Positions 1-64,000 of a stretch of 64,000 bases of DNA are shown piece after piece. The stretch comes from Kordiimonas sp. Its GTDB lineage: Bacteria; Pseudomonadota; Alphaproteobacteria; Sphingomonadales; Emcibacteraceae. The stretch is from the NCBI GenBank assembly GCA_002700365.1, contig PADB01000011.1:1-64000 (forward strand). The letters are read 5' to 3'. Each line of letters begins with the position of its first letter. Within the stretch, counting starts at the first letter, position 1. The notes beneath the pieces were generated by a model, which was given only the letters and a program-made list of their open reading frames with translations, was not told the DNA's origin and ran no database searches. The position numbers were made by a program, and so were the translations under genes.

Positions 1-361
1 TGTCACTGTCATTGGACAGCACGTCGATCGTGACAGAGGTGTCCTCTGTAGTGGTCGCCGTGTCGTTCACCGTCACCGGGGTGTCGTTCTCAGGATCGAC
101 CGTCACGGACACAGGCGCGGAGCTAGTGCCACCGTTGCCGTCACTGACCGTATAGCTGATACTGTCAGCCCCATTGTAATCCGCATCCGGGGTATAACGC
201 AGCTCACCATCCACGATCTCTACCGTGCCGTGCTCGGCACTGGCAGAGGTGATGGTCAGGCTGTCACCGTCAATGTCACTGTCATTGGACAGCACGTCGA
301 TCGTGACAGAGGTGTCCTCTGTAGTGGTCGCCGTGTCGTTCACCGTCACCGGGGTGTCGTT
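1..361 (-). repeat. 273-bp tandem repeat units (91-residue cadherin-like domains)
   Basis: Bases 1-88 and 274-361 are identical over all 88 positions, giving a period of 273 bp (exactly 91 codons, in frame). One full unit (89-361) and part of the next lie in the window; more are expected to the left. Perfect identity at DNA level, third codon positions included, implies recent duplication or gene conversion between units. Confidence 0.9.
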
Positions 362-1204
362 GACGTTAAAAATTGTAAGCGGCAAATCCGCCTGTACAGA
401 AACCGTTTCCCCCAGGATATCTTCGGCAGTCACGGTTACATTTAACAAAAATTCGCCATGCATATTTTCCGGCAAATTTAAAATTAAGCCGTCCAAGTCA
501 TCAAGAGTGAGCGACCAGCGCCCAACTGCAAGTTGCTCTCCCGCATTAAGCGTGGCCCCTTCGGGCAAATCATCAATAATGACCGTCAAACTATCATTCA
601 AATCTGTTGATGTTACCGCAACATCCAAACGTATAGTCTGGTCTTCCTCAATCAGGACAGGTGTTATTTCAATATCGGCCGGACTGGCACCGGAACGCGG
701 CAAGGTAAGACGTAAGGTGGACGACGGGGCAACGGCAGCCGTAGTGGCTTCTAAGGGGGTAGCCTCTATGATTACAGGCGGCGAGTCGACCGGCTCACCG
801 TCAGGAAAATTTAATGCTTGCTGAGTAGCACCGGAACTGACCGGACCGCGTCCACCTTGTTCTTCCGACGAGTGAGGCGCAGGCATTACAGTGGTGTCAA
901 CCGAGGCCGAAGCAGGGTCATTCTGCGCTGTCTGCGCAGAGTCCGACAACGTATTACCTACCACTCCCTCCTCACCGGATGTGGGGGATACAGGCACATC
1001 CACCCCACCTTCGGACAAGAGGCCTTCACCTTCACTATGGCGTCCGCCGTGGTGTATATTGGCACGAGTTTGTGTATCCTCTACCTGCTCTTCCACAGGT
1101 GCATCAAGGCGATTTTCAAAACGGGCCTTACCCGGGTCGTCAACATGACGTTGCAATGCGGGATCTGTCTCAGGACCGTTATTCGGGGATTTACCCTGTG
1201 CCAT
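1..1204 (-). CDS. Giant repeat adhesin / type I secretion substrate, N-terminal part (runs off left edge)
   Basis: The frame is open from ATG at 1204 to the window edge (about 401 codons, no stop), with AAGGA seven bases upstream of the ATG. Residues 1 to about 165 are polar and low in complexity (rich in E, S, G, T) and lack an N-terminal signal peptide, as expected for a protein exported by a C-terminal type I signal. Residues about 170-280 form a beta-rich, non-repeated segment. From about residue 281, 91-residue cadherin-like (tandem-95/VCBS-type) units begin, with motifs NDTATTTEDTSV, VLSNDSDIDGDS and YTPDADYNGADS. Family knowledge: such proteins are very large cell-surface adhesins. The gene is divergent from a type I secretion operon, so it is the likely substrate (inference). 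The C-terminus is outside the window, so RTX repeats and the secretion signal cannot be checked. Confidence 0.85.
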   Translation of the reverse strand, partial: MAQGKSPNNGPETDPALQRHVDDPGKARFENRLDAPVEEQVEDTQTRANIHHGGRHSEGEGLLSEGGVDVPVSPTSGEEGVVGNTLSDSAQTAQNDPASASVDTTVMPAPHSSEEQGGRGPVSSGATQQALNFPDGEPVDSPPVIIEATPLEATTAAVAPSSTLRLTLPRSGASPADIEITPVLIEEDQTIRLDVAVTSTDLNDSLTVIIDDLPEGATLNAGEQLAVGRWSLTLDDLDGLILNLPENMHGEFLLNVTVTAEDILGETVSVQADLPLTIFNVNDTPVTVNDTATTTEDTSVTIDVLSNDSDIDGDSLTITSASAEHGTVEIVDGELRYTPDADYNGADSISYTVSDGNGGTSSAPVSVTVDPENDTPVTVNDTATTTEDTSVTIDVLSNDSD

Positions 1205-1623
1205 ATTCTCTTCCTTAAAGCCGCACACCCATATAGGAAAACGCGCAGCTGAATCCTTTTCTTACCAAAAAAGTCATGGGGTCACGCATCATCGTCCAAA
1301 CAAAGATCGTGCCCCTTATTCCCTATAGGATAGAAAGGTGAAGAATTCCTTATTCTTAATGGTTAATTTGTTATTAACCATATGAAAATATTAGAGAATT
1401 ATCATAATTTAAAACGATAAAATTGTAATGATTATTCGCCGACCTCCCCGAAAATTAACTATATCTCAACGCCTCTACTGATAAGACTAAGCCGTATTTT
1501 GAATAAAATGCCATTGAAAAGTCATGACCTGTTAAACCCAGAAATAATCCACAGGGTCATCGTTAAACAAGATCATAGACCGGACCGCAAAAGACACAGA
1601 ACGGCAAGGCAGAAAGAAAACGG
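1205..1623. other. AT-rich divergent intergenic region
   Basis: This 419-bp stretch without a gene lies between the adhesin (leftwards) and the secretion operon (rightwards), so it should hold both promoters. It is clearly AT-richer than the flanking genes, especially 1340-1510. The one clear structure is the inverted repeat at 1359-1381, listed separately. I could not assign -35/-10 boxes with confidence. Confidence 0.6.
1359..1381. promoter_or_regulatory. Perfect 9-bp inverted repeat, candidate operator
   Basis: ATGGTTAAT, then TTGTT, then ATTAACCAT: a perfect palindrome with a 5-bp spacer, in the middle of the divergent region between the adhesin and its exporter. Size and symmetry fit a dimeric regulator's site; no T-run follows, which argues against a terminator. 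The regulator is unknown. Confidence 0.45.
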
Positions 1624-3309
1624 ATGATAAAAAATTTCAGTGCACGGCTTGCGACAGCAGAAGGCACATTCGCCAATTACGCCCCTGTATTACGAAAAGA
1701 TATCCTGACGGCATCGTTCATGTTGAACGGTCTTGGTTTAGCCCTGCCGATGGTCCTGTTGCAGGTCTATGACCGTATTATTCCAAACGAGGCATTAGAA
1801 ACATTAACCTTGCTTATTATTGGGCTATCCGTTGTCTTGCTTCTGGATGTGCTGTTGCGGGTCACCCGTTCCTATCTGGCCGGATGGGTTGGTGCAAAAT
1901 ATGAACATGAAACAGGCACCCGCGCCATGGAACGGTTTCTGAAGGCAGACTTAACCGCTATCGAGAAATCTGCGCCAGGCACACATTTAGATAGGTTAGG
2001 CTCCATTGATCCCCTGCGTGATTTTTACGCGAGTCAGGCTGGCCTCACTCTTGTCGACCTGCCGTTTGTCGTTCTGTTTTTAGGGCTGCTGGCCTATATC
2101 GGCGGCGCTTTAATAATTGTCCCGACATTGTTGCTGATTCTCCTGGGGGCCATCGCCATAATTTTGGGGCTGCGGCTACGACATGCCATGGAAGAACATA
2201 CAAATTGGGATGATCGCCGTTACAGTTTTATTATTGAGGCCCTTTCAGGCGTCCATACCCTCAAGGGTATGGCCATGGAGCCATTAATGGAACGCCGCTA
2301 CGAGCGGCTGATGGAAAGCTATTCTGCGGCCAATTACAATATGCTAAGCCTTAATGGACTGGCACAAGGTATTGGCAGCACATTCTCCCAGATTACGATG
2401 GTCGCCGTGGCGGCGATTGGCAGTATTCTTGTGATTCAGGGGGAGATGAGTATGGGGGCCTTGGCTGCTAGCACGCTACTGGCGGGCCGTACCGTACAAC
2501 CCTTGCTTCGCGGACTTAGCGTCTGGACCGGGTTCCAGAAAATCATGATTGCGAAAGGTAAGCTGCATCACCTGAACGACTTGCCGCAGGAACGGACAAC
2601 CACGACCCAATCCGTTCAACATGTCCGCCATATTGAATTACAGAACGTCTCTTTCCGGTATGAAGAAGACGGAGAAGACATACTCAAAGATGTCAACCTG
2701 ACATTACATCCTGGAGAGATGATCGGCATCAAGGGCAACAACGGTTCGGGCAAATCCACATTATTGTGGGCCTTGATGGGCGGACTGACACCGCAAAAAG
2801 GGCATATATTCATTAATAATCAGCCCCCACATTGTTTCAGCACAGAAAGTCTGAGAACACGCATTGCGTATTTACCACAAAAACCCGTTTTGTTTCAGGG
2901 AACCATATTGGAGAACATGACATTCTTCCGTGGCAATGATTACATTGACGAAGCATTAAAAATTGCGGAGCAGCTAAAACTGGACAAAGTGCTGGCCCGG
3001 ATGCCCGAAGGGTTTGAGACACGCATCGGCGATGCTTCATTCGAAGAATTGCCCTCAGGTGTGGCACAACGTATCGCTATTGTCCGTGCCTTAATCACCA
3101 AACCGGATGTCATTTTATTTGATGAAGCCAATTCGGGACTGGATAGCCAGGCCGATCTCGACCTGAAGCATTTAATGGAAAACCTTAAAGGGCAATGCAG
3201 CATTGCACTGGTGTCTTACCGTCCGAGTTTGCTAAACCTTGCCGATCGTATCTTTGAATTAGAAGGCGGGAGACTGACAGAAGTCCCCACCTCACAAGCC
3301 AGCGTATAA
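1624..3309 (+). CDS. Type I secretion ABC transporter subunit 1 (degenerate motifs)
   Basis: A 561-residue half-transporter: an N-terminal transmembrane domain (about residues 30-300, roughly six helices) and a C-terminal ATPase domain (about 335-555). There is no C39-like N-terminal domain, as in PrtD-type exporters. Walker A is GNNGSGKST (K377) and Walker B ends DE at 500-501. The ABC signature reads LPSGV (476-480) in place of LSGGQ, and the switch (H-loop) position is Tyr532 in the context VSYRP, where His is normal. The second ABC gene follows after 10 bp, then an HlyD-type adaptor. I infer that it pairs with the second ABC protein as a heterodimer to export the adjacent adhesin. The family is certain; the pairing is inference. 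Confidence 0.85.
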   Translation: MIKNFSARLATAEGTFANYAPVLRKDILTASFMLNGLGLALPMVLLQVYDRIIPNEALETLTLLIIGLSVVLLLDVLLRVTRSYLAGWVGAKYEHETGTRAMERFLKADLTAIEKSAPGTHLDRLGSIDPLRDFYASQAGLTLVDLPFVVLFLGLLAYIGGALIIVPTLLLILLGAIAIILGLRLRHAMEEHTNWDDRRYSFIIEALSGVHTLKGMAMEPLMERRYERLMESYSAANYNMLSLNGLAQGIGSTFSQITMVAVAAIGSILVIQGEMSMGALAASTLLAGRTVQPLLRGLSVWTGFQKIMIAKGKLHHLNDLPQERTTTTQSVQHVRHIELQNVSFRYEEDGEDILKDVNLTLHPGEMIGIKGNNGSGKSTLLWALMGGLTPQKGHIFINNQPPHCFSTESLRTRIAYLPQKPVLFQGTILENMTFFRGNDYIDEALKIAEQLKLDKVLARMPEGFETRIGDASFEELPSGVAQRIAIVRALITKPDVILFDEANSGLDSQADLDLKHLMENLKGQCSIALVSYRPSLLNLADRIFELEGGRLTEVPTSQASV

Positions 3310-3319
3310 GGACGGGCAG

Positions 3320-5635
3320 ATGTCACAATACACATCAAACCAAAACGCCCCTCAAACAGAAAAAGTGGACGGTATGACCCACACTGCCCCGACACCTGAG
3401 GCGGCGGCGCATCACCGAAAAGTCCCTAGTCCGGCGCGGAATATGATTGATCGTCTGGAAAATGATTTCCAATCCCGACCTGCGGTTACTATTGCCCCAC
3501 AAGACCAGTTGGCCCACGCCCTACATCAGGGAAAGCTGGGCGACTTCGAAGCCGCATCCCCCTTTGCAGCCTGTCTTATTCCCCTGTTGCAGGCGTTAGG
3601 CTGGCGAGGACAAATTCGGCAACTGACAGAATCTTTGCCACATTTTGCCAATGGTCTCAATCAAACAGAGTTTCGCAACACATTGGCTCATTTGGGTTAT
3701 GCAACCAAACCCGCGGATGCTGAATTAGTCCGCATTGATCCCCGGCTGTTTCCATGTCTGTTTCTGCCGGAAGATAATGACCCCTGGGTTGTTCTGGAAC
3801 GCCATGATAACCATTTCCGCATTTTTGATAGTGCCGTGCAGGCAGAACGCAACGTCCATATTGATGAGGTCTTCGGCCGGGCATATTTTGTCAGTGCTGC
3901 CCACACAAGCTTTACGGGGCAAAAAAGCGAAACTATTACAGAAGACAATTGGATCGGTGCCCTGGCGCAACGTTTCAAAGGAACGTTCCTGCAGCTTTTA
4001 TCCATTACGTTCTTACTGAATATTATGGCCCTGATGGTACCGCTGTTTATCATGTCAATTTACGATAAGGTCATCCCCTCTCAATCGACAACGGTTCTGG
4101 CTTATCTGGCCAGTGGTATACTATTGGCCATCGGCTGTGAAATCGGACTGAGGACAATTCGCGCAAAAATGATGGCCTATCTGGGGGCGCGGGTTGAAAA
4201 TATTGTGGCAAATGCAACGTTTCGGCAGCTGATGTCCCTGCCGCCACTATTGACGGAATCGGCACCAATTGGCAATCAGGTCTCACGCTTAAAAGAATTT
4301 GATACTATTCGTGACCTATTTTCCGGATCATTAATCAATGTCGCACTGGAACTGCCTTTTGTATTGCTCTTTATTGCAGTGATCGCCATCCTCGGCGGCA
4401 GTCTGGCTTTTGTCCCGGTCGTCATGATGATGCTGTTCGCCGTCATTGCCATCATCATCCTGCCCACCATGCGCAACAGCGTGAAAGAGTCCAGCAAAGC
4501 GCGTGCAGCACGTCACAGTTTCCTTGTTGAAGCCATGGGCGGGATACGCACGATCAAACAAACAGCGGGCGAAGAAAAGTGGCTGGAACGCTACCGTGAC
4601 CTGTCTGCAGAATCATCCTACCGACATTTTCGCACCTCACAAATCTCCTTACTGCTGCAAAGCCTGGCGCAAACCATCATGATGGCCGCCGGCGTTGCTA
4701 CAGTGGGCCTTGGGGTGCTGAAAGTACTGGAGGGCACCATGTCAATCGGGGCCCTGATTGCCTGTATGGCCTTGGTATGGCGCGTACTTTCACCGCTCCA
4801 GAACCTGTTCTTATCCTTAACACGGGCGGAACAGATCAAAACCAGCCTCAAACAGATTAATCAGTTAATGAAACTGAAAACGGAACGCCCCGTTGACAAT
4901 ACAGCAATCACGCAACGTCATTTTAAAGGGCGTGTTATGCTGGAACGGGTCAGTTTCCGGTATCGTGCGGATAATGAACCCGCTCTATTGGGGGTCAATG
5001 CGCGCATAGAACCGGGGGAAATGGTTGCGATCATCGGCCCTAATGCAGCAGGGAAATCAACCTTGTTGAAAATGATTGCCGGGCTGTACCGTCCACAGGC
5101 CGGGCAGGTCATTCTGGACGATATGGATATTCGCCAGATCAATCCGCTAGAACTGCGGCAGGCGTTAGGTTATGTACCGCAAATCTGCCACCTATTTCAT
5201 GGCTCCATTGCCCAAAACATCCGCCTAAGCCATCCGACGGCATCGGAAGAAGAACTTCAGGAAGCCTGTCGCCTTGCCGGGGTGCTGGACGATATTCTGG
5301 CATTGCCAAAAGGTTTTGAAACCCGCATCGGCGATCAGTCTATTCAAAAATTACCCAGTAGCTTCAAACAGCGTTTATCACTGGCCCGGGGGCTGGTTAA
5401 AAAAGCCCCTATCCTGCTATTGGATGAACCCGCCAAAACATTAGACATGGCTGGTGATGCGGCCTTTATCGAAACGCTGAAAACATTACGGGGGCAATCT
5501 ACAGTCATTATGACAACGCATCGCCCCAGCCATATCCGACTCGCAGACAAAGTCATCGTACTGGAAGCCGGCATGATGACCCATTTTGGAACCCCTGACG
5601 AGGTATTACCCCAAATATACGGGGGACAAAAATGA
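3320..5635 (+). CDS. Type I secretion ABC transporter subunit 2, LapB/HlyB-like with inactive C39-like domain
   Basis: 771 residues: a polar N-terminus, a C39-peptidase-like domain (about 70-200), a transmembrane domain (about 220-480) and an ATPase domain (about 510-765). The peptidase-like domain is catalytically dead: the usual DCG is S80-P81-F82 and the catalytic His before WVVL is Pro155. That is the pattern of HlyB/LapB-type exporters, which use this domain to bind RTX-type substrates without cleaving them. Walker A is GPNAAGKST (K579), Walker B ends DE at 702-703 and the switch His734 is present (TTHRP). The signature is degenerate (LPSSF, 678-682). AAGGA precedes the start. The stop overlaps the ATG of the adaptor gene (ATGA), so the two are translationally coupled. 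Confidence 0.88.
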   Translation: MSQYTSNQNAPQTEKVDGMTHTAPTPEAAAHHRKVPSPARNMIDRLENDFQSRPAVTIAPQDQLAHALHQGKLGDFEAASPFAACLIPLLQALGWRGQIRQLTESLPHFANGLNQTEFRNTLAHLGYATKPADAELVRIDPRLFPCLFLPEDNDPWVVLERHDNHFRIFDSAVQAERNVHIDEVFGRAYFVSAAHTSFTGQKSETITEDNWIGALAQRFKGTFLQLLSITFLLNIMALMVPLFIMSIYDKVIPSQSTTVLAYLASGILLAIGCEIGLRTIRAKMMAYLGARVENIVANATFRQLMSLPPLLTESAPIGNQVSRLKEFDTIRDLFSGSLINVALELPFVLLFIAVIAILGGSLAFVPVVMMMLFAVIAIIILPTMRNSVKESSKARAARHSFLVEAMGGIRTIKQTAGEEKWLERYRDLSAESSYRHFRTSQISLLLQSLAQTIMMAAGVATVGLGVLKVLEGTMSIGALIACMALVWRVLSPLQNLFLSLTRAEQIKTSLKQINQLMKLKTERPVDNTAITQRHFKGRVMLERVSFRYRADNEPALLGVNARIEPGEMVAIIGPNAAGKSTLLKMIAGLYRPQAGQVILDDMDIRQINPLELRQALGYVPQICHLFHGSIAQNIRLSHPTASEEELQEACRLAGVLDDILALPKGFETRIGDQSIQKLPSSFKQRLSLARGLVKKAPILLLDEPAKTLDMAGDAAFIETLKTLRGQSTVIMTTHRPSHIRLADKVIVLEAGMMTHFGTPDEVLPQIYGGQK

Positions 5636-7104
5636 CTAAAGGCAAAACAATGACCACAGAGCGTAAAAACCACATGACGGATCAAACCGCCGCCAGCACG
5701 GAAGAGCCTGCCGAACAGGTCAAAACCTTTCAGCAGGTCATTGGCAAGCTTTCCGCACAAGCACAGGTTCTCGCCACTCAACGCAAACGAAAACCCACCA
5801 GCTATTATGCACGGTTTTTGTCCCGGGCTATTTTGCTTGAAGAAGTCGGCCCACCAAGAATGATAACGGCGACTATCGCGGTCATAAGCTTTTTTATCTT
5901 GTCCTTTTTTGTATGGTCAGCCGTCACCCCCTTACAAGAAACCAGCATGGCCAAAGGCCAAATACTGCCACAGGCTTCGGTGCAACCTGTCCAACATCTG
6001 GAGGGGGGCATCATTGCCAATGTCATGGTCAAAGAAGGTGATATTGTCCGCGCCGGTGATCCCTTGATGAAATTGGCACCCGTTGCCGCCATGGCAGATC
6101 TGGATCAGATGCTAACCCGTGAGGCTTCCCTCAGCCTTCAGGCCGAACGGCTTCGTGCCTTCGCCTTGGAAAGGGACGCAAACTTTGCCCCCTATGCGGC
6201 AAATTACCCGCAAATCGTTCGCGACCAGTCTGATGTTCTGGACTATCAGAATAAATCCCGGATGGCGCAGAAAGACGTACTGATCGCACAGATTAATGAA
6301 CGTGACAAAGAATATGCGGTTTTGGTCCAGCAAGAAGAAACGCAACGCGAAAGTCTGCGGATATTGACAAAAGAAACCGACATCCACAGCCAATTGCGTA
6401 AAAAAGGGCTGGGCTCTGAACTCAAATTACTCGCGGCCAAGCGCGCGCTTAATCAGGCCCAGGGAGAGCTACAAGCCACCCTCAGCCGACAAGCCAGCAT
6501 CAAAGCCAGCATTAAAGAGGCCGAAAGCCGGGTGCTGGAACTGGATGCCACCCTGCGCAACGAAGCTTTAGCAGAAATGGGGCGTGTTTCCACTGAATTA
6601 GCAGAATTGCGTAAAGAGCTATCCCGCCATCAGGACCGCGTGGCCCGCCTGACCGTCACAGCCCCCAGCAATGGTGTGGTGAAAGGATTACAGTTCCCCC
6701 GTCCCGGTGGGGTTGTAGCCCCCGGTGATCTGTTGATGGAGTTGGTCCCCGAAGACCGCAATCTTATTGCCGAAGTGAAAATTTCACCCCGTGATATCGG
6801 CCATGTTAAAAAAGGCACCCCGGTTTTGGTAAAGGTCGACACTTATAATTATGCCCGCTTTGGCGGCATCGCAGGCACCCTGGACCATGTCTCTGCCTCA
6901 TCTTTCATGGATGAAAAGGGCGAAACCTATTTCAAAGGGGTCGTGCAGCTTCCGCAAACCTATGTGGGGCAGGACCCACGCTCAAACGCGGTCACCTCCG
7001 GGATGACTGTTGTCGCCGATATCCGCAGCGGTGAAAAGACCTTGCTGCAATATCTGATTAAACCCATTCATAATGCCCTGTCTTCCTCCTTCACCGAACG
7101 CTAA
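5632..7104 (+). CDS. HlyD-family type I secretion membrane-fusion protein
   Basis: A 490-residue periplasmic adaptor linking the inner-membrane ABC exporter to a TolC-type outer-membrane channel (none in the window). There is a cytoplasmic N-terminus of about 78 residues, one transmembrane helix (about 79-99), a lipoyl-like half-motif (HLEGGIIANVMVKEGD), a long Gln/Glu-rich coiled-coil hairpin (about 170-330), the second lipoyl half (TAPSNGVVKGL) and a C-terminal beta-barrel region. The start at 5632 overlaps the previous stop and has GGGGGA just upstream; further in-frame ATGs at 5650 and 5674 are possible. Last gene of the operon, closed by a strong terminator. Confidence 0.9.
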   Translation: MTKGKTMTTERKNHMTDQTAASTEEPAEQVKTFQQVIGKLSAQAQVLATQRKRKPTSYYARFLSRAILLEEVGPPRMITATIAVISFFILSFFVWSAVTPLQETSMAKGQILPQASVQPVQHLEGGIIANVMVKEGDIVRAGDPLMKLAPVAAMADLDQMLTREASLSLQAERLRAFALERDANFAPYAANYPQIVRDQSDVLDYQNKSRMAQKDVLIAQINERDKEYAVLVQQEETQRESLRILTKETDIHSQLRKKGLGSELKLLAAKRALNQAQGELQATLSRQASIKASIKEAESRVLELDATLRNEALAEMGRVSTELAELRKELSRHQDRVARLTVTAPSNGVVKGLQFPRPGGVVAPGDLLMELVPEDRNLIAEVKISPRDIGHVKKGTPVLVKVDTYNYARFGGIAGTLDHVSASSFMDEKGETYFKGVVQLPQTYVGQDPRSNAVTSGMTVVADIRSGEKTLLQYLIKPIHNALSSSFTER

Positions 7105-7130
7105 GGCGTCAGGACAATACGCCCAACAAA

Positions 7131-7159
7131 AAGCCCCGCAATGTTGCGGGGCTTTTTTT
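7131..7159. terminator. Rho-independent terminator, probably bidirectional
   Basis: AAGCCCCGCA-ATGT-TGCGGGGCTT with a T-run to the right and an A-run to the left. It sits between the converging secretion operon and gshB and can serve both. Confidence 0.9.
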
Positions 7160-7178
7160 AACCTCAATAGTGCGGATT

Positions 7179-8117
7179 CTAGAACCTCTCTTCAATGGCG
7201 GCCCAGATCAGACCGGCAATATTGGTGCCGTCAAAACGTTCAATTTCCTGTAAGCCAGTGGGGGATGTCACGTTAATTTCTGTCAGATAATCACCGATCA
7301 CATCAATACCCACAAATAACAGACCTTTTTCCTTTAACACCGGCCCTATGATATCGCATATCTCTTGTTCCCGTGTGGTGAGGCCGGTTTTCTCCGCACG
7401 TCCCCCCACATGCATGTTGGACCGGGCTTCGCCCTCTGCCGGGACCCGATTAATGGCGCCCACGGCTTTACCATCCACCAGTATGATACGCTTATCTCCC
7501 TGACGTACTTCCGGCAGATATTTCTGCACGATGAAGGGTTCCGGATACATCTCATCAAACATTTCAATCAGGCTGTTGAGGTTCTCGTCCCCTTCCCTAA
7601 TACGGAACACCCCGGCGCCGCCATTACCATAAAGCGGTTTGATGATTATATCCTTATGTTCATCCCTGAATTCCATCACGTCACGGCGGTGACGGGTAAT
7701 TAATGTCGGCGGCATCAATCCTTCAAAATGGGTCAGGAAAATTTTTTCCGGAGCATTGCGCACCTCCACCGGATCATTGACTACAAGCGTTTTCGGGTGG
7801 ATATGTTCCAAAAGATGGGTCGTGGTGATATAGCCCATGTGAAACGGCGGGTCCTGACGCAGCAACACCACATCCATTTCCGACAGATCCACGCGCGATG
7901 TCTCCCCAAAGCTGAAATGGTTGCCAACTTCACGGCGCAGTTCCAACGGGTGGGCATATGCCATGACCTTGCCGTCCCAATAGCACATGTCCTGCACCAG
8001 ATAATGATAGAGTTCATGGCCACGCTTTTGCGCCTCCATCCCCAACGCAAATGTACTATCCCCGGCAATATCAATGGAATCGATCGGGTCCATCTGAATG
8101 GCAACTTTTAATGTCAT
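7179..8117 (-). CDS. gshB: Glutathione synthetase
   Basis: 312 residues, the usual size for the bacterial enzyme that joins gamma-glutamylcysteine and glycine using ATP. The N-terminus ([11 protein letters not shown]) and the ATP-grasp segments ([14 protein letters not shown], about 160-175; [14 protein letters not shown] near the C-terminus) are characteristic. ATG at 8117 with GATGAG upstream. The SirB1-like gene ends three bases upstream, so the two are co-transcribed. gshA is not in the window. Confidence 0.96.
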
Positions 8118-8120
8118 TTT

Positions 8121-9038
8121 TTACTCATCTTTTTCTGTATCCCCTTCCGAACCTGCAAAGCCAACAACTTCAAGGCGCCGGGGGGTTTGCGAAGCCCTGA
8201 TATCTTCTAAGGTGGTCATGACCTGTTCGCGCAATAATCCCTCACGCGGGTCATTCCGGTCTCTTAACTGACGCAGACAGGCCATCAATGTTTCATGCCC
8301 ACGGAGCAAGTCCCCCTGATGAGCCTGCAACATACCCAGTTCATATTTATAATCAATATGGTGCGGATCAATAAGTACCATCCGTTTTAATATCTGCGTT
8401 GCCAGAATAAGGTCACTCACCTTCAAAGCTCGGGTCTTTATATTATTCAAAAGCCTGAGCAAAATATTACGGTCTGTTACCGGTCGATAATAATCCGGCT
8501 TTAATTCACGGCCCTGCCCGGCAATCGCGTGTAATTTTTGCCGCAAATCACGGGCATGAAGGATTTTGCCTCCATTAAACGGGTCCATAATGACATGATC
8601 CTGTGCGCCCCCAATACGGATCAGGAAATGTGCTGGAAAATTAACCCCTTCCGCTGGCCAGCCCTGTGTTCGCGCCGCATGAATGTACAATATTCCCAGC
8701 GCGACGGGCAGGCCCGCCCGCCGGTCGATTACACTCATCAGATTAGCGTTTTGCAGATCATCGTAAAAATGACGGTCGCCACTATAACCATGCGTGTCCA
8801 CCATCACAGCTTGCAGGGCTTCTGCCCGTTGCTCCGCGCTCGCGCAGTTTTCTGCACGCGCGTTAAGGTCCAATCCCAATATTTCCAGATGGTGTTGATA
8901 TTTCTGTAAAGACACACGCGGGCGGTCCAGTGATGCCAGCATCAACGCCACACCAGCCAGATCAATCTTCTGTTCCGCCTGCAATCCGACTTCCGTTAAA
9001 TGGCGCAGAATATGTCGTTGCTCTGCTAGCATCCACAC
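8121..9038 (-). CDS. SirB1-like transglutaminase-fold protein
   Basis: A 305-residue cytoplasmic protein. The N-terminal two thirds match the SirB1/transglutaminase-like family (motifs NLMSVIDRRAGLPVALGILY and HFLIRIGG); the C-terminal part (about 205-275) looks helical and TPR-like (LIDPHHIDYKYELGMLQAHQGD). The family is widespread but has no firmly established reaction. The start is GTG at 9038 or ATG two codons later (9032), with AAGG upstream; I cannot decide between them. It sits between yraN and gshB on the same strand. Confidence 0.82.
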   Translation of the reverse strand: MWMLAEQRHILRHLTEVGLQAEQKIDLAGVALMLASLDRPRVSLQKYQHHLEILGLDLNARAENCASAEQRAEALQAVMVDTHGYSGDRHFYDDLQNANLMSVIDRRAGLPVALGILYIHAARTQGWPAEGVNFPAHFLIRIGGAQDHVIMDPFNGGKILHARDLRQKLHAIAGQGRELKPDYYRPVTDRNILLRLLNNIKTRALKVSDLILATQILKRMVLIDPHHIDYKYELGMLQAHQGDLLRGHETLMACLRQLRDRNDPREGLLREQVMTTLEDIRASQTPRRLEVVGFAGSEGDTEKDE

Positions 9039-9052
9039 CCCATCTGATAACC

Positions 9053-9427
9053 TTATATATTCTTAATATGACGGGGAAAGCCCCCCCGGGCAATGGCTAT
9101 CATATCAAAACGCATAGAGACATCCGATGGCAAATTTTGCTGAGCCACATACCATGATGCGGCACGGCGCAACCGTTGGTGCTGCCGTGTTCCTAAGGCC
9201 TCTATGGCCACGGCAACAGTTTCACGCTGCTTAACTTCCACAAACACAAGCCCACCGCGATGTCGCATCACCAAATCCAGTTCGCCAAAAGGGGTGCGTA
9301 ATCGGCGCGCCAGACAACGATAACCCTTGGCCCGCAAATACCACAATGCCACAGTTTCAGCCCGGCGGCCTTGCTGTTCCGCCGCCCGTTTTTTGTCCTG
9401 TCCTGACTTATTATCGGCCTTCGTCAT
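9053..9427 (-). CDS. yraN: YraN family (UPF0102) nuclease-fold protein
   Basis: 124 residues, typical length. It carries the restriction-endonuclease-like core of the family: GELDLV followed by VFVEVK, i.e. the D...ExK arrangement. Its substrate is not established. The start at 9427 overlaps the end of rsmI by 17 bases. The rsmI-yraN pairing is conserved widely, including E. coli, where the neighbouring gene is lpoA; here an LpoA-like gene lies just upstream on the other strand. Confidence 0.9.
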   Translation of the reverse strand: MTKADNKSGQDKKRAAEQQGRRAETVALWYLRAKGYRCLARRLRTPFGELDLVMRHRGGLVFVEVKQRETVAVAIEALGTRQHQRLRRAASWYVAQQNLPSDVSMRFDMIAIARGGFPRHIKNI

Positions 9428-10283
9428 CTGCTTCGGCCAGCTCCAAGGCCTGCTGGTAGACTTGTTTGCGCTTGCGCCCGGTCATAAACGTCACGGTTGC
9501 CACCGCTTCCCGCAGGCTCATTTCTTTTAGCGCACGGCGCAACAGCGAAACCAATTCCGCATCATCATCTCCCCCCACCGTTAACGATGGGCCGACCACA
9601 ATCACCACTTCTCCCTTGGGGGGGCCCGCCTCTGCGTAATGGGCCGCCAGTTCACCCAGCGGGCCACGGCGCACTTCTTCATAAAGCTTCGTCAATTCCC
9701 GGCAGACCGCCGCCTCACGCGCGCCCAATATCGCCGCCATATCTGCCAGGCACGCCGGCAAACGCCGAGGGGATTCGTAAAAGATGGTAGTGGTCTTTAA
9801 GGACGACAACTTTTCCAGCTGGTTCTGGCGGGCGCCCTGTTTCGGGGGCAGAAAGCCTGCGAAATAAAAACTATCGGTCGGCAGTCCCGCCCCCATTAAG
9901 GCCGCCAGGGCCGCACTGGCCCCCGGCACCGGCCAGACATCTACACCGGCGGCACGCGCTTCGCGTACCAGACGATATCCCGGATCTGAAATCAATGGGG
10001 TGCCCGCATCACTGACCTGGGCGACAATGGCCCCGCCCTTTAATTTTTCAATCACGCCCGGCAGCACCTTTTCGGCATTATGGTCATGATACGACTTTAA
10101 TGGTGTACGTAGGCCATAACGTCCCAACAACTTACCCGTTACCCGTGTATCTTCACACAGGATAAAGTCCGCCTGCTCCAGCACCGCCAACGCCCGTAAG
10201 GTGATATCTTCCAGATTGCCAATGGGGGTCGCGGTCACATACAGGCCCGGTGTCACACGAGTTTGGGGGGTCAGTGACGTCAT
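9411..10283 (-). CDS. rsmI: 16S rRNA (cytidine-1402-2'-O)-methyltransferase
   Basis: 290 residues from ATG at 10283, chosen over an upstream in-frame start at 10319 because GTGGAG lies at good spacing and the family N-terminus (GLYVTATPIGNLEDITLRAL) follows shortly after. This is a SAM-dependent tetrapyrrole-methylase fold: CEDTRVTGKLL and VSDAGTPLISDPGYRLV are diagnostic. It methylates the ribose of C1402 in 16S rRNA. First gene of the leftward group rsmI-yraN-(SirB1-like)-gshB. Confidence 0.95.
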   Translation of the reverse strand: MTSLTPQTRVTPGLYVTATPIGNLEDITLRALAVLEQADFILCEDTRVTGKLLGRYGLRTPLKSYHDHNAEKVLPGVIEKLKGGAIVAQVSDAGTPLISDPGYRLVREARAAGVDVWPVPGASAALAALMGAGLPTDSFYFAGFLPPKQGARQNQLEKLSSLKTTTIFYESPRRLPACLADMAAILGAREAAVCRELTKLYEEVRRGPLGELAAHYAEAGPPKGEVVIVVGPSLTVGGDDDAELVSLLRRALKEMSLREAVATVTFMTGRKRKQVYQQALELAEADDEGR

Positions 10284-10420
10284 TAATTCTCCACAACCTT
10301 TTATCCACAAGTTTGCCATATTTCATGGCTAGCCTTCTGTACTGCATAATAGTATTTATGAAAGACGGAAACATTAATTTTTACAAGGTGTTCGCAAAGT
10401 TGACTTGTGATGCAACAAAA

Positions 10421-11812
10421 ATGGAAACCACAGCATCATTCCTAACGCAGTCTTACCGTTTAATTTTCCTGACGGTGGCGGGACTGCTGTTGGCCAGTTG
10501 TGCCGCGCCACAACCGCCGACAGAGACACCGCGCGCACCGGTCATTTCTGCCCCACCCGTGACAGAAGAAACCCCCGATGTTGCCCCCCGTCAACGCATT
10601 AATATAGGTCTGCTTCTGCCCTTATCCGGGCCGCAAGCATCGCTTGGCAAGACTTTACTTCAAGCCGCAATTCTGGCTCTTCATGACAGCGATGACCAAA
10701 GACTTCATCTGCTTCCAGAAGACACCCGTGGGGATCCCACCGTTGCCGAAAGCGCCCTGCAAAGGCTATTGGAGAAAAAAGCCGATATAATCATCGGGCC
10801 ACTCTTTGCCCACAATACGCAGCGCATTACCCCCCTTGCACAACAGGCCAACATCCCGGTTCTCAGCCTGTCTTCCGATTATAAAGTGGCCGCCCCCGGC
10901 ATTTATCTAATGGGCTTTCGTCCGGAAGAACAGGTCAGTCATATTTTACAATATGCCGCGACACATGGCTTTGACCAATATGCCGTCTTGCTACCGGAAA
11001 CATCCTATGGTCAACGTATTCTGGCAACAATCGGTGCACAAATCGCCCAATTGGAAAAGACATTAAGTGCTATTTCCTTTTATCCCCCTGACACTAATCA
11101 GCTCTTCGAGCCAGTGAAAAATCTGGCCGATTATGATCATCGTCGTCAGGAATATGTGGATGAGATAACTTTCCTCGATAATTTAGGCGAAAATGACGAT
11201 TTCGCTATCGAACTGAAAAAAGAGATCGAACATAAAGATACGCTGAACCCGGTAGATTTTGACGCGGTCTTGCTCCCCGAAGGTGGGGCCTTGTTGCGCA
11301 CATTGGCCCCCATGCTATCCTATTACGATGTGGATACGGACCAGGTCAAACTATTGGGCACGGGATTATGGGATGACCCGTTATTGATGAAAGAACCACA
11401 ACTTCTTGGTGGCTGGTTTGCAGGGCCAAAACGTGACCGGGCCGAAAAATTCCGCAATCGCTATGCTGATATTTTTGGCGAACGCCCCCCCCGGATCAGC
11501 ACACTGGCATACGATGCAGTGGCACTAGCGGCCATTTTGACCCGCCAGCATCCCGTTCCAGACTATTCGGCGAAGGTACTCACAGATCCGAATGGGTTTG
11601 ATGGTCTTGACGGACTTTTCCGTTTCCACACCAACGGCCTGAACGAAAGGGCCCTGGCCATCTATGAAATACAGCCGGATGGATTTACCATTATCAGTCC
11701 GTCACAAACAGACTTTATGCCTGTGCCGTCCCCGGCACCACCGCATATTCCCGACACGCTGGATTACCATGACCCATGGACGATCGACCAATTGACACCT
11801 CCCGCCAATTGA
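10421..11812 (+). CDS. LppC/LpoA-like lipoprotein (penicillin-binding protein activator family)
   Basis: 463 residues from ATG at 10421. This start gives a clean lipoprotein signal peptide with lipobox LASC (Cys27), although its ribosome-binding site is weak; in-frame ATGs at 10325 and 10358 would spoil the signal. After a Pro-rich linker comes a periplasmic-binding-protein-like fold (INIGLLLPLSGPQASLG onwards), as in the C-terminal domain of LpoA. In gammaproteobacteria LpoA activates PBP1A at the outer membrane. The alphaproteobacterial relatives lack the N-terminal TPR domain, and the same role is only presumed. It is divergent from rsmI-yraN, the conserved neighbourhood of the family. Confidence 0.85.
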   Translation: METTASFLTQSYRLIFLTVAGLLLASCAAPQPPTETPRAPVISAPPVTEETPDVAPRQRINIGLLLPLSGPQASLGKTLLQAAILALHDSDDQRLHLLPEDTRGDPTVAESALQRLLEKKADIIIGPLFAHNTQRITPLAQQANIPVLSLSSDYKVAAPGIYLMGFRPEEQVSHILQYAATHGFDQYAVLLPETSYGQRILATIGAQIAQLEKTLSAISFYPPDTNQLFEPVKNLADYDHRRQEYVDEITFLDNLGENDDFAIELKKEIEHKDTLNPVDFDAVLLPEGGALLRTLAPMLSYYDVDTDQVKLLGTGLWDDPLLMKEPQLLGGWFAGPKRDRAEKFRNRYADIFGERPPRISTLAYDAVALAAILTRQHPVPDYSAKVLTDPNGFDGLDGLFRFHTNGLNERALAIYEIQPDGFTIISPSQTDFMPVPSPAPPHIPDTLDYHDPWTIDQLTPPAN

Positions 11813-11879
11813 CAACTATAAAAAGCCACCCATCCGCCCTTAAGCCACTTTCACACCCATCTTTTCTATTGATGGGGCT

Positions 11880-13043
11880 TTATGTTAATAACTGCCCCAA
11901 CAAATTGTTCATGACCAAACGACCATCACCCGTCAGCTTAAGGCATTGCGGATCGTCTACGACCAATCCCTGCTCTTTAAACGACCCCAGTTTTTCCATA
12001 TCAATATAATCAGACACAGGGCGACCGATACAGTCCTGAAAATCACGCAACGATACCCCCGCGGTCAGACGCAGCCCCATCATCAACATTTCTTCCGCCT
12101 GATGACGCATAGAGAGGACCTCACGCTGTGCGGTGCCATGACCATTATCGGATATGGCCGCCATCCATGCTTCGGGAAGGCGGTGTTGGTGATAGGCAAC
12201 ACGCTGACCATCCACCAGTGTCAATCGCCCATGCGCCCCCGGACCGATCCCCACATAGTCACCATAGGTCCAGTAGACGAGATTATGGCGGCTTTCGCCA
12301 CCAACAGCAGCATGATTTGATATTTCATATGCGGGTAACTGTGCCCCGCTGCAGATATCCTGCGTCAGATTATAAAAATCTGCGGCCTGCTCTTCTGCAG
12401 GAATCTGTAATTTTCCCTGACGCCATTGCGTATAAAAGGCTGTCCCTTTTTCAATTGTCAACTGATAGAGCGACAAATGATCGCCCGCCATGGATATCGC
12501 TTCTGACAGCTCATCATTCCACGCCGCCAGTGATTGGTCTGGGCGCGCATAGATCAAATCAAAACTATAGCGGGGGAAGTGTTTGCTAGCCAGTTCAATG
12601 GCCCTGCGGGCGTCTTCTACACTATGTTCACGGCCCAGCATTTTTAAAGCCTGTGGCCGTAATGATTGCACCCCCAACGACAGACGATTTACGCCAAGGC
12701 CCGCAAAGGCGGCAAATTTATCCGCCTCTACACTGGTTGGATTAGCCTCCAGCGTAATTTCGATATTTTTGCTAAATCCCCACTGCTGTTGCAGACAGGA
12801 CAACACCGCCTCTACCGTTTGCGGGGCCATCAGCGATGGCGTACCGCCGCCAAAAAAGATACTGTCAATGGGACGGGGGGCAATATGCATCGAAAAATAT
12901 TGTATTTCCTGCATTAGGGCCGCGGCCCATTGGGCATGGTCCACGTGCGCACGCACATGGCTATTGAAATCGCAATACGGACATTTTGAAAGACAGAACG
13001 GCCAATGCACATAGACGCCAAAAGGGCGTTTATTGTGCGGCAA
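11880..13043 (-). CDS. hemW: HemW (radical SAM, coproporphyrinogen III oxidase-like)
   Basis: 387 residues. The radical-SAM cluster motif CLSKCPYC (CxxxCxxC) lies near residues 17-24, with GGGTPS downstream, as in HemW. HemW proteins resemble HemN but act as haem-binding/trafficking proteins in the cases studied, so the older name 'oxygen-independent coproporphyrinogen oxidase' is probably wrong. The ATG at 13043 overlaps the end of rdgB by 14 bases (operon rph-rdgB-hemW). Confidence 0.94.
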
Positions 13044-13650
13044 AACAAGCCTCTATCAACTGGTGGAAAGCCACGGCCCGGTGGCTGATGCTGTGCTTTT
13101 CAGCGGGGTCCATTTCCCCAAAAGTTATGTCATAACCATCGGCCTGAAATTGCGGATCATAGCCAAAACCACGTGTACCTCTTATGGGCCAAACCAATTC
13201 ACCCCAAACCCGGCCTTCGAAACTTTCAACATGGCCATCCGGCCACGCCAAACTTAACGCACAAACGAAATAAGCCCGCCGGTCCACCGCGCCCTTTTCT
13301 TCTAACGCCCGATGTAATTTTTCCATCCCATAGGTGAAATCACGTTGTCCGGTCGCCGGGTCCACGGCCCAACGGGCCGAATAAATACCCGGTTGACCAT
13401 CCAATGCGGGCACCACCAAACCAGAATCATCCGACAGGGCAGGCACGCCTGCGGCCATTGCCGCCGCCCGTGCCTTTAATTCCGCATTGGCGATAAATGT
13501 CGTACCCGTCTCATCCGGCTCAGGTAGCCCTAAATCACCAGCAGATACCGTTTCCACGCCAAAAGGCTGCATCAGCGCGGAAATTTCACGGACCTTACCC
13601 GCATTATGGCTCGCCACCACCAGCTTCTTTTCCCGAAAAAGACGTGTCAT
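13030..13650 (-). CDS. rdgB: dITP/XTP pyrophosphatase (non-canonical purine NTPase)
   Basis: 206 residues, typical HAM1/RdgB size. It hydrolyses dITP, XTP and similar nucleotides to prevent mutagenic incorporation. Motifs: [13 protein letters not shown] at the N-terminus, [24 protein letters not shown] mid-protein (shown only as its start here: ALSDDSGL) and GYDPQF/SHRAVAF near the C-terminus. It lies between rph and hemW, a common alphaproteobacterial order. Confidence 0.95.
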
Positions 13651-13785
13651 CGCCCTGTCATCCTTGTGTAGTTGCCCTGTGTAGCTGCCTTTATTTATGA
13701 AACGGCTTTATTCATCCATAATGTTATCGCGACGCAACAAGGTTACACCAGACAATACCCCGGGCGATAACAATAAACCCCGCAA

Positions 13786-14502
13786 CTATACGCTCAGGGC
13801 TTTACGCTGGATTTGCACTAATTCACTAACGCCGATTTTCGCCAACCGCATCAAACGCAGAAATTGTTCTTCCGTCATCGGTGTCTCTTCTGCAGTGCCC
13901 TGAATCTCCACAATGCCGCCCGCGCCGGTCATGACAAAGTTTGCATCCGTTTCGGCCACACTATCTTCGTCATAATCCAAATCCAACACCGCCTGCCCCT
14001 TATATAAACCGCAGGAAATCGCTGCGACTTCTGTGGTCAGGGGCATCCGGGAAATACTTCCGTCCGCCAACATCCCCTCAAAACATTGATACAACGCGAC
14101 ATAGGATCCGGTAATGGCCGCCGTCCGGGTTCCCCCATCGGCCTGCAAGACATCACAATCCAGACGAATTTGTCTTTCTCCGATCGCTTCTAGGTCACAG
14201 ACAGACCGCAATGCGCGTCCAATCAAACGTTGAATTTCTTGCGTACGGCCGGACTGTTTTCCCCGCGCGGCCTCACGTGCCATGCGTGAATGCGTAGAAC
14301 GCGGCAACATACCATATTCGGCCGTCACCCAGCCCTTACCGCTATCTCTGAGGAAAGGAGGCGCTTTATCTTCCAAACTTGCGGTGCATAACACATGGGT
14401 ATCACCAAATTTTACCAGACATGATCCTTCTGCATGTCGGGCAAAACCCGGCTCCAACGTCACTTCACGTAACTGATCCTGTAGGCGGCCAGACGGGCGC
14501 AT
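13786..14502 (-). CDS. rph: Ribonuclease PH
   Basis: 238 residues from ATG at 14502 (GAGAGGA upstream). An in-frame ATG five codons earlier at 14517 is less likely, because the family starts MRPSGR. Phosphorolytic 3'-5' exoribonuclease that trims tRNA 3' ends. Motifs: [28 protein letters not shown] and [18 protein letters not shown]. It is divergent from hrcA, the standard arrangement in this class. Confidence 0.96.
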
Positions 14503-14718
14503 AAAAATTCCTCTCATGACAGATAATATTCGTAATGGGATATGCTTCTGGTTCTACCTATAAAGACGGGCAGGGTCCATAGAATTCTTATTTTCACGGC
14601 TCGACTTTATAACACCACGAATGGCACAAAAATATACCTTTCACAAAGAGGAATTGCCGACGGTTCCCGTTGACTTCCCGCACGAGCAGACTACATTTTA
14701 TGAGAAACTATCAATAGG

Positions 14719-15774
14719 ATGCCTATGTTACTGGAAACGCTCAACGAAAGATCCCGTCGTATTTTTCGTCAGATTGTTGAAGCTTATCTGGACACAGGAG
14801 ACCCTATCGGGTCGCGGACTTTATCACGCCTGATTGAGACCAGCCTGTCACCCGCCACCATCCGTAATGTTATGGCTGACCTGGAAGACAGTGGTCTGAT
14901 TACCTCGCCACATACCTCTTCCGGCCGGATCCCAACCGAATTAGGATTGCGCCTGTTTGTCGATGGCCTGTTGGAAATTGGCAACCTCACACGTGAAGAA
15001 CGCCAGAATATCGAAGCCCAGTGCCTTGGTAAAGGGCGTCCCATAGAGGAAATCCTCGGCGAAGCCACCGCCACGTTATCCGGTTTATGCCATTGTGCGG
15101 GTATGGTCATGGTGCCAAAGGCGGACAAGCCGATCAAACACATTGAATTTGTCATGCTCGGGCCGCGCCGGGTACTGGTTGTATTGGTTATGGAGGGGGA
15201 TGATGTGGAAAACCGCATTATCGAAGTCCCCCCCGGCACCACCCCGTCCAGTCTGCAACAGGCAGCTAATTACCTGAATATGCATTTACGCGGCCGCACC
15301 CTGAGCGAAGCACAACAGCAAATCAGTCTGCAACTGGATCAGCAGAAGGCGGAACTGGATTCCCTCACACAACAGGTTATCACCGGGGGGCTTGCTGTTT
15401 GGGCCGGGGATAACGAAAACAGTTCCTCCCCGCAAGGAACACTTATCGTACGCGGTCGGGCGAATTTGCTGGATGATGTAAAAGCTGCTGAAGATTTGGA
15501 ACGTATCAGGCTTTTATTTCAGGATATGGAGACCAAAAAAGATTTATTGCGGGTATTGGGACTTGCGCGCGGCGGTGAAGGCGTGCGTATTTTCATTGGC
15601 TCTGAAAATAATCTGTTTTCTCTCTCTGGCTCTTCTGTTATTGCTGCCCCATATATGGATGGACAAAATAATATTCTTGGCGTAATTGGGGTAATCGGAC
15701 CAACCCGCTTGAATTACGCCCGGGTCATCCCCATGGTAGATTATACCGCCAAAATAATTGGCCATCTTCTGTAA
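14719..15774 (+). CDS. hrcA: Heat-inducible transcription repressor HrcA
   Basis: 351 residues. N-terminal winged helix (about 1-75; [40 protein letters not shown]), then the GAF-like and dimerisation domains. HrcA represses groESL-type operons through CIRCE elements with help from GroEL. No CIRCE is visible in this window, so its targets lie elsewhere. ATG at 14719; an ATG two codons on (14725) has better spacing from AGGA and may be the real start. grpE follows 39 bp downstream. Confidence 0.94.
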
Positions 15775-15813
15775 ACTAGGACGATTTACGGATAAAAAAT
15801 TCAGAGAACCGCA

Positions 15814-16488
15814 ATGAACGATACTGCCGAAACCACGCCGAATAATAATCAGGACGCCGAAACCACGGCGACAGATACAACAAAGATGCCTTCTGAAGAG
15901 CAGAACACCCCACCACAAACGCCAAACGATTCCGCCGCGCCCGCGAGTCAGGACAATCCACAACCTGAAAAAGAGCAAGACGCGGCCGATCCATTGGCTG
16001 TGGCGCACGCCGAAATCGCCGACCTGAAAGATAAACTGTTACGCTCCATTGCAGATGGCGAAAACGTCCGCCGCCGCGCCGAACGCGATAAAGCTGATGC
16101 GGGCAACTATGCTATTACCGGGTTTGCACGCGACCTTCTTAGCGTGGGTGACAATTTACGCCGGGCACTTGAAAGCCTGCCTGCTGAAGAAGAACGCAGC
16201 GAAAGCATCAAAACCTTTATCGAAGGTGTCGAAATGACCGAACGTGAATTGCATAATGTCCTGGAAAAAAATGGCATTCGCAAAATTCACCCCGAAGGCG
16301 AAAAGTTCGATCACAACCTGCATCAGGCTATGTTCGAAGTCCCCGGCACAGGCCAGCCAGACGGCACCATTGTGCAGGTCATGCAGGCAGGTTATGTCAT
16401 CAAGGACCGCCTGTTGCGGCCGGCACTTGTCGGTGTCGCGAAGGGTGGCGATACGCCCAAGACGGAGCATGTGGATACCACTGCTTAA
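15814..16488 (+). CDS. grpE: Nucleotide exchange factor GrpE
   Basis: 224 residues. A long acidic, Thr/Gln-rich disordered N-terminus (about 1-65), then the coiled-coil dimerisation segment (about 65-120) and the C-terminal beta domain (HNLHQAMFEVPG, VMQAGYVIKDRLLRPALVGVA). It releases ADP from DnaK. Co-transcribed with hrcA and closed by a strong terminator; dnaK lies 4 kb downstream. Confidence 0.95.
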   Translation: MNDTAETTPNNNQDAETTATDTTKMPSEEQNTPPQTPNDSAAPASQDNPQPEKEQDAADPLAVAHAEIADLKDKLLRSIADGENVRRRAERDKADAGNYAITGFARDLLSVGDNLRRALESLPAEEERSESIKTFIEGVEMTERELHNVLEKNGIRKIHPEGEKFDHNLHQAMFEVPGTGQPDGTIVQVMQAGYVIKDRLLRPALVGVAKGGDTPKTEHVDTTA

Positions 16489-16514
16489 ATCGGGGAACCC
16501 CAAAAAACCTTATT

Positions 16515-16540
16515 AAAGCCGGTCACTGACCGGCTTTTTA
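16515..16540 (+). terminator. Terminator of hrcA-grpE
   Basis: AAAGCCGGT-CACTG-ACCGGCTTT followed by T-residues, 26 bp after the grpE stop. Confidence 0.88.
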
Positions 16541-16643
16541 TTGAATATAATTTAATTTTCGGTCCTTAAACCTTTACTCATTAATTGACAATATAACCCT
16601 GCTGTAAGAGGTTAAAGTAGCTAAAAGATCAAAAGGTTGCCTG

Positions 16644-17582
16644 ATGACATCACGGCAGAGCATATCAGCAATAGGCACATACCGCATTATAACACTGGTG
16701 GTTATAATGGGGGCATTGATTTGTTGCTTTCTGCCCGTAACGGCCACCGCCCGAAATCTTGTCATCGGTTCCATTAGCGATAATCCGGTCAAAGAAATTC
16801 GCAAACATATTCCTCTCGCCCGCTATCTTGCAGGCCATTTGGCAGATGAGGGCATTACCGGCGCTGATGTCTACATCGGTAAAACGATATCCGATATTGC
16901 CGATGCCATTAAAAGCGGAGAAATTGATTTATTCGTAGATAGTTCGCTGGTCGTTCAGGCCGTCCACCTACAGAGCCATTGTTCAACACAAATAAGGCGT
17001 TGGAAAAAAGGCCACGCCAGTTATCACAGTGTGTTGTTTACCCGCTCAGGCCATGATCTGGAAAAACTGAGTGACCTGCGCGGTCACAACATTGCGTTTG
17101 ATGAACCATCGTCTACATCAGGCTACCTTCTGCCACGTGCAATCATTGAAAACGCAGGTCTTACCTTAAAAAAACTCCCCTCCCCTGGCCAATCCGCGAC
17201 ATCAGAACGACTAACAACCTATTATGACTTTTCCGACCATGATGAAAATACACTCGCCTGGGTTCTTTATGGCCGCATGGACGCCGGGGCGATGTCCAAC
17301 ATCAAATTAGAGCGGCTAACTGCCGGGCAAATAGACAAAGTAAAAATTTTTCATAAAAGCCCTGACATCCCGCATCACCTGCTGTGCGTCAATGACCAGA
17401 TAACAGCCGCAATGAAGAACAAAATCATTGCTCTTCTTAAAGACATGTCCAATATAAGCCGCGGTCGAAAAATTCTTAAAAAATACGAAAATACTAAAAA
17501 ATTTGACGATATTCCTGAAGACCAGCAGAAACTATTGCAACACTTTCTGCATGGTCAGGCCGCCCAAAGGCCCGCGCCATGA
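16644..17582 (+). CDS. PhnD-like periplasmic substrate-binding protein (sensor partner)
   Basis: 312 residues. A signal-anchor-like hydrophobic segment (about 15-35, ending near TATA-RN), then a phosphate/phosphonate-type (PhnD family) binding fold: LVIGSISDNPVKEI, SGEIDLFVDSSLVVQA, LSDLRGHNIAFDEPSSTSG. AAAAGG precedes the ATG. Its stop overlaps the ATG of the next gene, a hybrid histidine kinase, and no ABC permease or ATPase is near. I therefore infer it delivers a ligand signal to the kinase and is not a transporter subunit. The ligand is unknown; phosphonate is not implied. Confidence 0.8.
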   Translation: MTSRQSISAIGTYRIITLVVIMGALICCFLPVTATARNLVIGSISDNPVKEIRKHIPLARYLAGHLADEGITGADVYIGKTISDIADAIKSGEIDLFVDSSLVVQAVHLQSHCSTQIRRWKKGHASYHSVLFTRSGHDLEKLSDLRGHNIAFDEPSSTSGYLLPRAIIENAGLTLKKLPSPGQSATSERLTTYYDFSDHDENTLAWVLYGRMDAGAMSNIKLERLTAGQIDKVKIFHKSPDIPHHLLCVNDQITAAMKNKIIALLKDMSNISRGRKILKKYENTKKFDDIPEDQQKLLQHFLHGQAAQRPAP

Positions 17583-19594
17583 GCAGTATTCGTAGCCGAC
17601 TGGTGCTGTACACCACTGTTATTATTTTGGTTGTCGCGGCCAGCATTACGTTTTTTTCCACCCTTTCCAGCCGCAAACAAAGTCTGAACACCCAACGCGA
17701 CCATGCGTTGGAAATCACCCGGATGGTTTCCTCATTGGTGGCACCTGCTTTATATGATCTGGATAGTGTCACAGTGCGCAATAAACTGGCGGAAATCAAA
17801 ATCAGTGTCCCCAGCATCCACAAAATTTATATTCTGGATAGCGAAAGGCGTATTTTCAGCGACGGCTCCAAAACAAACCCGCTACGCGGTCAGGTCCTTC
17901 CCCACGAAGGGGCCACAAAATTCTTTTCCCAGCTCGAAATTGATACGGCTATTTCAGCACAGCATGTCGTGGTTGGCGGCCCTATCATGCTTACAGAAAA
18001 TGAAGTTTTGGGGTATATCTATGCGGCTTTTTCCTCCAAAGAAACACGGGACCGGTTACGCGATACGATCAGGGGAAATATCTTCCTATTCGTACTTTGT
18101 GGCGTTTTAGGCATCGGCAGTGCCGTCCTGTTTGCCCGGCGGTTCTCCGCCCCCCTGGAGAGATTAACCAGTTCAGCCAACCGCATTGCCCGCGGTGATC
18201 GCGATGTGCTTATCCGCACAGATGGCAATGATGAAATCGCCCGGTTAGCACAGGCCCTTGAAATTATGCTGCGGCGTTTGCAGGAGCAAACCGTAGAACT
18301 ACGCACGCTCAATACTTCATTGGATCAAAAAGTTCGCGAACGCACAGAACGGCTACGTCAACAGGCCGCAGAACTGCGTCTCGCACGTGACGCCGCTGAA
18401 GACGCCAGTCGCATAAAATCTAACTTTCTTGCCACAATGAGCCACGAGCTTCGTACGCCGCTCAACGGTTTGTTAGGTATGATTGACCTGATCGCCGACA
18501 CCCCCCTTAACACAAAGCAGTTGGATTATCTGCAAACGGCAAAACTTTCCGGTAAAAATCTGTTGAACCTTATCAACAACATTTTGGACTTTTCCAAACT
18601 GGAAGCAGAAAAAGTCGATCTGGAGAAAATAGAATTTTCCCTGACCGACATTTTAAATGAAATGGCGCAAATCTATTTGCCTGCAGCCAAACAAAAAGGG
18701 TTGCTGCTGGGTATTGATATTGATGGTCAATTGCCGCAACGCATCTATGGTGATCCTGCACGGCTCAAACAAATTTTAAGCAACCTGATTGATAACGCCC
18801 TTAAATTTACTGCGGAAGGTTTTGTCACCATACAGGCCATGCCGGAAACCAATGCAACAGGGCAATCCATGATCCGGTTTATCGTCTCTGATACTGGCTG
18901 CGGCATTATCACCGATGACCAGGACCATCTCTTCGAATTATTTACCCAGGAAGATTCATCAACGACCCGCAAACATGGCGGCACGGGCCTGGGACTTGCG
19001 ATCTGCAAACAATTAACCGAACTTATGGGAGGCGAAATCAATGTCGATAGCGACCCGGATATGGGGAGCCGATTCTGGTTCACAATTCCATTACTTGTAG
19101 ATCAAGACATTATCAGCCATACTGCTAAAACTGATCCTGCTCCAACAAGATCGGAAGAGGCAATGACCGCAGATATAAATGGGGATTCTGCGGATCCCCG
19201 CCATCGTGACAGCGAAGACAACCTGTCACAGGCACATATCCTTATTGTTGAAGACAATAAGATTAACCGCGAATTATTATTGGCGATGTTGAATACATCC
19301 CATCGTCGAATCGAAACCGTGGAAAACGGGGCTCAGGCTGTTAAGGCCGTGCAGGACCATGACTTTGACCTTGTGCTAATGGATATAAGCATGCCTGTCA
19401 TGGACGGGATCGAAGCAACAAAAGAAATTCGCAAACTTTCCTCGCCAAAATCCTCCATTCCGATTATCGCCGTCACTGCAAACGCCATGCCCGGTGATAA
19501 AGAACGGTTTCTGGACGCCGGTATGGATGATTATCTGGCGAAACCCATAGACGTGATGGCCCTTTTTGACCTGTTGCGAAAATATATTCCTTAA
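17579..19594 (+). CDS. Hybrid sensor histidine kinase
   Basis: 671 residues: TM1 (about 10-30), a periplasmic sensor region of about 135 residues, TM2 (about 166-187), HAMP (about 188-245), a coiled coil, HisKA with phosphoacceptor H289 (MSHELRTPLNG), HATPase (NLIDNALKFT; GTGLGLAI) and a C-terminal receiver domain with acidic VEDN near 557 and phosphoacceptor D602 (LMDISMPVMDG). There is no HPt domain, so a separate phosphotransfer protein and regulator are needed; none is in the window. Translationally coupled (ATGA) to the PhnD-like protein upstream. Confidence 0.92.
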   Translation: MSSIRSRLVLYTTVIILVVAASITFFSTLSSRKQSLNTQRDHALEITRMVSSLVAPALYDLDSVTVRNKLAEIKISVPSIHKIYILDSERRIFSDGSKTNPLRGQVLPHEGATKFFSQLEIDTAISAQHVVVGGPIMLTENEVLGYIYAAFSSKETRDRLRDTIRGNIFLFVLCGVLGIGSAVLFARRFSAPLERLTSSANRIARGDRDVLIRTDGNDEIARLAQALEIMLRRLQEQTVELRTLNTSLDQKVRERTERLRQQAAELRLARDAAEDASRIKSNFLATMSHELRTPLNGLLGMIDLIADTPLNTKQLDYLQTAKLSGKNLLNLINNILDFSKLEAEKVDLEKIEFSLTDILNEMAQIYLPAAKQKGLLLGIDIDGQLPQRIYGDPARLKQILSNLIDNALKFTAEGFVTIQAMPETNATGQSMIRFIVSDTGCGIITDDQDHLFELFTQEDSSTTRKHGGTGLGLAICKQLTELMGGEINVDSDPDMGSRFWFTIPLLVDQDIISHTAKTDPAPTRSEEAMTADINGDSADPRHRDSEDNLSQAHILIVEDNKINRELLLAMLNTSHRRIETVENGAQAVKAVQDHDFDLVLMDISMPVMDGIEATKEIRKLSSPKSSIPIIAVTANAMPGDKERFLDAGMDDYLAKPIDVMALFDLLRKYIP

Positions 19595-19612
19595 AACCAG
19601 GGCCGTTTACAT

Positions 19613-19660
19613 ACCGGGCAGAACAAAAAACATCGCGTGATGTAAAAAGTCCTGCCCGGT
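19613..19660. other. Nested inverted repeat after the kinase gene
   Basis: ACCGGGCAG (19613-19621) pairs with CTGCCCGGT (19652-19660); within the loop ACATC/GATGT form a second small hairpin. It sits between the converging kinase and copper-chaperone genes. No T-run follows on either strand, so it is not a textbook terminator, though it may protect or end transcripts. Confidence 0.45.
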
Positions 19661-19707
19661 CATAGAATTGCGGTTTTAGAATGATAAAAATTTCAAGGCG
19701 AGGATAG

Positions 19708-20196
19708 CTATTGCACAGGTATCGTCAGGGACACTGGTCCGGCCTTATCAAAATTAAAAACCAGCGGCAGTTGCTCCCCCGTATCCGTATCGAGGTCATG
19801 CAACCCAAATAGCATTAAGTGCAACCCGCCGGGCCTGAATTCCACCTGCCCCCCTGCGGGCACAGCCACACTTTCCACACGACGCATGCGCATAACACCC
19901 TTATCCATGCTGTGGGTATGCAATTCAATTTTTTTCACCTTTGGTGACGTAACACTACGCAATACATCATCCACGGCCTGCGGGAGCGTATTCGTAATCG
20001 TCACATACGCAACTCCCGGTCGCCCCGCAAGTGCAGGACGTTTCGCCCAACCTTCACTTAAAACCGGGGCAGGGGCAACAACCAGATCCGGCGTCATGTC
20101 CGCCTTGGCGATGGCCGCGGGGGCCGTTGCCGCCACCATCAGGAACACAGCAAGCAAGATCACCAGCGACGATTTCCCGGAAAAACAAAAACGCAT
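19708..20196 (-). CDS. Periplasmic copper chaperone, PCu(A)C family
   Basis: 162 residues with a signal peptide (hydrophobic 9-30, cleavage near AIAKA). The copper-binding pattern of the family is present: HTHSM...M, then about 20 residues later GLHLM, i.e. His/Met ligands on a cupredoxin-like fold; GVAYVTITN is typical. Members hand Cu(I) to the CuA site of cytochrome c oxidase. AAGGAG precedes the ATG. A single-gene unit divergent from dnaK. Confidence 0.9.
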   Translation of the reverse strand: MRFCFSGKSSLVILLAVFLMVAATAPAAIAKADMTPDLVVAPAPVLSEGWAKRPALAGRPGVAYVTITNTLPQAVDDVLRSVTSPKVKKIELHTHSMDKGVMRMRRVESVAVPAGGQVEFRPGGLHLMLFGLHDLDTDTGEQLPLVFNFDKAGPVSLTIPVQ

Positions 20197-20366
20197 TCTT
20201 ATACTCCTTCAACTCCATTTCCCAAATCGGAGGATGTTCATGAACCTCACCCCCAAGACAACAACTCTATAGCATCTGCCCTAGGCTCTGTCCTAGTCTC
20301 TGGCTGCTTTTTACCGCCTGGAGAGCAAAAAAAATACATTTTGTCTGAAGATTCTTGCCCGCTTCA

Positions 20367-20396
20367 CTTGCAGGCCTGAAAAAGCCCCCCTATATA
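20367..20396 (+). promoter_or_regulatory. Candidate RpoH (heat-shock) promoter of dnaK
   Basis: CTTGCA (20367-20372), 17 bp, then CTATAT (20390-20395), close to the alphaproteobacterial RpoH pattern (CTTG...CYTATnT). It lies in the 357-bp gap 20197-20553 between the copper chaperone and dnaK and would give a leader of about 150 nt. Nothing else is evident in that gap. Confidence 0.6.
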
Positions 20397-20553
20397 AGCT
20401 TCAGAGAGAGGCCACTGTGCCTCCACACTATAAACTGAACTTAATAATAAGCGATCTTACGCTAGATATTCATTACGTAAAACGTTCTGGGGCCCTTCTT
20501 CGGTGCATGATGATGGCTGTATTAGGGTCGCCACAAGGAATAAAGAGGACAAA

Positions 20554-22455
20554 ATGGGAAAAGTTATTGGCATTGACTTGGGAACGACAAATTCCTGTAT
20601 TGCAATTATGGATGGCAGCAAGCCAAAAGTAATCGAAAACGCCGAAGGCGGGCGGACCACACCGTCTATGGTGGCTTTTGCAGAAGACGGCGAAGTTTTA
20701 GTAGGACAACCTGCAAAACGTCAGGCCGTGACCAATGCTGAAAATACTATTTTTGCAGTAAAACGTCTTATCGGTCGGACATTTGACGACCCGGCTACCA
20801 AAAAAGACATCGAAATGGTGCCTTACAAAATTGTAAAGGCGGCCAATGGTGATGCCTGGGTGCACGCCCGCGACAAAGATTACAGCCCAAGCCAGGTTTC
20901 TGCTTTCACCTTGAAAAAGATGAAAGAAACCGCAGAAGGCTATCTGGGCGAAGACGTCACCGATGCGGTGATTACCGTGCCGGCCTATTTCAATGATGCC
21001 CAACGTCAAGCCACCAAAGATGCTGGTAAGATTGCTGGCCTTAATGTACTGCGGATCATTAACGAACCGACAGCCGCGTCCCTGGCTTATGGCCTGGATA
21101 AAGAAGACGGTAAAACCATCGTGGTTTACGATCTGGGCGGCGGGACATTTGATGTCTCTGTACTGGAAATTGGTGATGGCGTTTTCGAAGTAAAATCAAC
21201 CAACGGGGATACATTCCTGGGGGGTGAAGATTTCGATATGCGTCTGGTTGAATATCTGGCCGAAGAATTCCAAAAAGAAAACGGTATTAACCTGCGTAAT
21301 GACACATTGGCCCTGCAACGCCTGAAAGAGGCTGCAGAAAAAGCCAAAATTGAACTGTCCAGCACACCGCAGACAGAAATCAATCTGCCGTTCATTACCG
21401 CAGACCAAAGCGGGCCCAAACACCTGACCATGAAACTGACCCGCGCCAAACTGGAAAGTCTGGTGAAGGATCTGATTGAACGGACCATCGCCCCCTGTAA
21501 GGCGGCCTTGAAAGACGCTGGTATTACCGCCGCTGAAATCGATGAAATCGTCATGGTTGGCGGGATGACCCGCATGCCGAAAGTGACCGAAACAGTCAAA
21601 AACTTCTTCGGTAAAGAACCACATAAAGGGGTGAACCCTGATGAAGTTGTCGCCATGGGTGCGGCCATTCAGGCCGGCGTGCTGCAAGGCGATGTGAAAG
21701 ACGTTCTGTTGTTGGATGTGACACCATTGTCATTGGGGATTGAAACATTGGGCGGTGTCTTTACCCGCCTGATTGACCGCAATACCACAATTCCAACAAA
21801 GAAATCACAGGTCTTCTCTACCGCAGAAGACAATCAGACGGCCGTCACCATTCGCGTGTTCCAAGGGGAACGGGAAATGGCCGCAGATAACAAACTGCTG
21901 GGTCAATTTGACCTGGTCGGCATTCCCCCTGCCCCGCGCGGTATTCCGCAAGTTGAGGTGACATTTGATATTGATGCCAACGGTATCGTCAATGTGTCCG
22001 CCAAAGACAAAGGAACCGGCAAAGAGCAGCAAATCCGTATTCAGGCCTCTGGCGGTTTGTCTGAAGAAGACATCGAACAAATGGTCAAAGATGCTGAATC
22101 TCATGCGGAAGAAGATAAGCAACGTCGTGAAATGGTCGAAGTCCGCAATCAGGCCGAAGGCCTGGCCCATTCCACCGAAACACAGCTGCAGGAACATGGT
22201 GATAAGCTGTCCGCAGAGGATAAGTCATCTATTGAAACCGCAATTGCAGCCGTACGTACCGCATTGGAAGGCGAAGACAAAGACGCCATCGACGCCGCGG
22301 TGCAGGAATTGACACAAGCGGCCATGAAACTGGGCGAAGCTGTCTATAAAGCACAGCAAGAAGAAGGCCCGGACGCTGCGGCTGCCAATGCCTCCTCTGA
22401 AGATGACGATGTTGTCGATGCTGACTTCGAAGAAGTCAACGACGATAAGAAATAA
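20554..22455 (+). CDS. dnaK: Chaperone DnaK (Hsp70)
   Basis: 633 residues from ATG at 20554 (AGAGGA upstream; an in-frame ATG at 20503 is rejected because the conserved start is [15 protein letters not shown]). ATPase domain about 1-385 ([35 protein letters not shown]), substrate-binding domain about 390-505 ([18 protein letters not shown]), then the helical lid and an acidic tail ending EEVNDDKK. Works with DnaJ and with GrpE encoded 4 kb upstream. Likely RpoH-driven. Confidence 0.98.
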
Positions 22456-22493
22456 CAATATATGTCCGGCGTGCCGGGCACACCCCTGATGCG

Positions 22494-22531
22494 CCGCTCT
22501 GCCCTGTTTTCATCCAAAAACGGCAGAGCGG
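22494..22531 (+). other. dnaK-dnaJ intercistronic hairpin
   Basis: CCGCTCTGCC (22494-22503) pairs perfectly with GGCAGAGCGG (22522-22531), and inside the loop GTTTT pairs with AAAAC. There is no T-run, so it is more likely a processing or stability element, or a partial attenuator, tuning dnaJ below dnaK. Confidence 0.6.
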
Positions 22532-22585
22532 TTCGTCCGTTCTCACAAGCCTGAGAAACAGGCAAGGCAAAAACGGATCACCCCT

Positions 22586-23713
22586 ATGGCGAAACAGGAT
22601 TATTACGAACTTCTTGGCGTATCCCGCGATGCGTCAGCCGCAGAGATGAAAAAGGCCTATCGCAAACTGGCCATGCAATATCATCCTGACCGTAACCCGG
22701 ACGACGCAGAAGCCGAAGCCATGTTCAAAAATCTGAACGAAGCTTATGACGTCCTCAAAGATGACAATAAACGCGCCGCTTATGATCAATATGGCCATGC
22801 CGCCTTCGAAAATGGCGGCATGGGCGGGGGTCATGGCGGCATGGGCGGCTTCGAAGGTTCCTTTTCTGATATTTTTGATGATCTGTTCGGTATGGGTGGT
22901 GGCCGTGGGCGCAGCCGTAACGGGGCCACCCGTGGCGCGGACCTGCGTTATGACCTTGAAATCAGTCTGGAAGAGGCCTTTACCGGCATCGAGAAACAAA
23001 TCAGCCTGAAGACCTCCGTTCAGTGCGATAGCTGTCATGGTAATGGTGCAGAAGGCGATTCGAAGCCGGAAATCTGTACCACCTGCGGCGGTATCGGCAA
23101 AGTACGCAGCCAGCAGGGCTTCTTCACGGTAGAGCGCACCTGCCCCACCTGTCACGGGGCGGGTCAAATCATCACCAACCCATGTAAAAAATGTCACGGC
23201 ACCGGACAGGTAGAGAAAGAAAAAACCCTGTCGGTGAAAGTTCCCGCTGGTGTGGAAGATGGCACCCGCATTCGCCTGTCCGGCGAAGGGGAAGCCGGCA
23301 CCCGTGGCGGCCCTACCGGTGATTTATATATTTTCGTAACCCTGTCTGCGCATCCCATATATCAACGTGACGGCTCCACCATTTATTGCCGTGTGCCCAT
23401 CCCCATGACGACAGCCGCCTTGGGGGGCGACATCGAAGTCCCCAGCATTGATGGTAGCCGCGTGAAAGTCAAAATCACCATGGGCACCCAGACCGGACGG
23501 CAATTCCGTCTGCGCCACAAGGGCATGTCGGTTCTCCACTCCCACCAGCGCGGCGATATGATTATTCAGGCCCAAGTAGAAACACCGGTCAACCTGAACA
23601 AAAAACAACGCGAACTGCTGCGCGAATTTATGGAACAGGACGGCGACACCAGCCCTGAATCCACCGGCTTTTTCAAAAAGGTCAAAGAATTGTGGGAAGA
23701 CCTGACGGAATAA
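22586..23713 (+). CDS. dnaJ: Chaperone DnaJ (Hsp40)
   Basis: 375 residues. J domain with HPD (about 33-35, YHPDRNP), a Gly/Phe-rich linker (about 75-110), four zinc motifs [24 protein letters not shown] and CKKCHGTG (about 148-210), then the C-terminal substrate-binding domains. It stimulates DnaK ATPase activity. Separated from dnaK by 130 bp holding a strong hairpin. Confidence 0.98.
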
Positions 23714-23731
23714 CACCGGTTCCAAAGACAT

Positions 23732-23770
23732 AAAAAAGGCGGCTCCATTTTCTCTGGGGCTGCCTTTTTA
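23732..23770. terminator. Terminator after dnaJ, probably bidirectional
   Basis: AAAAAAGGCGGCTCC - ATTTTCTCT - GGGGCTGCCTTTTT, with one G:U pair and one mismatch, A-run left and T-run right. It lies between the converging dnaJ and DUF2971 genes. Confidence 0.8.
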
Positions 23771-23775
23771 AATGT

Positions 23776-24771
23776 CTATATATACGGTGCTTTCGAACGT
23801 ATTACCTCGACCCCACCAAACCCTCTCTGCTTTAGAAACGCTTCAACTTCAATGGTAGAACTGCTGTTCTTCGGTCCCAAAACGACCTGACTTATAATAC
23901 TACCCTTACCCTGCTCATCTACGGCCCCTTTATGGCTTAGGGATAAAATACCTTCATTACCTACCGCCAAAGCTTCTTGATGTAAGGCCACTTCAAGATA
24001 TTGGACAACTCCCGTTTTCACCATATTATATTGCACATAATCCCATAGCGTATCGTTCCCTATTTCACCAAAGCCTGGATGCCTACCTGTCACTGTCGGC
24101 ACTAATACCAGTCGCCATTCTTTTTCTTCCTTGAACGCAGGATGCTTAATTAGGAATCTTTCTGGCCTATATATTATTTTGGAAAGATGCAGCAGATCCT
24201 CACCATTATTTTCCTCCATATTAAAATTCCAATTTGGGAAATGATCATTCTTCTGCAGATACTCATTAATCGGACCAATAATATCCTGAAAATACTCTCC
24301 TACACCCTCATCATAAACAACTTCCTTAGGCCTATAATTGTCATCCCCCATCGTCAGAATGCGTTTTTTTTCCTTAGAAGAAAGTGCGTCTCTCAAATTC
24401 AAAGCCTCCCATTTAAATCCAATGGCGACCCCACAACCATCATCGCCATACCCACGCCATTGACTTAATAAGTCCCCTTCTTCAGACATGGAAAAAACAA
24501 AGGCTGTTTTATTGAAGATTCCACTTGGATGGTCATCATCCCGTTGTATTAACCTTTTAATCTGATCATATAGTAGGCCCCGTCCCATATGATCCTGATG
24601 ATGACTAAACTCTTGATCCCATACACTTTTAAAAACATCTGTAATATGATCACCTTCCTTAAGATCATTGGAACGTGTCACATCAGACAACCAAATTGAC
24701 CCAGATTTTGTGATGCTGTCAAAAACCGCATTGGAACAATAATGAAATAATGGACCGCTCCGAAAACGCAT
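23776..24771 (-). CDS. DUF2971 family protein
   Basis: 331 residues from ATG at 24771 (AGGGGG upstream; a GTG two codons earlier is possible). Family features: LFHYCSNAVFDSITKSGSIW at the N-terminus (set-up strand-helix), SNDLKEGDH, and the hallmark SEEGDLLSQWRGYGDDGCGV mid-protein. No enzymatic role is established; DUF2971 genes are patchily distributed and often accessory. The gene is visibly AT-richer than its neighbours, with many A/T homopolymers, which suggests transfer. Confidence 0.82.
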   Translation of the reverse strand: MRFRSGPLFHYCSNAVFDSITKSGSIWLSDVTRSNDLKEGDHITDVFKSVWDQEFSHHQDHMGRGLLYDQIKRLIQRDDDHPSGIFNKTAFVFSMSEEGDLLSQWRGYGDDGCGVAIGFKWEALNLRDALSSKEKKRILTMGDDNYRPKEVVYDEGVGEYFQDIIGPINEYLQKNDHFPNWNFNMEENNGEDLLHLSKIIYRPERFLIKHPAFKEEKEWRLVLVPTVTGRHPGFGEIGNDTLWDYVQYNMVKTGVVQYLEVALHQEALAVGNEGILSLSHKGAVDEQGKGSIISQVVLGPKNSSSTIEVEAFLKQRGFGGVEVIRSKAPYI

Positions 24772-25027
24772 ACCCACCCCCTATACTTGGACGTCATCAA
24801 CATTACGATACGACAAGTCCTGCAAACTGTCGCCCTTATTCACAGACACACCACCCGCCTGTCCCAGAATGGAACAGCCGCAGAAGTCTGTCAGGATTCT
24901 TTACATAATCAATTTATACGTGCGGTTGCAGGATATTTTTCTCATTTAGAATCAGCATTTTAATAATATGGCCCGTTCTTTGCTTATTTTCTGACAACTT
25001 ATGATTCATATGACAGGGAAAGAGAAA
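24772..25027. other. AT-rich intergenic region
   Basis: 256 bp between the divergent DUF2971 and PEP-CTERM genes. It must hold promoters for both but I see no convincing -35/-10 pair, repeat or RNA. Confidence 0.5.
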
Positions 25028-25654
25028 ATGAGCAAATTTCTGTTGAAGCTGGCCGCGGCACTGGCCTTTATCACCACCGCCAGCACAGCGCATGCCAACC
25101 TGCTGGTCAATGGCAGCTTTGAAGATGATGCTTGCGCCGGGTCCTTCTGTACCGTGGGCTCACTGACGGGCTGGAGCCTTTCCACGAATGTGGATCAAAT
25201 CAATTCGCTCTGGACCCATGCCGATGGCACAAAAAGTCTGGACATGAACGGTAACCGCGGCCCGGCCACCGTCAGCCAAAGCTTTACCACTGTTGTGGGA
25301 CAGGACTACCGCGTCAGCTTTGCCATGTCCGGTAATATCGCCGGTAGCCCCAGCACAAAAACTATGGATGTTTCCGTGGCGGGGATGTTGAACAGCTATT
25401 CCTTCATCAATCAGGGCAGCTTTGCCAATATGGTCTGGGAAGATCACAGCTTTATCTTCACCGCCAATGCCATAAGCAGCACCCTGTCACTGGCGAGCAC
25501 CACATCCGGTTGCTGCTGGGGTCCTGCGCTGGATAACGTGGTTGTCACCCGCTATGACCGCCCCAATGGCGTCCCTGCCCCGGCTCCACTGGCCTTGATG
25601 GGCATCGCTTTGGCCGGTCTGGGGATGGCAAGCCGCCGTCAGGCCAAGGCCTAA
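25028..25654 (+). CDS. DUF642-like PEP-CTERM sorting-signal protein
   Basis: 208 residues from ATG at 25028 (upstream in-frame ATGs at 25001 and 25010 would precede an otherwise normal signal peptide). Signal peptide about 1-24, ending THAHA-N as in ASTAHAN. The mature protein begins NLLVNGSFEDD, the start of the DUF642/galactose-binding-like fold, with two Cys pairs (DACAGSFC; SGCCWG). The C-terminus is a PEP-CTERM-type tripartite signal: VPAPAPLALMG, a hydrophobic helix, then RRQAKA. Such proteins are processed by exosortase and linked to exopolysaccharide or the outer surface. No exosortase gene is in the window. Confidence 0.85.
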   Translation: MSKFLLKLAAALAFITTASTAHANLLVNGSFEDDACAGSFCTVGSLTGWSLSTNVDQINSLWTHADGTKSLDMNGNRGPATVSQSFTTVVGQDYRVSFAMSGNIAGSPSTKTMDVSVAGMLNSYSFINQGSFANMVWEDHSFIFTANAISSTLSLASTTSGCCWGPALDNVVVTRYDRPNGVPAPAPLALMGIALAGLGMASRRQAKA

Positions 25655-25696
25655 GTCGGTCTCGGTCTAACTCTCCCATTAATTAACTCTTGAAGA

Positions 25697-25727
25697 AACG
25701 GTCCTTGTCATAGGGACCGTTTTTTTT
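25697..25727 (+). terminator. Terminator of the PEP-CTERM gene
   Basis: AACGGTCC - TTGTCATA - GGGACCGTT followed by eight T residues. Confidence 0.9.
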
Positions 25728-25804
25728 ATGGGGACACGGCCCTGTTTTTTATCGGGACAAGTCCCGGCCGCGTTGCCCCTAAGCCCCTTACCAACAAAGC
25801 CGCG

Positions 25805-27340
25805 TCACGGCAAATGTGACGTCAGGCGCACAATTTGTTTATGGTCATCGCGGGCCTGAAAAACCGATTGCAGGCCATCTTCCATGGTGCCGGAAAAAAT
25901 TCCTTCGCCCAGGGCCTTCAGGCAATCATAAAGAAACGGGAAATCCAACGCCGTTGTGACCACCGCGGCGGCACCGCCGCCTGTCGTCCGCCCCAACCCA
26001 AGGGCCACCGTATTGGCAATTTTACGCCAACGGGAATGCACCTTACCATAGGCCGATTGCAGGGCGTCCAGATGATTTTCCACGTCTTTCCGTGATGCTG
26101 ATGCGACGGGTGATGCCTCATCTTCAGGCCGGGTGCCGCCTTTACGGGCCATCACCTGATCCAATGCATGTTTCAATTGCCGCTTTTGTCGCAACAAGTC
26201 CTGACCGTCTTCCATGGCGTAAAGCAAGTCCTGCACTTCCTGATCGGTCGGCACCGCCCCCTTCTGCCGTAATTCCACCGCCGCAGATAAATCCCGCAAC
26301 ACCGTCAGCCGTTCCCCTGATGTGGAGACGGAACCATCCAGCAGTCCCTGCACTAAATCCAGAAACCCCTGACTTTGTATGGCCCCGGCATCTCCAATGG
26401 GTTGTGCGCCCATGACCTCATTACCTAACCGGACTTCCTGTTCATCCAGATTATAACTGCCCCCGTATGCCCCCGTCAGCGGCGCGGTGTATTTATGATG
26501 CAGCATGGTGGCACGAAAAATCATCTCGGCCATCTGTTCAGGGGATAACTGGCGGCCACGGCGTAAATCATGAACGGGGCCCAACACCCCGTCATGACCG
26601 GGAATGTCTCGGCATATTTGTGAAAAAACCATATGATAAACAATACGAATCAGCGCCTGACGCGCCACCGGCACATGCTGCCCCCGGGTGAGGATCTGCG
26701 TATAGTTTGCCATGATATGACGGTGATTTTTCGGCTGCAGAAAATCAATCAAGCCCGGCAGGACATCCCCCGTAATTTCTGCTTCGCAAGCAGCCAATTG
26801 ATCCCCGACACCAAAAAGCTGAGGCAGCGCGTTGCGCCGCACATCATTGACATAGACATTACGAAAATCGCGATGCTCCAGAAAGGCGAAAATCCCCGCC
26901 ATAACACCCGCGCTGTCGGCATAGGCCTGTTGTCCATCGGGACTAAAGTTGCGAAAGTTGAAATACAACGTACGCCCCGCACTTTCCACATGAAATAACA
27001 TATTGAGGAACTGACGCGGGGTGCATTTATAATGATGAACAAATTCTTCTTCGGTGCGCGCCGGCAACACATCGACAATCAAGTCATCATTGAACATCAG
27101 CGCATGCAGGAACGGCACCCCTTCCATCCACGACCCCCAACGTGAAATCGGTGCCACAGAGTGAGAATAGGCGTAAAGCCGGGAGGCATCCCCCGTATGT
27201 AACGCCTGTGCCCCGGCCCGAAGAGCCGTATAGCTTTTTTCCAGTGACGGGGCGCGGGCCAACACCTTTTTGTCCTGCGCTGCGGTACGCTCTGCCACCA
27301 GATCCAGCCATTTTCTGACATCTTGCTCTTTAATATGCAT
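25805..27340 (-). CDS. Unrecognised 511-residue protein
   Basis: I do not recognise this family. Start at ATG 27340 with GGGGGGAAG six bases upstream (an ATG at 27388 lacks this). No signal peptide; largely helical, with His/Arg/Gln-rich stretches. Visible landmarks: HHYKCTPRQFLNMLFH (about 115-130), FNFRNFSPDGQQAYAD, MIFRATMLHHKYTAPLTGAYGG (only partly quoted: HHKYTAPLTG) and a hydrophobic C-terminal patch (about 455-485, including GGGAAAVVTTALDF) that is probably not a full membrane span. Codon use resembles the housekeeping genes, so it is not obviously recent. It is monocistronic and divergent from dapB. Confidence 0.75.
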   Translation of the reverse strand: MHIKEQDVRKWLDLVAERTAAQDKKVLARAPSLEKSYTALRAGAQALHTGDASRLYAYSHSVAPISRWGSWMEGVPFLHALMFNDDLIVDVLPARTEEEFVHHYKCTPRQFLNMLFHVESAGRTLYFNFRNFSPDGQQAYADSAGVMAGIFAFLEHRDFRNVYVNDVRRNALPQLFGVGDQLAACEAEITGDVLPGLIDFLQPKNHRHIMANYTQILTRGQHVPVARQALIRIVYHMVFSQICRDIPGHDGVLGPVHDLRRGRQLSPEQMAEMIFRATMLHHKYTAPLTGAYGGSYNLDEQEVRLGNEVMGAQPIGDAGAIQSQGFLDLVQGLLDGSVSTSGERLTVLRDLSAAVELRQKGAVPTDQEVQDLLYAMEDGQDLLRQKRQLKHALDQVMARKGGTRPEDEASPVASASRKDVENHLDALQSAYGKVHSRWRKIANTVALGLGRTTGGGAAAVVTTALDFPFLYDCLKALGEGIFSGTMEDGLQSVFQARDDHKQIVRLTSHLP

Positions 27341-27463
27341 AAGACTTCCCCCCTGATGAGATCCCCTGCCCTGATGATAAAACAGCAATCTTTCACAGAT
27401 ATTCTATGACATTTGCAAGGCTTTGCGCTATCACAGAAATATGAAAACTGACCACGGGAGAAG

Positions 27464-28282
27464 ATGATGTCAGCAACGCGGATCGGGATTGTCGGTTGTG
27501 GCGGGCGTATGGGCCAGACCTTGGTCCAGACCGTATTGGATACGGAAGGGGCCACCCTTGGGGGCGGCACAGAACATCACGAAAGTCCCCTGATCGGCCA
27601 GCCCCTGAAAAACCCGGCCACCGGGGACATCCTGGACCTGATTATTTCCGATGACGCCGAAGCTCTGTTTAAAAGCTGCGATGCCGTCATTGATTTCACC
27701 TGTCCTACGGCCACTGTACTGCATGCAGATTATGCGGCCAAATATGGTACCGCCCACGTTATCGGCACGACAGGGCTGGAAAAACAGGATGAAGCAACGT
27801 TACAAAAAGCAGCACGTCAAACACCCATTGTTTATGCCCCGAATATGTCAATGGGGGTCAATTTGCTCTTTTACCTCACACAACAAGTCGCACATATCCT
27901 GGACGAAGATTTCGATATTGAAATTGTCGAAATGCACCACAAGCATAAAGTAGATGCACCGTCGGGAACGGCCTTGGGGTTGGGCCGTGCGGCCGCGGCG
28001 GGACGGGGCGTAAAGCTGGATGATGTTGCGGATAAGGTGCGTGATGGCATTACCGGGGCACGCAAACGAGGGGACATCGGCTTTGCCACCTTACGCGGCG
28101 GCAATGTCGTTGGCGATCATACAGTGATTTTTGCCGCCGATAATGAACGTATTGAACTAACACATAAGGCCGGGGATCGGGCTATTTTTGCCCGTGGAGC
28201 TGTCCGCGCTGCACTATGGGCTGCCGGGCAAAAGGCGGGTCTATACAGCATGTTTGATGTCCTGGGCCTGCCCCAGGCCTAG
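27464..28282 (+). CDS. dapB: 4-hydroxy-tetrahydrodipicolinate reductase
   Basis: 272 residues, usual size. NAD(P)H-dependent step of the diaminopimelate/lysine pathway. Dinucleotide-binding motif GIVGCGGRMGQ at the N-terminus; catalytic and substrate region EMHHKHKVDAPSGTAL (about 155-170). The start is one of two adjacent ATGs (27464/27467) after GGGAGAAG. Usually found near dnaJ in related genomes as I recall; here three accessory genes intervene. Confidence 0.97.
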   Translation: MMSATRIGIVGCGGRMGQTLVQTVLDTEGATLGGGTEHHESPLIGQPLKNPATGDILDLIISDDAEALFKSCDAVIDFTCPTATVLHADYAAKYGTAHVIGTTGLEKQDEATLQKAARQTPIVYAPNMSMGVNLLFYLTQQVAHILDEDFDIEIVEMHHKHKVDAPSGTALGLGRAAAAGRGVKLDDVADKVRDGITGARKRGDIGFATLRGGNVVGDHTVIFAADNERIELTHKAGDRAIFARGAVRAALWAAGQKAGLYSMFDVLGLPQA

Positions 28283-28345
28283 AACGTCAGGACCTAAAAC
28301 GTCAGGCCTAAATCCGGTCATAGCAGGGGTGTCTCACACGCCTTA

Positions 28346-28879
28346 TTAGGCCCGCATATCCCGATGATAGTGCTGCAAGGCCGCACATAAGGCACGCACC
28401 ACTTCACGGCGTTCCGGTTCGATCAAAAAACGCCCCAAAAACAAATCCCGCCCATGTGAAGTGATATGGATATACTTCTCTGCAACTGCCGTAGCGTCTC
28501 CGCCGGGCAGGTTGTCTAAGGCAACCCGCGCCCAATAGGGCTGGAACTGCCACAGCAGGGTATCGCCCTTGTGATCCTTACGCATCACCGTCAAGGCATC
28601 CGCTGTCAGCCGAATCCGCTCTTCACATTGCCCCGAACGATAAGACGCCCGAAAAGCCAGATAGACCAATAATACTTCCGCCCCCATAAAACCCATTATC
28701 GGCCAGGCTCCCTGCAGATAGAAAAACAAACCGATTAAAAATGCCAAGGCCGCAATCACCGAGATCAGAACCAAAAAGCCCCGCGGCGATAATGACCGGT
28801 ATGGGTATAAAACTGCATCGAACCAGACTTTGTCGATAGCATTACTGGGGGACGAAACATCAGCTGCTTTTTCTTCCAT
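28346..28879 (-). CDS. DUF2244 membrane protein
   Basis: 177 residues from ATG at 28879; the family normally begins shortly before FDAVLYPYRSLSPRGF, so an ATG at 28972 with a long hydrophobic extension is less likely, though the local ribosome-binding site is weak. Two transmembrane helices (about 30-50 and 55-75) and a cytoplasmic C-terminal domain (WQFQPYWARVAL; LGRFLIEPERREVV). Function unknown; common in alphaproteobacteria beside nth or dapB. Confidence 0.8.
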   Translation of the reverse strand: MEEKAADVSSPSNAIDKVWFDAVLYPYRSLSPRGFLVLISVIAALAFLIGLFFYLQGAWPIMGFMGAEVLLVYLAFRASYRSGQCEERIRLTADALTVMRKDHKGDTLLWQFQPYWARVALDNLPGGDATAVAEKYIHITSHGRDLFLGRFLIEPERREVVRALCAALQHYHRDMRA

Positions 28880-29016
28880 TCCCACAGTATAAATCAAGGT
28901 GGTCACAATCACAATTGTGCACGCCCGCTCTCCCACCACGCCCCCCTTCATGCCGATCATATAGCCAGGCACATAAAACCCTTGTGCGCTGGCGGGACAT
29001 GCGTAAGATCACGATC

Positions 29017-29658
29017 ATGAAAAAAGCTGATATTCATGATTTTTTTGCCCGATTGCAGGAACGTGACCCGGAACCAAAAGGCGAATTGGATTATACCAAC
29101 CCGTATACTTTGGTTGTGGCTGTGGCGCTCAGTGCCCAGGCTACGGATATCGGGGTTAATAAAGCCACGAAAGAATTATTCAAGATTATCTCCACCCCCC
29201 AAGAGATGCTGGCCTTAGGCGAAGAAAGACTGAAGGACTACATCAAAACAATCGGCCTCTATAACAGCAAAGCCCGCAACATTATTAAGGCGGCACAAAT
29301 ATTAGTGGATGATTTTGGCGGGGAAGTGCCCCAGAACCGTGATGATCTGGTAAAGTTACCTGGTGTTGGCCGCAAAACCGCCAATGTGGTCCTGAATATT
29401 GCCTTTGGCCAACCGACGATTGCCGTTGACACCCATCTCTTTCGCGTCAGCAACCGCACGGGTCTCGCCCCGGCAAAGACACCTCTTGCGGTCGAAAAAA
29501 AGCTGGAGAAGGTGATCCCCGCGGAATTTGCCCTTCATGCGCATCACTGGCTGATTTTACATGGCCGCTATATCTGCAAGGCCCGCAAGCCCGCCTGTCC
29601 TGTCTGCCCGGTTGCCGATCTCTGCCGTTATAAAACCAAAACCCCAGAACCATCATAG
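29017..29658 (+). CDS. nth: Endonuclease III (DNA glycosylase/AP lyase)
   Basis: 213 residues from ATG at 29017, which aligns with the E. coli start; an ATG at 28999 is an alternative. Helix-hairpin-helix LPGVGRKTANVV with the catalytic Lys, catalytic Asp in VDTHLFRVSNR, and the C-terminal [4Fe-4S] motif C-x6-C-x2-C-x5-C (CKARKPACPVCPVADLC). Removes oxidised pyrimidines in base-excision repair. Confidence 0.96.
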   Translation: MKKADIHDFFARLQERDPEPKGELDYTNPYTLVVAVALSAQATDIGVNKATKELFKIISTPQEMLALGEERLKDYIKTIGLYNSKARNIIKAAQILVDDFGGEVPQNRDDLVKLPGVGRKTANVVLNIAFGQPTIAVDTHLFRVSNRTGLAPAKTPLAVEKKLEKVIPAEFALHAHHWLILHGRYICKARKPACPVCPVADLCRYKTKTPEPS

Positions 29659-29795
29659 CCGTCAGAACCGTCTTGCCACTCAGATTACCGCCCGTGGACG
29701 CAAATAATTGCGCAGGATAACGACCTATCAATGTTTGTGTTCATTTCAATAGCGATAAATTTTCACGCATCCTCTGGCCCGGTAGACGAACCAGA

Positions 29796-30305
29796 TTAAG
29801 GTCGCAAATGGCTGGCCACACAGGCTTCCGGAGAGACGGTTGGGTTAGGGGCGCTCAAATCCCGACCGTGCATTTCAATATGGTCTACCTGATAGGACCG
29901 CATCGCTTTATTTTCATAAAGATAAACATGCATGACACAATCAGGACTCACATATTGCCAGACCCATACCCGCTGATCCTGACGCCGGAATGTAGGCGGG
30001 CCGAAAATATTTTCAATCGTAAGCGGGCTTAAACCCACAATCTGTTCTGGTGTTATCCGCGATGACGGCATGGGTGGTGTCGTCTCACTGTGCGATAATT
30101 GTGAGCCATCGGATGCACCGCCTCCGTTCTTAATTACGTCCCCTGTCGCCGTATCACGGCCAACCATCTGTGCATCATTATCGACCGCCGCAACAGGAGG
30201 CAGATCACGGTCTGCCCCCCCTTCAGGTGTATTCGCACATCCAGAAAGCAGTATTCCTGTCAGGACTAAAAATACCCCGAACTGTCGTCTCACCACGGCC
30301 TGCAT
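29796..30305 (-). CDS. Small lipoprotein, possibly SmpA/OmlA-like
   Basis: 169 residues from ATG at 30305 (GAGGGA nine bases upstream; a GTG at 30311 is possible). Lipobox LLSGC, then a low-complexity Asp/Gly/Ser linker (about 25-75) and a small C-terminal domain with LSPLTIENIFGPPTFRRQD and VWVWQYVSPDCVMHVYLY. The 'glycine-pro then aromatic beta strand' pattern recalls the BamE/SmpA fold, but I would not call it BamE. The start overlaps the stop of the EI24-type gene, so it is co-transcribed with it. Confidence 0.72.
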   Translation of the reverse strand: MQAVVRRQFGVFLVLTGILLSGCANTPEGGADRDLPPVAAVDNDAQMVGRDTATGDVIKNGGGASDGSQLSHSETTPPMPSSRITPEQIVGLSPLTIENIFGPPTFRRQDQRVWVWQYVSPDCVMHVYLYENKAMRSYQVDHIEMHGRDLSAPNPTVSPEACVASHLRP

Positions 30306-30311
30306 GAACAC

Positions 30312-31145
30312 TTATCCCTCTATACGGGGAGGGATGCGCGGGTCTTCACCCGTATCATCATCAGGGGCATCTCTATCAGGGCCATGATGTCCGCCTGCCT
30401 GTGCCAAGGCCGTGGAATTTGGGGGCGCAGGTAAGGGAACACCGGCCGCACGCATTTCTGCTTCACGTTTCTTTAAGGACAGATGAAATACATGAGTCAG
30501 ATAGGCTGCCCCCAAAATCGGGGCCGTGAGATTAACCAGAGGAATTGTAAATAGAAAGGTCGTGAACAGTCCGCCGGTCAATACCTGACCACGGATAGAA
30601 GAACGATGCCGCCCCGCTTCCCTGATTCCTAAATGGCGCACCGCCACCATTTCATAATAACCCCAGCCCAAAAGATACGAATTCAATCCCCAGAAAATGA
30701 TAAATGGCGCGAAAGGCACCCAGATCAACAACACATAAAGCGGCAGAACGGCAATATTCAGGGCCAACACAATCAAGCCCAGACGGAGTGCCAACCAGCC
30801 GATTTTTGTCAGTCCCAAACGTTGCCCGGCTAATCTGTCCGCATAATAACGATCTTCCACCGCATCCACGATATCATCCAGAAAGATACTGACAAATATA
30901 GTGGAAATCGCCGGAAAGAAAAAAACCGAAACCCAAATGAAAAGCAGGCTTGATGCCCAAACCACAACCGCATCCAGCCATTCCCACCGGCCCATGGCAT
31001 AGTTTTCCAGTGCCTGCTGACCAACTATAAAAGAGAAAATCAGCGCGCCGATCGTTGTCGCCATGCCTAATAAAAATACCTTTAGAAAGGCACGGTCTGC
31101 GACCTGTTCAAAACTACGGCTAAAGGCTTTCAGGAAAATATCCAC
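30312..31145 (-). CDS. EI24/CysZ-family membrane protein
   Basis: 277 residues, GTG start at 31145 with AAGGA seven bases upstream. Four to six hydrophobic helices (about 20-42, 60-85, 120-165, 205-230) in the EI24 pattern; PFAPFIIFWGLNSYLLGWGY and the cytoplasmic HLGIREAGRHR are typical. CysZ of this family is a sulfate permease in E. coli, but substrate assignment here would be a guess. The C-terminus is Pro/Asp-rich and likely disordered. Transcribed with the small lipoprotein downstream. Confidence 0.82.
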   Translation of the reverse strand: MDIFLKAFSRSFEQVADRAFLKVFLLGMATTIGALIFSFIVGQQALENYAMGRWEWLDAVVVWASSLLFIWVSVFFFPAISTIFVSIFLDDIVDAVEDRYYADRLAGQRLGLTKIGWLALRLGLIVLALNIAVLPLYVLLIWVPFAPFIIFWGLNSYLLGWGYYEMVAVRHLGIREAGRHRSSIRGQVLTGGLFTTFLFTIPLVNLTAPILGAAYLTHVFHLSLKKREAEMRAAGVPLPAPPNSTALAQAGGHHGPDRDAPDDDTGEDPRIPPRIEG

Positions 31146-31367
31146 CGTGATGTCCTTAATATAATCGGTTACGGTCTTTACTCTTTACAATATGGGTGAA
31201 AAGGTATGTTGAACAAGCCCTAATTCTTTATCTGTGTCCCCACATTAGCAGGTCATGCAACCTCTTGTTGATTTTCATGATCCGGGTATACTGCACCAAG
31301 ATTATGGGCCCTTAATCCGGGTCACGTAATTCACGCGTATGTCTTATTTAGTTAAAGGTTCTATTCC

Positions 31368-32381
31368 ATGAATGACGCTTCTGCACCAACACATGACGTC
31401 TATGATGTCGTCGGTATCGGCAATGCCATTGTTGATGTCCTGACATCCGTCAGTGACGATTTCCTGCATCAGGAAAATCTGCTGAAGGGCTCAATGCAGT
31501 TGGTAGACGGCCATGATGCGGCACGCCTTTATAATAAATTAGGGCAATGCGTTGAATGTTCCGGTGGCTCTGCGGCCAATACCATTGCGGGGCTGGCCTC
31601 TTTGGGGGCAAAGGTCGCCTTCATCGGAAAGATTCATAACGATCAGATGGGCCAGGTCTTCGCCCACGACATCCGCAGCACAGGCGTCACTTTTAATACC
31701 CTGCCGACAACCTCCGGCCCCTCTACAGCCCGTTGTCTGGTTTTGATTACCCCCGATGCGCAACGCACCATGAGCACACATCTCGGGGCGAGCAATTCCC
31801 TTACCTGTGACGACATAGATACCGACTTGATTACCCGCTCCAAGGTCACCTATCTTGAAGGTTATCTCTGGGATCCTGACGATGCAAAAGAGGCTTTCAT
31901 GCTGGCCATGCGAACCGCCCACGCCGCCGGGCGCAAGGTCGCGATGAGTCTCTCTGACCCGTTTTGTGTGGGTCGCTACAGAGACGAATTCCTTCACCTC
32001 GCAGAACATCAGGTCGACCTTCTCTTTGCCAATGAATTAGAAATACTCTCCCTCTATCAGGTTGATCATTTTGAAGACGCCGTGAAAAAGGTTAAAGGCC
32101 ACTGCGAAGTTGCAATCCTCACCCGTAGCGAAAAAGGATGTGTGATTGTCAGTGGCGATGATGTCATCACGCTTTCTGCCCATCCGGCCCATCCGGTTGT
32201 CGATACAACCGGGGCGGGGGACCTGTTCGCGGCCGGTTTTCTGTATGGTTATACGCAGGATAAATCTTTACGCGACTGCGGCATTATGGGTAATCTGATC
32301 GCCAGTGAAATTATTACCCATCGCGGGGCGCGGCCCGACATCAATCTGAAGGACTTTCTTGAACAAAATATGCCTGTTTAA
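31368..32381 (+). CDS. PfkB-family carbohydrate kinase, adenosine kinase-like
   Basis: 337 residues. Signature 1: GGSAANTIAGLASLGAKVAF (about 67-86). Signature 2: DTTGAGDLFAAGFLYG (about 280-295), with the catalytic Asp in GAGD. The N-terminal DVVGIGNAIVDVL and length fit the adenosine/ribokinase subgroup common in alphaproteobacteria. The substrate is uncertain (adenosine or a sugar). Single gene, divergent from the EI24 gene. Confidence 0.88.
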   Translation: MNDASAPTHDVYDVVGIGNAIVDVLTSVSDDFLHQENLLKGSMQLVDGHDAARLYNKLGQCVECSGGSAANTIAGLASLGAKVAFIGKIHNDQMGQVFAHDIRSTGVTFNTLPTTSGPSTARCLVLITPDAQRTMSTHLGASNSLTCDDIDTDLITRSKVTYLEGYLWDPDDAKEAFMLAMRTAHAAGRKVAMSLSDPFCVGRYRDEFLHLAEHQVDLLFANELEILSLYQVDHFEDAVKKVKGHCEVAILTRSEKGCVIVSGDDVITLSAHPAHPVVDTTGAGDLFAAGFLYGYTQDKSLRDCGIMGNLIASEIITHRGARPDINLKDFLEQNMPV

Positions 32382-32501
32382 ACTATTTAGGACAAGATGT
32401 GCCAGGAAACCGGCACGCCCTGAAACGGCCATAAATCATCATGATAATCTGGCAAGATACATAAACATAAAAAATTAAACGAGACATTAAGGAGCGCAAT
32501 A

Positions 32502-32846
32502 ATGAAAAAACAAACTCTGGTTCTGGCAACGGCTATGACTATTGCTACAACAATGCCTGCTTTTGCCGGGTGTACCCTGCCTAACGCCCCCGCCATTCCC
32601 GATGGTGCCACTGCCAGCAAAGAAGAAATGATGGCTGCCGTAAAAGAGTTTAAACAGGTCTTCCAACCTGCCATAAAAGCAACACAGGATTGTATCGCCC
32701 GTGAAGAAGCCGCAGTTGGTGATGTCGCAACGGATGAACAAAAAGCGCAATGGAATGCGATACATAATGCGGCTTATGAAATGGAAGTGGCCGGTGCTGA
32801 AAAGATTCGCGGGGCTATTCAAGCCTTCAATGCCGCCAATAAATAA
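32502..32846 (+). CDS. Small secreted helical protein, function unknown
   Basis: 114 residues. Clear signal peptide (hydrophobic 5-20, cleavage after PAFA-G), leaving about 92 residues with a Cys near the mature N-terminus (GCTLPNAPAIPDG) and a second Cys (TQDCIAREE), possibly a disulfide. The rest is amphipathic helix, rich in Ala, Glu and Lys. GGAG precedes the ATG. I recognise the TLPNAPAIPDGATAS-type opening from small unannotated proteobacterial proteins but know no function. Confidence 0.8.
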   Translation: MKKQTLVLATAMTIATTMPAFAGCTLPNAPAIPDGATASKEEMMAAVKEFKQVFQPAIKATQDCIAREEAAVGDVATDEQKAQWNAIHNAAYEMEVAGAEKIRGAIQAFNAANK

Positions 32847-32912
32847 ATTGTTATACGACGGTTTATAAAAACCATTGGTAAGACAGGTGACAACAACAGG
32901 CCTGATGCCTGC

Positions 32913-33272
32913 CTAACGGCTTAGCATCGGGCCTAACTTTTTACCGCCGAACAAATGAATATGCAAATGCGGGACTTCCTGTCCCCCATTTGCCCCGATA
33001 TTGGCTAACATACGATATCCCGGTGTTACCAGTTCCAACTCCCGCGCCACATGTCCAACAGCCCGCATATAACCCGCGATCAATGCCGCCGGGGCTGATG
33101 ACGTAAAATCATCCATACTCACATAATCCCCTTTGGGAATCACCAATACATGGACCGGGGCCTGCGGATTGATATCGTGAAAAGCTAGAGAAAATTCATC
33201 TTCATATACCTTATCGCAGGGAATTTCCCCGCGTAAGATTTTGGCAAAAATGTTATTTGGATCATAGGACAT
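32913..33272 (-). CDS. hinT: HIT-family hydrolase (HinT)
   Basis: 119 residues from ATG at 33272 (GGGGAAAAG upstream; the in-frame ATG at 33305 overlaps hisE and is rejected). N-terminus NIFAKILRGEIPCDKVYED and the histidine triad HLHIHLFGG are diagnostic. HinT enzymes hydrolyse purine nucleoside phosphoramidates. It follows hisE at the end of the histidine cluster, a common alphaproteobacterial arrangement. Confidence 0.95.
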   Translation of the reverse strand: MSYDPNNIFAKILRGEIPCDKVYEDEFSLAFHDINPQAPVHVLVIPKGDYVSMDDFTSSAPAALIAGYMRAVGHVARELELVTPGYRMLANIGANGGQEVPHLHIHLFGGKKLGPMLSR

Positions 33273-33301
33273 GTCTTTTCCCCATTGGTATGAACAACAG
33301 A

Positions 33302-33628
33302 TCAATCCTGATCGCGGCTGTTTTTTTCATCTAATCCCGACAGGCCCTCACGCCGGGACAGTTCGGCAAATATATCGTCTGGTGTCAACCCCATATCCGC
33401 CCATAAGACCATCATATGAAATAACAAATCTGCTGATTCATACACAACTTCTTGTTTAGAATTCTGCACAGCGGCCAAGGCCGTTTCCAACCCTTCCTCA
33501 CCTACCTTCTGGGCTATTTTAGCCAAACCTTTGGCATATAGTTTAGCCACATAGCTATTTGCCGGATCCGCAGAACGTCGCTCTTCGATCAGTGCAAAAA
33601 GTCTTTCAATGATTTCCGCATTCTTCAT
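33302..33628 (-). CDS. hisE: Phosphoribosyl-ATP pyrophosphatase
   Basis: 108 residues, the monofunctional HisE form (hisI is not in the window). Second step of histidine synthesis: PR-ATP to PR-AMP. MazG-like helical motifs KVGEEGLETALAA and YESADLLFHMMVLWAD carry the metal-binding Glu/Asp residues. Lies 60 bp downstream of hisF. Confidence 0.95.
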   Translation of the reverse strand: MKNAEIIERLFALIEERRSADPANSYVAKLYAKGLAKIAQKVGEEGLETALAAVQNSKQEVVYESADLLFHMMVLWADMGLTPDDIFAELSRREGLSGLDEKNSRDQD

Positions 33629-33688
33629 ATCATGCCTCCGTCCTGATACCGCGCCTTTTGCGCCGCACGGCCAGTCTCATCCCAACGA

Positions 33689-34462
33689 CTAGAGATTATT
33701 CTCTTCCAAACGTACCGCAACACCATGGTCCTGCATATAACGTTTTGTCTCAGCGATGGAATATTCACCAAAATGAAAAATAGACGCCGCCAGAACCGCC
33801 GTTGCATGACCATCTTTAATACCTTCCACCATATGGTCTAACGTACCCACACCGCCGGAGGCGATCACCGGTATTGTCACACTATCTGCTATGGTGCGGG
33901 TTAACGCGATATCAAAGCCGCTCTTGGTGCCATCCCGGTCCATACTGGTCAGCAATATCTCCCCGGCCCCATAAGCCGCCACCTGTTTGGCATATTCAAC
34001 GGCATCAATGCCGGTCGGTGTGCGCCCGCCATGGGTAAATACTTCCCATTTCCCCGGGCCTGTGGATTTGGCATCAATAGCCACCACGATACATTGTGAA
34101 CCGAATTTTTCCGCTAATTCACGCACCAGCTCTGGCCGCTTCACCGCCGCCGTCATCACCGAGACTTTATCCGCACCTGCCAAAAGCAGTTTTCGCACAT
34201 CATCTTCTGTTCGCACACCGCCGCCCACCGTCAGCGGCATAAAGCATGCCTCCGCCGTATGGCGGACAACATCCAAAATGATACTGCGGTCATCGCTGGA
34301 CGCGGTGATATCGAGGAAGCAAAGTTCATCCGCCCCGGCAGCATCGTAGACCTTTGCCTGTTCCACAGGGTCCCCCGCATCAATCAGGTCAACAAAATTA
34401 ACCCCCTTCACGACACGGCCGTCCTTGACATCCAGACAGGGAATGACACGGGCTTTTAACAT
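33689..34462 (-). CDS. hisF: Imidazole glycerol phosphate synthase subunit HisF
   Basis: 257 residues, (beta/alpha)8 barrel. Makes IGP and AICAR with ammonia from HisH. Catalytic Asp residues appear in [14 protein letters not shown] (near residue 11) and VVAIDAK (near 130); the phosphate site is [11 protein letters not shown]. Its start directly abuts the hisA stop. Confidence 0.97.
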
Positions 34463-35200
34463 TTATACCCCCTTGAGAAAGGTCAATGCTTCGGCAATAT
34501 CCAGCCGACCGTCATATAAGGCCCGCCCTGAAATCGCCCCTTCAATGGTGCCTGTTGCCGCGCGGGCCGCATCGGCCAGAATTTGCAAATCCTGCAGCGA
34601 GGCCACGCCCCCGGACGCAATAACCGGAATGGTCAACGCATTCGCCAGGTCGATCGTCCCGGTGACATTCAGCCCTTCCATCGTTCCATCCCGGTCGATG
34701 TCTGTATAGACAATAGCACCAACACCAGCGTCTTCAAACTTCCGACCCAAATCAATGGCCGTCATTTCAGACGTTTCCGCCCAGCCTTCAACCGCCACAT
34801 GACCGCCACGGGCATCAATACCAACCACAATCTGGCCGGGGTAGCTTTTGGCGACTTCACGCACAAAGTCCGGGTCACGTAACGCAATGGTCCCCAGAAT
34901 GACCCGACGAATGCCTTTGTCCAACCAGGCCTCAATGGTGGCCCGGTCGCGAATACCCCCGCCCAATTGTACCGGGACATCAACAGCTTTTAAAATCTCT
35001 TCAACAGGGGCTGCGTTTACCGGCTCTCCGGCAAAGGCCCCGTTCAAATCCACCAAATGCAGCCATTCGCATCCTTGTGCCACAAAGGCAGATGCCTGTG
35101 CCGCCGGGTTATCATTAAACACAGTGGCCTGGTCCATTTCGCCTTTATACAGGCGCACACATTGCCCATCTTTCAGATCAATTGCCGGAAATAAGATCAT
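34463..35200 (-). CDS. hisA: Phosphoribosylformimino-AICAR phosphate isomerase
   Basis: 245 residues, a barrel homologous to HisF. Fourth step of histidine synthesis. Catalytic Asp in [14 protein letters not shown] (residue 8) and VVGIDARGG (near 128). Directly followed by hisF; preceded by a GNAT gene three bases upstream. Confidence 0.97.
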
Positions 35201-35203
35201 TTT

Positions 35204-35752
35204 TTAATCCAAATCTTTTGCATAATAATAACCGGGAATAAATTCATCACCGATAAAGGCATAACGGGCCTTTTCGCCCCAACGGACAAATCCTTGTCTC
35301 TCACAGACGGCAACCGCGGCCATGTTATTCGCCCGCATATTGACATCCAAAGATCGGCAGCCCATTAACCGGGCTTCCTGCTCGGCCTTTTCCATCATTT
35401 TGAAGGACAGGCCCTGTCCCCGTGCCCAGATCCCTAAGAAAAAGGTCATCACTTCGATACGAAAGGCCCCGGCTTCATTATGAGATGGCGGACGCACCAA
35501 TTGAAACGCCCCGGCGATACGCCCGTTTAATCGAACCACATAAAGACGGCGATCAGGGATCAGCAATACGCCTTTCCAGTACGCCTCAAGAGAGGACATA
35601 GCCGGTGGTACTAACCAGTTAAACCCGGCGCCTTCTTTGATGGCACCAATGGTCACCTCACAAAGCTGCTCAAGATCGTCCCCCTCAAAAGCGATCAGCT
35701 GATCTATTGTGGCCACACTATCATTGTCTAACTGGATAAGTGTATCGGTCAT
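35204..35752 (-). CDS. GNAT-family acetyltransferase-like protein inside the his cluster
   Basis: 182 residues from ATG at 35752. A GTG at 35803, overlapping hisH, is possible but lacks a ribosome-binding site; AAAGGA lies 11 bases before 35752. GNAT features: RLNGRIAGAFQLV, a beta-bulge region MTFFLGIWARGQGLSFKMM (acetyl-CoA pyrophosphate loop), and NMRANNMAAVAVCERQGF. The substrate is unknown. It lies between hisH and hisA with tight spacing, so it is co-expressed with histidine synthesis. Confidence 0.85.
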   Translation of the reverse strand: MTDTLIQLDNDSVATIDQLIAFEGDDLEQLCEVTIGAIKEGAGFNWLVPPAMSSLEAYWKGVLLIPDRRLYVVRLNGRIAGAFQLVRPPSHNEAGAFRIEVMTFFLGIWARGQGLSFKMMEKAEQEARLMGCRSLDVNMRANNMAAVAVCERQGFVRWGEKARYAFIGDEFIPGYYYAKDLD

Positions 35753-35790
35753 GGCTTCATCAATCCTTTTATGCGTCTTGCTCACGACAC

Positions 35791-36447
35791 TTATGGCTGC
35801 CACTGTAGAAAGTTTGTAATCAGCCGCAGACCGACCCGTTGGCTTTTTTCCGGATGGAATTGCGTGCCGATAATATTATCACGTCCCACCACCGCGGTAA
35901 GAGCCTGACCATAATTCACATGGGCTAATACATCTTCCTGCTGCTGTACCTGAAAATGGAAACTATGCACAAAATAGGCATGATCCCCATGGTCCAAACC
36001 CGCCAGGACCGGATGCGCTACGCCCGCCGGGTCAAGCCGAAGTTCATTCCAGCCCATATGCGGTATTTTCAACTCTTGGTGATTTTGGGGAAGCTCAATA
36101 GCCGCCACTCGCCCCCGAATCCAGCCAAGGCCCGCATGCTCGCCATGCTCTAATCCCATATCTGCTAATAACTGCATGCCCACGCAGATCCCCAGAAAGG
36201 GTTTTTGTCCCTGTAACACCTGTTCATCCAGCACATCATGGACACCGTCTAACTGGTCCAGACCACGGCGACAATCCCCAAAAGCCCCAACGCCGGGCAA
36301 TACAATGCGATCAGCCGCGGCGATATCGTCTGCCTGTGCTGTCACCTGAATGTCGGCTTTTATCCCTGCTTCTGCGGCAGCACGTTCAAATGCTTTTTCC
36401 GCTGATCGCAGATTACCTGACCCATAATCAATAATAGCTATTTTCAT
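35791..36447 (-). CDS. hisH: Imidazole glycerol phosphate synthase subunit HisH
   Basis: 218 residues from ATG at 36447 (an ATG one codon earlier is equally possible; 36468 is less likely). Class I glutamine amidotransferase: [11 protein letters not shown] at the start, catalytic Cys in [11 protein letters not shown], and His/Glu in GTQFHPEKS. Supplies ammonia to HisF. Confidence 0.96.
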
Positions 36448-36544
36448 CATTCGCCATATGACAATCAAAGAACTGTTCTGCCCAAGGTTCTAGGCAAGCC
36501 GCCGCAAAGACACAAGCCTTATCTTATGCTGTACTGGCCTTATC

Positions 36545-36964
36545 TTATGCAATACCGGAACCCAAGCTATCTTGCCCGGCGTCCGGTATCGTGGACGATG
36601 TTGCGCCCTGTTGCTGTAAAAAACGCATTTCTGCTTCCAGGCTGTCATGCGCCACAATAACCGCCTGTTCCTCATAGCCTTTTAACGTCAGGGCCGCACG
36701 ACGAAAGTCCTGCGCTTCCAATCCGAATAATATGGCCACCGCTAATTGCATGATATTGGCGGGCACAGGGGGCAACAACATCCCCATTGCCACGCTAACC
36801 CCCAGATAAACACCCGCCACTACCCATAAACGATGATACAGTGCCCAGAAAGTCCCCAGCAAAAACGCCCAGAAGTTAAATCCTTCACGGACCAGCTTTA
36901 TGGCACCGTCCGCATCCGGTTCAGCATCCATATTTACGTGGACTGTATAAACCCCAATGGCCAT
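36545..36964 (-). CDS. DUF2628 membrane protein
   Basis: 139 residues. The family motif VREGFNFWAFLLGTFWALYHRLW (quoted in part: GFNFWAFLLG) leads into two transmembrane helices (about 30-65 and 68-85), then a Gln/Glu-rich tail. Function unknown. In alphaproteobacteria it commonly sits between hisB and hisH, as here. Confidence 0.88.
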   Translation of the reverse strand: MAIGVYTVHVNMDAEPDADGAIKLVREGFNFWAFLLGTFWALYHRLWVVAGVYLGVSVAMGMLLPPVPANIMQLAVAILFGLEAQDFRRAALTLKGYEEQAVIVAHDSLEAEMRFLQQQGATSSTIPDAGQDSLGSGIA

Positions 36965-36978
36965 GACACTACTGCCCC

Positions 36979-37584
36979 TTAGGCATCAGTCTGATCGCCC
37001 AACACCCCTTTAGTAGAAGGAAGCGCATCGGCCTTACGTGGGTCAATGGTAATCGCCTGACGTAAGGCCCGGGCCAATGCCTTGTAGGATGATTCGATAA
37101 TATGGTGGTTATTGACCCCATATAGGTTTTCAACATGCAATGTAATCCCTGCCCCAAAGGCAAAAGCCCGGAACCATTCTTCGAACAATTCCGTATCCAT
37201 GTCCCCCAGCTTGCCACGGGAAAATTCCACATTGAAAACCAAAAACGGCCGACCAGACACATCCAGTGCAACGCGGGTCAATGTTTCATCCATCGGGATA
37301 TAGGCAGAACCATAACGGGTAATCCCTTTCAGATCGCCCAAGGCCTGCGTAACAGCCTGCCCCAGCACAATCCCCACATCCTCTGTTGTGTGATGCCCGT
37401 CAATATGCAGGTCACCCTTTGCCCGCACGGTAATATCAATCAGGCTATGACGGGACAACTGTTCCAGCATATGGTCCAGAAAACCGATACCGGTTTCCAC
37501 GTCATAAACACCGGAGCCATCCAGGTTGATGCTTGCTGAAATCTGCGTTTCTTTGGTTTTGCGTTCCACTGTCGCCTGACGCAT
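36979..37584 (-). CDS. hisB: Imidazoleglycerol-phosphate dehydratase
   Basis: 201 residues, the monofunctional dehydratase. Sixth step of histidine synthesis. Mn-binding His/Glu motifs [24 protein letters not shown] and [14 protein letters not shown] are all present. GGAGAG precedes the ATG. First gene of the leftward his cluster, divergent from hslV. Confidence 0.97.
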
Positions 37585-37775
37585 ACCCGTCTCTCCTTCT
37601 TATATTGGCAACATCGCTATTGATGCTTCATATAGCAGCCCCGCGCCAAAAGTACCAGCACAGATGCGGCATTATCTCTGCCTTTACCCTTGACCCTGCT
37701 TGGGAAATCCCCCACATCATGGACAGAAACATCGTTTCAGCTGACGATGTCACCATAACAACATCAGGAACGTCC

Positions 37776-38333
37776 ATGAGCGAACAATTAAAGTCCTGGC
37801 ACGGCACAACGATTTTGTGTGTCCGCAAAGGTAATCGCGTTGTGATGGGGGGGGACGGTCAGGTCTCTCTTGGCGATACGGTCATCAAACCCAATGCCCG
37901 CAAGGTCCGCCGCCTTGCCGAAGGTAAAGTCATCGCTGGCTTTGCCGGGGCCACCGCAGATGCCTTTACCCTGTTTGAACGTCTGGAAGAAAAACTGGAA
38001 CGTTTTAACGGTCAACTGACACGCGCGGCCGTGGAAATGGCTAAGGACTGGCGCACGGACCGCTACCTCCGCCGGCTAGAAGCCTTGATGGCTGTTGCCG
38101 ACAGTGAAGTCAGTCTGATCTTAACGGGCAATGGCGATGTCCTTGAGCCCGAAGCCGGTATTATCGGCATTGGATCAGGCGGCAATTATGCCTTATCCGC
38201 CGCCCGCGCCCTTATTGATATGGATCTGGACGCAGAACAAATTGTGCGCAAAGCCATGGGCGTTGCCGCAGATATCTGTGTTTATACCAACGACCAACTC
38301 ACTATTGAAACACTGGAAAGCACAACCGAATGA
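37776..38333 (+). CDS. hslV: ATP-dependent protease subunit HslV
   Basis: 185 residues from ATG at 37776 with AGGA six bases upstream; a longer frame from 37533 overlaps hisB antisense and is rejected. N-terminal-nucleophile peptidase: a short propeptide before the catalytic Thr in [24 protein letters not shown] and [14 protein letters not shown] are typical. Forms the proteolytic core with HslU. Overlaps hslU by ATGA. Confidence 0.97.
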
Positions 38334-39640
38334 GCGCCTTTTCCCCGCGGGAGATTGTCTCCGAACTAGATCGTTATATTATTGGTCAAAAGGCCGCCAA
38401 ACGCGCCGTGGCCATTGCCTTGCGTAATCGCTGGCGTCGCCAGCAACTTCCCGATGATCTGCGCGAAGAAGTCCTGCCTAAAAATATTCTTATGATCGGC
38501 CCCACAGGCGTGGGCAAGACAGAAATTTCCCGCCGTCTGGCAAAACTGGCCGATGCACCCTTCATCAAGGTGGAAGCCACTAAATTCACAGAGGTCGGCT
38601 ATGTGGGCCGTGATGTGGAACAAATCATCCGTGATCTGATGGAAGTGGCCTTGAACTTGGTGCGTGATCGCCGCCGCCGCGAGGTACAGGCCAAGGCTGA
38701 GTTACTGGTGGAAGAACGTTTATTGGATGCACTGGTCGGCGAAAATGCCTCTGACGATACCCGGCAGAAATTCCGTAAAATGCTGCGTGAAGAACAAATG
38801 GAAGACAAGGAAGTGGAAATTGAGGTCAATGACCACAGTGCCGGACAAATGCCGACCTTTGAAATTCCGGGCATGCCGGGGGCCAGCATGGGGATGCTGA
38901 ATCTCAATGACATTATGGGCAAGGCCTTTTCCACCCGCACACAAAAAAAACGTATGACAGTACGCGACGCCCGCGATGTTTTATTGACCGATGAAGGTGA
39001 TAAACTGCTGGACGAAGAAATCATCACCCGTGAGGCCTTAGACGCTGTTGAACAAACCGGTATCGTCTTTATTGATGAAATCGACAAAATCGCCGGACGC
39101 GAAGACCGTCGTGGTGGCGAAGTCAGCCGTGAAGGCGTGCAACGTGATCTGTTGCCACTCATCGAAGGCTCCACAGTCGCTACCAAATACGGGTCTATCA
39201 AAACAGATCATATTTTGTTTATTGCCTCCGGCGCGTTTAGTTTGGCCAAACCATCCGACCTCCTGCCGGAATTGCAGGGGCGCTTGCCCATTCGGGTTGA
39301 GCTGGACGCACTCACCGATGCCGAATTCATCCGTATTCTCACAGAACCGGAAAACAGCCTGATCCGTCAGTATGTGGCCTTGATGGGCACCGAAGATGTC
39401 ACCCTGACATTCACAGACGATGGCATTAACGAAATTGCCCGCGTGTCTGCCAATCTGAACGAAACCGTGGAAAATATCGGCGCGCGCCGCCTGCATACGG
39501 TTTTGGAACGGGTCTTGGAAGAAGTGTCGTTCACCGCCACCGATCAGCCGGGGACCGAAATCACCATCGATGCGGCCTTTGTCAAAGACAATATCGGCGC
39601 ACTCAGCGGCGATACTGACCTGTCAAAGTTCATTCTGTAG
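38330..39640 (+). CDS. hslU: HslU ATPase (unfoldase of HslUV)
   Basis: 436 residues, AAA+ protein. N-terminus [16 protein letters not shown], Walker [10 protein letters not shown] (about 60-68), pore loop GYVGRDVE, Walker [11 protein letters not shown], sensor/arginine region [13 protein letters not shown], and C-terminus ending LSKFIL, the tail that docks into HslV. Translationally coupled to hslV. Confidence 0.98.
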
Positions 39641-39677
39641 GTCAGCGCGACTTGTATATCAGCACGACGAGGACCAC

Positions 39678-39710
39678 AAAAAAGCCCGGGTTTTAACCCG
39701 GGCTTTTTTT
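39678..39710. terminator. Bidirectional terminator between hslU and tRNA-Ala
   Basis: AAAAAAGCCCGGG - TTTTAA - CCCGGGCTTTTTTT, a perfect stem flanked by A- and T-runs, eight bases before the 3' end of the tRNA gene on the other strand. Confidence 0.92.
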
Positions 39711-39717
39711 GAAGAAA

Positions 39718-39793
39718 TGGTGGAGCTAAGCGGGATCGAACCGCTGACCTCTACACTGCCAGTGTAGCGCTCTCCCAGCTGAGCTATAGCCCC
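39718..39793 (-). tRNA. tRNA-Ala (anticodon GGC)
   Basis: 76 nt with encoded CCA. Acceptor stem GGGGCTA/TAGCTCC, D-arm with AGCTCAGCTGGGAGAGC, anticodon stem CTACA/TGTAG with loop CTGGCAG (anticodon GGC), and T-arm GGTTCGATCCC. All positions fit an alanine tRNA. Confidence 0.96.
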
Positions 39794-39850
39794 TCACCAA
39801 TTATAGGCTCCCTGTTTATAACAAGAGGAAACAGGTGAGCGGAACTTAAT

Positions 39851-39882
39851 AATCTTCCCCCCAAAGATCAAGGGGGAAGATT
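39851..39882. terminator. Strong hairpin, terminator-like
   Basis: AATCTTCCCCC and GGGGGAAGATT form an 11-bp stem. The T-run lies on the + strand (TTGTTTTTT), yet the gene that would use it (TIGR02300) is read leftwards and gets only ATTATTAAG after the stem. Direction is therefore unclear. Confidence 0.55.
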
Positions 39883-39890
39883 GTTTTTTA

Positions 39891-40220
39891 CTAATCGTTG
39901 TCCGGTTTTACCACTGGTGCGACCACGTCAGAGACATCTGTATCGTCATCGTCTTCATCCAAAAGGCCAGAATCGTCAACATCCACGTCAACATCGACTT
40001 CGATGTCATCATCGAGTACGTCTTCGTCTTCGGCCTCTTCAACTTTTGCGTCAGGCTTGGCAATTTGCTGTGGCTGCTGCTTACTTTTCAACACCACTTC
40101 CGGAGCAAACTGGGCACCACAACTAATGCAGGTAATCGGGTCATCTTTACCCAGGTCATAAAAACGCGTACCGCATTTTGGACATTGTCGCTTTGTCCCC
40201 CATTCCGGTTCAGCCATCAT
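39891..40220 (-). CDS. TIGR02300 family (FYDLG/FYDLN acidic) zinc-ribbon protein
   Basis: 109 residues. Zinc ribbon CPKCGTRFYDLG...CISCG (about 12-37), then a Gln/Lys linker and a strongly acidic tail (about 62-100) of alternating Asp, Val and Glu. The family is nearly restricted to alphaproteobacteria and has no proven role. ATG at 40220 or 40217 after AGGAG. Confidence 0.9.
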   Translation of the reverse strand: MMAEPEWGTKRQCPKCGTRFYDLGKDDPITCISCGAQFAPEVVLKSKQQPQQIAKPDAKVEEAEDEDVLDDDIEVDVDVDVDDSGLLDEDDDDTDVSDVVAPVVKPDND

Positions 40221-40360
40221 TATTCTCCTAGCACCAATCAGCGTCTCTTGTTTTTCAGGACGCCGGAAATTTATAAATCCAATATTTGCCTCTCCAATGC
40301 CATGTTATTTTCGAACTGTCAAAACCTAATCACATGGTCGGGGGCTTTTCCCTTCTAAAA

Positions 40361-40392
40361 TTCGATTTGTATCATGTTCGATTTGTATCATG
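40361..40392. repeat. Perfect 16-bp tandem duplication upstream of aroA
   Basis: TTCGATTTGTATCATG occurs twice with no gap (40361-40376 and 40377-40392), about 110 bp before the aroA start, in a 284-bp gap without a gene. Could be paired binding sites or a slippage duplication. Confidence 0.85.
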
Positions 40393-40504
40393 GGGGGATC
40401 GTTTATATATCAGTAAGAAAGGCATTTATAAAAGCCCTTCACCTTTTAACGTAACTTTGCCATAACGGATCACAATTTCTGACCCTTCTGCAAGGATTAA
40501 GGCC

Positions 40505-41848
40505 GTGACAACGCTGCGTTCCCAAAAACCAATTCCGACCTCAGGTGGCCTAAAAGGCCGTTTGCGTGTCCCCGGTGATAAATCTATTTCCCATCGCGCC
40601 CTGATTATGGGGGCATTAGCAGTTGGGGAAACCACCATTGCCGGCCTGCTGGAAGGGGAAGATGTCCTGGGGACTGCGGCCTGTCTTCAGGCATTAGGGG
40701 CAGACATTTATAAAGACGATCAAGATTGCTGGCATGTGCATGGTGTGGGCATCGGCGGATTACGGCCCCCTGAGAATGTACTGGATATGGGCAATTCTGG
40801 CACCGGCGTGCGGCTTATGATGGGGCTGCTGGCCACCCACCCGCTGACCGCAACATTCAGCGGCGATGCGTCTTTAAGTAAGCGCCCCATGGGCCGCGTT
40901 GTGACGCCTTTGACGCTGTTTGGGGCACATTTTCATGGGCGCGATGGTAATATGCTGCCCATCACGGTGACCGGGGCGACAATGCCTCTTCCCGTTTCAT
41001 ATGAATTACCCGTTGCTTCCGCACAGGTTAAATCCGCAATTATGCTGGCCGCCCTCAACACCCCCGGTGTGACAACTGTCATCGAAAACACCCCTACCCG
41101 TGACCATACGGAGCGTATGTTCGAATATTTCGGTGTGTCTCTTGACCTGCAACCTTTGGAGGGGGGGACAGGCCGCCGTATCAAGGTCACCGGGCAACCG
41201 GAACTTGTCGCCCGTGATTTAAAGGTTCCGACAGACCCGTCGTCCGCCGCCTTTGCGATTGTTGCGGCCCTGATTACCCCTGATTCCGAATTGACCATCG
41301 AACATGTGGGTCTCAACCCGGCGCGGATTGGCCTGTTCACCACATTACAGGACATGGGGGCCGATATTACTTATGCAAACAAACGCGAAGAATGTGGTGA
41401 ACCCGTTGCGGATATCGTCGTACGCACATCTGCGCTCAAGGGGGTCACTGTCCCGCCAGAGCGGGCCCCCTCCATGATCGATGAATATCCAGTCCTTTGT
41501 GTTGCTGCCGCCGCGGCCACCGGACAAACTGTCATGCGGGGACTGGAAGAATTACGCGTTAAGGAAAGCGATCGTATCGCCGTTATGGTCACCGGGCTTA
41601 AGGCTTGTGGTGTTCAGGTGGAAGAACACGAAGACGGCATGACCGTGAGCGGCAATCCGGACCGCCCCGTTATCGGCGGTGCCTGCGTTGAAACACATCT
41701 GGATCACCGTATTGCCATGTCCTTTCTCATGCTTGGCCTGATAAGCGATGCCCCTATTGACGTAGATGACGGGAGTGTCATTAATACCAGCTTCCCGAAT
41801 TTTGTAACCTTGATGAACGGGCTGGGCACCAATATTTCGATTATGTAG
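40505..41848 (+). CDS. aroA: 3-phosphoshikimate 1-carboxyvinyltransferase (EPSP synthase, class II)
   Basis: 447 residues, GTG start after AAGGATTAAGG. Sixth step of the shikimate pathway. It resembles the CP4-type (class II) enzymes: [40 protein letters not shown] and TRDHTERMF. At the position where CP4 has Ala100, this protein has Gly (GNSGTGVR), as in typical inhibitor-sensitive enzymes. cmk follows after 12 bp, and rpsA after that. Confidence 0.97.
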
Positions 41849-41860
41849 GGAGACATTCTC

Positions 41861-42505
41861 ATGCCGGTGATTGCAATCGACGGCCCTGCTGCGTCTGGCA
41901 AGGGAACATTGGCCCGTAAACTGGCTTCCCATTTGGACTATGCCCATCTTGATACAGGGGCGCTTTATCGCGCCGTAGGACTTGCCGTATTGCATGCGGG
42001 TGGGGATCCTGCCTGCGAATCAGATGCGCTGGCCGCGGTGCCTAAATTGGCACAAATGGACCTCGACAGCGAAGATTTACGTAACGAATCAACCGGAAAA
42101 GCTGCATCCGAAGTCGCCGCCCATAACGGCCTGAGACAGGCATTACTGGAATTTCAACGCAATTTCGCGGCAATGCCCCCACAGGGACAGGCCGGCGCCG
42201 TACTGGATGGCCGTGATATTGGCACTGTGATCTGCCCCGATGCCGACATCAAAATATTTGTAATCGCAGACGTTGAAACCCGCGCTCAGCGGCGGTTTGA
42301 CGAACTTTCCGCCAAAGGGGAAAGCCTTCCGGATTATGCCACAATCCTCTCACAGCTTAAAGAACGGGACCACCGGGACCAAAACCGCAGCACAGCCCCA
42401 TTAAAACAGGCTGATGACGCCTACTTGCTAGACACCACAAATTCCGATATAGAAGCCGTGTTCGAATCAGCACTTACGCTGGTGAAGAAAAAGCTGGGTT
42501 TATAA
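41861..42505 (+). CDS. cmk: Cytidylate kinase
   Basis: 214 residues. Phosphorylates CMP and dCMP. P-loop IDGPAASGKGT (about 5-16), HLDTGALYRAVGLAV, LDGRDIGTVICPDADIK and the lid segment RDHRDQNRSTAPLK. Lies between aroA and rpsA, the usual order. Confidence 0.97.
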   Translation: MPVIAIDGPAASGKGTLARKLASHLDYAHLDTGALYRAVGLAVLHAGGDPACESDALAAVPKLAQMDLDSEDLRNESTGKAASEVAAHNGLRQALLEFQRNFAAMPPQGQAGAVLDGRDIGTVICPDADIKIFVIADVETRAQRRFDELSAKGESLPDYATILSQLKERDHRDQNRSTAPLKQADDAYLLDTTNSDIEAVFESALTLVKKKLGL

Positions 42506-42677
42506 GATCCTGCCCTGACAAACAGGGTATGGTCTTTCTTTTGCTTTTTTACAGGACAATAACCCCTGTTTTGTTCCATGGGGGAACAGGCAGGATATCC
42601 GCCCTATTATAAGGACGACAAAGACCACCGGAGACAACCGGTTGGCCGGAATACAAAGTTAACCTTAAGGATACTTA
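42506..42677 (+). promoter_or_regulatory. rpsA leader region
   Basis: The 172 bp between cmk and rpsA hold a small stem CCCTG-ACAAA-CAGGG (42513-42527) followed by a T-rich stretch, which may be a weak terminator. Next come two competing stems around 42565-42590 (CCTGTT/AACAGG or GTTCC/GGAAC), and a TATTAT box near 42605 that could be a -10. Ribosomal S1 represses its own mRNA in E. coli, so such a leader is expected; the mechanism here is not shown. Confidence 0.4.
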
Positions 42678-44381
42678 ATGACTACTGAACAAGTAAACAT
42701 GCCTTCTACGGAAGATTTTGCAGCCCTTCTGGACGAAAGCTTTGGCGAAGAAGGTAAATTTGAAGGTCGTGTCGTAACAGGTACGATTGTTGCCATTGAA
42801 AAAGACGTCGCGATCATTGACGTTGGCATGAAAGCAGAGGGCCGCGTCCCTCTTAAAGAATTTAGTGCACCGGGCAGTGATGTAGAACTTTCCGCTGGCG
42901 ATCAGGTTGATGTGTTTGTCGACCGTTTTGAAAATGCCCGTGGGGAAGCTATTCTGTCCCGTGAAAAAGCCCGCCGCGAAGAAGCATGGGTTCTGCTTGA
43001 AAAAGCGCATGAAGCTGGCGAGCGTGTAGACGGTGTAATCTTTGGACGTGTGAAAGGCGGCTTTACCGTTGATCTGTCCGGCGCTGTGGCATTCCTGCCC
43101 GGCAGTCAGGTTGATATCCGTCCGATCCGCGATATCACACCATTGATGAATATCACACAGCCCTTCCAGATCCTGAAAATGGACCGTGCGCGCGGCAACA
43201 TTGTTGTTTCACGCCGCAGTATTCTGGAAGAAACACGCGCAGAACAACGTGCTGACCTTCTGGGTAATCTGGCCGAAGATCAGGTCGTTGAAGGTGTGGT
43301 TAAAAACATCACCGATTACGGTGCCTTTGTGGATCTTGGTGGTATTGACGGCCTGTTGCACGTTACTGACATTTCCTGGAAACGGATTAACCATCCGACA
43401 GAAGTCCTCACCATCGGCCAGACTGTTAAAGTACAAATCGTACGTATCAACCCGGATACACAGCGCATCAGCCTTGGCATGAAGCAGCTGGAAACAGATC
43501 CGTGGAACGGTATCGAAGCCAAATATCCTGTACGCTCTAAACTGACCGGCCGCGTGACTAACATCACCGATTACGGTGCCTTTGTAGAGCTAGAAGACGG
43601 CGTCGAAGGTCTGGTACACGTCTCTGAAATGAGCTGGGTGAAGAAAAATGTTCATCCCGGCAAGATCGTTTCCACCAGCCAGGAAGTCGAAGTGATGGTT
43701 CTGGAAGTCGATCCGGAAAAACGTCGTATTAGCCTGGGCCTGAAACAGTGCATGTCTAACCCATGGGAAGACTTCTCAGAAAAATTCCCACAAGGAACAG
43801 AAATCGAAGGCGAAGTGAAAAACATCACCGAATTTGGCCTGTTTATTGGTCTGGACGGCGATGTAGATGGCATGGTTCACCTGTCAGATCTGGACTGGAA
43901 CCGTTCCGGGGAAGAAGCCCTTGCTGAATTCAAAAAAGGTGACATCGTCAAAGCTGTCGTTCTGGATGTAGATACGGATAAAGAACGTATTAGTCTGGGT
44001 ATCAAACAGCTGGAAGGTGACCCGTTTGCTTCTGTCAGCAGCCTGAAGAAAGGGGCGACTGTCACCTGTACGGTAACGGATGTTCAGGAAAATGGTATTG
44101 AAGTTCAGTTGGCAGACAGTGAGATGAAATCTTACATTCGCCGCTCTGACCTGGCCCGTGATCGTGGTGACCAACGTCCTGATCGTTTCGCTGTTGGCGA
44201 CAAGATCGACGCGCAGATCATAAATATTGATCGCAGCGGCCGTCGTGTCAGCCTGTCTATCAAGGCTCTGGAAATCACAGAAGAGAAAGAAGCTGTTGCA
44301 CAATACGGTTCTTCAGACAGTGGTGCGAGCTTAGGTGATATCCTCGGCGCGGCGATGAAACAGGCCGAAGACGACAAATAA
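42678..44381 (+). CDS. rpsA: 30S ribosomal protein S1
   Basis: 567 residues with six S1 (OB-fold) domains. The four central repeats are recognisable by [53 protein letters not shown] and a degenerate fifth/sixth, each ending in RISLG-type strands. Binds mRNA leaders for initiation. The first domain binds the ribosome via S2 in well-studied homologues. Closed by a strong terminator. Confidence 0.98.
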
Positions 44382-44403
44382 ACCGTCGTCCATTTATGAA
44401 TTG

Positions 44404-44437
44404 AAAGCCCGGCCCCTAAACAGGCCGGGCTTTTTTA
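44404..44437 (+). terminator. Terminator of rpsA
   Basis: AAAGCCCGGCC - CCTAAACA - GGCCGGGCTTTTTT, 22 bp after the stop. Confidence 0.92.
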
Positions 44438-44501
44438 TGCCTTCTTTATTTTTCCCCTGATAGCACCGGGCCATAGCCACGCCACCTCCGGTCAATTCAC
44501 C

Positions 44502-44529
44502 TAGACAGCACCCTCGCCATACCTATAGT
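44502..44529 (+). promoter_or_regulatory. Candidate sigma-70 promoter for sppA
   Basis: TAGACA (44502-44507), 16 bp, TATAGT (44524-44529); two and one mismatches from consensus. Follows the rpsA terminator and precedes sppA by 60 bp. Confidence 0.35.
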
Positions 44530-44588
44530 ATGCGCGCTATATTCTGGCATATTCCAGTGACACTTTAATTTGGCATGGAGCATGTGGC

Positions 44589-45497
44589 ATGGCCCTTGAT
44601 CTTGACAGTCTTATTGACCGACGACGCTTGAAACGCAAACTAACCTTCTGGAGACTGGGCGCAATTATTGCGGTGGTCATTCTCTTGATCTTGTTACTGT
44701 CACAACAGGGAACCGCTGTCGGCGGGCCTTACCTTGCCCGTGTCACCATTGACGGCGTCATAATGGAAGATCAGAAACGTATAGATATGCTCCATGATGT
44801 CGCCCATGACAAAAATGCCAAAGCGTTGCTGGTGCATGTCAACAGCCCCGGGGGTGGCAGCACAGCCAGTGAAGAACTATACCATGCTCTGCGCCGTGTG
44901 GCGGCCCAGAAACCGGTTGTCATCACCATGGGGACATTAGCCGCGTCAGGTGGATATATCACGGCACTGGCCGGTGACCATATTTTTGCCCGGGATACCA
45001 CCATTACAGGCTCCATCGGCGTTATCATGCAATATACGGAATTTGGGGATTTGCTTGATAAAATTGGCGTGAGCATGGACCAAGTCAAAAGTGGTGCCAT
45101 AAAGGGGGAGCCCAGCGGTTATAAGCCGCTTTCCGATGAAGCCCGGACAATTTTTCAAACGATGATCGATGATAGCTATAACTGGTTTGTCGAACTGGTC
45201 GCTGATCGTCGCGCCATAGCCCCGGACCGTGCCCGCGAATTAGCAGACGGACGGGTATATACGGGTCGTCAGGCCCTCAGCGCGGGACTGATCGATTCTC
45301 TGGGCGGGCAGCATGATGCCCGCCTATGGTTGCAGGAAAATAAGGGAATCAGTCCGGATTTACCCCTGTTAGATGTGGATAAAACAGCCCAAGAGCGGCT
45401 TATGGAGGGTTTTTTTGCCTCAATAGGCGGAAAAATGCCCTTTTCTAAACCACTTAGCCTTGACGGCCTTGTTTCCCTTTGGCAACCTAACCAGTAA
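44589..45497 (+). CDS. sppA: Signal peptide peptidase SppA (short form)
   Basis: 302 residues. One N-terminal transmembrane helix (about 22-40) and a periplasmic serine-lysine protease domain: the substrate loop VNSPGGGS, catalytic Ser in AASGGYI (about 120) and catalytic Lys in SGAIKGEP (about 171). This is the short, single-domain type, unlike the double-length E. coli enzyme. Degrades cleaved signal peptides in the membrane. ihfB follows after 49 bp. Confidence 0.94.
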   Translation: MALDLDSLIDRRRLKRKLTFWRLGAIIAVVILLILLLSQQGTAVGGPYLARVTIDGVIMEDQKRIDMLHDVAHDKNAKALLVHVNSPGGGSTASEELYHALRRVAAQKPVVITMGTLAASGGYITALAGDHIFARDTTITGSIGVIMQYTEFGDLLDKIGVSMDQVKSGAIKGEPSGYKPLSDEARTIFQTMIDDSYNWFVELVADRRAIAPDRARELADGRVYTGRQALSAGLIDSLGGQHDARLWLQENKGISPDLPLLDVDKTAQERLMEGFFASIGGKMPFSKPLSLDGLVSLWQPNQ

Positions 45498-45546
45498 GAC
45501 AAAATATGAGGGACACCTTTCTAACCAATAAGGGAGAGGGGATGCC

Positions 45547-45831
45547 ATGATCAAATCAGAGCTAATTGCTCGTTTGGCCGAAGCAAATCCACATCTGTTT
45601 CAGCGCGATGTAGAGCGTATTGTTAACACAGTATTTGAAGAAATTTCTAATGCCCTTGCAGACGGGAACCGTGTAGAGCTGCGTGGTTTCGGTGCATTTT
45701 CCGTAAAGCATCGGCCCGCCCGTTCTGGACGTAATCCGCGGACAGGGGTGAAAGTAGATGTTCCCGAAAAATACGTACCGTATTTTAAAACCGGGAAAGA
45801 ACTGCGGGAACGTCTGAACGAGCACCTCTAA
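45547..45831 (+). CDS. ihfB: Integration host factor subunit beta
   Basis: 94 residues, HU/IHF fold. [15 protein letters not shown] at the N-terminus, [25 protein letters not shown] covering the DNA-intercalating arm (quoted in part: [12 protein letters not shown]), and [11 protein letters not shown] at the end. With IHF-alpha (encoded elsewhere) it bends DNA at specific sites. Located after rpsA and sppA as usual. Confidence 0.97.
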
Positions 45832-45851
45832 CGGTCGCGAAAAGGGTTCCC

Positions 45852-46166
45852 TTGCGTATTTTAGGCAGTTTGTTTGTTCTTATTTTTCTTGTGGCAATCG
45901 CAGCTATTGCGGTTGCCAACAGGCATGAGGTAATTTTTAGCCTTTCTCCTTTGCCTTTCGATATTACCTTGCCGGTATATTTGTTGATTTTTATCGGCCT
46001 GTTTCTGGGACTAATCGCTGGAGGCTTTGTATCCGTCATGGCACGTTGGCGATATCGCCGCCTGCTTCGTCGGCAGGACAAAGACATAAAACGTCTGGAA
46101 AAACAGCTTCAAACCTTGCCAACACCAACAGATCATGACAAAACCACAGCAAGACTTTCTGCCTGA
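45852..46166 (+). CDS. LapA/DUF1049 small membrane protein
   Basis: 104 residues with a TTG start at 45852 (AAGGG upstream). Two transmembrane helices (about 4-22 and 41-62), with the DUF1049 pattern IAVANRHEVIFSLSPLPFDITLP between them, then a basic coiled coil (RWRYRRLLRRQDKDIKRLEK). The E. coli homologue LapA acts with LapB in LPS assembly control; whether this applies here is unknown. Conserved position between ihfB and pyrF. Confidence 0.88.
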   Translation: MRILGSLFVLIFLVAIAAIAVANRHEVIFSLSPLPFDITLPVYLLIFIGLFLGLIAGGFVSVMARWRYRRLLRRQDKDIKRLEKQLQTLPTPTDHDKTTARLSA

Positions 46167-46217
46167 TTAAGGGGGATTACCCCCTGCAGAAACCAACATA
46201 AATAAGTGGTTTTTTAT

Positions 46218-46946
46218 ATGGTTCACATGGATATCGCCCCGCATAAGCGCATTTTATGTGCATTAGATACAACCGATCAGGAACAGGCGCTCTCATTGGC
46301 CCGTGACTTGTCCCCCTATGTCGGCGGCGTGAAATTGGGCTTAGAGTTTTTCTGCGCCCATGGGCCGGATGGCTTTGCCCGCATTGCCGACTGTGGCATG
46401 CCGATCTTTTTGGACCTGAAACTCCATGATATTCCAAATACCATCGCCAAAGCGATCAAATCGCTAAGCCCCTTACAACCCTTTATGATGACCATCCACG
46501 CGGGCGGAGGCCCAGCCATGATGAAAGCCGCCATAGACGCCGCGCAAGAGGCTACTGACAAGGCCAACCTGAAACGCGCCATGGTTGTCGGTGTGACGGT
46601 TCTCACCAGCATGGATCAAACCGATCTGGACGCCATCGGCATTCATCGCCCGCCTGCACAACAGGTTGAGATACTGGCACGCGCGGCACAGGAAGCGGGC
46701 CTGGACGGTGTTGTCTGTTCTTCACATGAAATAACCCGTCTGCGCAAAGCCTGCGACAATGATTTCCGCCTCATCGTGCCGGGCATCCGCCCGAAAGGCA
46801 GTGACAAAGGCGACCAGAAGCGTATTAAAACACCAGCAGAAGCCGTAAAGCTTGGTGCCGATTACCTTGTCATTGGCCGACCGATTACCATGGCGGCTGA
46901 TCCTGTTGCCGCGGCACAGCGTATAGCAACAGAACTCACACTCTGA
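46218..46946 (+). CDS. pyrF: Orotidine 5'-phosphate decarboxylase
   Basis: 242 residues from ATG at 46218 (AAGTGG upstream; GTG at 46206 and ATG at 46227 are alternatives). Last step of UMP synthesis. ILCALDTTD at the start, catalytic Lys/Asp cluster FLDLKLHDIPNT (about 72-83), phosphate loop VPGIRPKG and VIGRPI. trpF follows after 17 bp. Confidence 0.96.
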   Translation: MVHMDIAPHKRILCALDTTDQEQALSLARDLSPYVGGVKLGLEFFCAHGPDGFARIADCGMPIFLDLKLHDIPNTIAKAIKSLSPLQPFMMTIHAGGGPAMMKAAIDAAQEATDKANLKRAMVVGVTVLTSMDQTDLDAIGIHRPPAQQVEILARAAQEAGLDGVVCSSHEITRLRKACDNDFRLIVPGIRPKGSDKGDQKRIKTPAEAVKLGADYLVIGRPITMAADPVAAAQRIATELTL

Positions 46947-46963
46947 TATTCTGTGGACAAAAT

Positions 46964-47614
46964 ATGACCGACGCGAAAATATGTGGATTAACAACGCCAG
47001 AAGCAATCGCTGCTGCCGCGCGTAGCGGCGCCGGCTATATTGGTTTTGTATTTTTTCCACGCTCCCCGCGGAATATCTCCCCCGCCCGGGCCGCAACGTT
47101 AGCCCGCCATGTCCCCGCCCATATTAAAAAAGTCGGTGTTTTTGTCGATGCGGATGATGACTTTATCGCGGATGTCTTACAGCATGTTGACTTGGATATA
47201 CTACAATTACACGGTACAGAAACACCCGCGCGGGTCACGGAAATCAAAACACGCTTCCATAAACCCGTCATGAAAGCCATTGCGATTTCAGGGTCGGATG
47301 ATATTGCAACTATAAGTAGATATGATAATATATCTGACTACTTGCTGTTTGATGCCAAAGCCCCTAAAACAATGGAAAATGCGCTTCCTGGCGGTAATGG
47401 CCTGATTTTTGACTGGACACTTTTGGCAAACAAAAAATGGCAAAGCCCGTGGATGTTATCCGGGGGGCTAGATGCAGAAAATGTCCGCACCGCGATTAAC
47501 ATCAGTAAGGCGGACATCGTTGATGTTTCGTCCGGTGTGGAAAGCACACCCGGCGTTAAGGACCTGCATAAGATCAGCACTTTCTTAGACCAGGTCATAG
47601 CATCGGATCAGTAA
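46964..47614 (+). CDS. trpF: Phosphoribosylanthranilate isomerase
   Basis: 216 residues, (beta/alpha)8 barrel. Third committed step of tryptophan synthesis. KICGLTTPEA with the catalytic Cys, GFVFFPRSPRNI, LQLHGTETPARV, and the C-terminal phosphate-binding VDVSSGVESTPGVKD. First of the trpF-trpB-trpA run; trpB starts 12 bp after the stop. Confidence 0.96.
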   Translation: MTDAKICGLTTPEAIAAAARSGAGYIGFVFFPRSPRNISPARAATLARHVPAHIKKVGVFVDADDDFIADVLQHVDLDILQLHGTETPARVTEIKTRFHKPVMKAIAISGSDDIATISRYDNISDYLLFDAKAPKTMENALPGGNGLIFDWTLLANKKWQSPWMLSGGLDAENVRTAINISKADIVDVSSGVESTPGVKDLHKISTFLDQVIASDQ

Positions 47615-47626
47615 TAGGACATACAC

Positions 47627-48853
47627 ATGGCAGACCACAATATTGCAGGCAGCAACAGTCTTCGCAACGCGCCAACTGAAGAGGGACATTTCGGTATCTT
47701 TGGCGGCCGTTTTGTCGCTGAAACGCTCATGCCACTGATCCTTGAACTGGAACAGGCCTATAATAATGCCAAAAATGATCCCGCCTTTCAGACAGAATTC
47801 GCCTATCTTTTAGATAAATATGTGGGACGCCCCAGCACACTATATTATGCGGAACGCCTGACAGAACACTTAGGCGGCGCAAAAATATATTTCAAACGCG
47901 AAGAGCTCAACCACACAGGTGCCCATAAAATTAATAACTGTATTGGCCAGATCCTGCTGGCAAGACGCATGGGTAAGAAACGTATCATCGCCGAAACCGG
48001 GGCCGGGCAACACGGTGTGGCCACCGCAACGGTTTGTGCGCGATTTGGTTTAAAGTGCGTTGTCTATATGGGCGCCAAAGACATTGAACGACAAAAGCCG
48101 AATGTTTTTCGTATGAAATTGTTGGGCGCCGATGTCGTGCCGGTAACGGCAGGCTCTGCCAGCCTAAAAGATGCCATGAACGAAGCCATGCGCGACTGGG
48201 TCGCCAATGTCCATGACACATTTTACATCATTGGCACTGCCGCCGGGCCGCACCCTTATCCGGAAATGGTCCGCGACTTCCAATGTGTTATCGGTGACGA
48301 AATCCGCACACAGATTATGGACGCTGAAGGACGACTCCCAGACAGTCTTGTCGCCTGTATTGGCGGTGGTTCAAATGCCATTGGCACATTCCATCCTTTC
48401 TTAGATGAAGAACAAATTGACATTTATGCGGTAGAGGCCGCGGGTAAAGGCTTAGACACCCAAGAACATGCTGCCTCAATCGCGGGTGGAAAACCAGGCG
48501 TCCTGCATGGTAACCGCACCTATTTATTGATGGATGATGATGGCCAGATCAACGAAGCCCATAGCATTTCTGCTGGCCTCGATTACCCCGGTCTGGGGCC
48601 TGAACATGCCTGGCTTCATTCCATCGGTCGTGTCAATTATGTCTCTGCAACAGATCAGGAAGCCCTTGATGCGTTCCAGCTTTGCACCAAATTGGAAGGT
48701 ATTATTCCGGCACTGGAATGCGCCCATGCGTTGGCCTATATTTCCAAAATCGCCGGCACAAAGCCGAAAGATCATCTTATGGTCATGACTTTAAGCGGCC
48801 GGGGTGATAAAGACATATTCACCGTCGCTGATGCCTTAGGCACCGACCTGTAA
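47627..48853 (+). CDS. trpB: Tryptophan synthase beta chain
   Basis: 408 residues. PLP-dependent; the Schiff-base Lys is in [10 protein letters not shown] (about 99), phosphate-binding loop [15 protein letters not shown], and [14 protein letters not shown]. Condenses indole with serine. Confidence 0.98.
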
Positions 48854-48881
48854 TGGTTTTAATTTCAGACGGAACCAATTA

Positions 48882-49739
48882 ATGACTGCACCCATAAAAA
48901 GCCAACGCCTTGCGGCACGTTTTTCTGCCTTGAAAGAACAGCAACGCGCTGCCCTTGTGACGTTCGTGACCGCTGGCGACCCGGATCCCGACAATAGCCA
49001 GCGCATACTGGATGGCCTGCCTGCGGCCGGGGCCGATATCATCGAATTGGGCATGCCGTTTTCAGACCCTATGGCCGATGGACCTGCCATTCAGGCCGCT
49101 AGCCTGCGGGCCTTGCAGGGGGGGATGACGCTTCGCCGTACATTGGATATGGTGCGCCAGTTCAGAAAAAAAGACACCGAAACCCCCATCATTCTCATGG
49201 GGTATTATAACCCTATTTATATCTATGGTGTTGAGGTCTTCCTCAAAGATGCGTTGGCGGCCGGGGCTGATGGCCTGATTATCGTAGACCTGCCCCCGGA
49301 AGAAGATCCTGAATTGGCCATACCTGCTCTGTCAGCCGGAATGGACTTTATACATTTGGCCACCCCCACATCAGACGATAAACGACTGGAAGATATTCTG
49401 CGTCACGCCAGTGGTTTTCTTTATTATGTTTCCATCGCCGGGATTACAGGAACACAAAGCGCGCAAACAGCGGACGTTGAACAGGCTCTCTCCCGGATCC
49501 GTCGACAAACAAACCTGCCGCTGGCCGTTGGCTTTGGCATTAAAACACCCGCAGACGTGGCAAGTTTCGCCCATTTTTCCGATGCGGTTGTTGTCGGTTC
49601 TGCGCTTATCAATGTAATTACGGAAAATCTCGATTCACAAGGAAATCCCCGCCCGTGCCTTGTGGAGAAATTGCATGAATTTGTTGCACAGCTCGCGACA
49701 GGTGTGCATAAATCATCTTCCGTTACGTCATCAGGATAA
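48882..49739 (+). CDS. trpA: Tryptophan synthase alpha chain
   Basis: 285 residues. Releases indole from indole-glycerol phosphate and channels it to TrpB. Catalytic Glu in DIIELGMPFSDPMADGP, catalytic Asp in GLIIVDLPPEE, then GITGTQS and VGFGIKTP. accD starts 13 bp after the stop. Confidence 0.97.
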   Translation: MTAPIKSQRLAARFSALKEQQRAALVTFVTAGDPDPDNSQRILDGLPAAGADIIELGMPFSDPMADGPAIQAASLRALQGGMTLRRTLDMVRQFRKKDTETPIILMGYYNPIYIYGVEVFLKDALAAGADGLIIVDLPPEEDPELAIPALSAGMDFIHLATPTSDDKRLEDILRHASGFLYYVSIAGITGTQSAQTADVEQALSRIRRQTNLPLAVGFGIKTPADVASFAHFSDAVVVGSALINVITENLDSQGNPRPCLVEKLHEFVAQLATGVHKSSSVTSSG

Positions 49740-49752
49740 AAGGCATTAGGAA

Positions 49753-50649
49753 ATGAACTGGATAACCAATTACGTTCGTCCGAAGATCCGCGAAGTTCTG
49801 AATAAAAAAGAAACTCCGGATAATCTATGGCACAAATGTAAAAGCTGCGGCCAATTGGTCTATATGAAGGACTTCCTGGCCAATTTATCTGTCTGTCCTC
49901 ATTGCGACCATCATGGACGTATTGGTCCGCAGGAACGTTTTGCCACCCTGTTTGATGACGGTAAATATAGTCTGATTGACCTGCCAAAAGTACAGGACGA
50001 CCCACTGAAATTCCGCGATCAGAAAAAATATACTGACCGCCTGAAAGCCGCACGGGCGAAATCTGTCTATCCTGATGCCATGGCTGTAGCCTATGGCAAA
50101 ATGGCGGGCATGAACACAGTCCTTTCTGTACAAAACTTCGGCTTTATGGGGGGGTCCATGGGTATGGGCCTGGGGGAGGCCATCGTCACGGCCGCTGAAA
50201 CCGCTGTTGAAAAGAAGGCCCCCTTGGTCATCTTTACCTCTTCCGGCGGGGCCCGTATGCAGGAAGGCATTCTGTCGTTAATGCAAATGCCCCGTACAAC
50301 TGTTGCGGTCCAGCGCGTACGCGAAGCCGGACTGCCTTATATCGTTGTCCTGACTGATCCCACAACAGGAGGGGTAACCGCCTCTTATGCCATGTTAGGT
50401 GACCTGCAATTGGCTGAACCCAATGCCCTGATCGGATTTGCCGGGCCACGGGTCATTGAAAATACAATCCGGGAAAAATTACCCGAAGGTTTCCAACGTT
50501 CAGAATATCTTCTGGAACACGGTATGCTGGATATGGTTGTCCACCGTAAAGACATGCGCGATACACTGGTTCAGGTTATCGGCCTGTTGACAAAACAGGT
50601 TCCGCAATCATCCTCCCATGATGACAAGCCTTCTGCCCAAACTGCTTGA
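49753..50649 (+). CDS. accD: Acetyl-CoA carboxylase carboxyltransferase subunit beta
   Basis: 298 residues. N-terminal zinc ribbon LWHKCKSCG...VCPHCDHHG (about 27-52), then the crotonase-like carboxyltransferase core ([44 protein letters not shown]). Makes malonyl-CoA with AccA, encoded elsewhere. The trpA-accD-folC order is classic. Confidence 0.98.
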
Positions 50650-50670
50650 TGTTTGAGAGAAGGCCTAAAC

Positions 50671-51996
50671 GTGACTGCTGCCAGTGATAAGGTTCTCGAA
50701 CGTCTGGGCCGTCTGCACCCCAAAATCATCGACTTATCTTTAGGACGTATGCAACGACTGATGGCTGCCTTGGGCCATCCGGAACGACAGCTGCCCCCTG
50801 TCATACACGTTGCGGGAACAAATGGAAAAGGGTCAACCACCGCCTTTCTCCGCGCAATATTAGAAGAATGCGGCCTGCGCGTTCATGTCTATACCTCACC
50901 ACATCTAGTACGCTTTGCCGAACGCGTGCGGCTTGCGGGAAAATTGATCGAAGAAGATCATTTGCTGGACATATTGTTGCAATGTGAAAAAGCAAATGGC
51001 CCTGAACCGATCACCTATTTTGAAATCACCACCGCTGCCGCCTTCTTGGCCTTCCACGAAACACCGGCTGATATCGTCTTGCTGGAGGTAGGACTGGGCG
51101 GACGCCTGGATGCCACGAATATCATCGATCAGCCCCTCAGCACTGTCATCACACCTGTCTCAATGGACCACGAGGCCTTTCTGGGTAATGACATTGCGCA
51201 TATTGCCCATGAAAAGGCCGGCATAGCCAAAGCCAATACCCCACTGATTATCGGCCCGCAGGACAACGCCGCACGTCTCGCCATTCTAACGCAGGCAGAG
51301 AAAGTTTCCGCACGCCCGTATCAGGCGAAACTGGATTGGTTCTATCACCGCGACCGGGCAGATAGCCCCACAGGATACGCCGATCATTTCAGTTACGGGG
51401 ATGCCTATGGAATGATGGAACTTCCCTGTCCCGCACTGCCTGGCGAACATCAAATCATCAACGCGGCCACCGCCATTGCAAGCTTACGTCATCAAAACCA
51501 TTTCAACATTACACAAAGCGCTTATGCGGATGGCATGTTGAATGCACAGTGGCCCGCGCGCCTGCAAAATATCACCGCAGGGCGTTTGGGTCAGCAATTA
51601 CCACAAGGCAGCGAACTATGGTTAGACGGTGGCCATAATCCTGCGGCGGGACAAGCCATTGCCATGGCTTTAAACACTCCCGGCCAAGAACCGCTCTATC
51701 TAATCTGCGGCATGATGGCCAATAAAGACTGTGGCGGCTTTCTCAAACCGCTACAATCTTTCAGCAAAAAACTCTTTGCCATCAACATCGACGGTGAAGA
51801 CAGTCATCCGGCCGCGCGTATCATGGCCATGGCCGAAGAGGTGGGGATTATGTCCACCACCACAACCAGCGTTGAACAAGCCATAAATACCATTTACCAG
51901 CAGGAAAGTCCCTCCCGCCCGGTACGTATATTAATTTGCGGATCACTGTATCTGGCTGGGCAGGTTTTACGCGAAAGTAATCTGCCGCCAACCTAG
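50671..51996 (+). CDS. folC: Bifunctional folylpolyglutamate/dihydrofolate synthase
   Basis: 441 residues from GTG at 50671 with AGAAGG seven bases upstream; a TTG at 50653 is less likely. Mur-ligase-like fold: P-loop VAGTNGKGSTTAF, TSPHLVRFAERV, VLLEVGLGGRLDATNI, and C-terminal LDGGHNPAAGQ. Adds glutamate to folates. Last gene of the rightward run. Confidence 0.95.
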   Translation: MTAASDKVLERLGRLHPKIIDLSLGRMQRLMAALGHPERQLPPVIHVAGTNGKGSTTAFLRAILEECGLRVHVYTSPHLVRFAERVRLAGKLIEEDHLLDILLQCEKANGPEPITYFEITTAAAFLAFHETPADIVLLEVGLGGRLDATNIIDQPLSTVITPVSMDHEAFLGNDIAHIAHEKAGIAKANTPLIIGPQDNAARLAILTQAEKVSARPYQAKLDWFYHRDRADSPTGYADHFSYGDAYGMMELPCPALPGEHQIINAATAIASLRHQNHFNITQSAYADGMLNAQWPARLQNITAGRLGQQLPQGSELWLDGGHNPAAGQAIAMALNTPGQEPLYLICGMMANKDCGGFLKPLQSFSKKLFAINIDGEDSHPAARIMAMAEEVGIMSTTTTSVEQAINTIYQQESPSRPVRILICGSLYLAGQVLRESNLPPT

Positions 51997-52006
51997 CATC
52001 AAAAGA

Positions 52007-52040
52007 TAAAAAAAGGGCAGCCACATATGCCGCTGCCCTT
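52007..52040 (-). terminator. Terminator of trxA
   Basis: Read leftwards: AAGGGCAGC - GGCATATGTG - GCTGCCCTT then a run of T. It lies between folC and trxA, which converge; folC transcripts see only a short T stretch. Confidence 0.8.
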
Positions 52041-52064
52041 GTTCATCAGATCGCTGAAAATATG

Positions 52065-52385
52065 CTATGCGTTGTCATTGATCCATTCGACCAATTTCGC
52101 CTTAGGTTGCACACCAACTTTAATGGCGGCGGCTTCGCCCCCCTTAAACAGAATCATTGTTGGAATACTGCGCACCCCGAACTTCGTTGGCGCTTCGGGA
52201 TTTTCATCAATGTTAATTTTGGCAATGGTCACTTGCTCGCCCAGCTCGCCCGCCATTTCTTCCAAAATCGGCCCCAATTGCTTACAAGGGCCACACCATT
52301 CCGCCCAAAAATCCACCAATACAGGCTTATCTGCATTTAGAACCTGTGTTTCAAAATCGGCATCGGTAATTTTAATCGTGCTCAT
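52065..52385 (-). CDS. trxA: Thioredoxin
   Basis: 106 residues. Redox motif [12 protein letters not shown] (about 27-38), cis-Pro in [14 protein letters not shown]. General disulfide reductase. Downstream of addA on the same strand, usual for the class. Confidence 0.98.
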
Positions 52386-52504
52386 CTTTTATCCTTCAGC
52401 AAGGGGGATTACGCTACCGCCTGTTGTCAGCGGTTATCACAGTACTGAACTTAGGAAGCCAACCCTGTATCGTCAAGACCATGCACAGTCTTATGGCCAA
52501 ATTA

Positions 52505-55500
52505 TCATATAGCATCGTCCATTAAGGTCGAGGGCAGGACCATTAAACGGGCCTCTTCCGTCCACAATAAGGCACAATAAATTGTATGTTCCGGGTACAT
52601 TTCCTGTAACAAATAACGATAGGCCGCCATTTGGCGCACATAAGCCCGCGGTGTCTTTTCAACCGCCTGCGGGGGCGGCCGATTAGTTTTATAATCCACG
52701 ACCAGCACTTCTGTTGCCGTAACAACCAACCGGTCCACCTGGCCGGATATCGGCCGCGTCCCCATCAACCCCACCAGGGGAACTTCCGCCTGCGAGCCCG
52801 GACCGAACAAATTGGAAAATTCCTTATGCTGCAAAACATCCATGACCTCTTGCGTGTATTGTGTCACTTCTTCTGCCGACAGATCATGCATAGGGTGACG
52901 TAAATAATCCGCCGCCGCGTTCGCCTGTTGCGCAACCGGCAAATCAGGCAATCTTTCCAACAGGTGGTGTAAAAGGCGGCCACGTTGAAAACGTTTACGG
53001 TCTTCCTGCACCCGCTGCCCCGCCCGTAAGGGACTGGTCACAGATGGTTCTTCATCCAGTTGTGACGGACGCAACGGCCGCGGCGGTTCAGGCTCCGTCA
53101 CGGGATGCTTTTCCGCCCAATGTGGCAATGGCAAATCTATTATAGAATCTCTGGGACTTTGTCTCGGCTCAGGCACGTCTGCGGTCTGGTCATTGTGATA
53201 GCGTAATATAACACGTTCATCGTCATCCTGAATTTCCTGAACCCCCGGCAACGCCGCCATGCCTGTGCGGATCATTTCATACCAGCTTTGCTCTTGTGAG
53301 GAACGCGCCGTATCCCAGCCGCAGACATAAAGCCTGTCTTCTGCACGGGTCAGGGCCACATATAATAACCGCCGATATTCCTCTGCAGTAAGTTGCTTTT
53401 GCGCCTCACGTGCCTCAGCCACAACACCCACAATATTTTCACGCCGCGCAGGCCAAGCCATCAGAGGGGTCGGTTCCTGATGGCCCTGTTCAACGTTCAT
53501 CCAGCTTAGCTGTTGACGCAAAGTAGGTATCTGACAACAATCGGGCATGAACACCACTGGTGCCTGCAATCCTTTTGCGCCGTGAACGGTCATAATACGC
53601 ACTTGATCCTGGGTTTGCTCCATATCGCGTTTCACTTCGGCCTCACCCGAACTGATCCACCGCAAGAACCCCTGCAACGAAGGAACATTATTTTGTTCAT
53701 AAGCCAGCGTCAGATTTAAAAACTCATCGACCGGATCGTTCGCTTCTTCCCCCAGCCTGCTGATAAGTTGTGCCCGCCCGCCCATGGCCGTCAGTAAATA
53801 CGCATAAAATTCAAACGGCGGCGAAAAGTCTGCCCGGTCGGCAATCGCCGTCATGACGTCACGGGCCGCACCAAATCGTCTACGATCAACCTCATCAGCG
53901 TCCGGTCCAGTGCGCGATAAAAGTTTTTGCCAGAGCGTCACGCCCTGCCCCCGATCATAGGCCAGTTCAAACAGATCATCCTCATTCAGACCGACAAAAG
54001 GCGTCTTTAACATCACCGCACAGGTCAGGTCATCATCCGGCAATAAAGCAAAATTTCCAGCCGCCATCATGTCCATCACAGCCAATTGGTCTGTCAACAT
54101 CATACGGTCGCGTCCGGCAACCGGAACATTACGGTCCTTTAAGGCCCGAACCAGACTGGCTTCAAAAGCCGTACGATGCCGCACCAATACCATGATGTCA
54201 CTCGGTGTAATCGGACGCCCTTGCGATTCCAATATCTCTCCTTTATGGAGCCATTCTGCAATCACATCGGCAATACGGTGCGCCAACCGGGTTTCGGGGC
54301 TGGCAACCGCATCCTGTATGACCGGCGGATGCCACTCCGCTGGTATTTCCGTTGCAATACGCTTTTCAAGAGGCCAAAGCTCTACCTGCCCGGCCTGACC
54401 TACCCGAAAAGGCGTATGATGAATTTCTTCGTCACCAAAAGTTAATCCGACCCGCATTTCTGAAGGCGCAAACACGGCGTCGACCAAATCCAGCACCGCA
54501 GAGGTAGAACGGAAAGACAAATCCAATTGCACATCAGAAAATTGCGCGCCGCTATTTTGCGCGCGTTGCTGGAAATGATCGGCACTTTCAGCAAACTGTT
54601 TCGGTTCCGCCCCCTGAAAGCTATAAATTGACTGTTTCACATCCCCGACCGCAAAAATAGTCCGGTTTTCGGAACGCGCACTTTCCCCGGTAAAAAATTC
54701 ATTTCCCAGTGTTTTAATGATTTTCCATTGTTCCGGGTTCGTATCTTGCGCCTCATCAATCAGGATGTGGTCAATACCCCCATCAAGTTTATACAATATC
54801 CAATCGGCAACATCAGGCGTTGACAGCAATCCCATCACCGACAAAATCAAATCGCTGTAATCAAGTGTGGCATGCCGCTGTTTACTGTCCTGATAGGCCG
54901 CCATCAAGGCCTGCCCAAATTGCAATAATGCCCGCGTATTCAGGACGATATCCACGGCCTTAAGCTGACGGTGCAGATGTTGTAAACGTATGGCCTCTGC
55001 CTCCATTGCCTCACTGCCCTGTGGACTGGCCGCAGCCACCTTTTTTGTCACTAATTTGCTGCGGACCTCCCCCGCCTTGGTCAGGAAAACATCACTATAC
55101 GTCTGTAGTGAATCTAACCTCTCTTCCGGTGTGGATAACCAATGCGCCATCACAGCTGCTTTTTTCTGTTGCGCTGCCGTCCCGACTTCTTCGATGGCTT
55201 TCACAGCCTGTCGCAAACCGACGGCATTAAAACGCCCCTCCTCACAGGCGGATGTGCAAAGGGATATCCGACTGTCCTCTGGTGAAAAATCAAATGCCCG
55301 GCGCAGTAACTGCTCGGCAGCTCCAGGCGTTTTGAAACGGGCAAAAAGCCGATCCAGATGTCCTCGTTTTGCAGATAATTCCGCCACTAAGCCATGAAAA
55401 CTAAATTCTGATACTTGTTGCGTTATCTGTGCCAGAGCCTCTTCCAGCAAGGGAGCCGTATTGGTCTGGATGTTTGTCAGCACCTCATCCAGCGCCTGAC

Positions 55501-55957
55501 GCTGATAATCATTGGCGGTACGTTCATCTATGACCTGAAAATGTGGGGCCAGCCGGGCCTCTAGCGGAAATCGTCCCAACAGGGACTGGCAGAATGAATG
55601 GATCGTCTGTATCTTCAGCCCCCCCGGCACATCCAAAACCCGCACAAAAAGCTGCCGGGCCAGTGTCATATCGTCCGCTGTGGGTGCGGCACCGGTCAAG
55701 CCGGTTAGCTCCCGCCGTAGTTCATCTTCAGGGCATAAAGCCCATACCCCCAAACGGCCATTAATGCGGTTCGCCATTTCCGCCGCGGCAGCCTTTGTAA
55801 AAGTCAGACATAAGATACGTTCCGGCGGCGTCCCTCCCAGCATCAGGCGCAACACCCGGCTGGTCAGCACGAATGTTTTTCCCGTCCCCGCAGAAGCCCC
55901 CACCCAAACCGATCGTGACGGATCGCCCGCCAGCTGCTGTTCCGGGGTCTGTTTCAT
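52505..55957 (-). CDS. addA: AddA helicase-nuclease subunit
   Basis: 1150 residues from ATG at 55957, overlapping the addB stop (ATGA) with GGGGGA upstream. UvrD/Rep-type helicase: Walker A GASAGTGKTF (about 20-29), Walker B region HILIDEAQDTNPEQW, motif IV-VI segments (LDLSFRSTSAVL; TVHGAKGLQAPVVF; YVALTRAEDRLYV). The C-terminal RecB-family nuclease contains VVDYKTNRPP. With AddB it resects double-strand ends for recombination, the alphaproteobacterial counterpart of RecBCD. Confidence 0.96.
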   Translation of the reverse strand: MKQTPEQQLAGDPSRSVWVGASAGTGKTFVLTSRVLRLMLGGTPPERILCLTFTKAAAAEMANRINGRLGVWALCPEDELRRELTGLTGAAPTADDMTLARQLFVRVLDVPGGLKIQTIHSFCQSLLGRFPLEARLAPHFQVIDERTANDYQRQALDEVLTNIQTNTAPLLEEALAQITQQVSEFSFHGLVAELSAKRGHLDRLFARFKTPGAAEQLLRRAFDFSPEDSRISLCTSACEEGRFNAVGLRQAVKAIEEVGTAAQQKKAAVMAHWLSTPEERLDSLQTYSDVFLTKAGEVRSKLVTKKVAAASPQGSEAMEAEAIRLQHLHRQLKAVDIVLNTRALLQFGQALMAAYQDSKQRHATLDYSDLILSVMGLLSTPDVADWILYKLDGGIDHILIDEAQDTNPEQWKIIKTLGNEFFTGESARSENRTIFAVGDVKQSIYSFQGAEPKQFAESADHFQQRAQNSGAQFSDVQLDLSFRSTSAVLDLVDAVFAPSEMRVGLTFGDEEIHHTPFRVGQAGQVELWPLEKRIATEIPAEWHPPVIQDAVASPETRLAHRIADVIAEWLHKGEILESQGRPITPSDIMVLVRHRTAFEASLVRALKDRNVPVAGRDRMMLTDQLAVMDMMAAGNFALLPDDDLTCAVMLKTPFVGLNEDDLFELAYDRGQGVTLWQKLLSRTGPDADEVDRRRFGAARDVMTAIADRADFSPPFEFYAYLLTAMGGRAQLISRLGEEANDPVDEFLNLTLAYEQNNVPSLQGFLRWISSGEAEVKRDMEQTQDQVRIMTVHGAKGLQAPVVFMPDCCQIPTLRQQLSWMNVEQGHQEPTPLMAWPARRENIVGVVAEAREAQKQLTAEEYRRLLYVALTRAEDRLYVCGWDTARSSQEQSWYEMIRTGMAALPGVQEIQDDDERVILRYHNDQTADVPEPRQSPRDSIIDLPLPHWAEKHPVTEPEPPRPLRPSQLDEEPSVTSPLRAGQRVQEDRKRFQRGRLLHHLLERLPDLPVAQQANAAADYLRHPMHDLSAEEVTQYTQEVMDVLQHKEFSNLFGPGSQAEVPLVGLMGTRPISGQVDRLVVTATEVLVVDYKTNRPPPQAVEKTPRAYVRQMAAYRYLLQEMYPEHTIYCALLWTEEARLMVLPSTLMDDAI

Positions 55958-58900
55958 TGGTGGTCCCCCGCTTCTATGCTCCCTATCCATTCCTTCACCC
56001 GCGCCAGATGGTCATAATCACCATATCCCAACACACCGGGTCTGGGTTTAGACAAATAAGGCGTTTCTTGCCGATCGAAAGCCGCAATAAGGTCCCGCAA
56101 TCCATCGGCGGCCTTACGCCGCAATTCATCTACTGAGTCCTTTTCAGGTGTTTTTATTTCCCCTGCGGGATCGCCGCCGTGTAAACGCCAGTACGCCAAT
56201 TCAGAAACGCTGCCCGCCGGAATATCGTCAAAAGATCCGTCATGAGCCATGACCGCCTCTAATGGCAATTGCGGCGCATATCCCGCGTGTAATTGCCGGG
56301 CACTGGGCTCTTTGCCGGTTTTATAATCAATAATGCTCAGACTACCATCCTGCAAACGGTCTATTCGATCCGCTTTTGCCTTCAGGATAAAATCCCCTGC
56401 AGGGCCGGGGAAACGTTGTCTGGCCCAGACTTCTGCCCCAATCGTTTGACATCCTGCCGCCCGGCGTTCTTGTTCTTTTTCAATAAACCATGCTGCAATC
56501 TGACAATATCTTGGCCACCAGAAAGCCCAAACAGTCGGACGGGCCAAAGCCTCACCAAAGGCATCACGCCCCATTGATAAAAGCTGCTGCACACTATTCG
56601 GTGGTAACGCCCCCGGATAGGTTTTCAGGAACTTCTCCAGGGCTGCATGAATAAAGTTACCCTTCTCCAGGGCACCGGGGTCTGCATCCAGTGGGTCCAA
56701 TACGGATAGTTTTAATATTTTTTGTACATATAGGGCATAGGGATCCTGCATCCAGGTCTGTACCTGTGTCACGGATAATTCGCGGGGGCGCGCCGCCACC
56801 GGCGGGCAGGGAGCAGGGGGGGCATAAGGTCCGGCCGGACCAACTATACTTTCACCCGGAACACCAGCAGGGATCAACCGATCCAATGCCATATACCAGT
56901 CCTGCCAATTCTGCCCTGCCGATAGATTATCCCCCTGCCATAAAGCTTCTAAGCGCGCAAGCCACCGTGATCGCACTGTGGGCGCGCCATCCACCTTTTC
57001 TGACCGGATCATCACCACATCTTTTGCCCCTGCCGCCTGCAAGAAATCATGGGCCGACAAGCCTATTTTTTCTTCAAGGGGCGGCAAACCAAACTTTTCG
57101 CGCATAGGGCGGCTCATCCATGGGTCCGGGCTTGTTTCCGGCGGCCATATCCCTTCATTAAGCCCCCCCAGAATCATCAGATCTGTATGTTGCAGACGGG
57201 CTTCTAACGGCCCCCATATATGCAATCGTGCATGGCCGCCATAGGCGGGCCTGACCACCAGTCCCCCCATAAATACATCCAGCAACGCGGCATATTCCGA
57301 TGGCGGCAATGGCCCCATGTGTTCCGCAGCCAGTTGCAGTTCCTCCATCAGACGGGCCGCCTCTATCCCGTCTTCCCCCCGCCACAGGCGTTCCGCCCCG
57401 GTCTGTGTGGACGTTGCCGCCAAAGCCTCTACCATCATCAGATGAGTCTGTAGCAATTCCGCAAAGGAGGCTTCCTCTGCTGGCATAATTGCCGCAAAGG
57501 GGGCAATATGCGCGGCAATGCCCTGCCACCATGCCCCACAGGCAACCGCGGCCGCACGTTGTTTTTTGTCACGCTCTTTAATATTTTCCGCCTCATCCTC
57601 TGCGGCGGGAGAGACCATCGCTTTCAATGTGGCGGTAATGCCCCGAACTCCCGGCGCCGGCCGTGGCCCGCGCAAGACCAGCCGCTCTAAACGTCGTACG
57701 TTTTTGCGAAATAGCCCCAATTCTTCACCGCCTGCACATAATGGATGCTTCAGCGCCGCCAACAGAGCCACCGGCGCCAGATCTTCATTTATCATTTCTG
57801 CGGTTAAGCGCAGAAAACGTCCCACCGCCGTATTTAATAAAGGCGTGCCGGCGGAATCATCCACCTGAATATCCCAGCGCTGCAATTCCATCCCCACACG
57901 ACGGGCCAGATTGCGATCCGGTGTCACAAGAGCGGCCGTTTTACCCGGCGTTTCCAGAACCTCTCGCATCATCAGGGCAATAATGCCGGCCTCTTCCCGT
58001 AGGCCCGGTACATCCAGGCGCGTCACCCCGACTGCCGCCTCCTTCACCAACTTTTTGCCTTCTTCACTGTCGGTCAAATCAACCCAGTCTTGACAGGTCG
58101 CCGCGGGCCGGAAAGCATATTGGAAAAAACGGTCCCGTTGCACTGGCGCACTGGCACAACCAGCAGCCCCTACCCTATCTTCCGCAAGCCAAGGCGTCAC
58201 ATCCTCACGTTCCACATCCATATGTGACAATAACTGTTTCATGGTATATTGCGGATGTGTTGGATCTAGCTGGTCCCAACTTTGTGAGTCCATATCACAG
58301 GCAAGTCCCGGGAGGACCACATGTCCCATCGGCAATCCTGCCACGACTTTCAACAAGTCTCGCGTCGCGGGAATACTTCCTGTGGATCCCGCGGCGATGA
58401 CCGGTGTCTCCGGTGGTCTTTGCCGCCATCCTTCGGCGAATAAAGACATCAAATGATCCCGACGCGCGACTGCGTCCATATAGCCAGTTGCAATCAACAC
58501 ATCCGGCCAGCTTTCAATAAGAATTTGCAGAAAATCCAATGTTTGCTGCCAATGCGCTGCATAATCATCCGGGACCAGTGTCTCCAATTGTGCAAAAGAG
58601 AGGCGATGCGTTTGTACCTGATCCAGCAATTGCCCCAACGCCCGTGCCAAAATGGCCGCTTGTGCGCCATTGGGGATATTTTCACCCTGTGCTTTATACC
58701 AACGGCGGATAATATTCATCAGCAACATTTGCCGCTGAAGAGGGGGAATGGCCGGTGCTAAGGTTAGGTCATCACTCCCCTGGGGCAGTATGGCCCCCGA
58801 TAACAGCACCTCATCTTCGTCTACATCACCAATAGGCTGCATTCGGGGCAACATCTGCGCTTTGCCACCGGAAAGACGCAAAAAAGAGTCGCGCAAAGAA

Positions 58901-59058
58901 CGCGCGGCCCGACGGTTGGGCAATAAAATCGTCACCCGACTAAACATCAGGGGATCACCCCCGTAACGATCCTGTACCCCCTGTGCCAGGGCATCCACAA
59001 ATGAGACCCCACTGCGGATTGTATAAACAGATGTCTCGGTATATTTGCGTCGCGTCAT
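55954..59058 (-). CDS. addB: AddB helicase-nuclease subunit
   Basis: 1034 residues. The N-terminal region has the inactive-helicase pattern of AddB (VTILLPNRRAARSLRDSF, ILGGLNEGIWPP). The C-terminal nuclease (about 800-1000) has FIHAALEKFLKTYP, KADRIDRLQDGSLSIIDYKTG (quoted in part: SIIDYKTGKEPS) and QLPLEAVM. Both AddA and AddB thus retain nuclease motifs. Coupled to addA by overlap; 28 bp after the amgK-murU gene. Confidence 0.94.
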   Translation of the reverse strand: MTRRKYTETSVYTIRSGVSFVDALAQGVQDRYGGDPLMFSRVTILLPNRRAARSLRDSFLRLSGGKAQMLPRMQPIGDVDEDEVLLSGAILPQGSDDLTLAPAIPPLQRQMLLMNIIRRWYKAQGENIPNGAQAAILARALGQLLDQVQTHRLSFAQLETLVPDDYAAHWQQTLDFLQILIESWPDVLIATGYMDAVARRDHLMSLFAEGWRQRPPETPVIAAGSTGSIPATRDLLKVVAGLPMGHVVLPGLACDMDSQSWDQLDPTHPQYTMKQLLSHMDVEREDVTPWLAEDRVGAAGCASAPVQRDRFFQYAFRPAATCQDWVDLTDSEEGKKLVKEAAVGVTRLDVPGLREEAGIIALMMREVLETPGKTAALVTPDRNLARRVGMELQRWDIQVDDSAGTPLLNTAVGRFLRLTAEMINEDLAPVALLAALKHPLCAGGEELGLFRKNVRRLERLVLRGPRPAPGVRGITATLKAMVSPAAEDEAENIKERDKKQRAAAVACGAWWQGIAAHIAPFAAIMPAEEASFAELLQTHLMMVEALAATSTQTGAERLWRGEDGIEAARLMEELQLAAEHMGPLPPSEYAALLDVFMGGLVVRPAYGGHARLHIWGPLEARLQHTDLMILGGLNEGIWPPETSPDPWMSRPMREKFGLPPLEEKIGLSAHDFLQAAGAKDVVMIRSEKVDGAPTVRSRWLARLEALWQGDNLSAGQNWQDWYMALDRLIPAGVPGESIVGPAGPYAPPAPCPPVAARPRELSVTQVQTWMQDPYALYVQKILKLSVLDPLDADPGALEKGNFIHAALEKFLKTYPGALPPNSVQQLLSMGRDAFGEALARPTVWAFWWPRYCQIAAWFIEKEQERRAAGCQTIGAEVWARQRFPGPAGDFILKAKADRIDRLQDGSLSIIDYKTGKEPSARQLHAGYAPQLPLEAVMAHDGSFDDIPAGSVSELAYWRLHGGDPAGEIKTPEKDSVDELRRKAADGLRDLIAAFDRQETPYLSKPRPGVLGYGDYDHLARVKEWIGSIEAGDHQ

Positions 59059-59086
59059 ACCACCGTGCCCCCGTTACGATCGATCA

Positions 59087-60919
59087 CTATGATGTCCCGT
59101 CCCCCCGTTTAAGGATTGCTGTGACCTTATCCACCATATCGGGCGTTCCAACATGATACCAGTCTCCCTGATGCACGATGCCATACAAACGGCCTTGTTC
59201 CTGGGCGTTCTCGAAGACACGACGTAAGGAAAACGGTTTATCATCAAAACCGGATAACACCCGCGGATGCATCATTTGTATTCCGGTAAAAACATAAGAT
59301 TCCTTTTCACCATCATCATAAAAGGACAGCTTGCGGGCAGAATGGTGGGCGATGCCTTTTGCGGCCCCCTTCTCAATATCCGCCTGATGAATATCCACAT
59401 GAGGTTCTTCATAGTCCTCCATATGGAAGTCCCCAGCACCTTGATATCCTACGGCGTCTGCACAGGGGATCAGCAACATCAGTACGTCCATCTCCCCCTC
59501 CCGCCAATGAGAGGCCAACCGCTGTAATGTCAGCATCTCTCCATCCGTCCAGATCATATCACTGTTTAATACGAAAAAGGGATGTTCCGTACCCAGATAG
59601 GGTAAGGCCTGTACCACGCCGCCGCCACTGTCTTTTAGCGCAGCACGCTCATCAGAAAGTGTAATACGCGGAGGGGCCGGGCGGCACGCCACAAACGCCG
59701 CCATCATATCGGCTTTATAATGCATATTGACAACAACATCCGTCACACCATTTGCCCGTAACTGATCCAAACTGTGATCCAGCAATGTGCGTCCGGCAAC
59801 CATCACTAACGGTTTAGGCCGGTCATGGGTCAAAGGTTGCATCCTGGTGCCAAGGCCCGCCGCCAATACCATCGCTTTACCAGGCCAAAGAGGCCGGGGC
59901 GATATGACACTTTGTCTTGTCTTTTGCGGGACATGTTCATCGAACCAGTCTTTCAGGGCGGACAGCATGGGATGCTGCAAATCCCGTTGCAAGAGCCCCC
60001 AGACCCGCGGCAATAGGTCCAGATATTGCTTCTTTTCATCTCGCAGACATAGTCTCGCAAAAATGCCGATAATTTTTGTGTTACGTTGCGCACCCAGTAC
60101 GGCATAATCACGTCGAAAGGGTTCTTCTGCGACACCCGATTGTAAAATGTAATGTACGAGCATCTGTTGTTCCAGAACGGCAGGTACATCCCGCCGGGCA
60201 TCTTGCAACAACGATACCAAATCGTAAGCCCGATGGCCGATAACGGCATCCTGAAAATCCAATAGCCCCACGCGTTTTAGATCTTTATACGCAGGCAGCC
60301 ACAATAAATTTTCCGCATGATAATCCCGCAACACCAGAACATGGGGGTCTGGCAACGCCACATCCGCTAAAATATCACGCCATAGGCGCATAAATTCTGC
60401 ACGCACAGCGGGGGGCGTCACCCGCCCTGTCACGGCAGGCAAGTACCAGTCTGTAAAAAGACCCACTTCTTTCAGCAACAAGGACAGATCATATAACGGC
60501 AGGGAATAGACGGCTGTGCCATCCACCTGTAGATCCATCTCCAGCGGCCTGTCCTGAAGCCCCAATAAGACGTCAACGGCAGCGGTATAAAGTGCTTTTT
60601 CTGCTGCCGGAAAACGTTCAACATAACGGGCGTATAAGTCATCCCCCAAATCTTCCAAAAGCAAAAAGCCCTGTGTCAGATCCGCAGCCAATACACCGGG
60701 TGGCTTAAAATCCATATGTTCCAGATAACGGGCAATGGCTACAAAGGGGGCGCAGTTCTCTGCCGGTGGCGGGGCATCCATTAACACAGCCTGATCCGCC
60801 CCCCTGTATACACGATAATAACGCCTGAAAGACGCATCCCCGGCCAGCGGTTTGATCTCTGCCGCCTGCCATCCTGCGTGCTCCAGGAAGAGTTCTATGG
60901 CCGCGGTTCTTGCTGTCAT
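59087..60919 (-). CDS. Fused AmgK-MurU: sugar kinase plus nucleotidyltransferase
   Basis: 610 residues from ATG at 60919, overlapping the tsaE stop (ATGA) with GAGGGG upstream. Residues about 1-335 form an aminoglycoside-phosphotransferase-like kinase (LVLRDYHAENLLW catalytic loop, LLDFQDAVIGHRAYDLVSL metal site), as in AmgK, which phosphorylates MurNAc/GlcNAc at C1. From about 348 comes a nucleotidyltransferase (MVLAAGLGTRMQPLTHDRPK), as in MurU, which makes UDP-MurNAc. Together they form the cell-wall recycling bypass of MurA. The two are usually separate adjacent genes; here one uninterrupted frame joins them by a short Pro-rich linker (SVISPRPLWPGKA). Confidence 0.9.
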   Translation of the reverse strand: MTARTAAIELFLEHAGWQAAEIKPLAGDASFRRYYRVYRGADQAVLMDAPPPAENCAPFVAIARYLEHMDFKPPGVLAADLTQGFLLLEDLGDDLYARYVERFPAAEKALYTAAVDVLLGLQDRPLEMDLQVDGTAVYSLPLYDLSLLLKEVGLFTDWYLPAVTGRVTPPAVRAEFMRLWRDILADVALPDPHVLVLRDYHAENLLWLPAYKDLKRVGLLDFQDAVIGHRAYDLVSLLQDARRDVPAVLEQQMLVHYILQSGVAEEPFRRDYAVLGAQRNTKIIGIFARLCLRDEKKQYLDLLPRVWGLLQRDLQHPMLSALKDWFDEHVPQKTRQSVISPRPLWPGKAMVLAAGLGTRMQPLTHDRPKPLVMVAGRTLLDHSLDQLRANGVTDVVVNMHYKADMMAAFVACRPAPPRITLSDERAALKDSGGGVVQALPYLGTEHPFFVLNSDMIWTDGEMLTLQRLASHWREGEMDVLMLLIPCADAVGYQGAGDFHMEDYEEPHVDIHQADIEKGAAKGIAHHSARKLSFYDDGEKESYVFTGIQMMHPRVLSGFDDKPFSLRRVFENAQEQGRLYGIVHQGDWYHVGTPDMVDKVTAILKRGDGTS

Positions 60920-61446
60920 TTCTGCCCCTCTTCGGCCGTCTCCGCCCCGCACCAACCTTGTTCTTGCGCAATCCACCCAAGGCGATCCTGCCACGCTCCA
61001 TAACCGGCTAACATAATTTCACGCTGCCCGTCCTGCGCCGTCATGCGGATTTCTATTTTCAGAAAATCATCGGGCAGGTAACTTCCTAACCTGTCTGGCC
61101 ATTCAATCACGGTTACCGCCTCTTCCAGGGCCTGCTCATACCCCAGTTCCGGCAATTCATCTTCAGACTCTAATCGATAGAGGTCAAAATGCCAGACGGG
61201 GGGGCAATCCCCCCTATCCACGGGAGGCTCATAAACCAGAACGAGATTAAATGTCGGACTGGGGACCTCATCATCATAGCCCATGGACTGAATAAGCGCG
61301 CGGGCGAACGCTGTTTTACCAGCCCCTAATGTCCCCACCAACAGCACGACATCGCCAATCTGCAAATATTCTGACAGCTTTGTCGCCAAATCCTGCGTTT
61401 GCGACAATGAATTCTGCAATTGCACATATGAAGACGCTGCCACCAC
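60916..61446 (-). CDS. tsaE: tRNA threonylcarbamoyladenosine synthesis ATPase TsaE
   Basis: 176 residues, one of two adjacent GTG start codons (61446/61443) after AAGGATAAGG. P-loop VGTLGAGKTAFARAL (about 37-51), SPTFNLVLVYE, and FDLYRLESEDELPELGYE, typical of TsaE, which drives t6A37 synthesis with TsaB/TsaD. Overlaps the start of amgK-murU. Confidence 0.95.
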   Translation of the reverse strand: MVAASSYVQLQNSLSQTQDLATKLSEYLQIGDVVLLVGTLGAGKTAFARALIQSMGYDDEVPSPTFNLVLVYEPPVDRGDCPPVWHFDLYRLESEDELPELGYEQALEEAVTVIEWPDRLGSYLPDDFLKIEIRMTAQDGQREIMLAGYGAWQDRLGWIAQEQGWCGAETAEEGQK

Positions 61447-61540
61447 CTTATCCTTTATGACATATCAATTCATTTTCGCCACAGTGAAACAAGTCACAAT
61501 TGATATCGCTTTGCCCCAAACCCTTAGCAACTCACTTCTA

Positions 61541-64000
61541 TCAGGACAGGCCCGCCGTTAATTCTTGTTGAAAGCCCCCATCTGCGACCGTTGCCTGTGC
61601 GGGATTACGCGGAAGTTTACAAATTACCTTTGTCCCATGTCCTAATTCCGACTGTAATTCCACCTGCCCGCCATGCAGTTCCGTGAAACTTTTTACCAAC
61701 GACAAACCCAATCCCGCTCCAAGCCCCTTCGGGGTATTGCTCCCGGTCTGGAATTTATCAAAAACCACTTCGCACTCTGCTTTGGGAATGCCAATGCCGT
61801 TGTCCTGTACAAACAGTCGCATGGCGTCCTTTTCCTGCCGGGCGCCAATGACAACAACACCCCCCTCGCCCGTGAACTTTATCGCATTGCTAAGCAGATT
61901 ATACAAAATCTGATGTAATCTACGTCGATCCGCCGTAACCGTCTTCAGGTTTTCCGGAATATCCCTGTCCAGTTTGATGCCTTTTTGTGTCAGGTTTTCC
62001 TGCACCGTGTTCGCAACATCCGTCACGAGATCCGTCAGATCAAAATCTGAATATTCCAACGTCAAACCGCCTGCTTCGATCACTGTCAGGTCAAGGATAT
62101 CATTGATTAAGCTTAATAAATGGTCCGACGCCTGCAATATATTGCTAACGTATTGATGTTGATCTTTATTCAACGGGCCCTGATATTCCTGCTGCATTAA
62201 TTCCGCAAAGCCAATGACGCTATTTAACGGGTTACGCAACTCATATGACATATGAGCCAAGAATTCCGATTTGAGACGGTCTGTCGCTTCCAATGCCAGA
62301 TTACGTTCACGCAATGCCGTTTCAATACGAATACTGTCCGTAACATCCAGATAGGTCATCAACGTCGCCCCGTCAGGCAAGGGTACCGCAGAAAAATCAA
62401 TCACCGTTTCGTCAGGGCGGCGCAAACGGCCTGACGCTAATTTCCGTCCGGTGTCATCCCCCAAAACCTGACCCCACATTTCGTCACGTTCTGCCGGCGA
62501 CGAAAACAAATCCTGGCATTGCAACAAAACATCTGAAATATGTGGCTGTTCTGCCAGAAAGTCTGGCGATAGTTTCCAGATATCGGCAAATGCCGGGTTA
62601 TATAATTCCAACGTCCCGTCCACCGCATACACCGCAACGCCTTCATGCAGGTTATTAAGTGTTTCATGCTGAACGGCAAATAATGTGTTATAGGACCGTT
62701 CCAACGCCAAACGGTCGGTAACGTCTTCAAACAAAAACAATAAGCCGCCCAAGGGATGCGGCTGGATAACCACACGCAAGGTTGTGTTATCCGGCAAATG
62801 CCACATTTCCTCACGAGGCTCTAACAGTTCCGTGTAAAAGGTAAGCTGCTGCCGTTTCCAGGCTGGAAAGTCTGCTTGCTCCGGTAGTCTGCGGTTTTCA
62901 CGCATCAACTCCAATAGCTCGGTATGCAATGGCTGACTGGACAACACACCCTCATCCAATCCCCATAACCGTGAAAAGGCACTATTATAAAAATTCAGCG
63001 TCTTATCTGGCCCAAAGATTGCCACCGCCGTAGACAGCTTATCCAGCGTCTCTGCATTGGCCTCATCGAAACGGGTCAATTGCGCGATCGCCTCTTCCAG
63101 GTCGGTAACATCTTCCGCATAACAAACCATGCCCAATGGCCTGTCATCATTAGGCGAGAACAGCGGCAAATTATGTACACGCACTGCGCGGCGTGAACCG
63201 CCGATCACCACAAAATGCTGCTCAACATATTCCTGACGGTTTTTAAGAGCGGCTTGTCCTCGCTCCCGCCCTTCGTTATTCAACATAGTGGGCACTAATT
63301 CTTGCCGGTGCCGTAACACGCTTTCTGTATTTCGTGCTTCCACAGCCTTTACATAGGCCTGGTTAACCCACGATAAATTAAGGTCCGCATCGCGCAGCCA
63401 AATCGGCAGGGAAATTTCGTCAGCAACCTGTTGTAAGTGGTCTTTTTCTGCTGCCATAACCGACAAACGGTCTTCCCGGCTGTCAACCACCTGTTTCTGT
63501 AAAGTCAGGTCTGTAAACCAGACGATATAATGTGCTGCCTCACTTCCCGCTACCCAGACCGTCTTTCCCGCCGCCTCGAAAACTTTTTTGCGGCTGTGGT
63601 CTTGTAACAGGTAACTAAAACTATGACCTTCACCTCTTAACCGACGCACGGCCCGGGCTAATTGTTCATAGCTTTTATGATCGAAGCCCGAAAGCGCATC
63701 CTGTCCTTTCAGGTCCGACAGGCGACCCACAGGCTTCGGCAATGACAGCCATTCCGCCAGCAAGGGACTGGCGGCCATATTGTCATTTTCATCCCAGAAC
63801 AAAAAGGCATTGTCCGATGATTTCATCAGGGCCAAAGCCGCCAAGATTTGCTGTTGCTGTGTTGAAAGGGTCTCAACCGCCTTTTGGCGCATCCGTAAAT
63901 GATAGAAGGCCAGCCCCAGACTACCAACGATAAGGCATAGTAAAATTATCAGGCCGACTTCATCCAGGAAATAGGCTGACCCGGCATCTGCTCCCGCACC
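61541..64000 (-). CDS. divL: DivL-type PAS sensor kinase, Tyr at phosphoacceptor (5' end outside window)
   Basis: The frame is open to the right edge. An internal ATG at 63892 is preceded in frame by 36 more codons encoding a transmembrane helix (LIILLCLIVGSLGLAFYHL), so the true start lies beyond 64000. Visible part 819 residues: the helix, several PAS domains, HisKA and HATPase (LLSNAIKFTGEGG, GIGIPKAE, GLGAGLGLSLV). The HisKA motif reads AHMSYELRNPLNS: Tyr (codon 62243-62245) where kinases have His. This is the hallmark of DivL, which modulates CckA and hence CtrA in Caulobacter. The position next to tsaE is also as in Caulobacter. Confidence 0.9.
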   Translation of the reverse strand, partial: GAGADAGSAYFLDEVGLIILLCLIVGSLGLAFYHLRMRQKAVETLSTQQQQILAALALMKSSDNAFLFWDENDNMAASPLLAEWLSLPKPVGRLSDLKGQDALSGFDHKSYEQLARAVRRLRGEGHSFSYLLQDHSRKKVFEAAGKTVWVAGSEAAHYIVWFTDLTLQKQVVDSREDRLSVMAAEKDHLQQVADEISLPIWLRDADLNLSWVNQAYVKAVEARNTESVLRHRQELVPTMLNNEGRERGQAALKNRQEYVEQHFVVIGGSRRAVRVHNLPLFSPNDDRPLGMVCYAEDVTDLEEAIAQLTRFDEANAETLDKLSTAVAIFGPDKTLNFYNSAFSRLWGLDEGVLSSQPLHTELLELMRENRRLPEQADFPAWKRQQLTFYTELLEPREEMWHLPDNTTLRVVIQPHPLGGLLFLFEDVTDRLALERSYNTLFAVQHETLNNLHEGVAVYAVDGTLELYNPAFADIWKLSPDFLAEQPHISDVLLQCQDLFSSPAERDEMWGQVLGDDTGRKLASGRLRRPDETVIDFSAVPLPDGATLMTYLDVTDSIRIETALRERNLALEATDRLKSEFLAHMSYELRNPLNSVIGFAELMQQEYQGPLNKDQHQYVSNILQASDHLLSLINDILDLTVIEAGGLTLEYSDFDLTDLVTDVANTVQENLTQKGIKLDRDIPENLKTVTADRRRLHQILYNLLSNAIKFTGEGGVVVIGARQEKDAMRLFVQDNGIGIPKAECEVVFDKFQTGSNTPKGLGAGLGLSLVKSFTELHGGQVELQSELGHGTKVICKLPRNPAQATVADGGFQQELTAGLS

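Follow-up and report, generated by a model that had tools for sequence, protein, structure and literature searches.

A two-domain gene in a conserved cluster

The window (the whole 64,000-nucleotide stretch of DNA analysed here) contains a fused amgK-murU gene at 59087-60919 on the minus strand, running from an ATG at 60919 through 610 codons to a TAG stop at 59089-59087. A preliminary description had the coordinates right but left out the strand; the plus-strand reading of the same interval has many stops. Upstream is tsaE (60916..61446, minus strand; Pfam TsaE, E 4.3e-37), which overlaps the fusion start by four bases (ATGA), and next downstream are addB (55954..59058, minus strand; TIGR02786, 986 bits) and addA (52505..55990, minus strand; TIGR02784, 1258 bits). 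A PAS-domain sensor histidine kinase lies directly upstream of tsaE, at 61541-63892 on the same strand. Among the 179 non-identical loci compared, tsaE is present on the same strand in 172 and addB in 162, some of the loci lacking them being cut short at a contig end or at the limits of the extracted stretch; these loci are good matches to a fused query, not a random sample. The cluster around the fusion is thus conserved, with amgK and murU as neighbours in the normal case.

The predicted protein has two domains: an AmgK-type kinase domain of APH fold, residues 1 to ~335 (59915..60919, minus strand), and a MurU-type uridylyltransferase domain, residues 347-610 (59090..59881, minus strand). 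Pfam places APH at residues 21-257 (E 7.4e-25) and NTP_transferase at 348-486 (E 2.7e-15), and NCBIfam ranks AmgK first for the N-terminal half (282 bits) and MurU first for the C-terminal half (209 bits). Each half falls below both of its NCBIfam cut-offs: 282 of 500 and 143 of 550 bits for the AmgK equivalogs, 209 of 370 and 138 of 250 bits for MurU. This shortfall is not peculiar to the window protein, because the separate AmgK and MurU proteins of Sphingobium, Rhodovulum and a Hirschia MAG also fall short, as does another fused protein (one tested). The NCBIfam MurU model NF045697 is of the equivalog_domain type, which may mean that its curators already allow for MurU within longer proteins.

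Structural comparisons point the same way. Among solved structures, the best sequence matches are 3csv (an aminoglycoside-phosphotransferase-like protein from Silicibacter) over residues 1-323 and MurU 8hhd over 348-501 and 542-603. A fold search with the predicted model matched the kinase half to 3csv (Z 39.5 over residues 3-342) and the MurU half to 4y7u (Z 30.1 over 347-608; 1.7 A over 222 residues), with MurU entries outranking other nucleotidyltransferases among the matches listed. The first half has an APH kinase fold with the catalytic-loop Asp/Asn and a second Asp motif, and the second half a nucleotidyltransferase fold closest to solved MurU. The matches listed are to single domains alone, and a two-domain entry may still exist.

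The motif LRDYHAEN (residues 197-204; 60308..60331, minus strand) is presumably the kinase catalytic loop; in 122 aligned rows, D199 and N204 are conserved in all and H201 in 121. DFQD (residues 221-224; 60248..60259, minus strand), which we take to be metal-binding, keeps D221 in 122 and D224 in 118 of the same rows. In the second domain, translation and residue conservation mark the stretch AAGLGTRMQPLTHDRPKPL (residues 353-371; 59807..59863, minus strand), which we take to be the nucleotide-binding signature. All 17 rows of the main fused clade (the family of the window genome plus its sister family f4) keep D199, H201, N204, D221, D224, G355, G357, R359, K369 and D454, residues presumed to be catalytic, and the idea that one active site has been lost was rejected on this ground. 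Pfam, NCBIfam and residue conservation thus agree with the preliminary description that AmgK and MurU domains with intact motifs share one 610-residue frame.

Three smaller features of the MurU domain deserve mention. The Asp of a WxDxGT motif in the solved MurU chains 8hhd and 4y7t is replaced by His589 in the window protein; the possibility that a metal ligand had been lost specifically in the fusion was considered and rejected, His being common at this position in unfused MurU as well (64 of 99 rows). Residue 431 is Ser in 17/17 main-clade rows and Thr in 93/99 unfused ones, and may serve as a mild marker of the main fused clade. Finally, alignment of the fused proteins reveals an insertion of ~25 residues in the window protein (59333..59407, minus strand), missing from the 21 other aligned fused proteins, with a few extra residues there in one; AlphaFold2 confidence is low at residues 506-509 and 518-525, at this insertion.

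Reality, spread and origin of the junction

Could the joined frame be an artefact, a sequencing or assembly error having deleted a stop and a start? The preliminary description had raised this for 59880-59930, which is the inter-domain join and is open in the window. No frameshift was found there: in 26 of 31 same-family relatives a frame crosses the junction, 22 of them having one frame over both domains and four (G009, G012, G015, G029) a partial frame, and the other five (G005, G010, G016, G020, G031) lack a usable locus. Split orthologues, which would have argued for an error, are likewise absent from the 31 same-family relatives, 26 of them informative. In the sister family f4, three of four genomes carry the fusion; the fourth (88% complete) has no match. 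An error was therefore rejected through the relatives and deserves next to no credence. The join is real and old in this bacterial family, and the observation as a whole is confirmed.

The junction itself, residues 336-346 (59882..59914, minus strand), is economical. Separate AmgK proteins stop at the equivalent of window residue 344 (median), and separate MurU matches start at the equivalent of 346-349 in 116 of 144 separate loci, so the fusion adds no linker. At most separate loci no more than 60 bases separate the amgK stop from the point where the MurU match starts, and murU already shares the amgK reading frame in 21 of the 144; a lost stop or a slight shift of frame suffices to create the fusion. 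The window gene would have arisen in this way, the short gap that separates neighbouring amgK and murU in a tsaE-amgK-murU-addB-addA cluster having disappeared.

A domain search across alphaproteobacteria, suggested in the preliminary description, placed the fusion in its own family, in f4 and in scattered others, with most loci examined separate. The genes are separate in 144 of 181 loci, these being good matches to a fused query and not a random sample, and at most other alphaproteobacterial loci examined they are neighbours in a tsaE-amgK-murU-addB cluster. In the genomes read from five other families of the same order (f2, f3, f6, f7, f8) they are separate and adjacent, with one exception in f2 (G059), which is fused, on a contig without the gene start. 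A sixth family of the order, f5, departs from the adjacency usual elsewhere: in four of its five genomes (G035, G041, G047, G052) amgK and murU are far apart or on different contigs, and the fifth has no match. A class-wide sample of 387 genomes gave at least four beyond the window's own genome with an uninterrupted two-domain frame (G242, G293, G369, G075), and G574 was the sole addition among the matches listed for a phylum-wide sample of 299. The locus search used the aligned fused proteins as query, with the best 80 loci kept; with the window protein alone as query it found no relative.

On a 122-row tree built from the AmgK and MurU columns, the fused and separate states change seven times, as against a mean of 21.2 when states are shuffled. 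A 46-row tree also has seven changes, at least six of them forced by well-supported branches, and in none of its 200 bootstrap trees do the fused rows form one group; gain and loss are indistinguishable in these counts. The main clade is one group in both trees, with an SH-aLRT of 96 in the larger and bootstrap 91 / SH-aLRT 89, below the tool's star threshold, in the smaller. One fused row (L033) is on a long branch and of unsure placement. These topologies suggest that AmgK-MurU fusion has recurred, repeated fusion being the simpler reading because the separate state is that of the 144 loci above and of the characterised systems. The window fusion itself would most likely have a single origin, in the common ancestor of its family and f4.

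A putative MurNAc salvage enzyme

The fusion is very probably an enzyme of peptidoglycan recycling with two activities. Its N-terminal AmgK domain would phosphorylate free MurNAc at C1 with ATP, and the C-terminal MurU domain would join the resulting MurNAc 1-phosphate to UTP, giving UDP-MurNAc and pyrophosphate. The UDP-MurNAc would then enter peptidoglycan synthesis past the fosfomycin-sensitive MurA step. As parts of one chain, the two domains would be made in equal amounts.

The genome offers likely partners. It encodes AnmK (304 bits), an AmpG-type transporter (477 bits) and a candidate MupP, a HAD phosphatase of 248 residues whose gene is divergent from glmU. On the MupP model this candidate reaches 98 bits, where the cut-off is 359; it does better on phosphoglycolate phosphatase models, where it is also below the cut-offs. 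No MurQ match exceeds the cut-off in this genome: the sole match, of 29 bits, falls within a 613-codon frame that lies next to glmU and is GlmS-like at the start of its translation. With AnmK, the AmpG-type transporter and a MupP candidate present and MurQ not found, the fusion is likely to serve to convert MurNAc to UDP-MurNAc within a single chain. A plausible route would run from anhydro-MurNAc to MurNAc 6-phosphate, MurNAc and UDP-MurNAc, the last two steps being carried out on the fusion.

An alternative is that the protein activates some other amino sugar, GlcNAc or a surface-glycan hexosamine, instead of MurNAc. The AmgK family name spans both MurNAc and GlcNAc, and in one relative (G003) another AmgK, not fused, is encoded close to a stand-alone GlmU N-terminal-like protein within another gene cluster, so that pairs of this sort may have other uses; against this, the closest nucleotidyltransferase models and structures are those of MurU, and AnmK, the AmpG-type transporter and the MupP candidate are all present. 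Activation of another sugar is in our view quite improbable. In G003 the AmgK paralogue is at L208:7932-8942 and the GlmU N-terminal-like protein at 2809-3627, among genes named by eye as aldehyde dehydrogenases, a saccharopine-dehydrogenase-like protein and a glycosyltransferase; this cluster is maybe another nucleotide-sugar route.

Work on alphaproteobacteria with separate genes bears on MurNAc salvage as the preferred role. The choice of MupP candidate rests on its HAD family and on its neighbourhood, which resembles that of C. crescentus, where, in the part of the source available, MupP and GlmU have neighbouring locus numbers (CCNA_02390/02389; PMC13046382). The same portion of that source reports that deletion of amgK raises both MurNAc and fosfomycin sensitivity, and an excerpt of an A. 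tumefaciens Tn-seq study names amgK and murU in a fosfomycin screen (PMC9790009). The preliminary description's statement that separate genes are the described form is borne out by the sections available for both species: CCNA_03649/03650 in C. crescentus (PMC13046382) and Atu0026/Atu0025 in A. tumefaciens (PMC9790009). The window protein shares both domains, their motifs and probably its pathway partners with the MurNAc salvage systems of Pseudomonas, Caulobacter and Agrobacterium; there, according to the same partial texts, AmgK and MurU are described as two proteins, whereas here they are one chain. A natural AmgK-MurU fusion was not found described in the portions available of PMC13046382, PMC11980594, PMC5371407, PMC5371409, PMC13041923, PMC12346966 and PMC9790009, most subscription literature being outside the search.

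Repeated fusion along one operon

AmgK-MurU is not the only fusion in this cluster. TsaE-AmgK fusions occur in 7 of the 179 non-identical loci and in 25 of 28 further loci, the latter chosen for long frames or as matches in one genus and including one that repeats a genome of the larger set. TsaE is a tRNA-modification ATPase from outside the MurNAc pathway, so that such a fusion joins a tRNA-modification ATPase to a cell-wall sugar kinase. Among 13 loci with long open frames around AmgK, ten have TsaE and AmgK in one frame and three do not; none has a further AmgK-MurU fusion. TsaE-AmgK with a separate MurU is found in several alphaproteobacterial families (L163, L169, L170, L186, L046, L048, L209-L211, L214-L220, L225-L236). 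In one genus, 3 of 61 genomes have TsaE-AmgK-MurU triple frames (L162/L223 in G574, L222 in G737, L224 in G710): the one tested by Pfam has all three domains, and the MurU end of L224 looks frameshifted. These proteins share the operon and the kinase with the window fusion, and differ in their extra ATPase domain and, in most, in a separate MurU. A murU-addB fusion was not seen in any of the 179 loci. Repeated fusion along one operon, triples included, is more interesting than the single AmgK-MurU case. Literature searches for TsaE with AmgK, or for a TsaE-phosphotransferase fusion in alphaproteobacteria, gave no match, most subscription literature being outside their reach; terms for these families were without match in the available part of the main text of PMC4921024.

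What, then, does joining AmgK to MurU achieve? One possibility, compatible with a bifunctional enzyme and towards which we lean slightly, is that it brings no catalytic benefit: near-touching operon genes would fuse occasionally, the product being tolerated or only aiding co-expression. The TsaE-AmgK fusions and triple frames of the same operon fit such an origin, since fusion in this operon evidently needs no shared intermediate; so do the short gaps and occasional shared frame at separate loci, and the join without added linker. Less easily accommodated are the constancy of the fused form in the 26 informative same-family relatives, its recurrence on the tree (seven changes, six forced), the lack of murU-addB fusions, and the predicted structure. 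For the window protein AlphaFold2 gives a mean pLDDT of 93.2 and a pTM of 0.90; in the blocks spanning residues 331-350 pLDDT is 97 and 93. For a pair of separate Hirschia genes, read through the intervening stop and modelled from nearly the same alignment, the values are 90.2 and 0.69, with 53 and 45 over the join; one case of each was modelled, and the Hirschia control has a longer join, an internal stretch of low confidence and a loose tail, all features that lower pTM. The models suggest, as a hint only, a preferred domain arrangement in the fusion.

The preliminary description had gone further, proposing that a fusion would channel the sugar 1-phosphate, which it took to be labile; here this would mean passage of MurNAc 1-phosphate between the active sites of the kinase and the uridylyltransferase. 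Two consecutive steps in one chain, the recurrence of the fusion and its confidently predicted junction would all suit channelling. There is also an analogy with L-fucokinase/GDP-fucose pyrophosphorylase, the closest published analogue found, in which a sugar 1-kinase and a nucleotidyltransferase in one chain make a nucleotide sugar from a salvaged sugar. Sugar and nucleotide differ from those of AmgK-MurU, the kinase family is unrelated and the protein is larger. HldE, a heptose kinase/adenylyltransferase, likewise pairs a kinase with a nucleotidyltransferase, as one chain in some bacteria and as two proteins in others, with unrelated enzyme families and substrate. In the available part of PMC12732313, the authors of the fucose work discuss inter-domain communication and favour one fusion event, whereas AmgK-MurU fusion recurs; the terms “substrate channel” and “channeling” are confined there to the reference list, and the word “channel” is absent from the part available of the FKP structure paper. 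The same operon also fuses AmgK to TsaE, an unrelated protein from outside the pathway. Channelling seems doubtful and, as a claim, was not supported; the interpretation in the preliminary description is upheld in part. The boldest version, in which a repeatedly evolved fusion with a fixed domain arrangement hands MurNAc 1-phosphate over directly and gives the whole family a one-protein bypass of the fosfomycin target, is unlikely.

Independently of channelling, the gene is a real and old fusion that joins two known enzymes and looks functional. It is a candidate single-chain enzyme from MurNAc to UDP-MurNAc, for biochemistry and for labelling cell walls with modified MurNAc, a purpose for which E. 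coli is at present made to express amgK and murU, according to the part of PMC13041923 available. Six or seven apparently independent fusions, with unfused close relatives, may also be viewed as a natural experiment: does joining consecutive enzymes change flux, or does it simply follow from adjacency in an operon?
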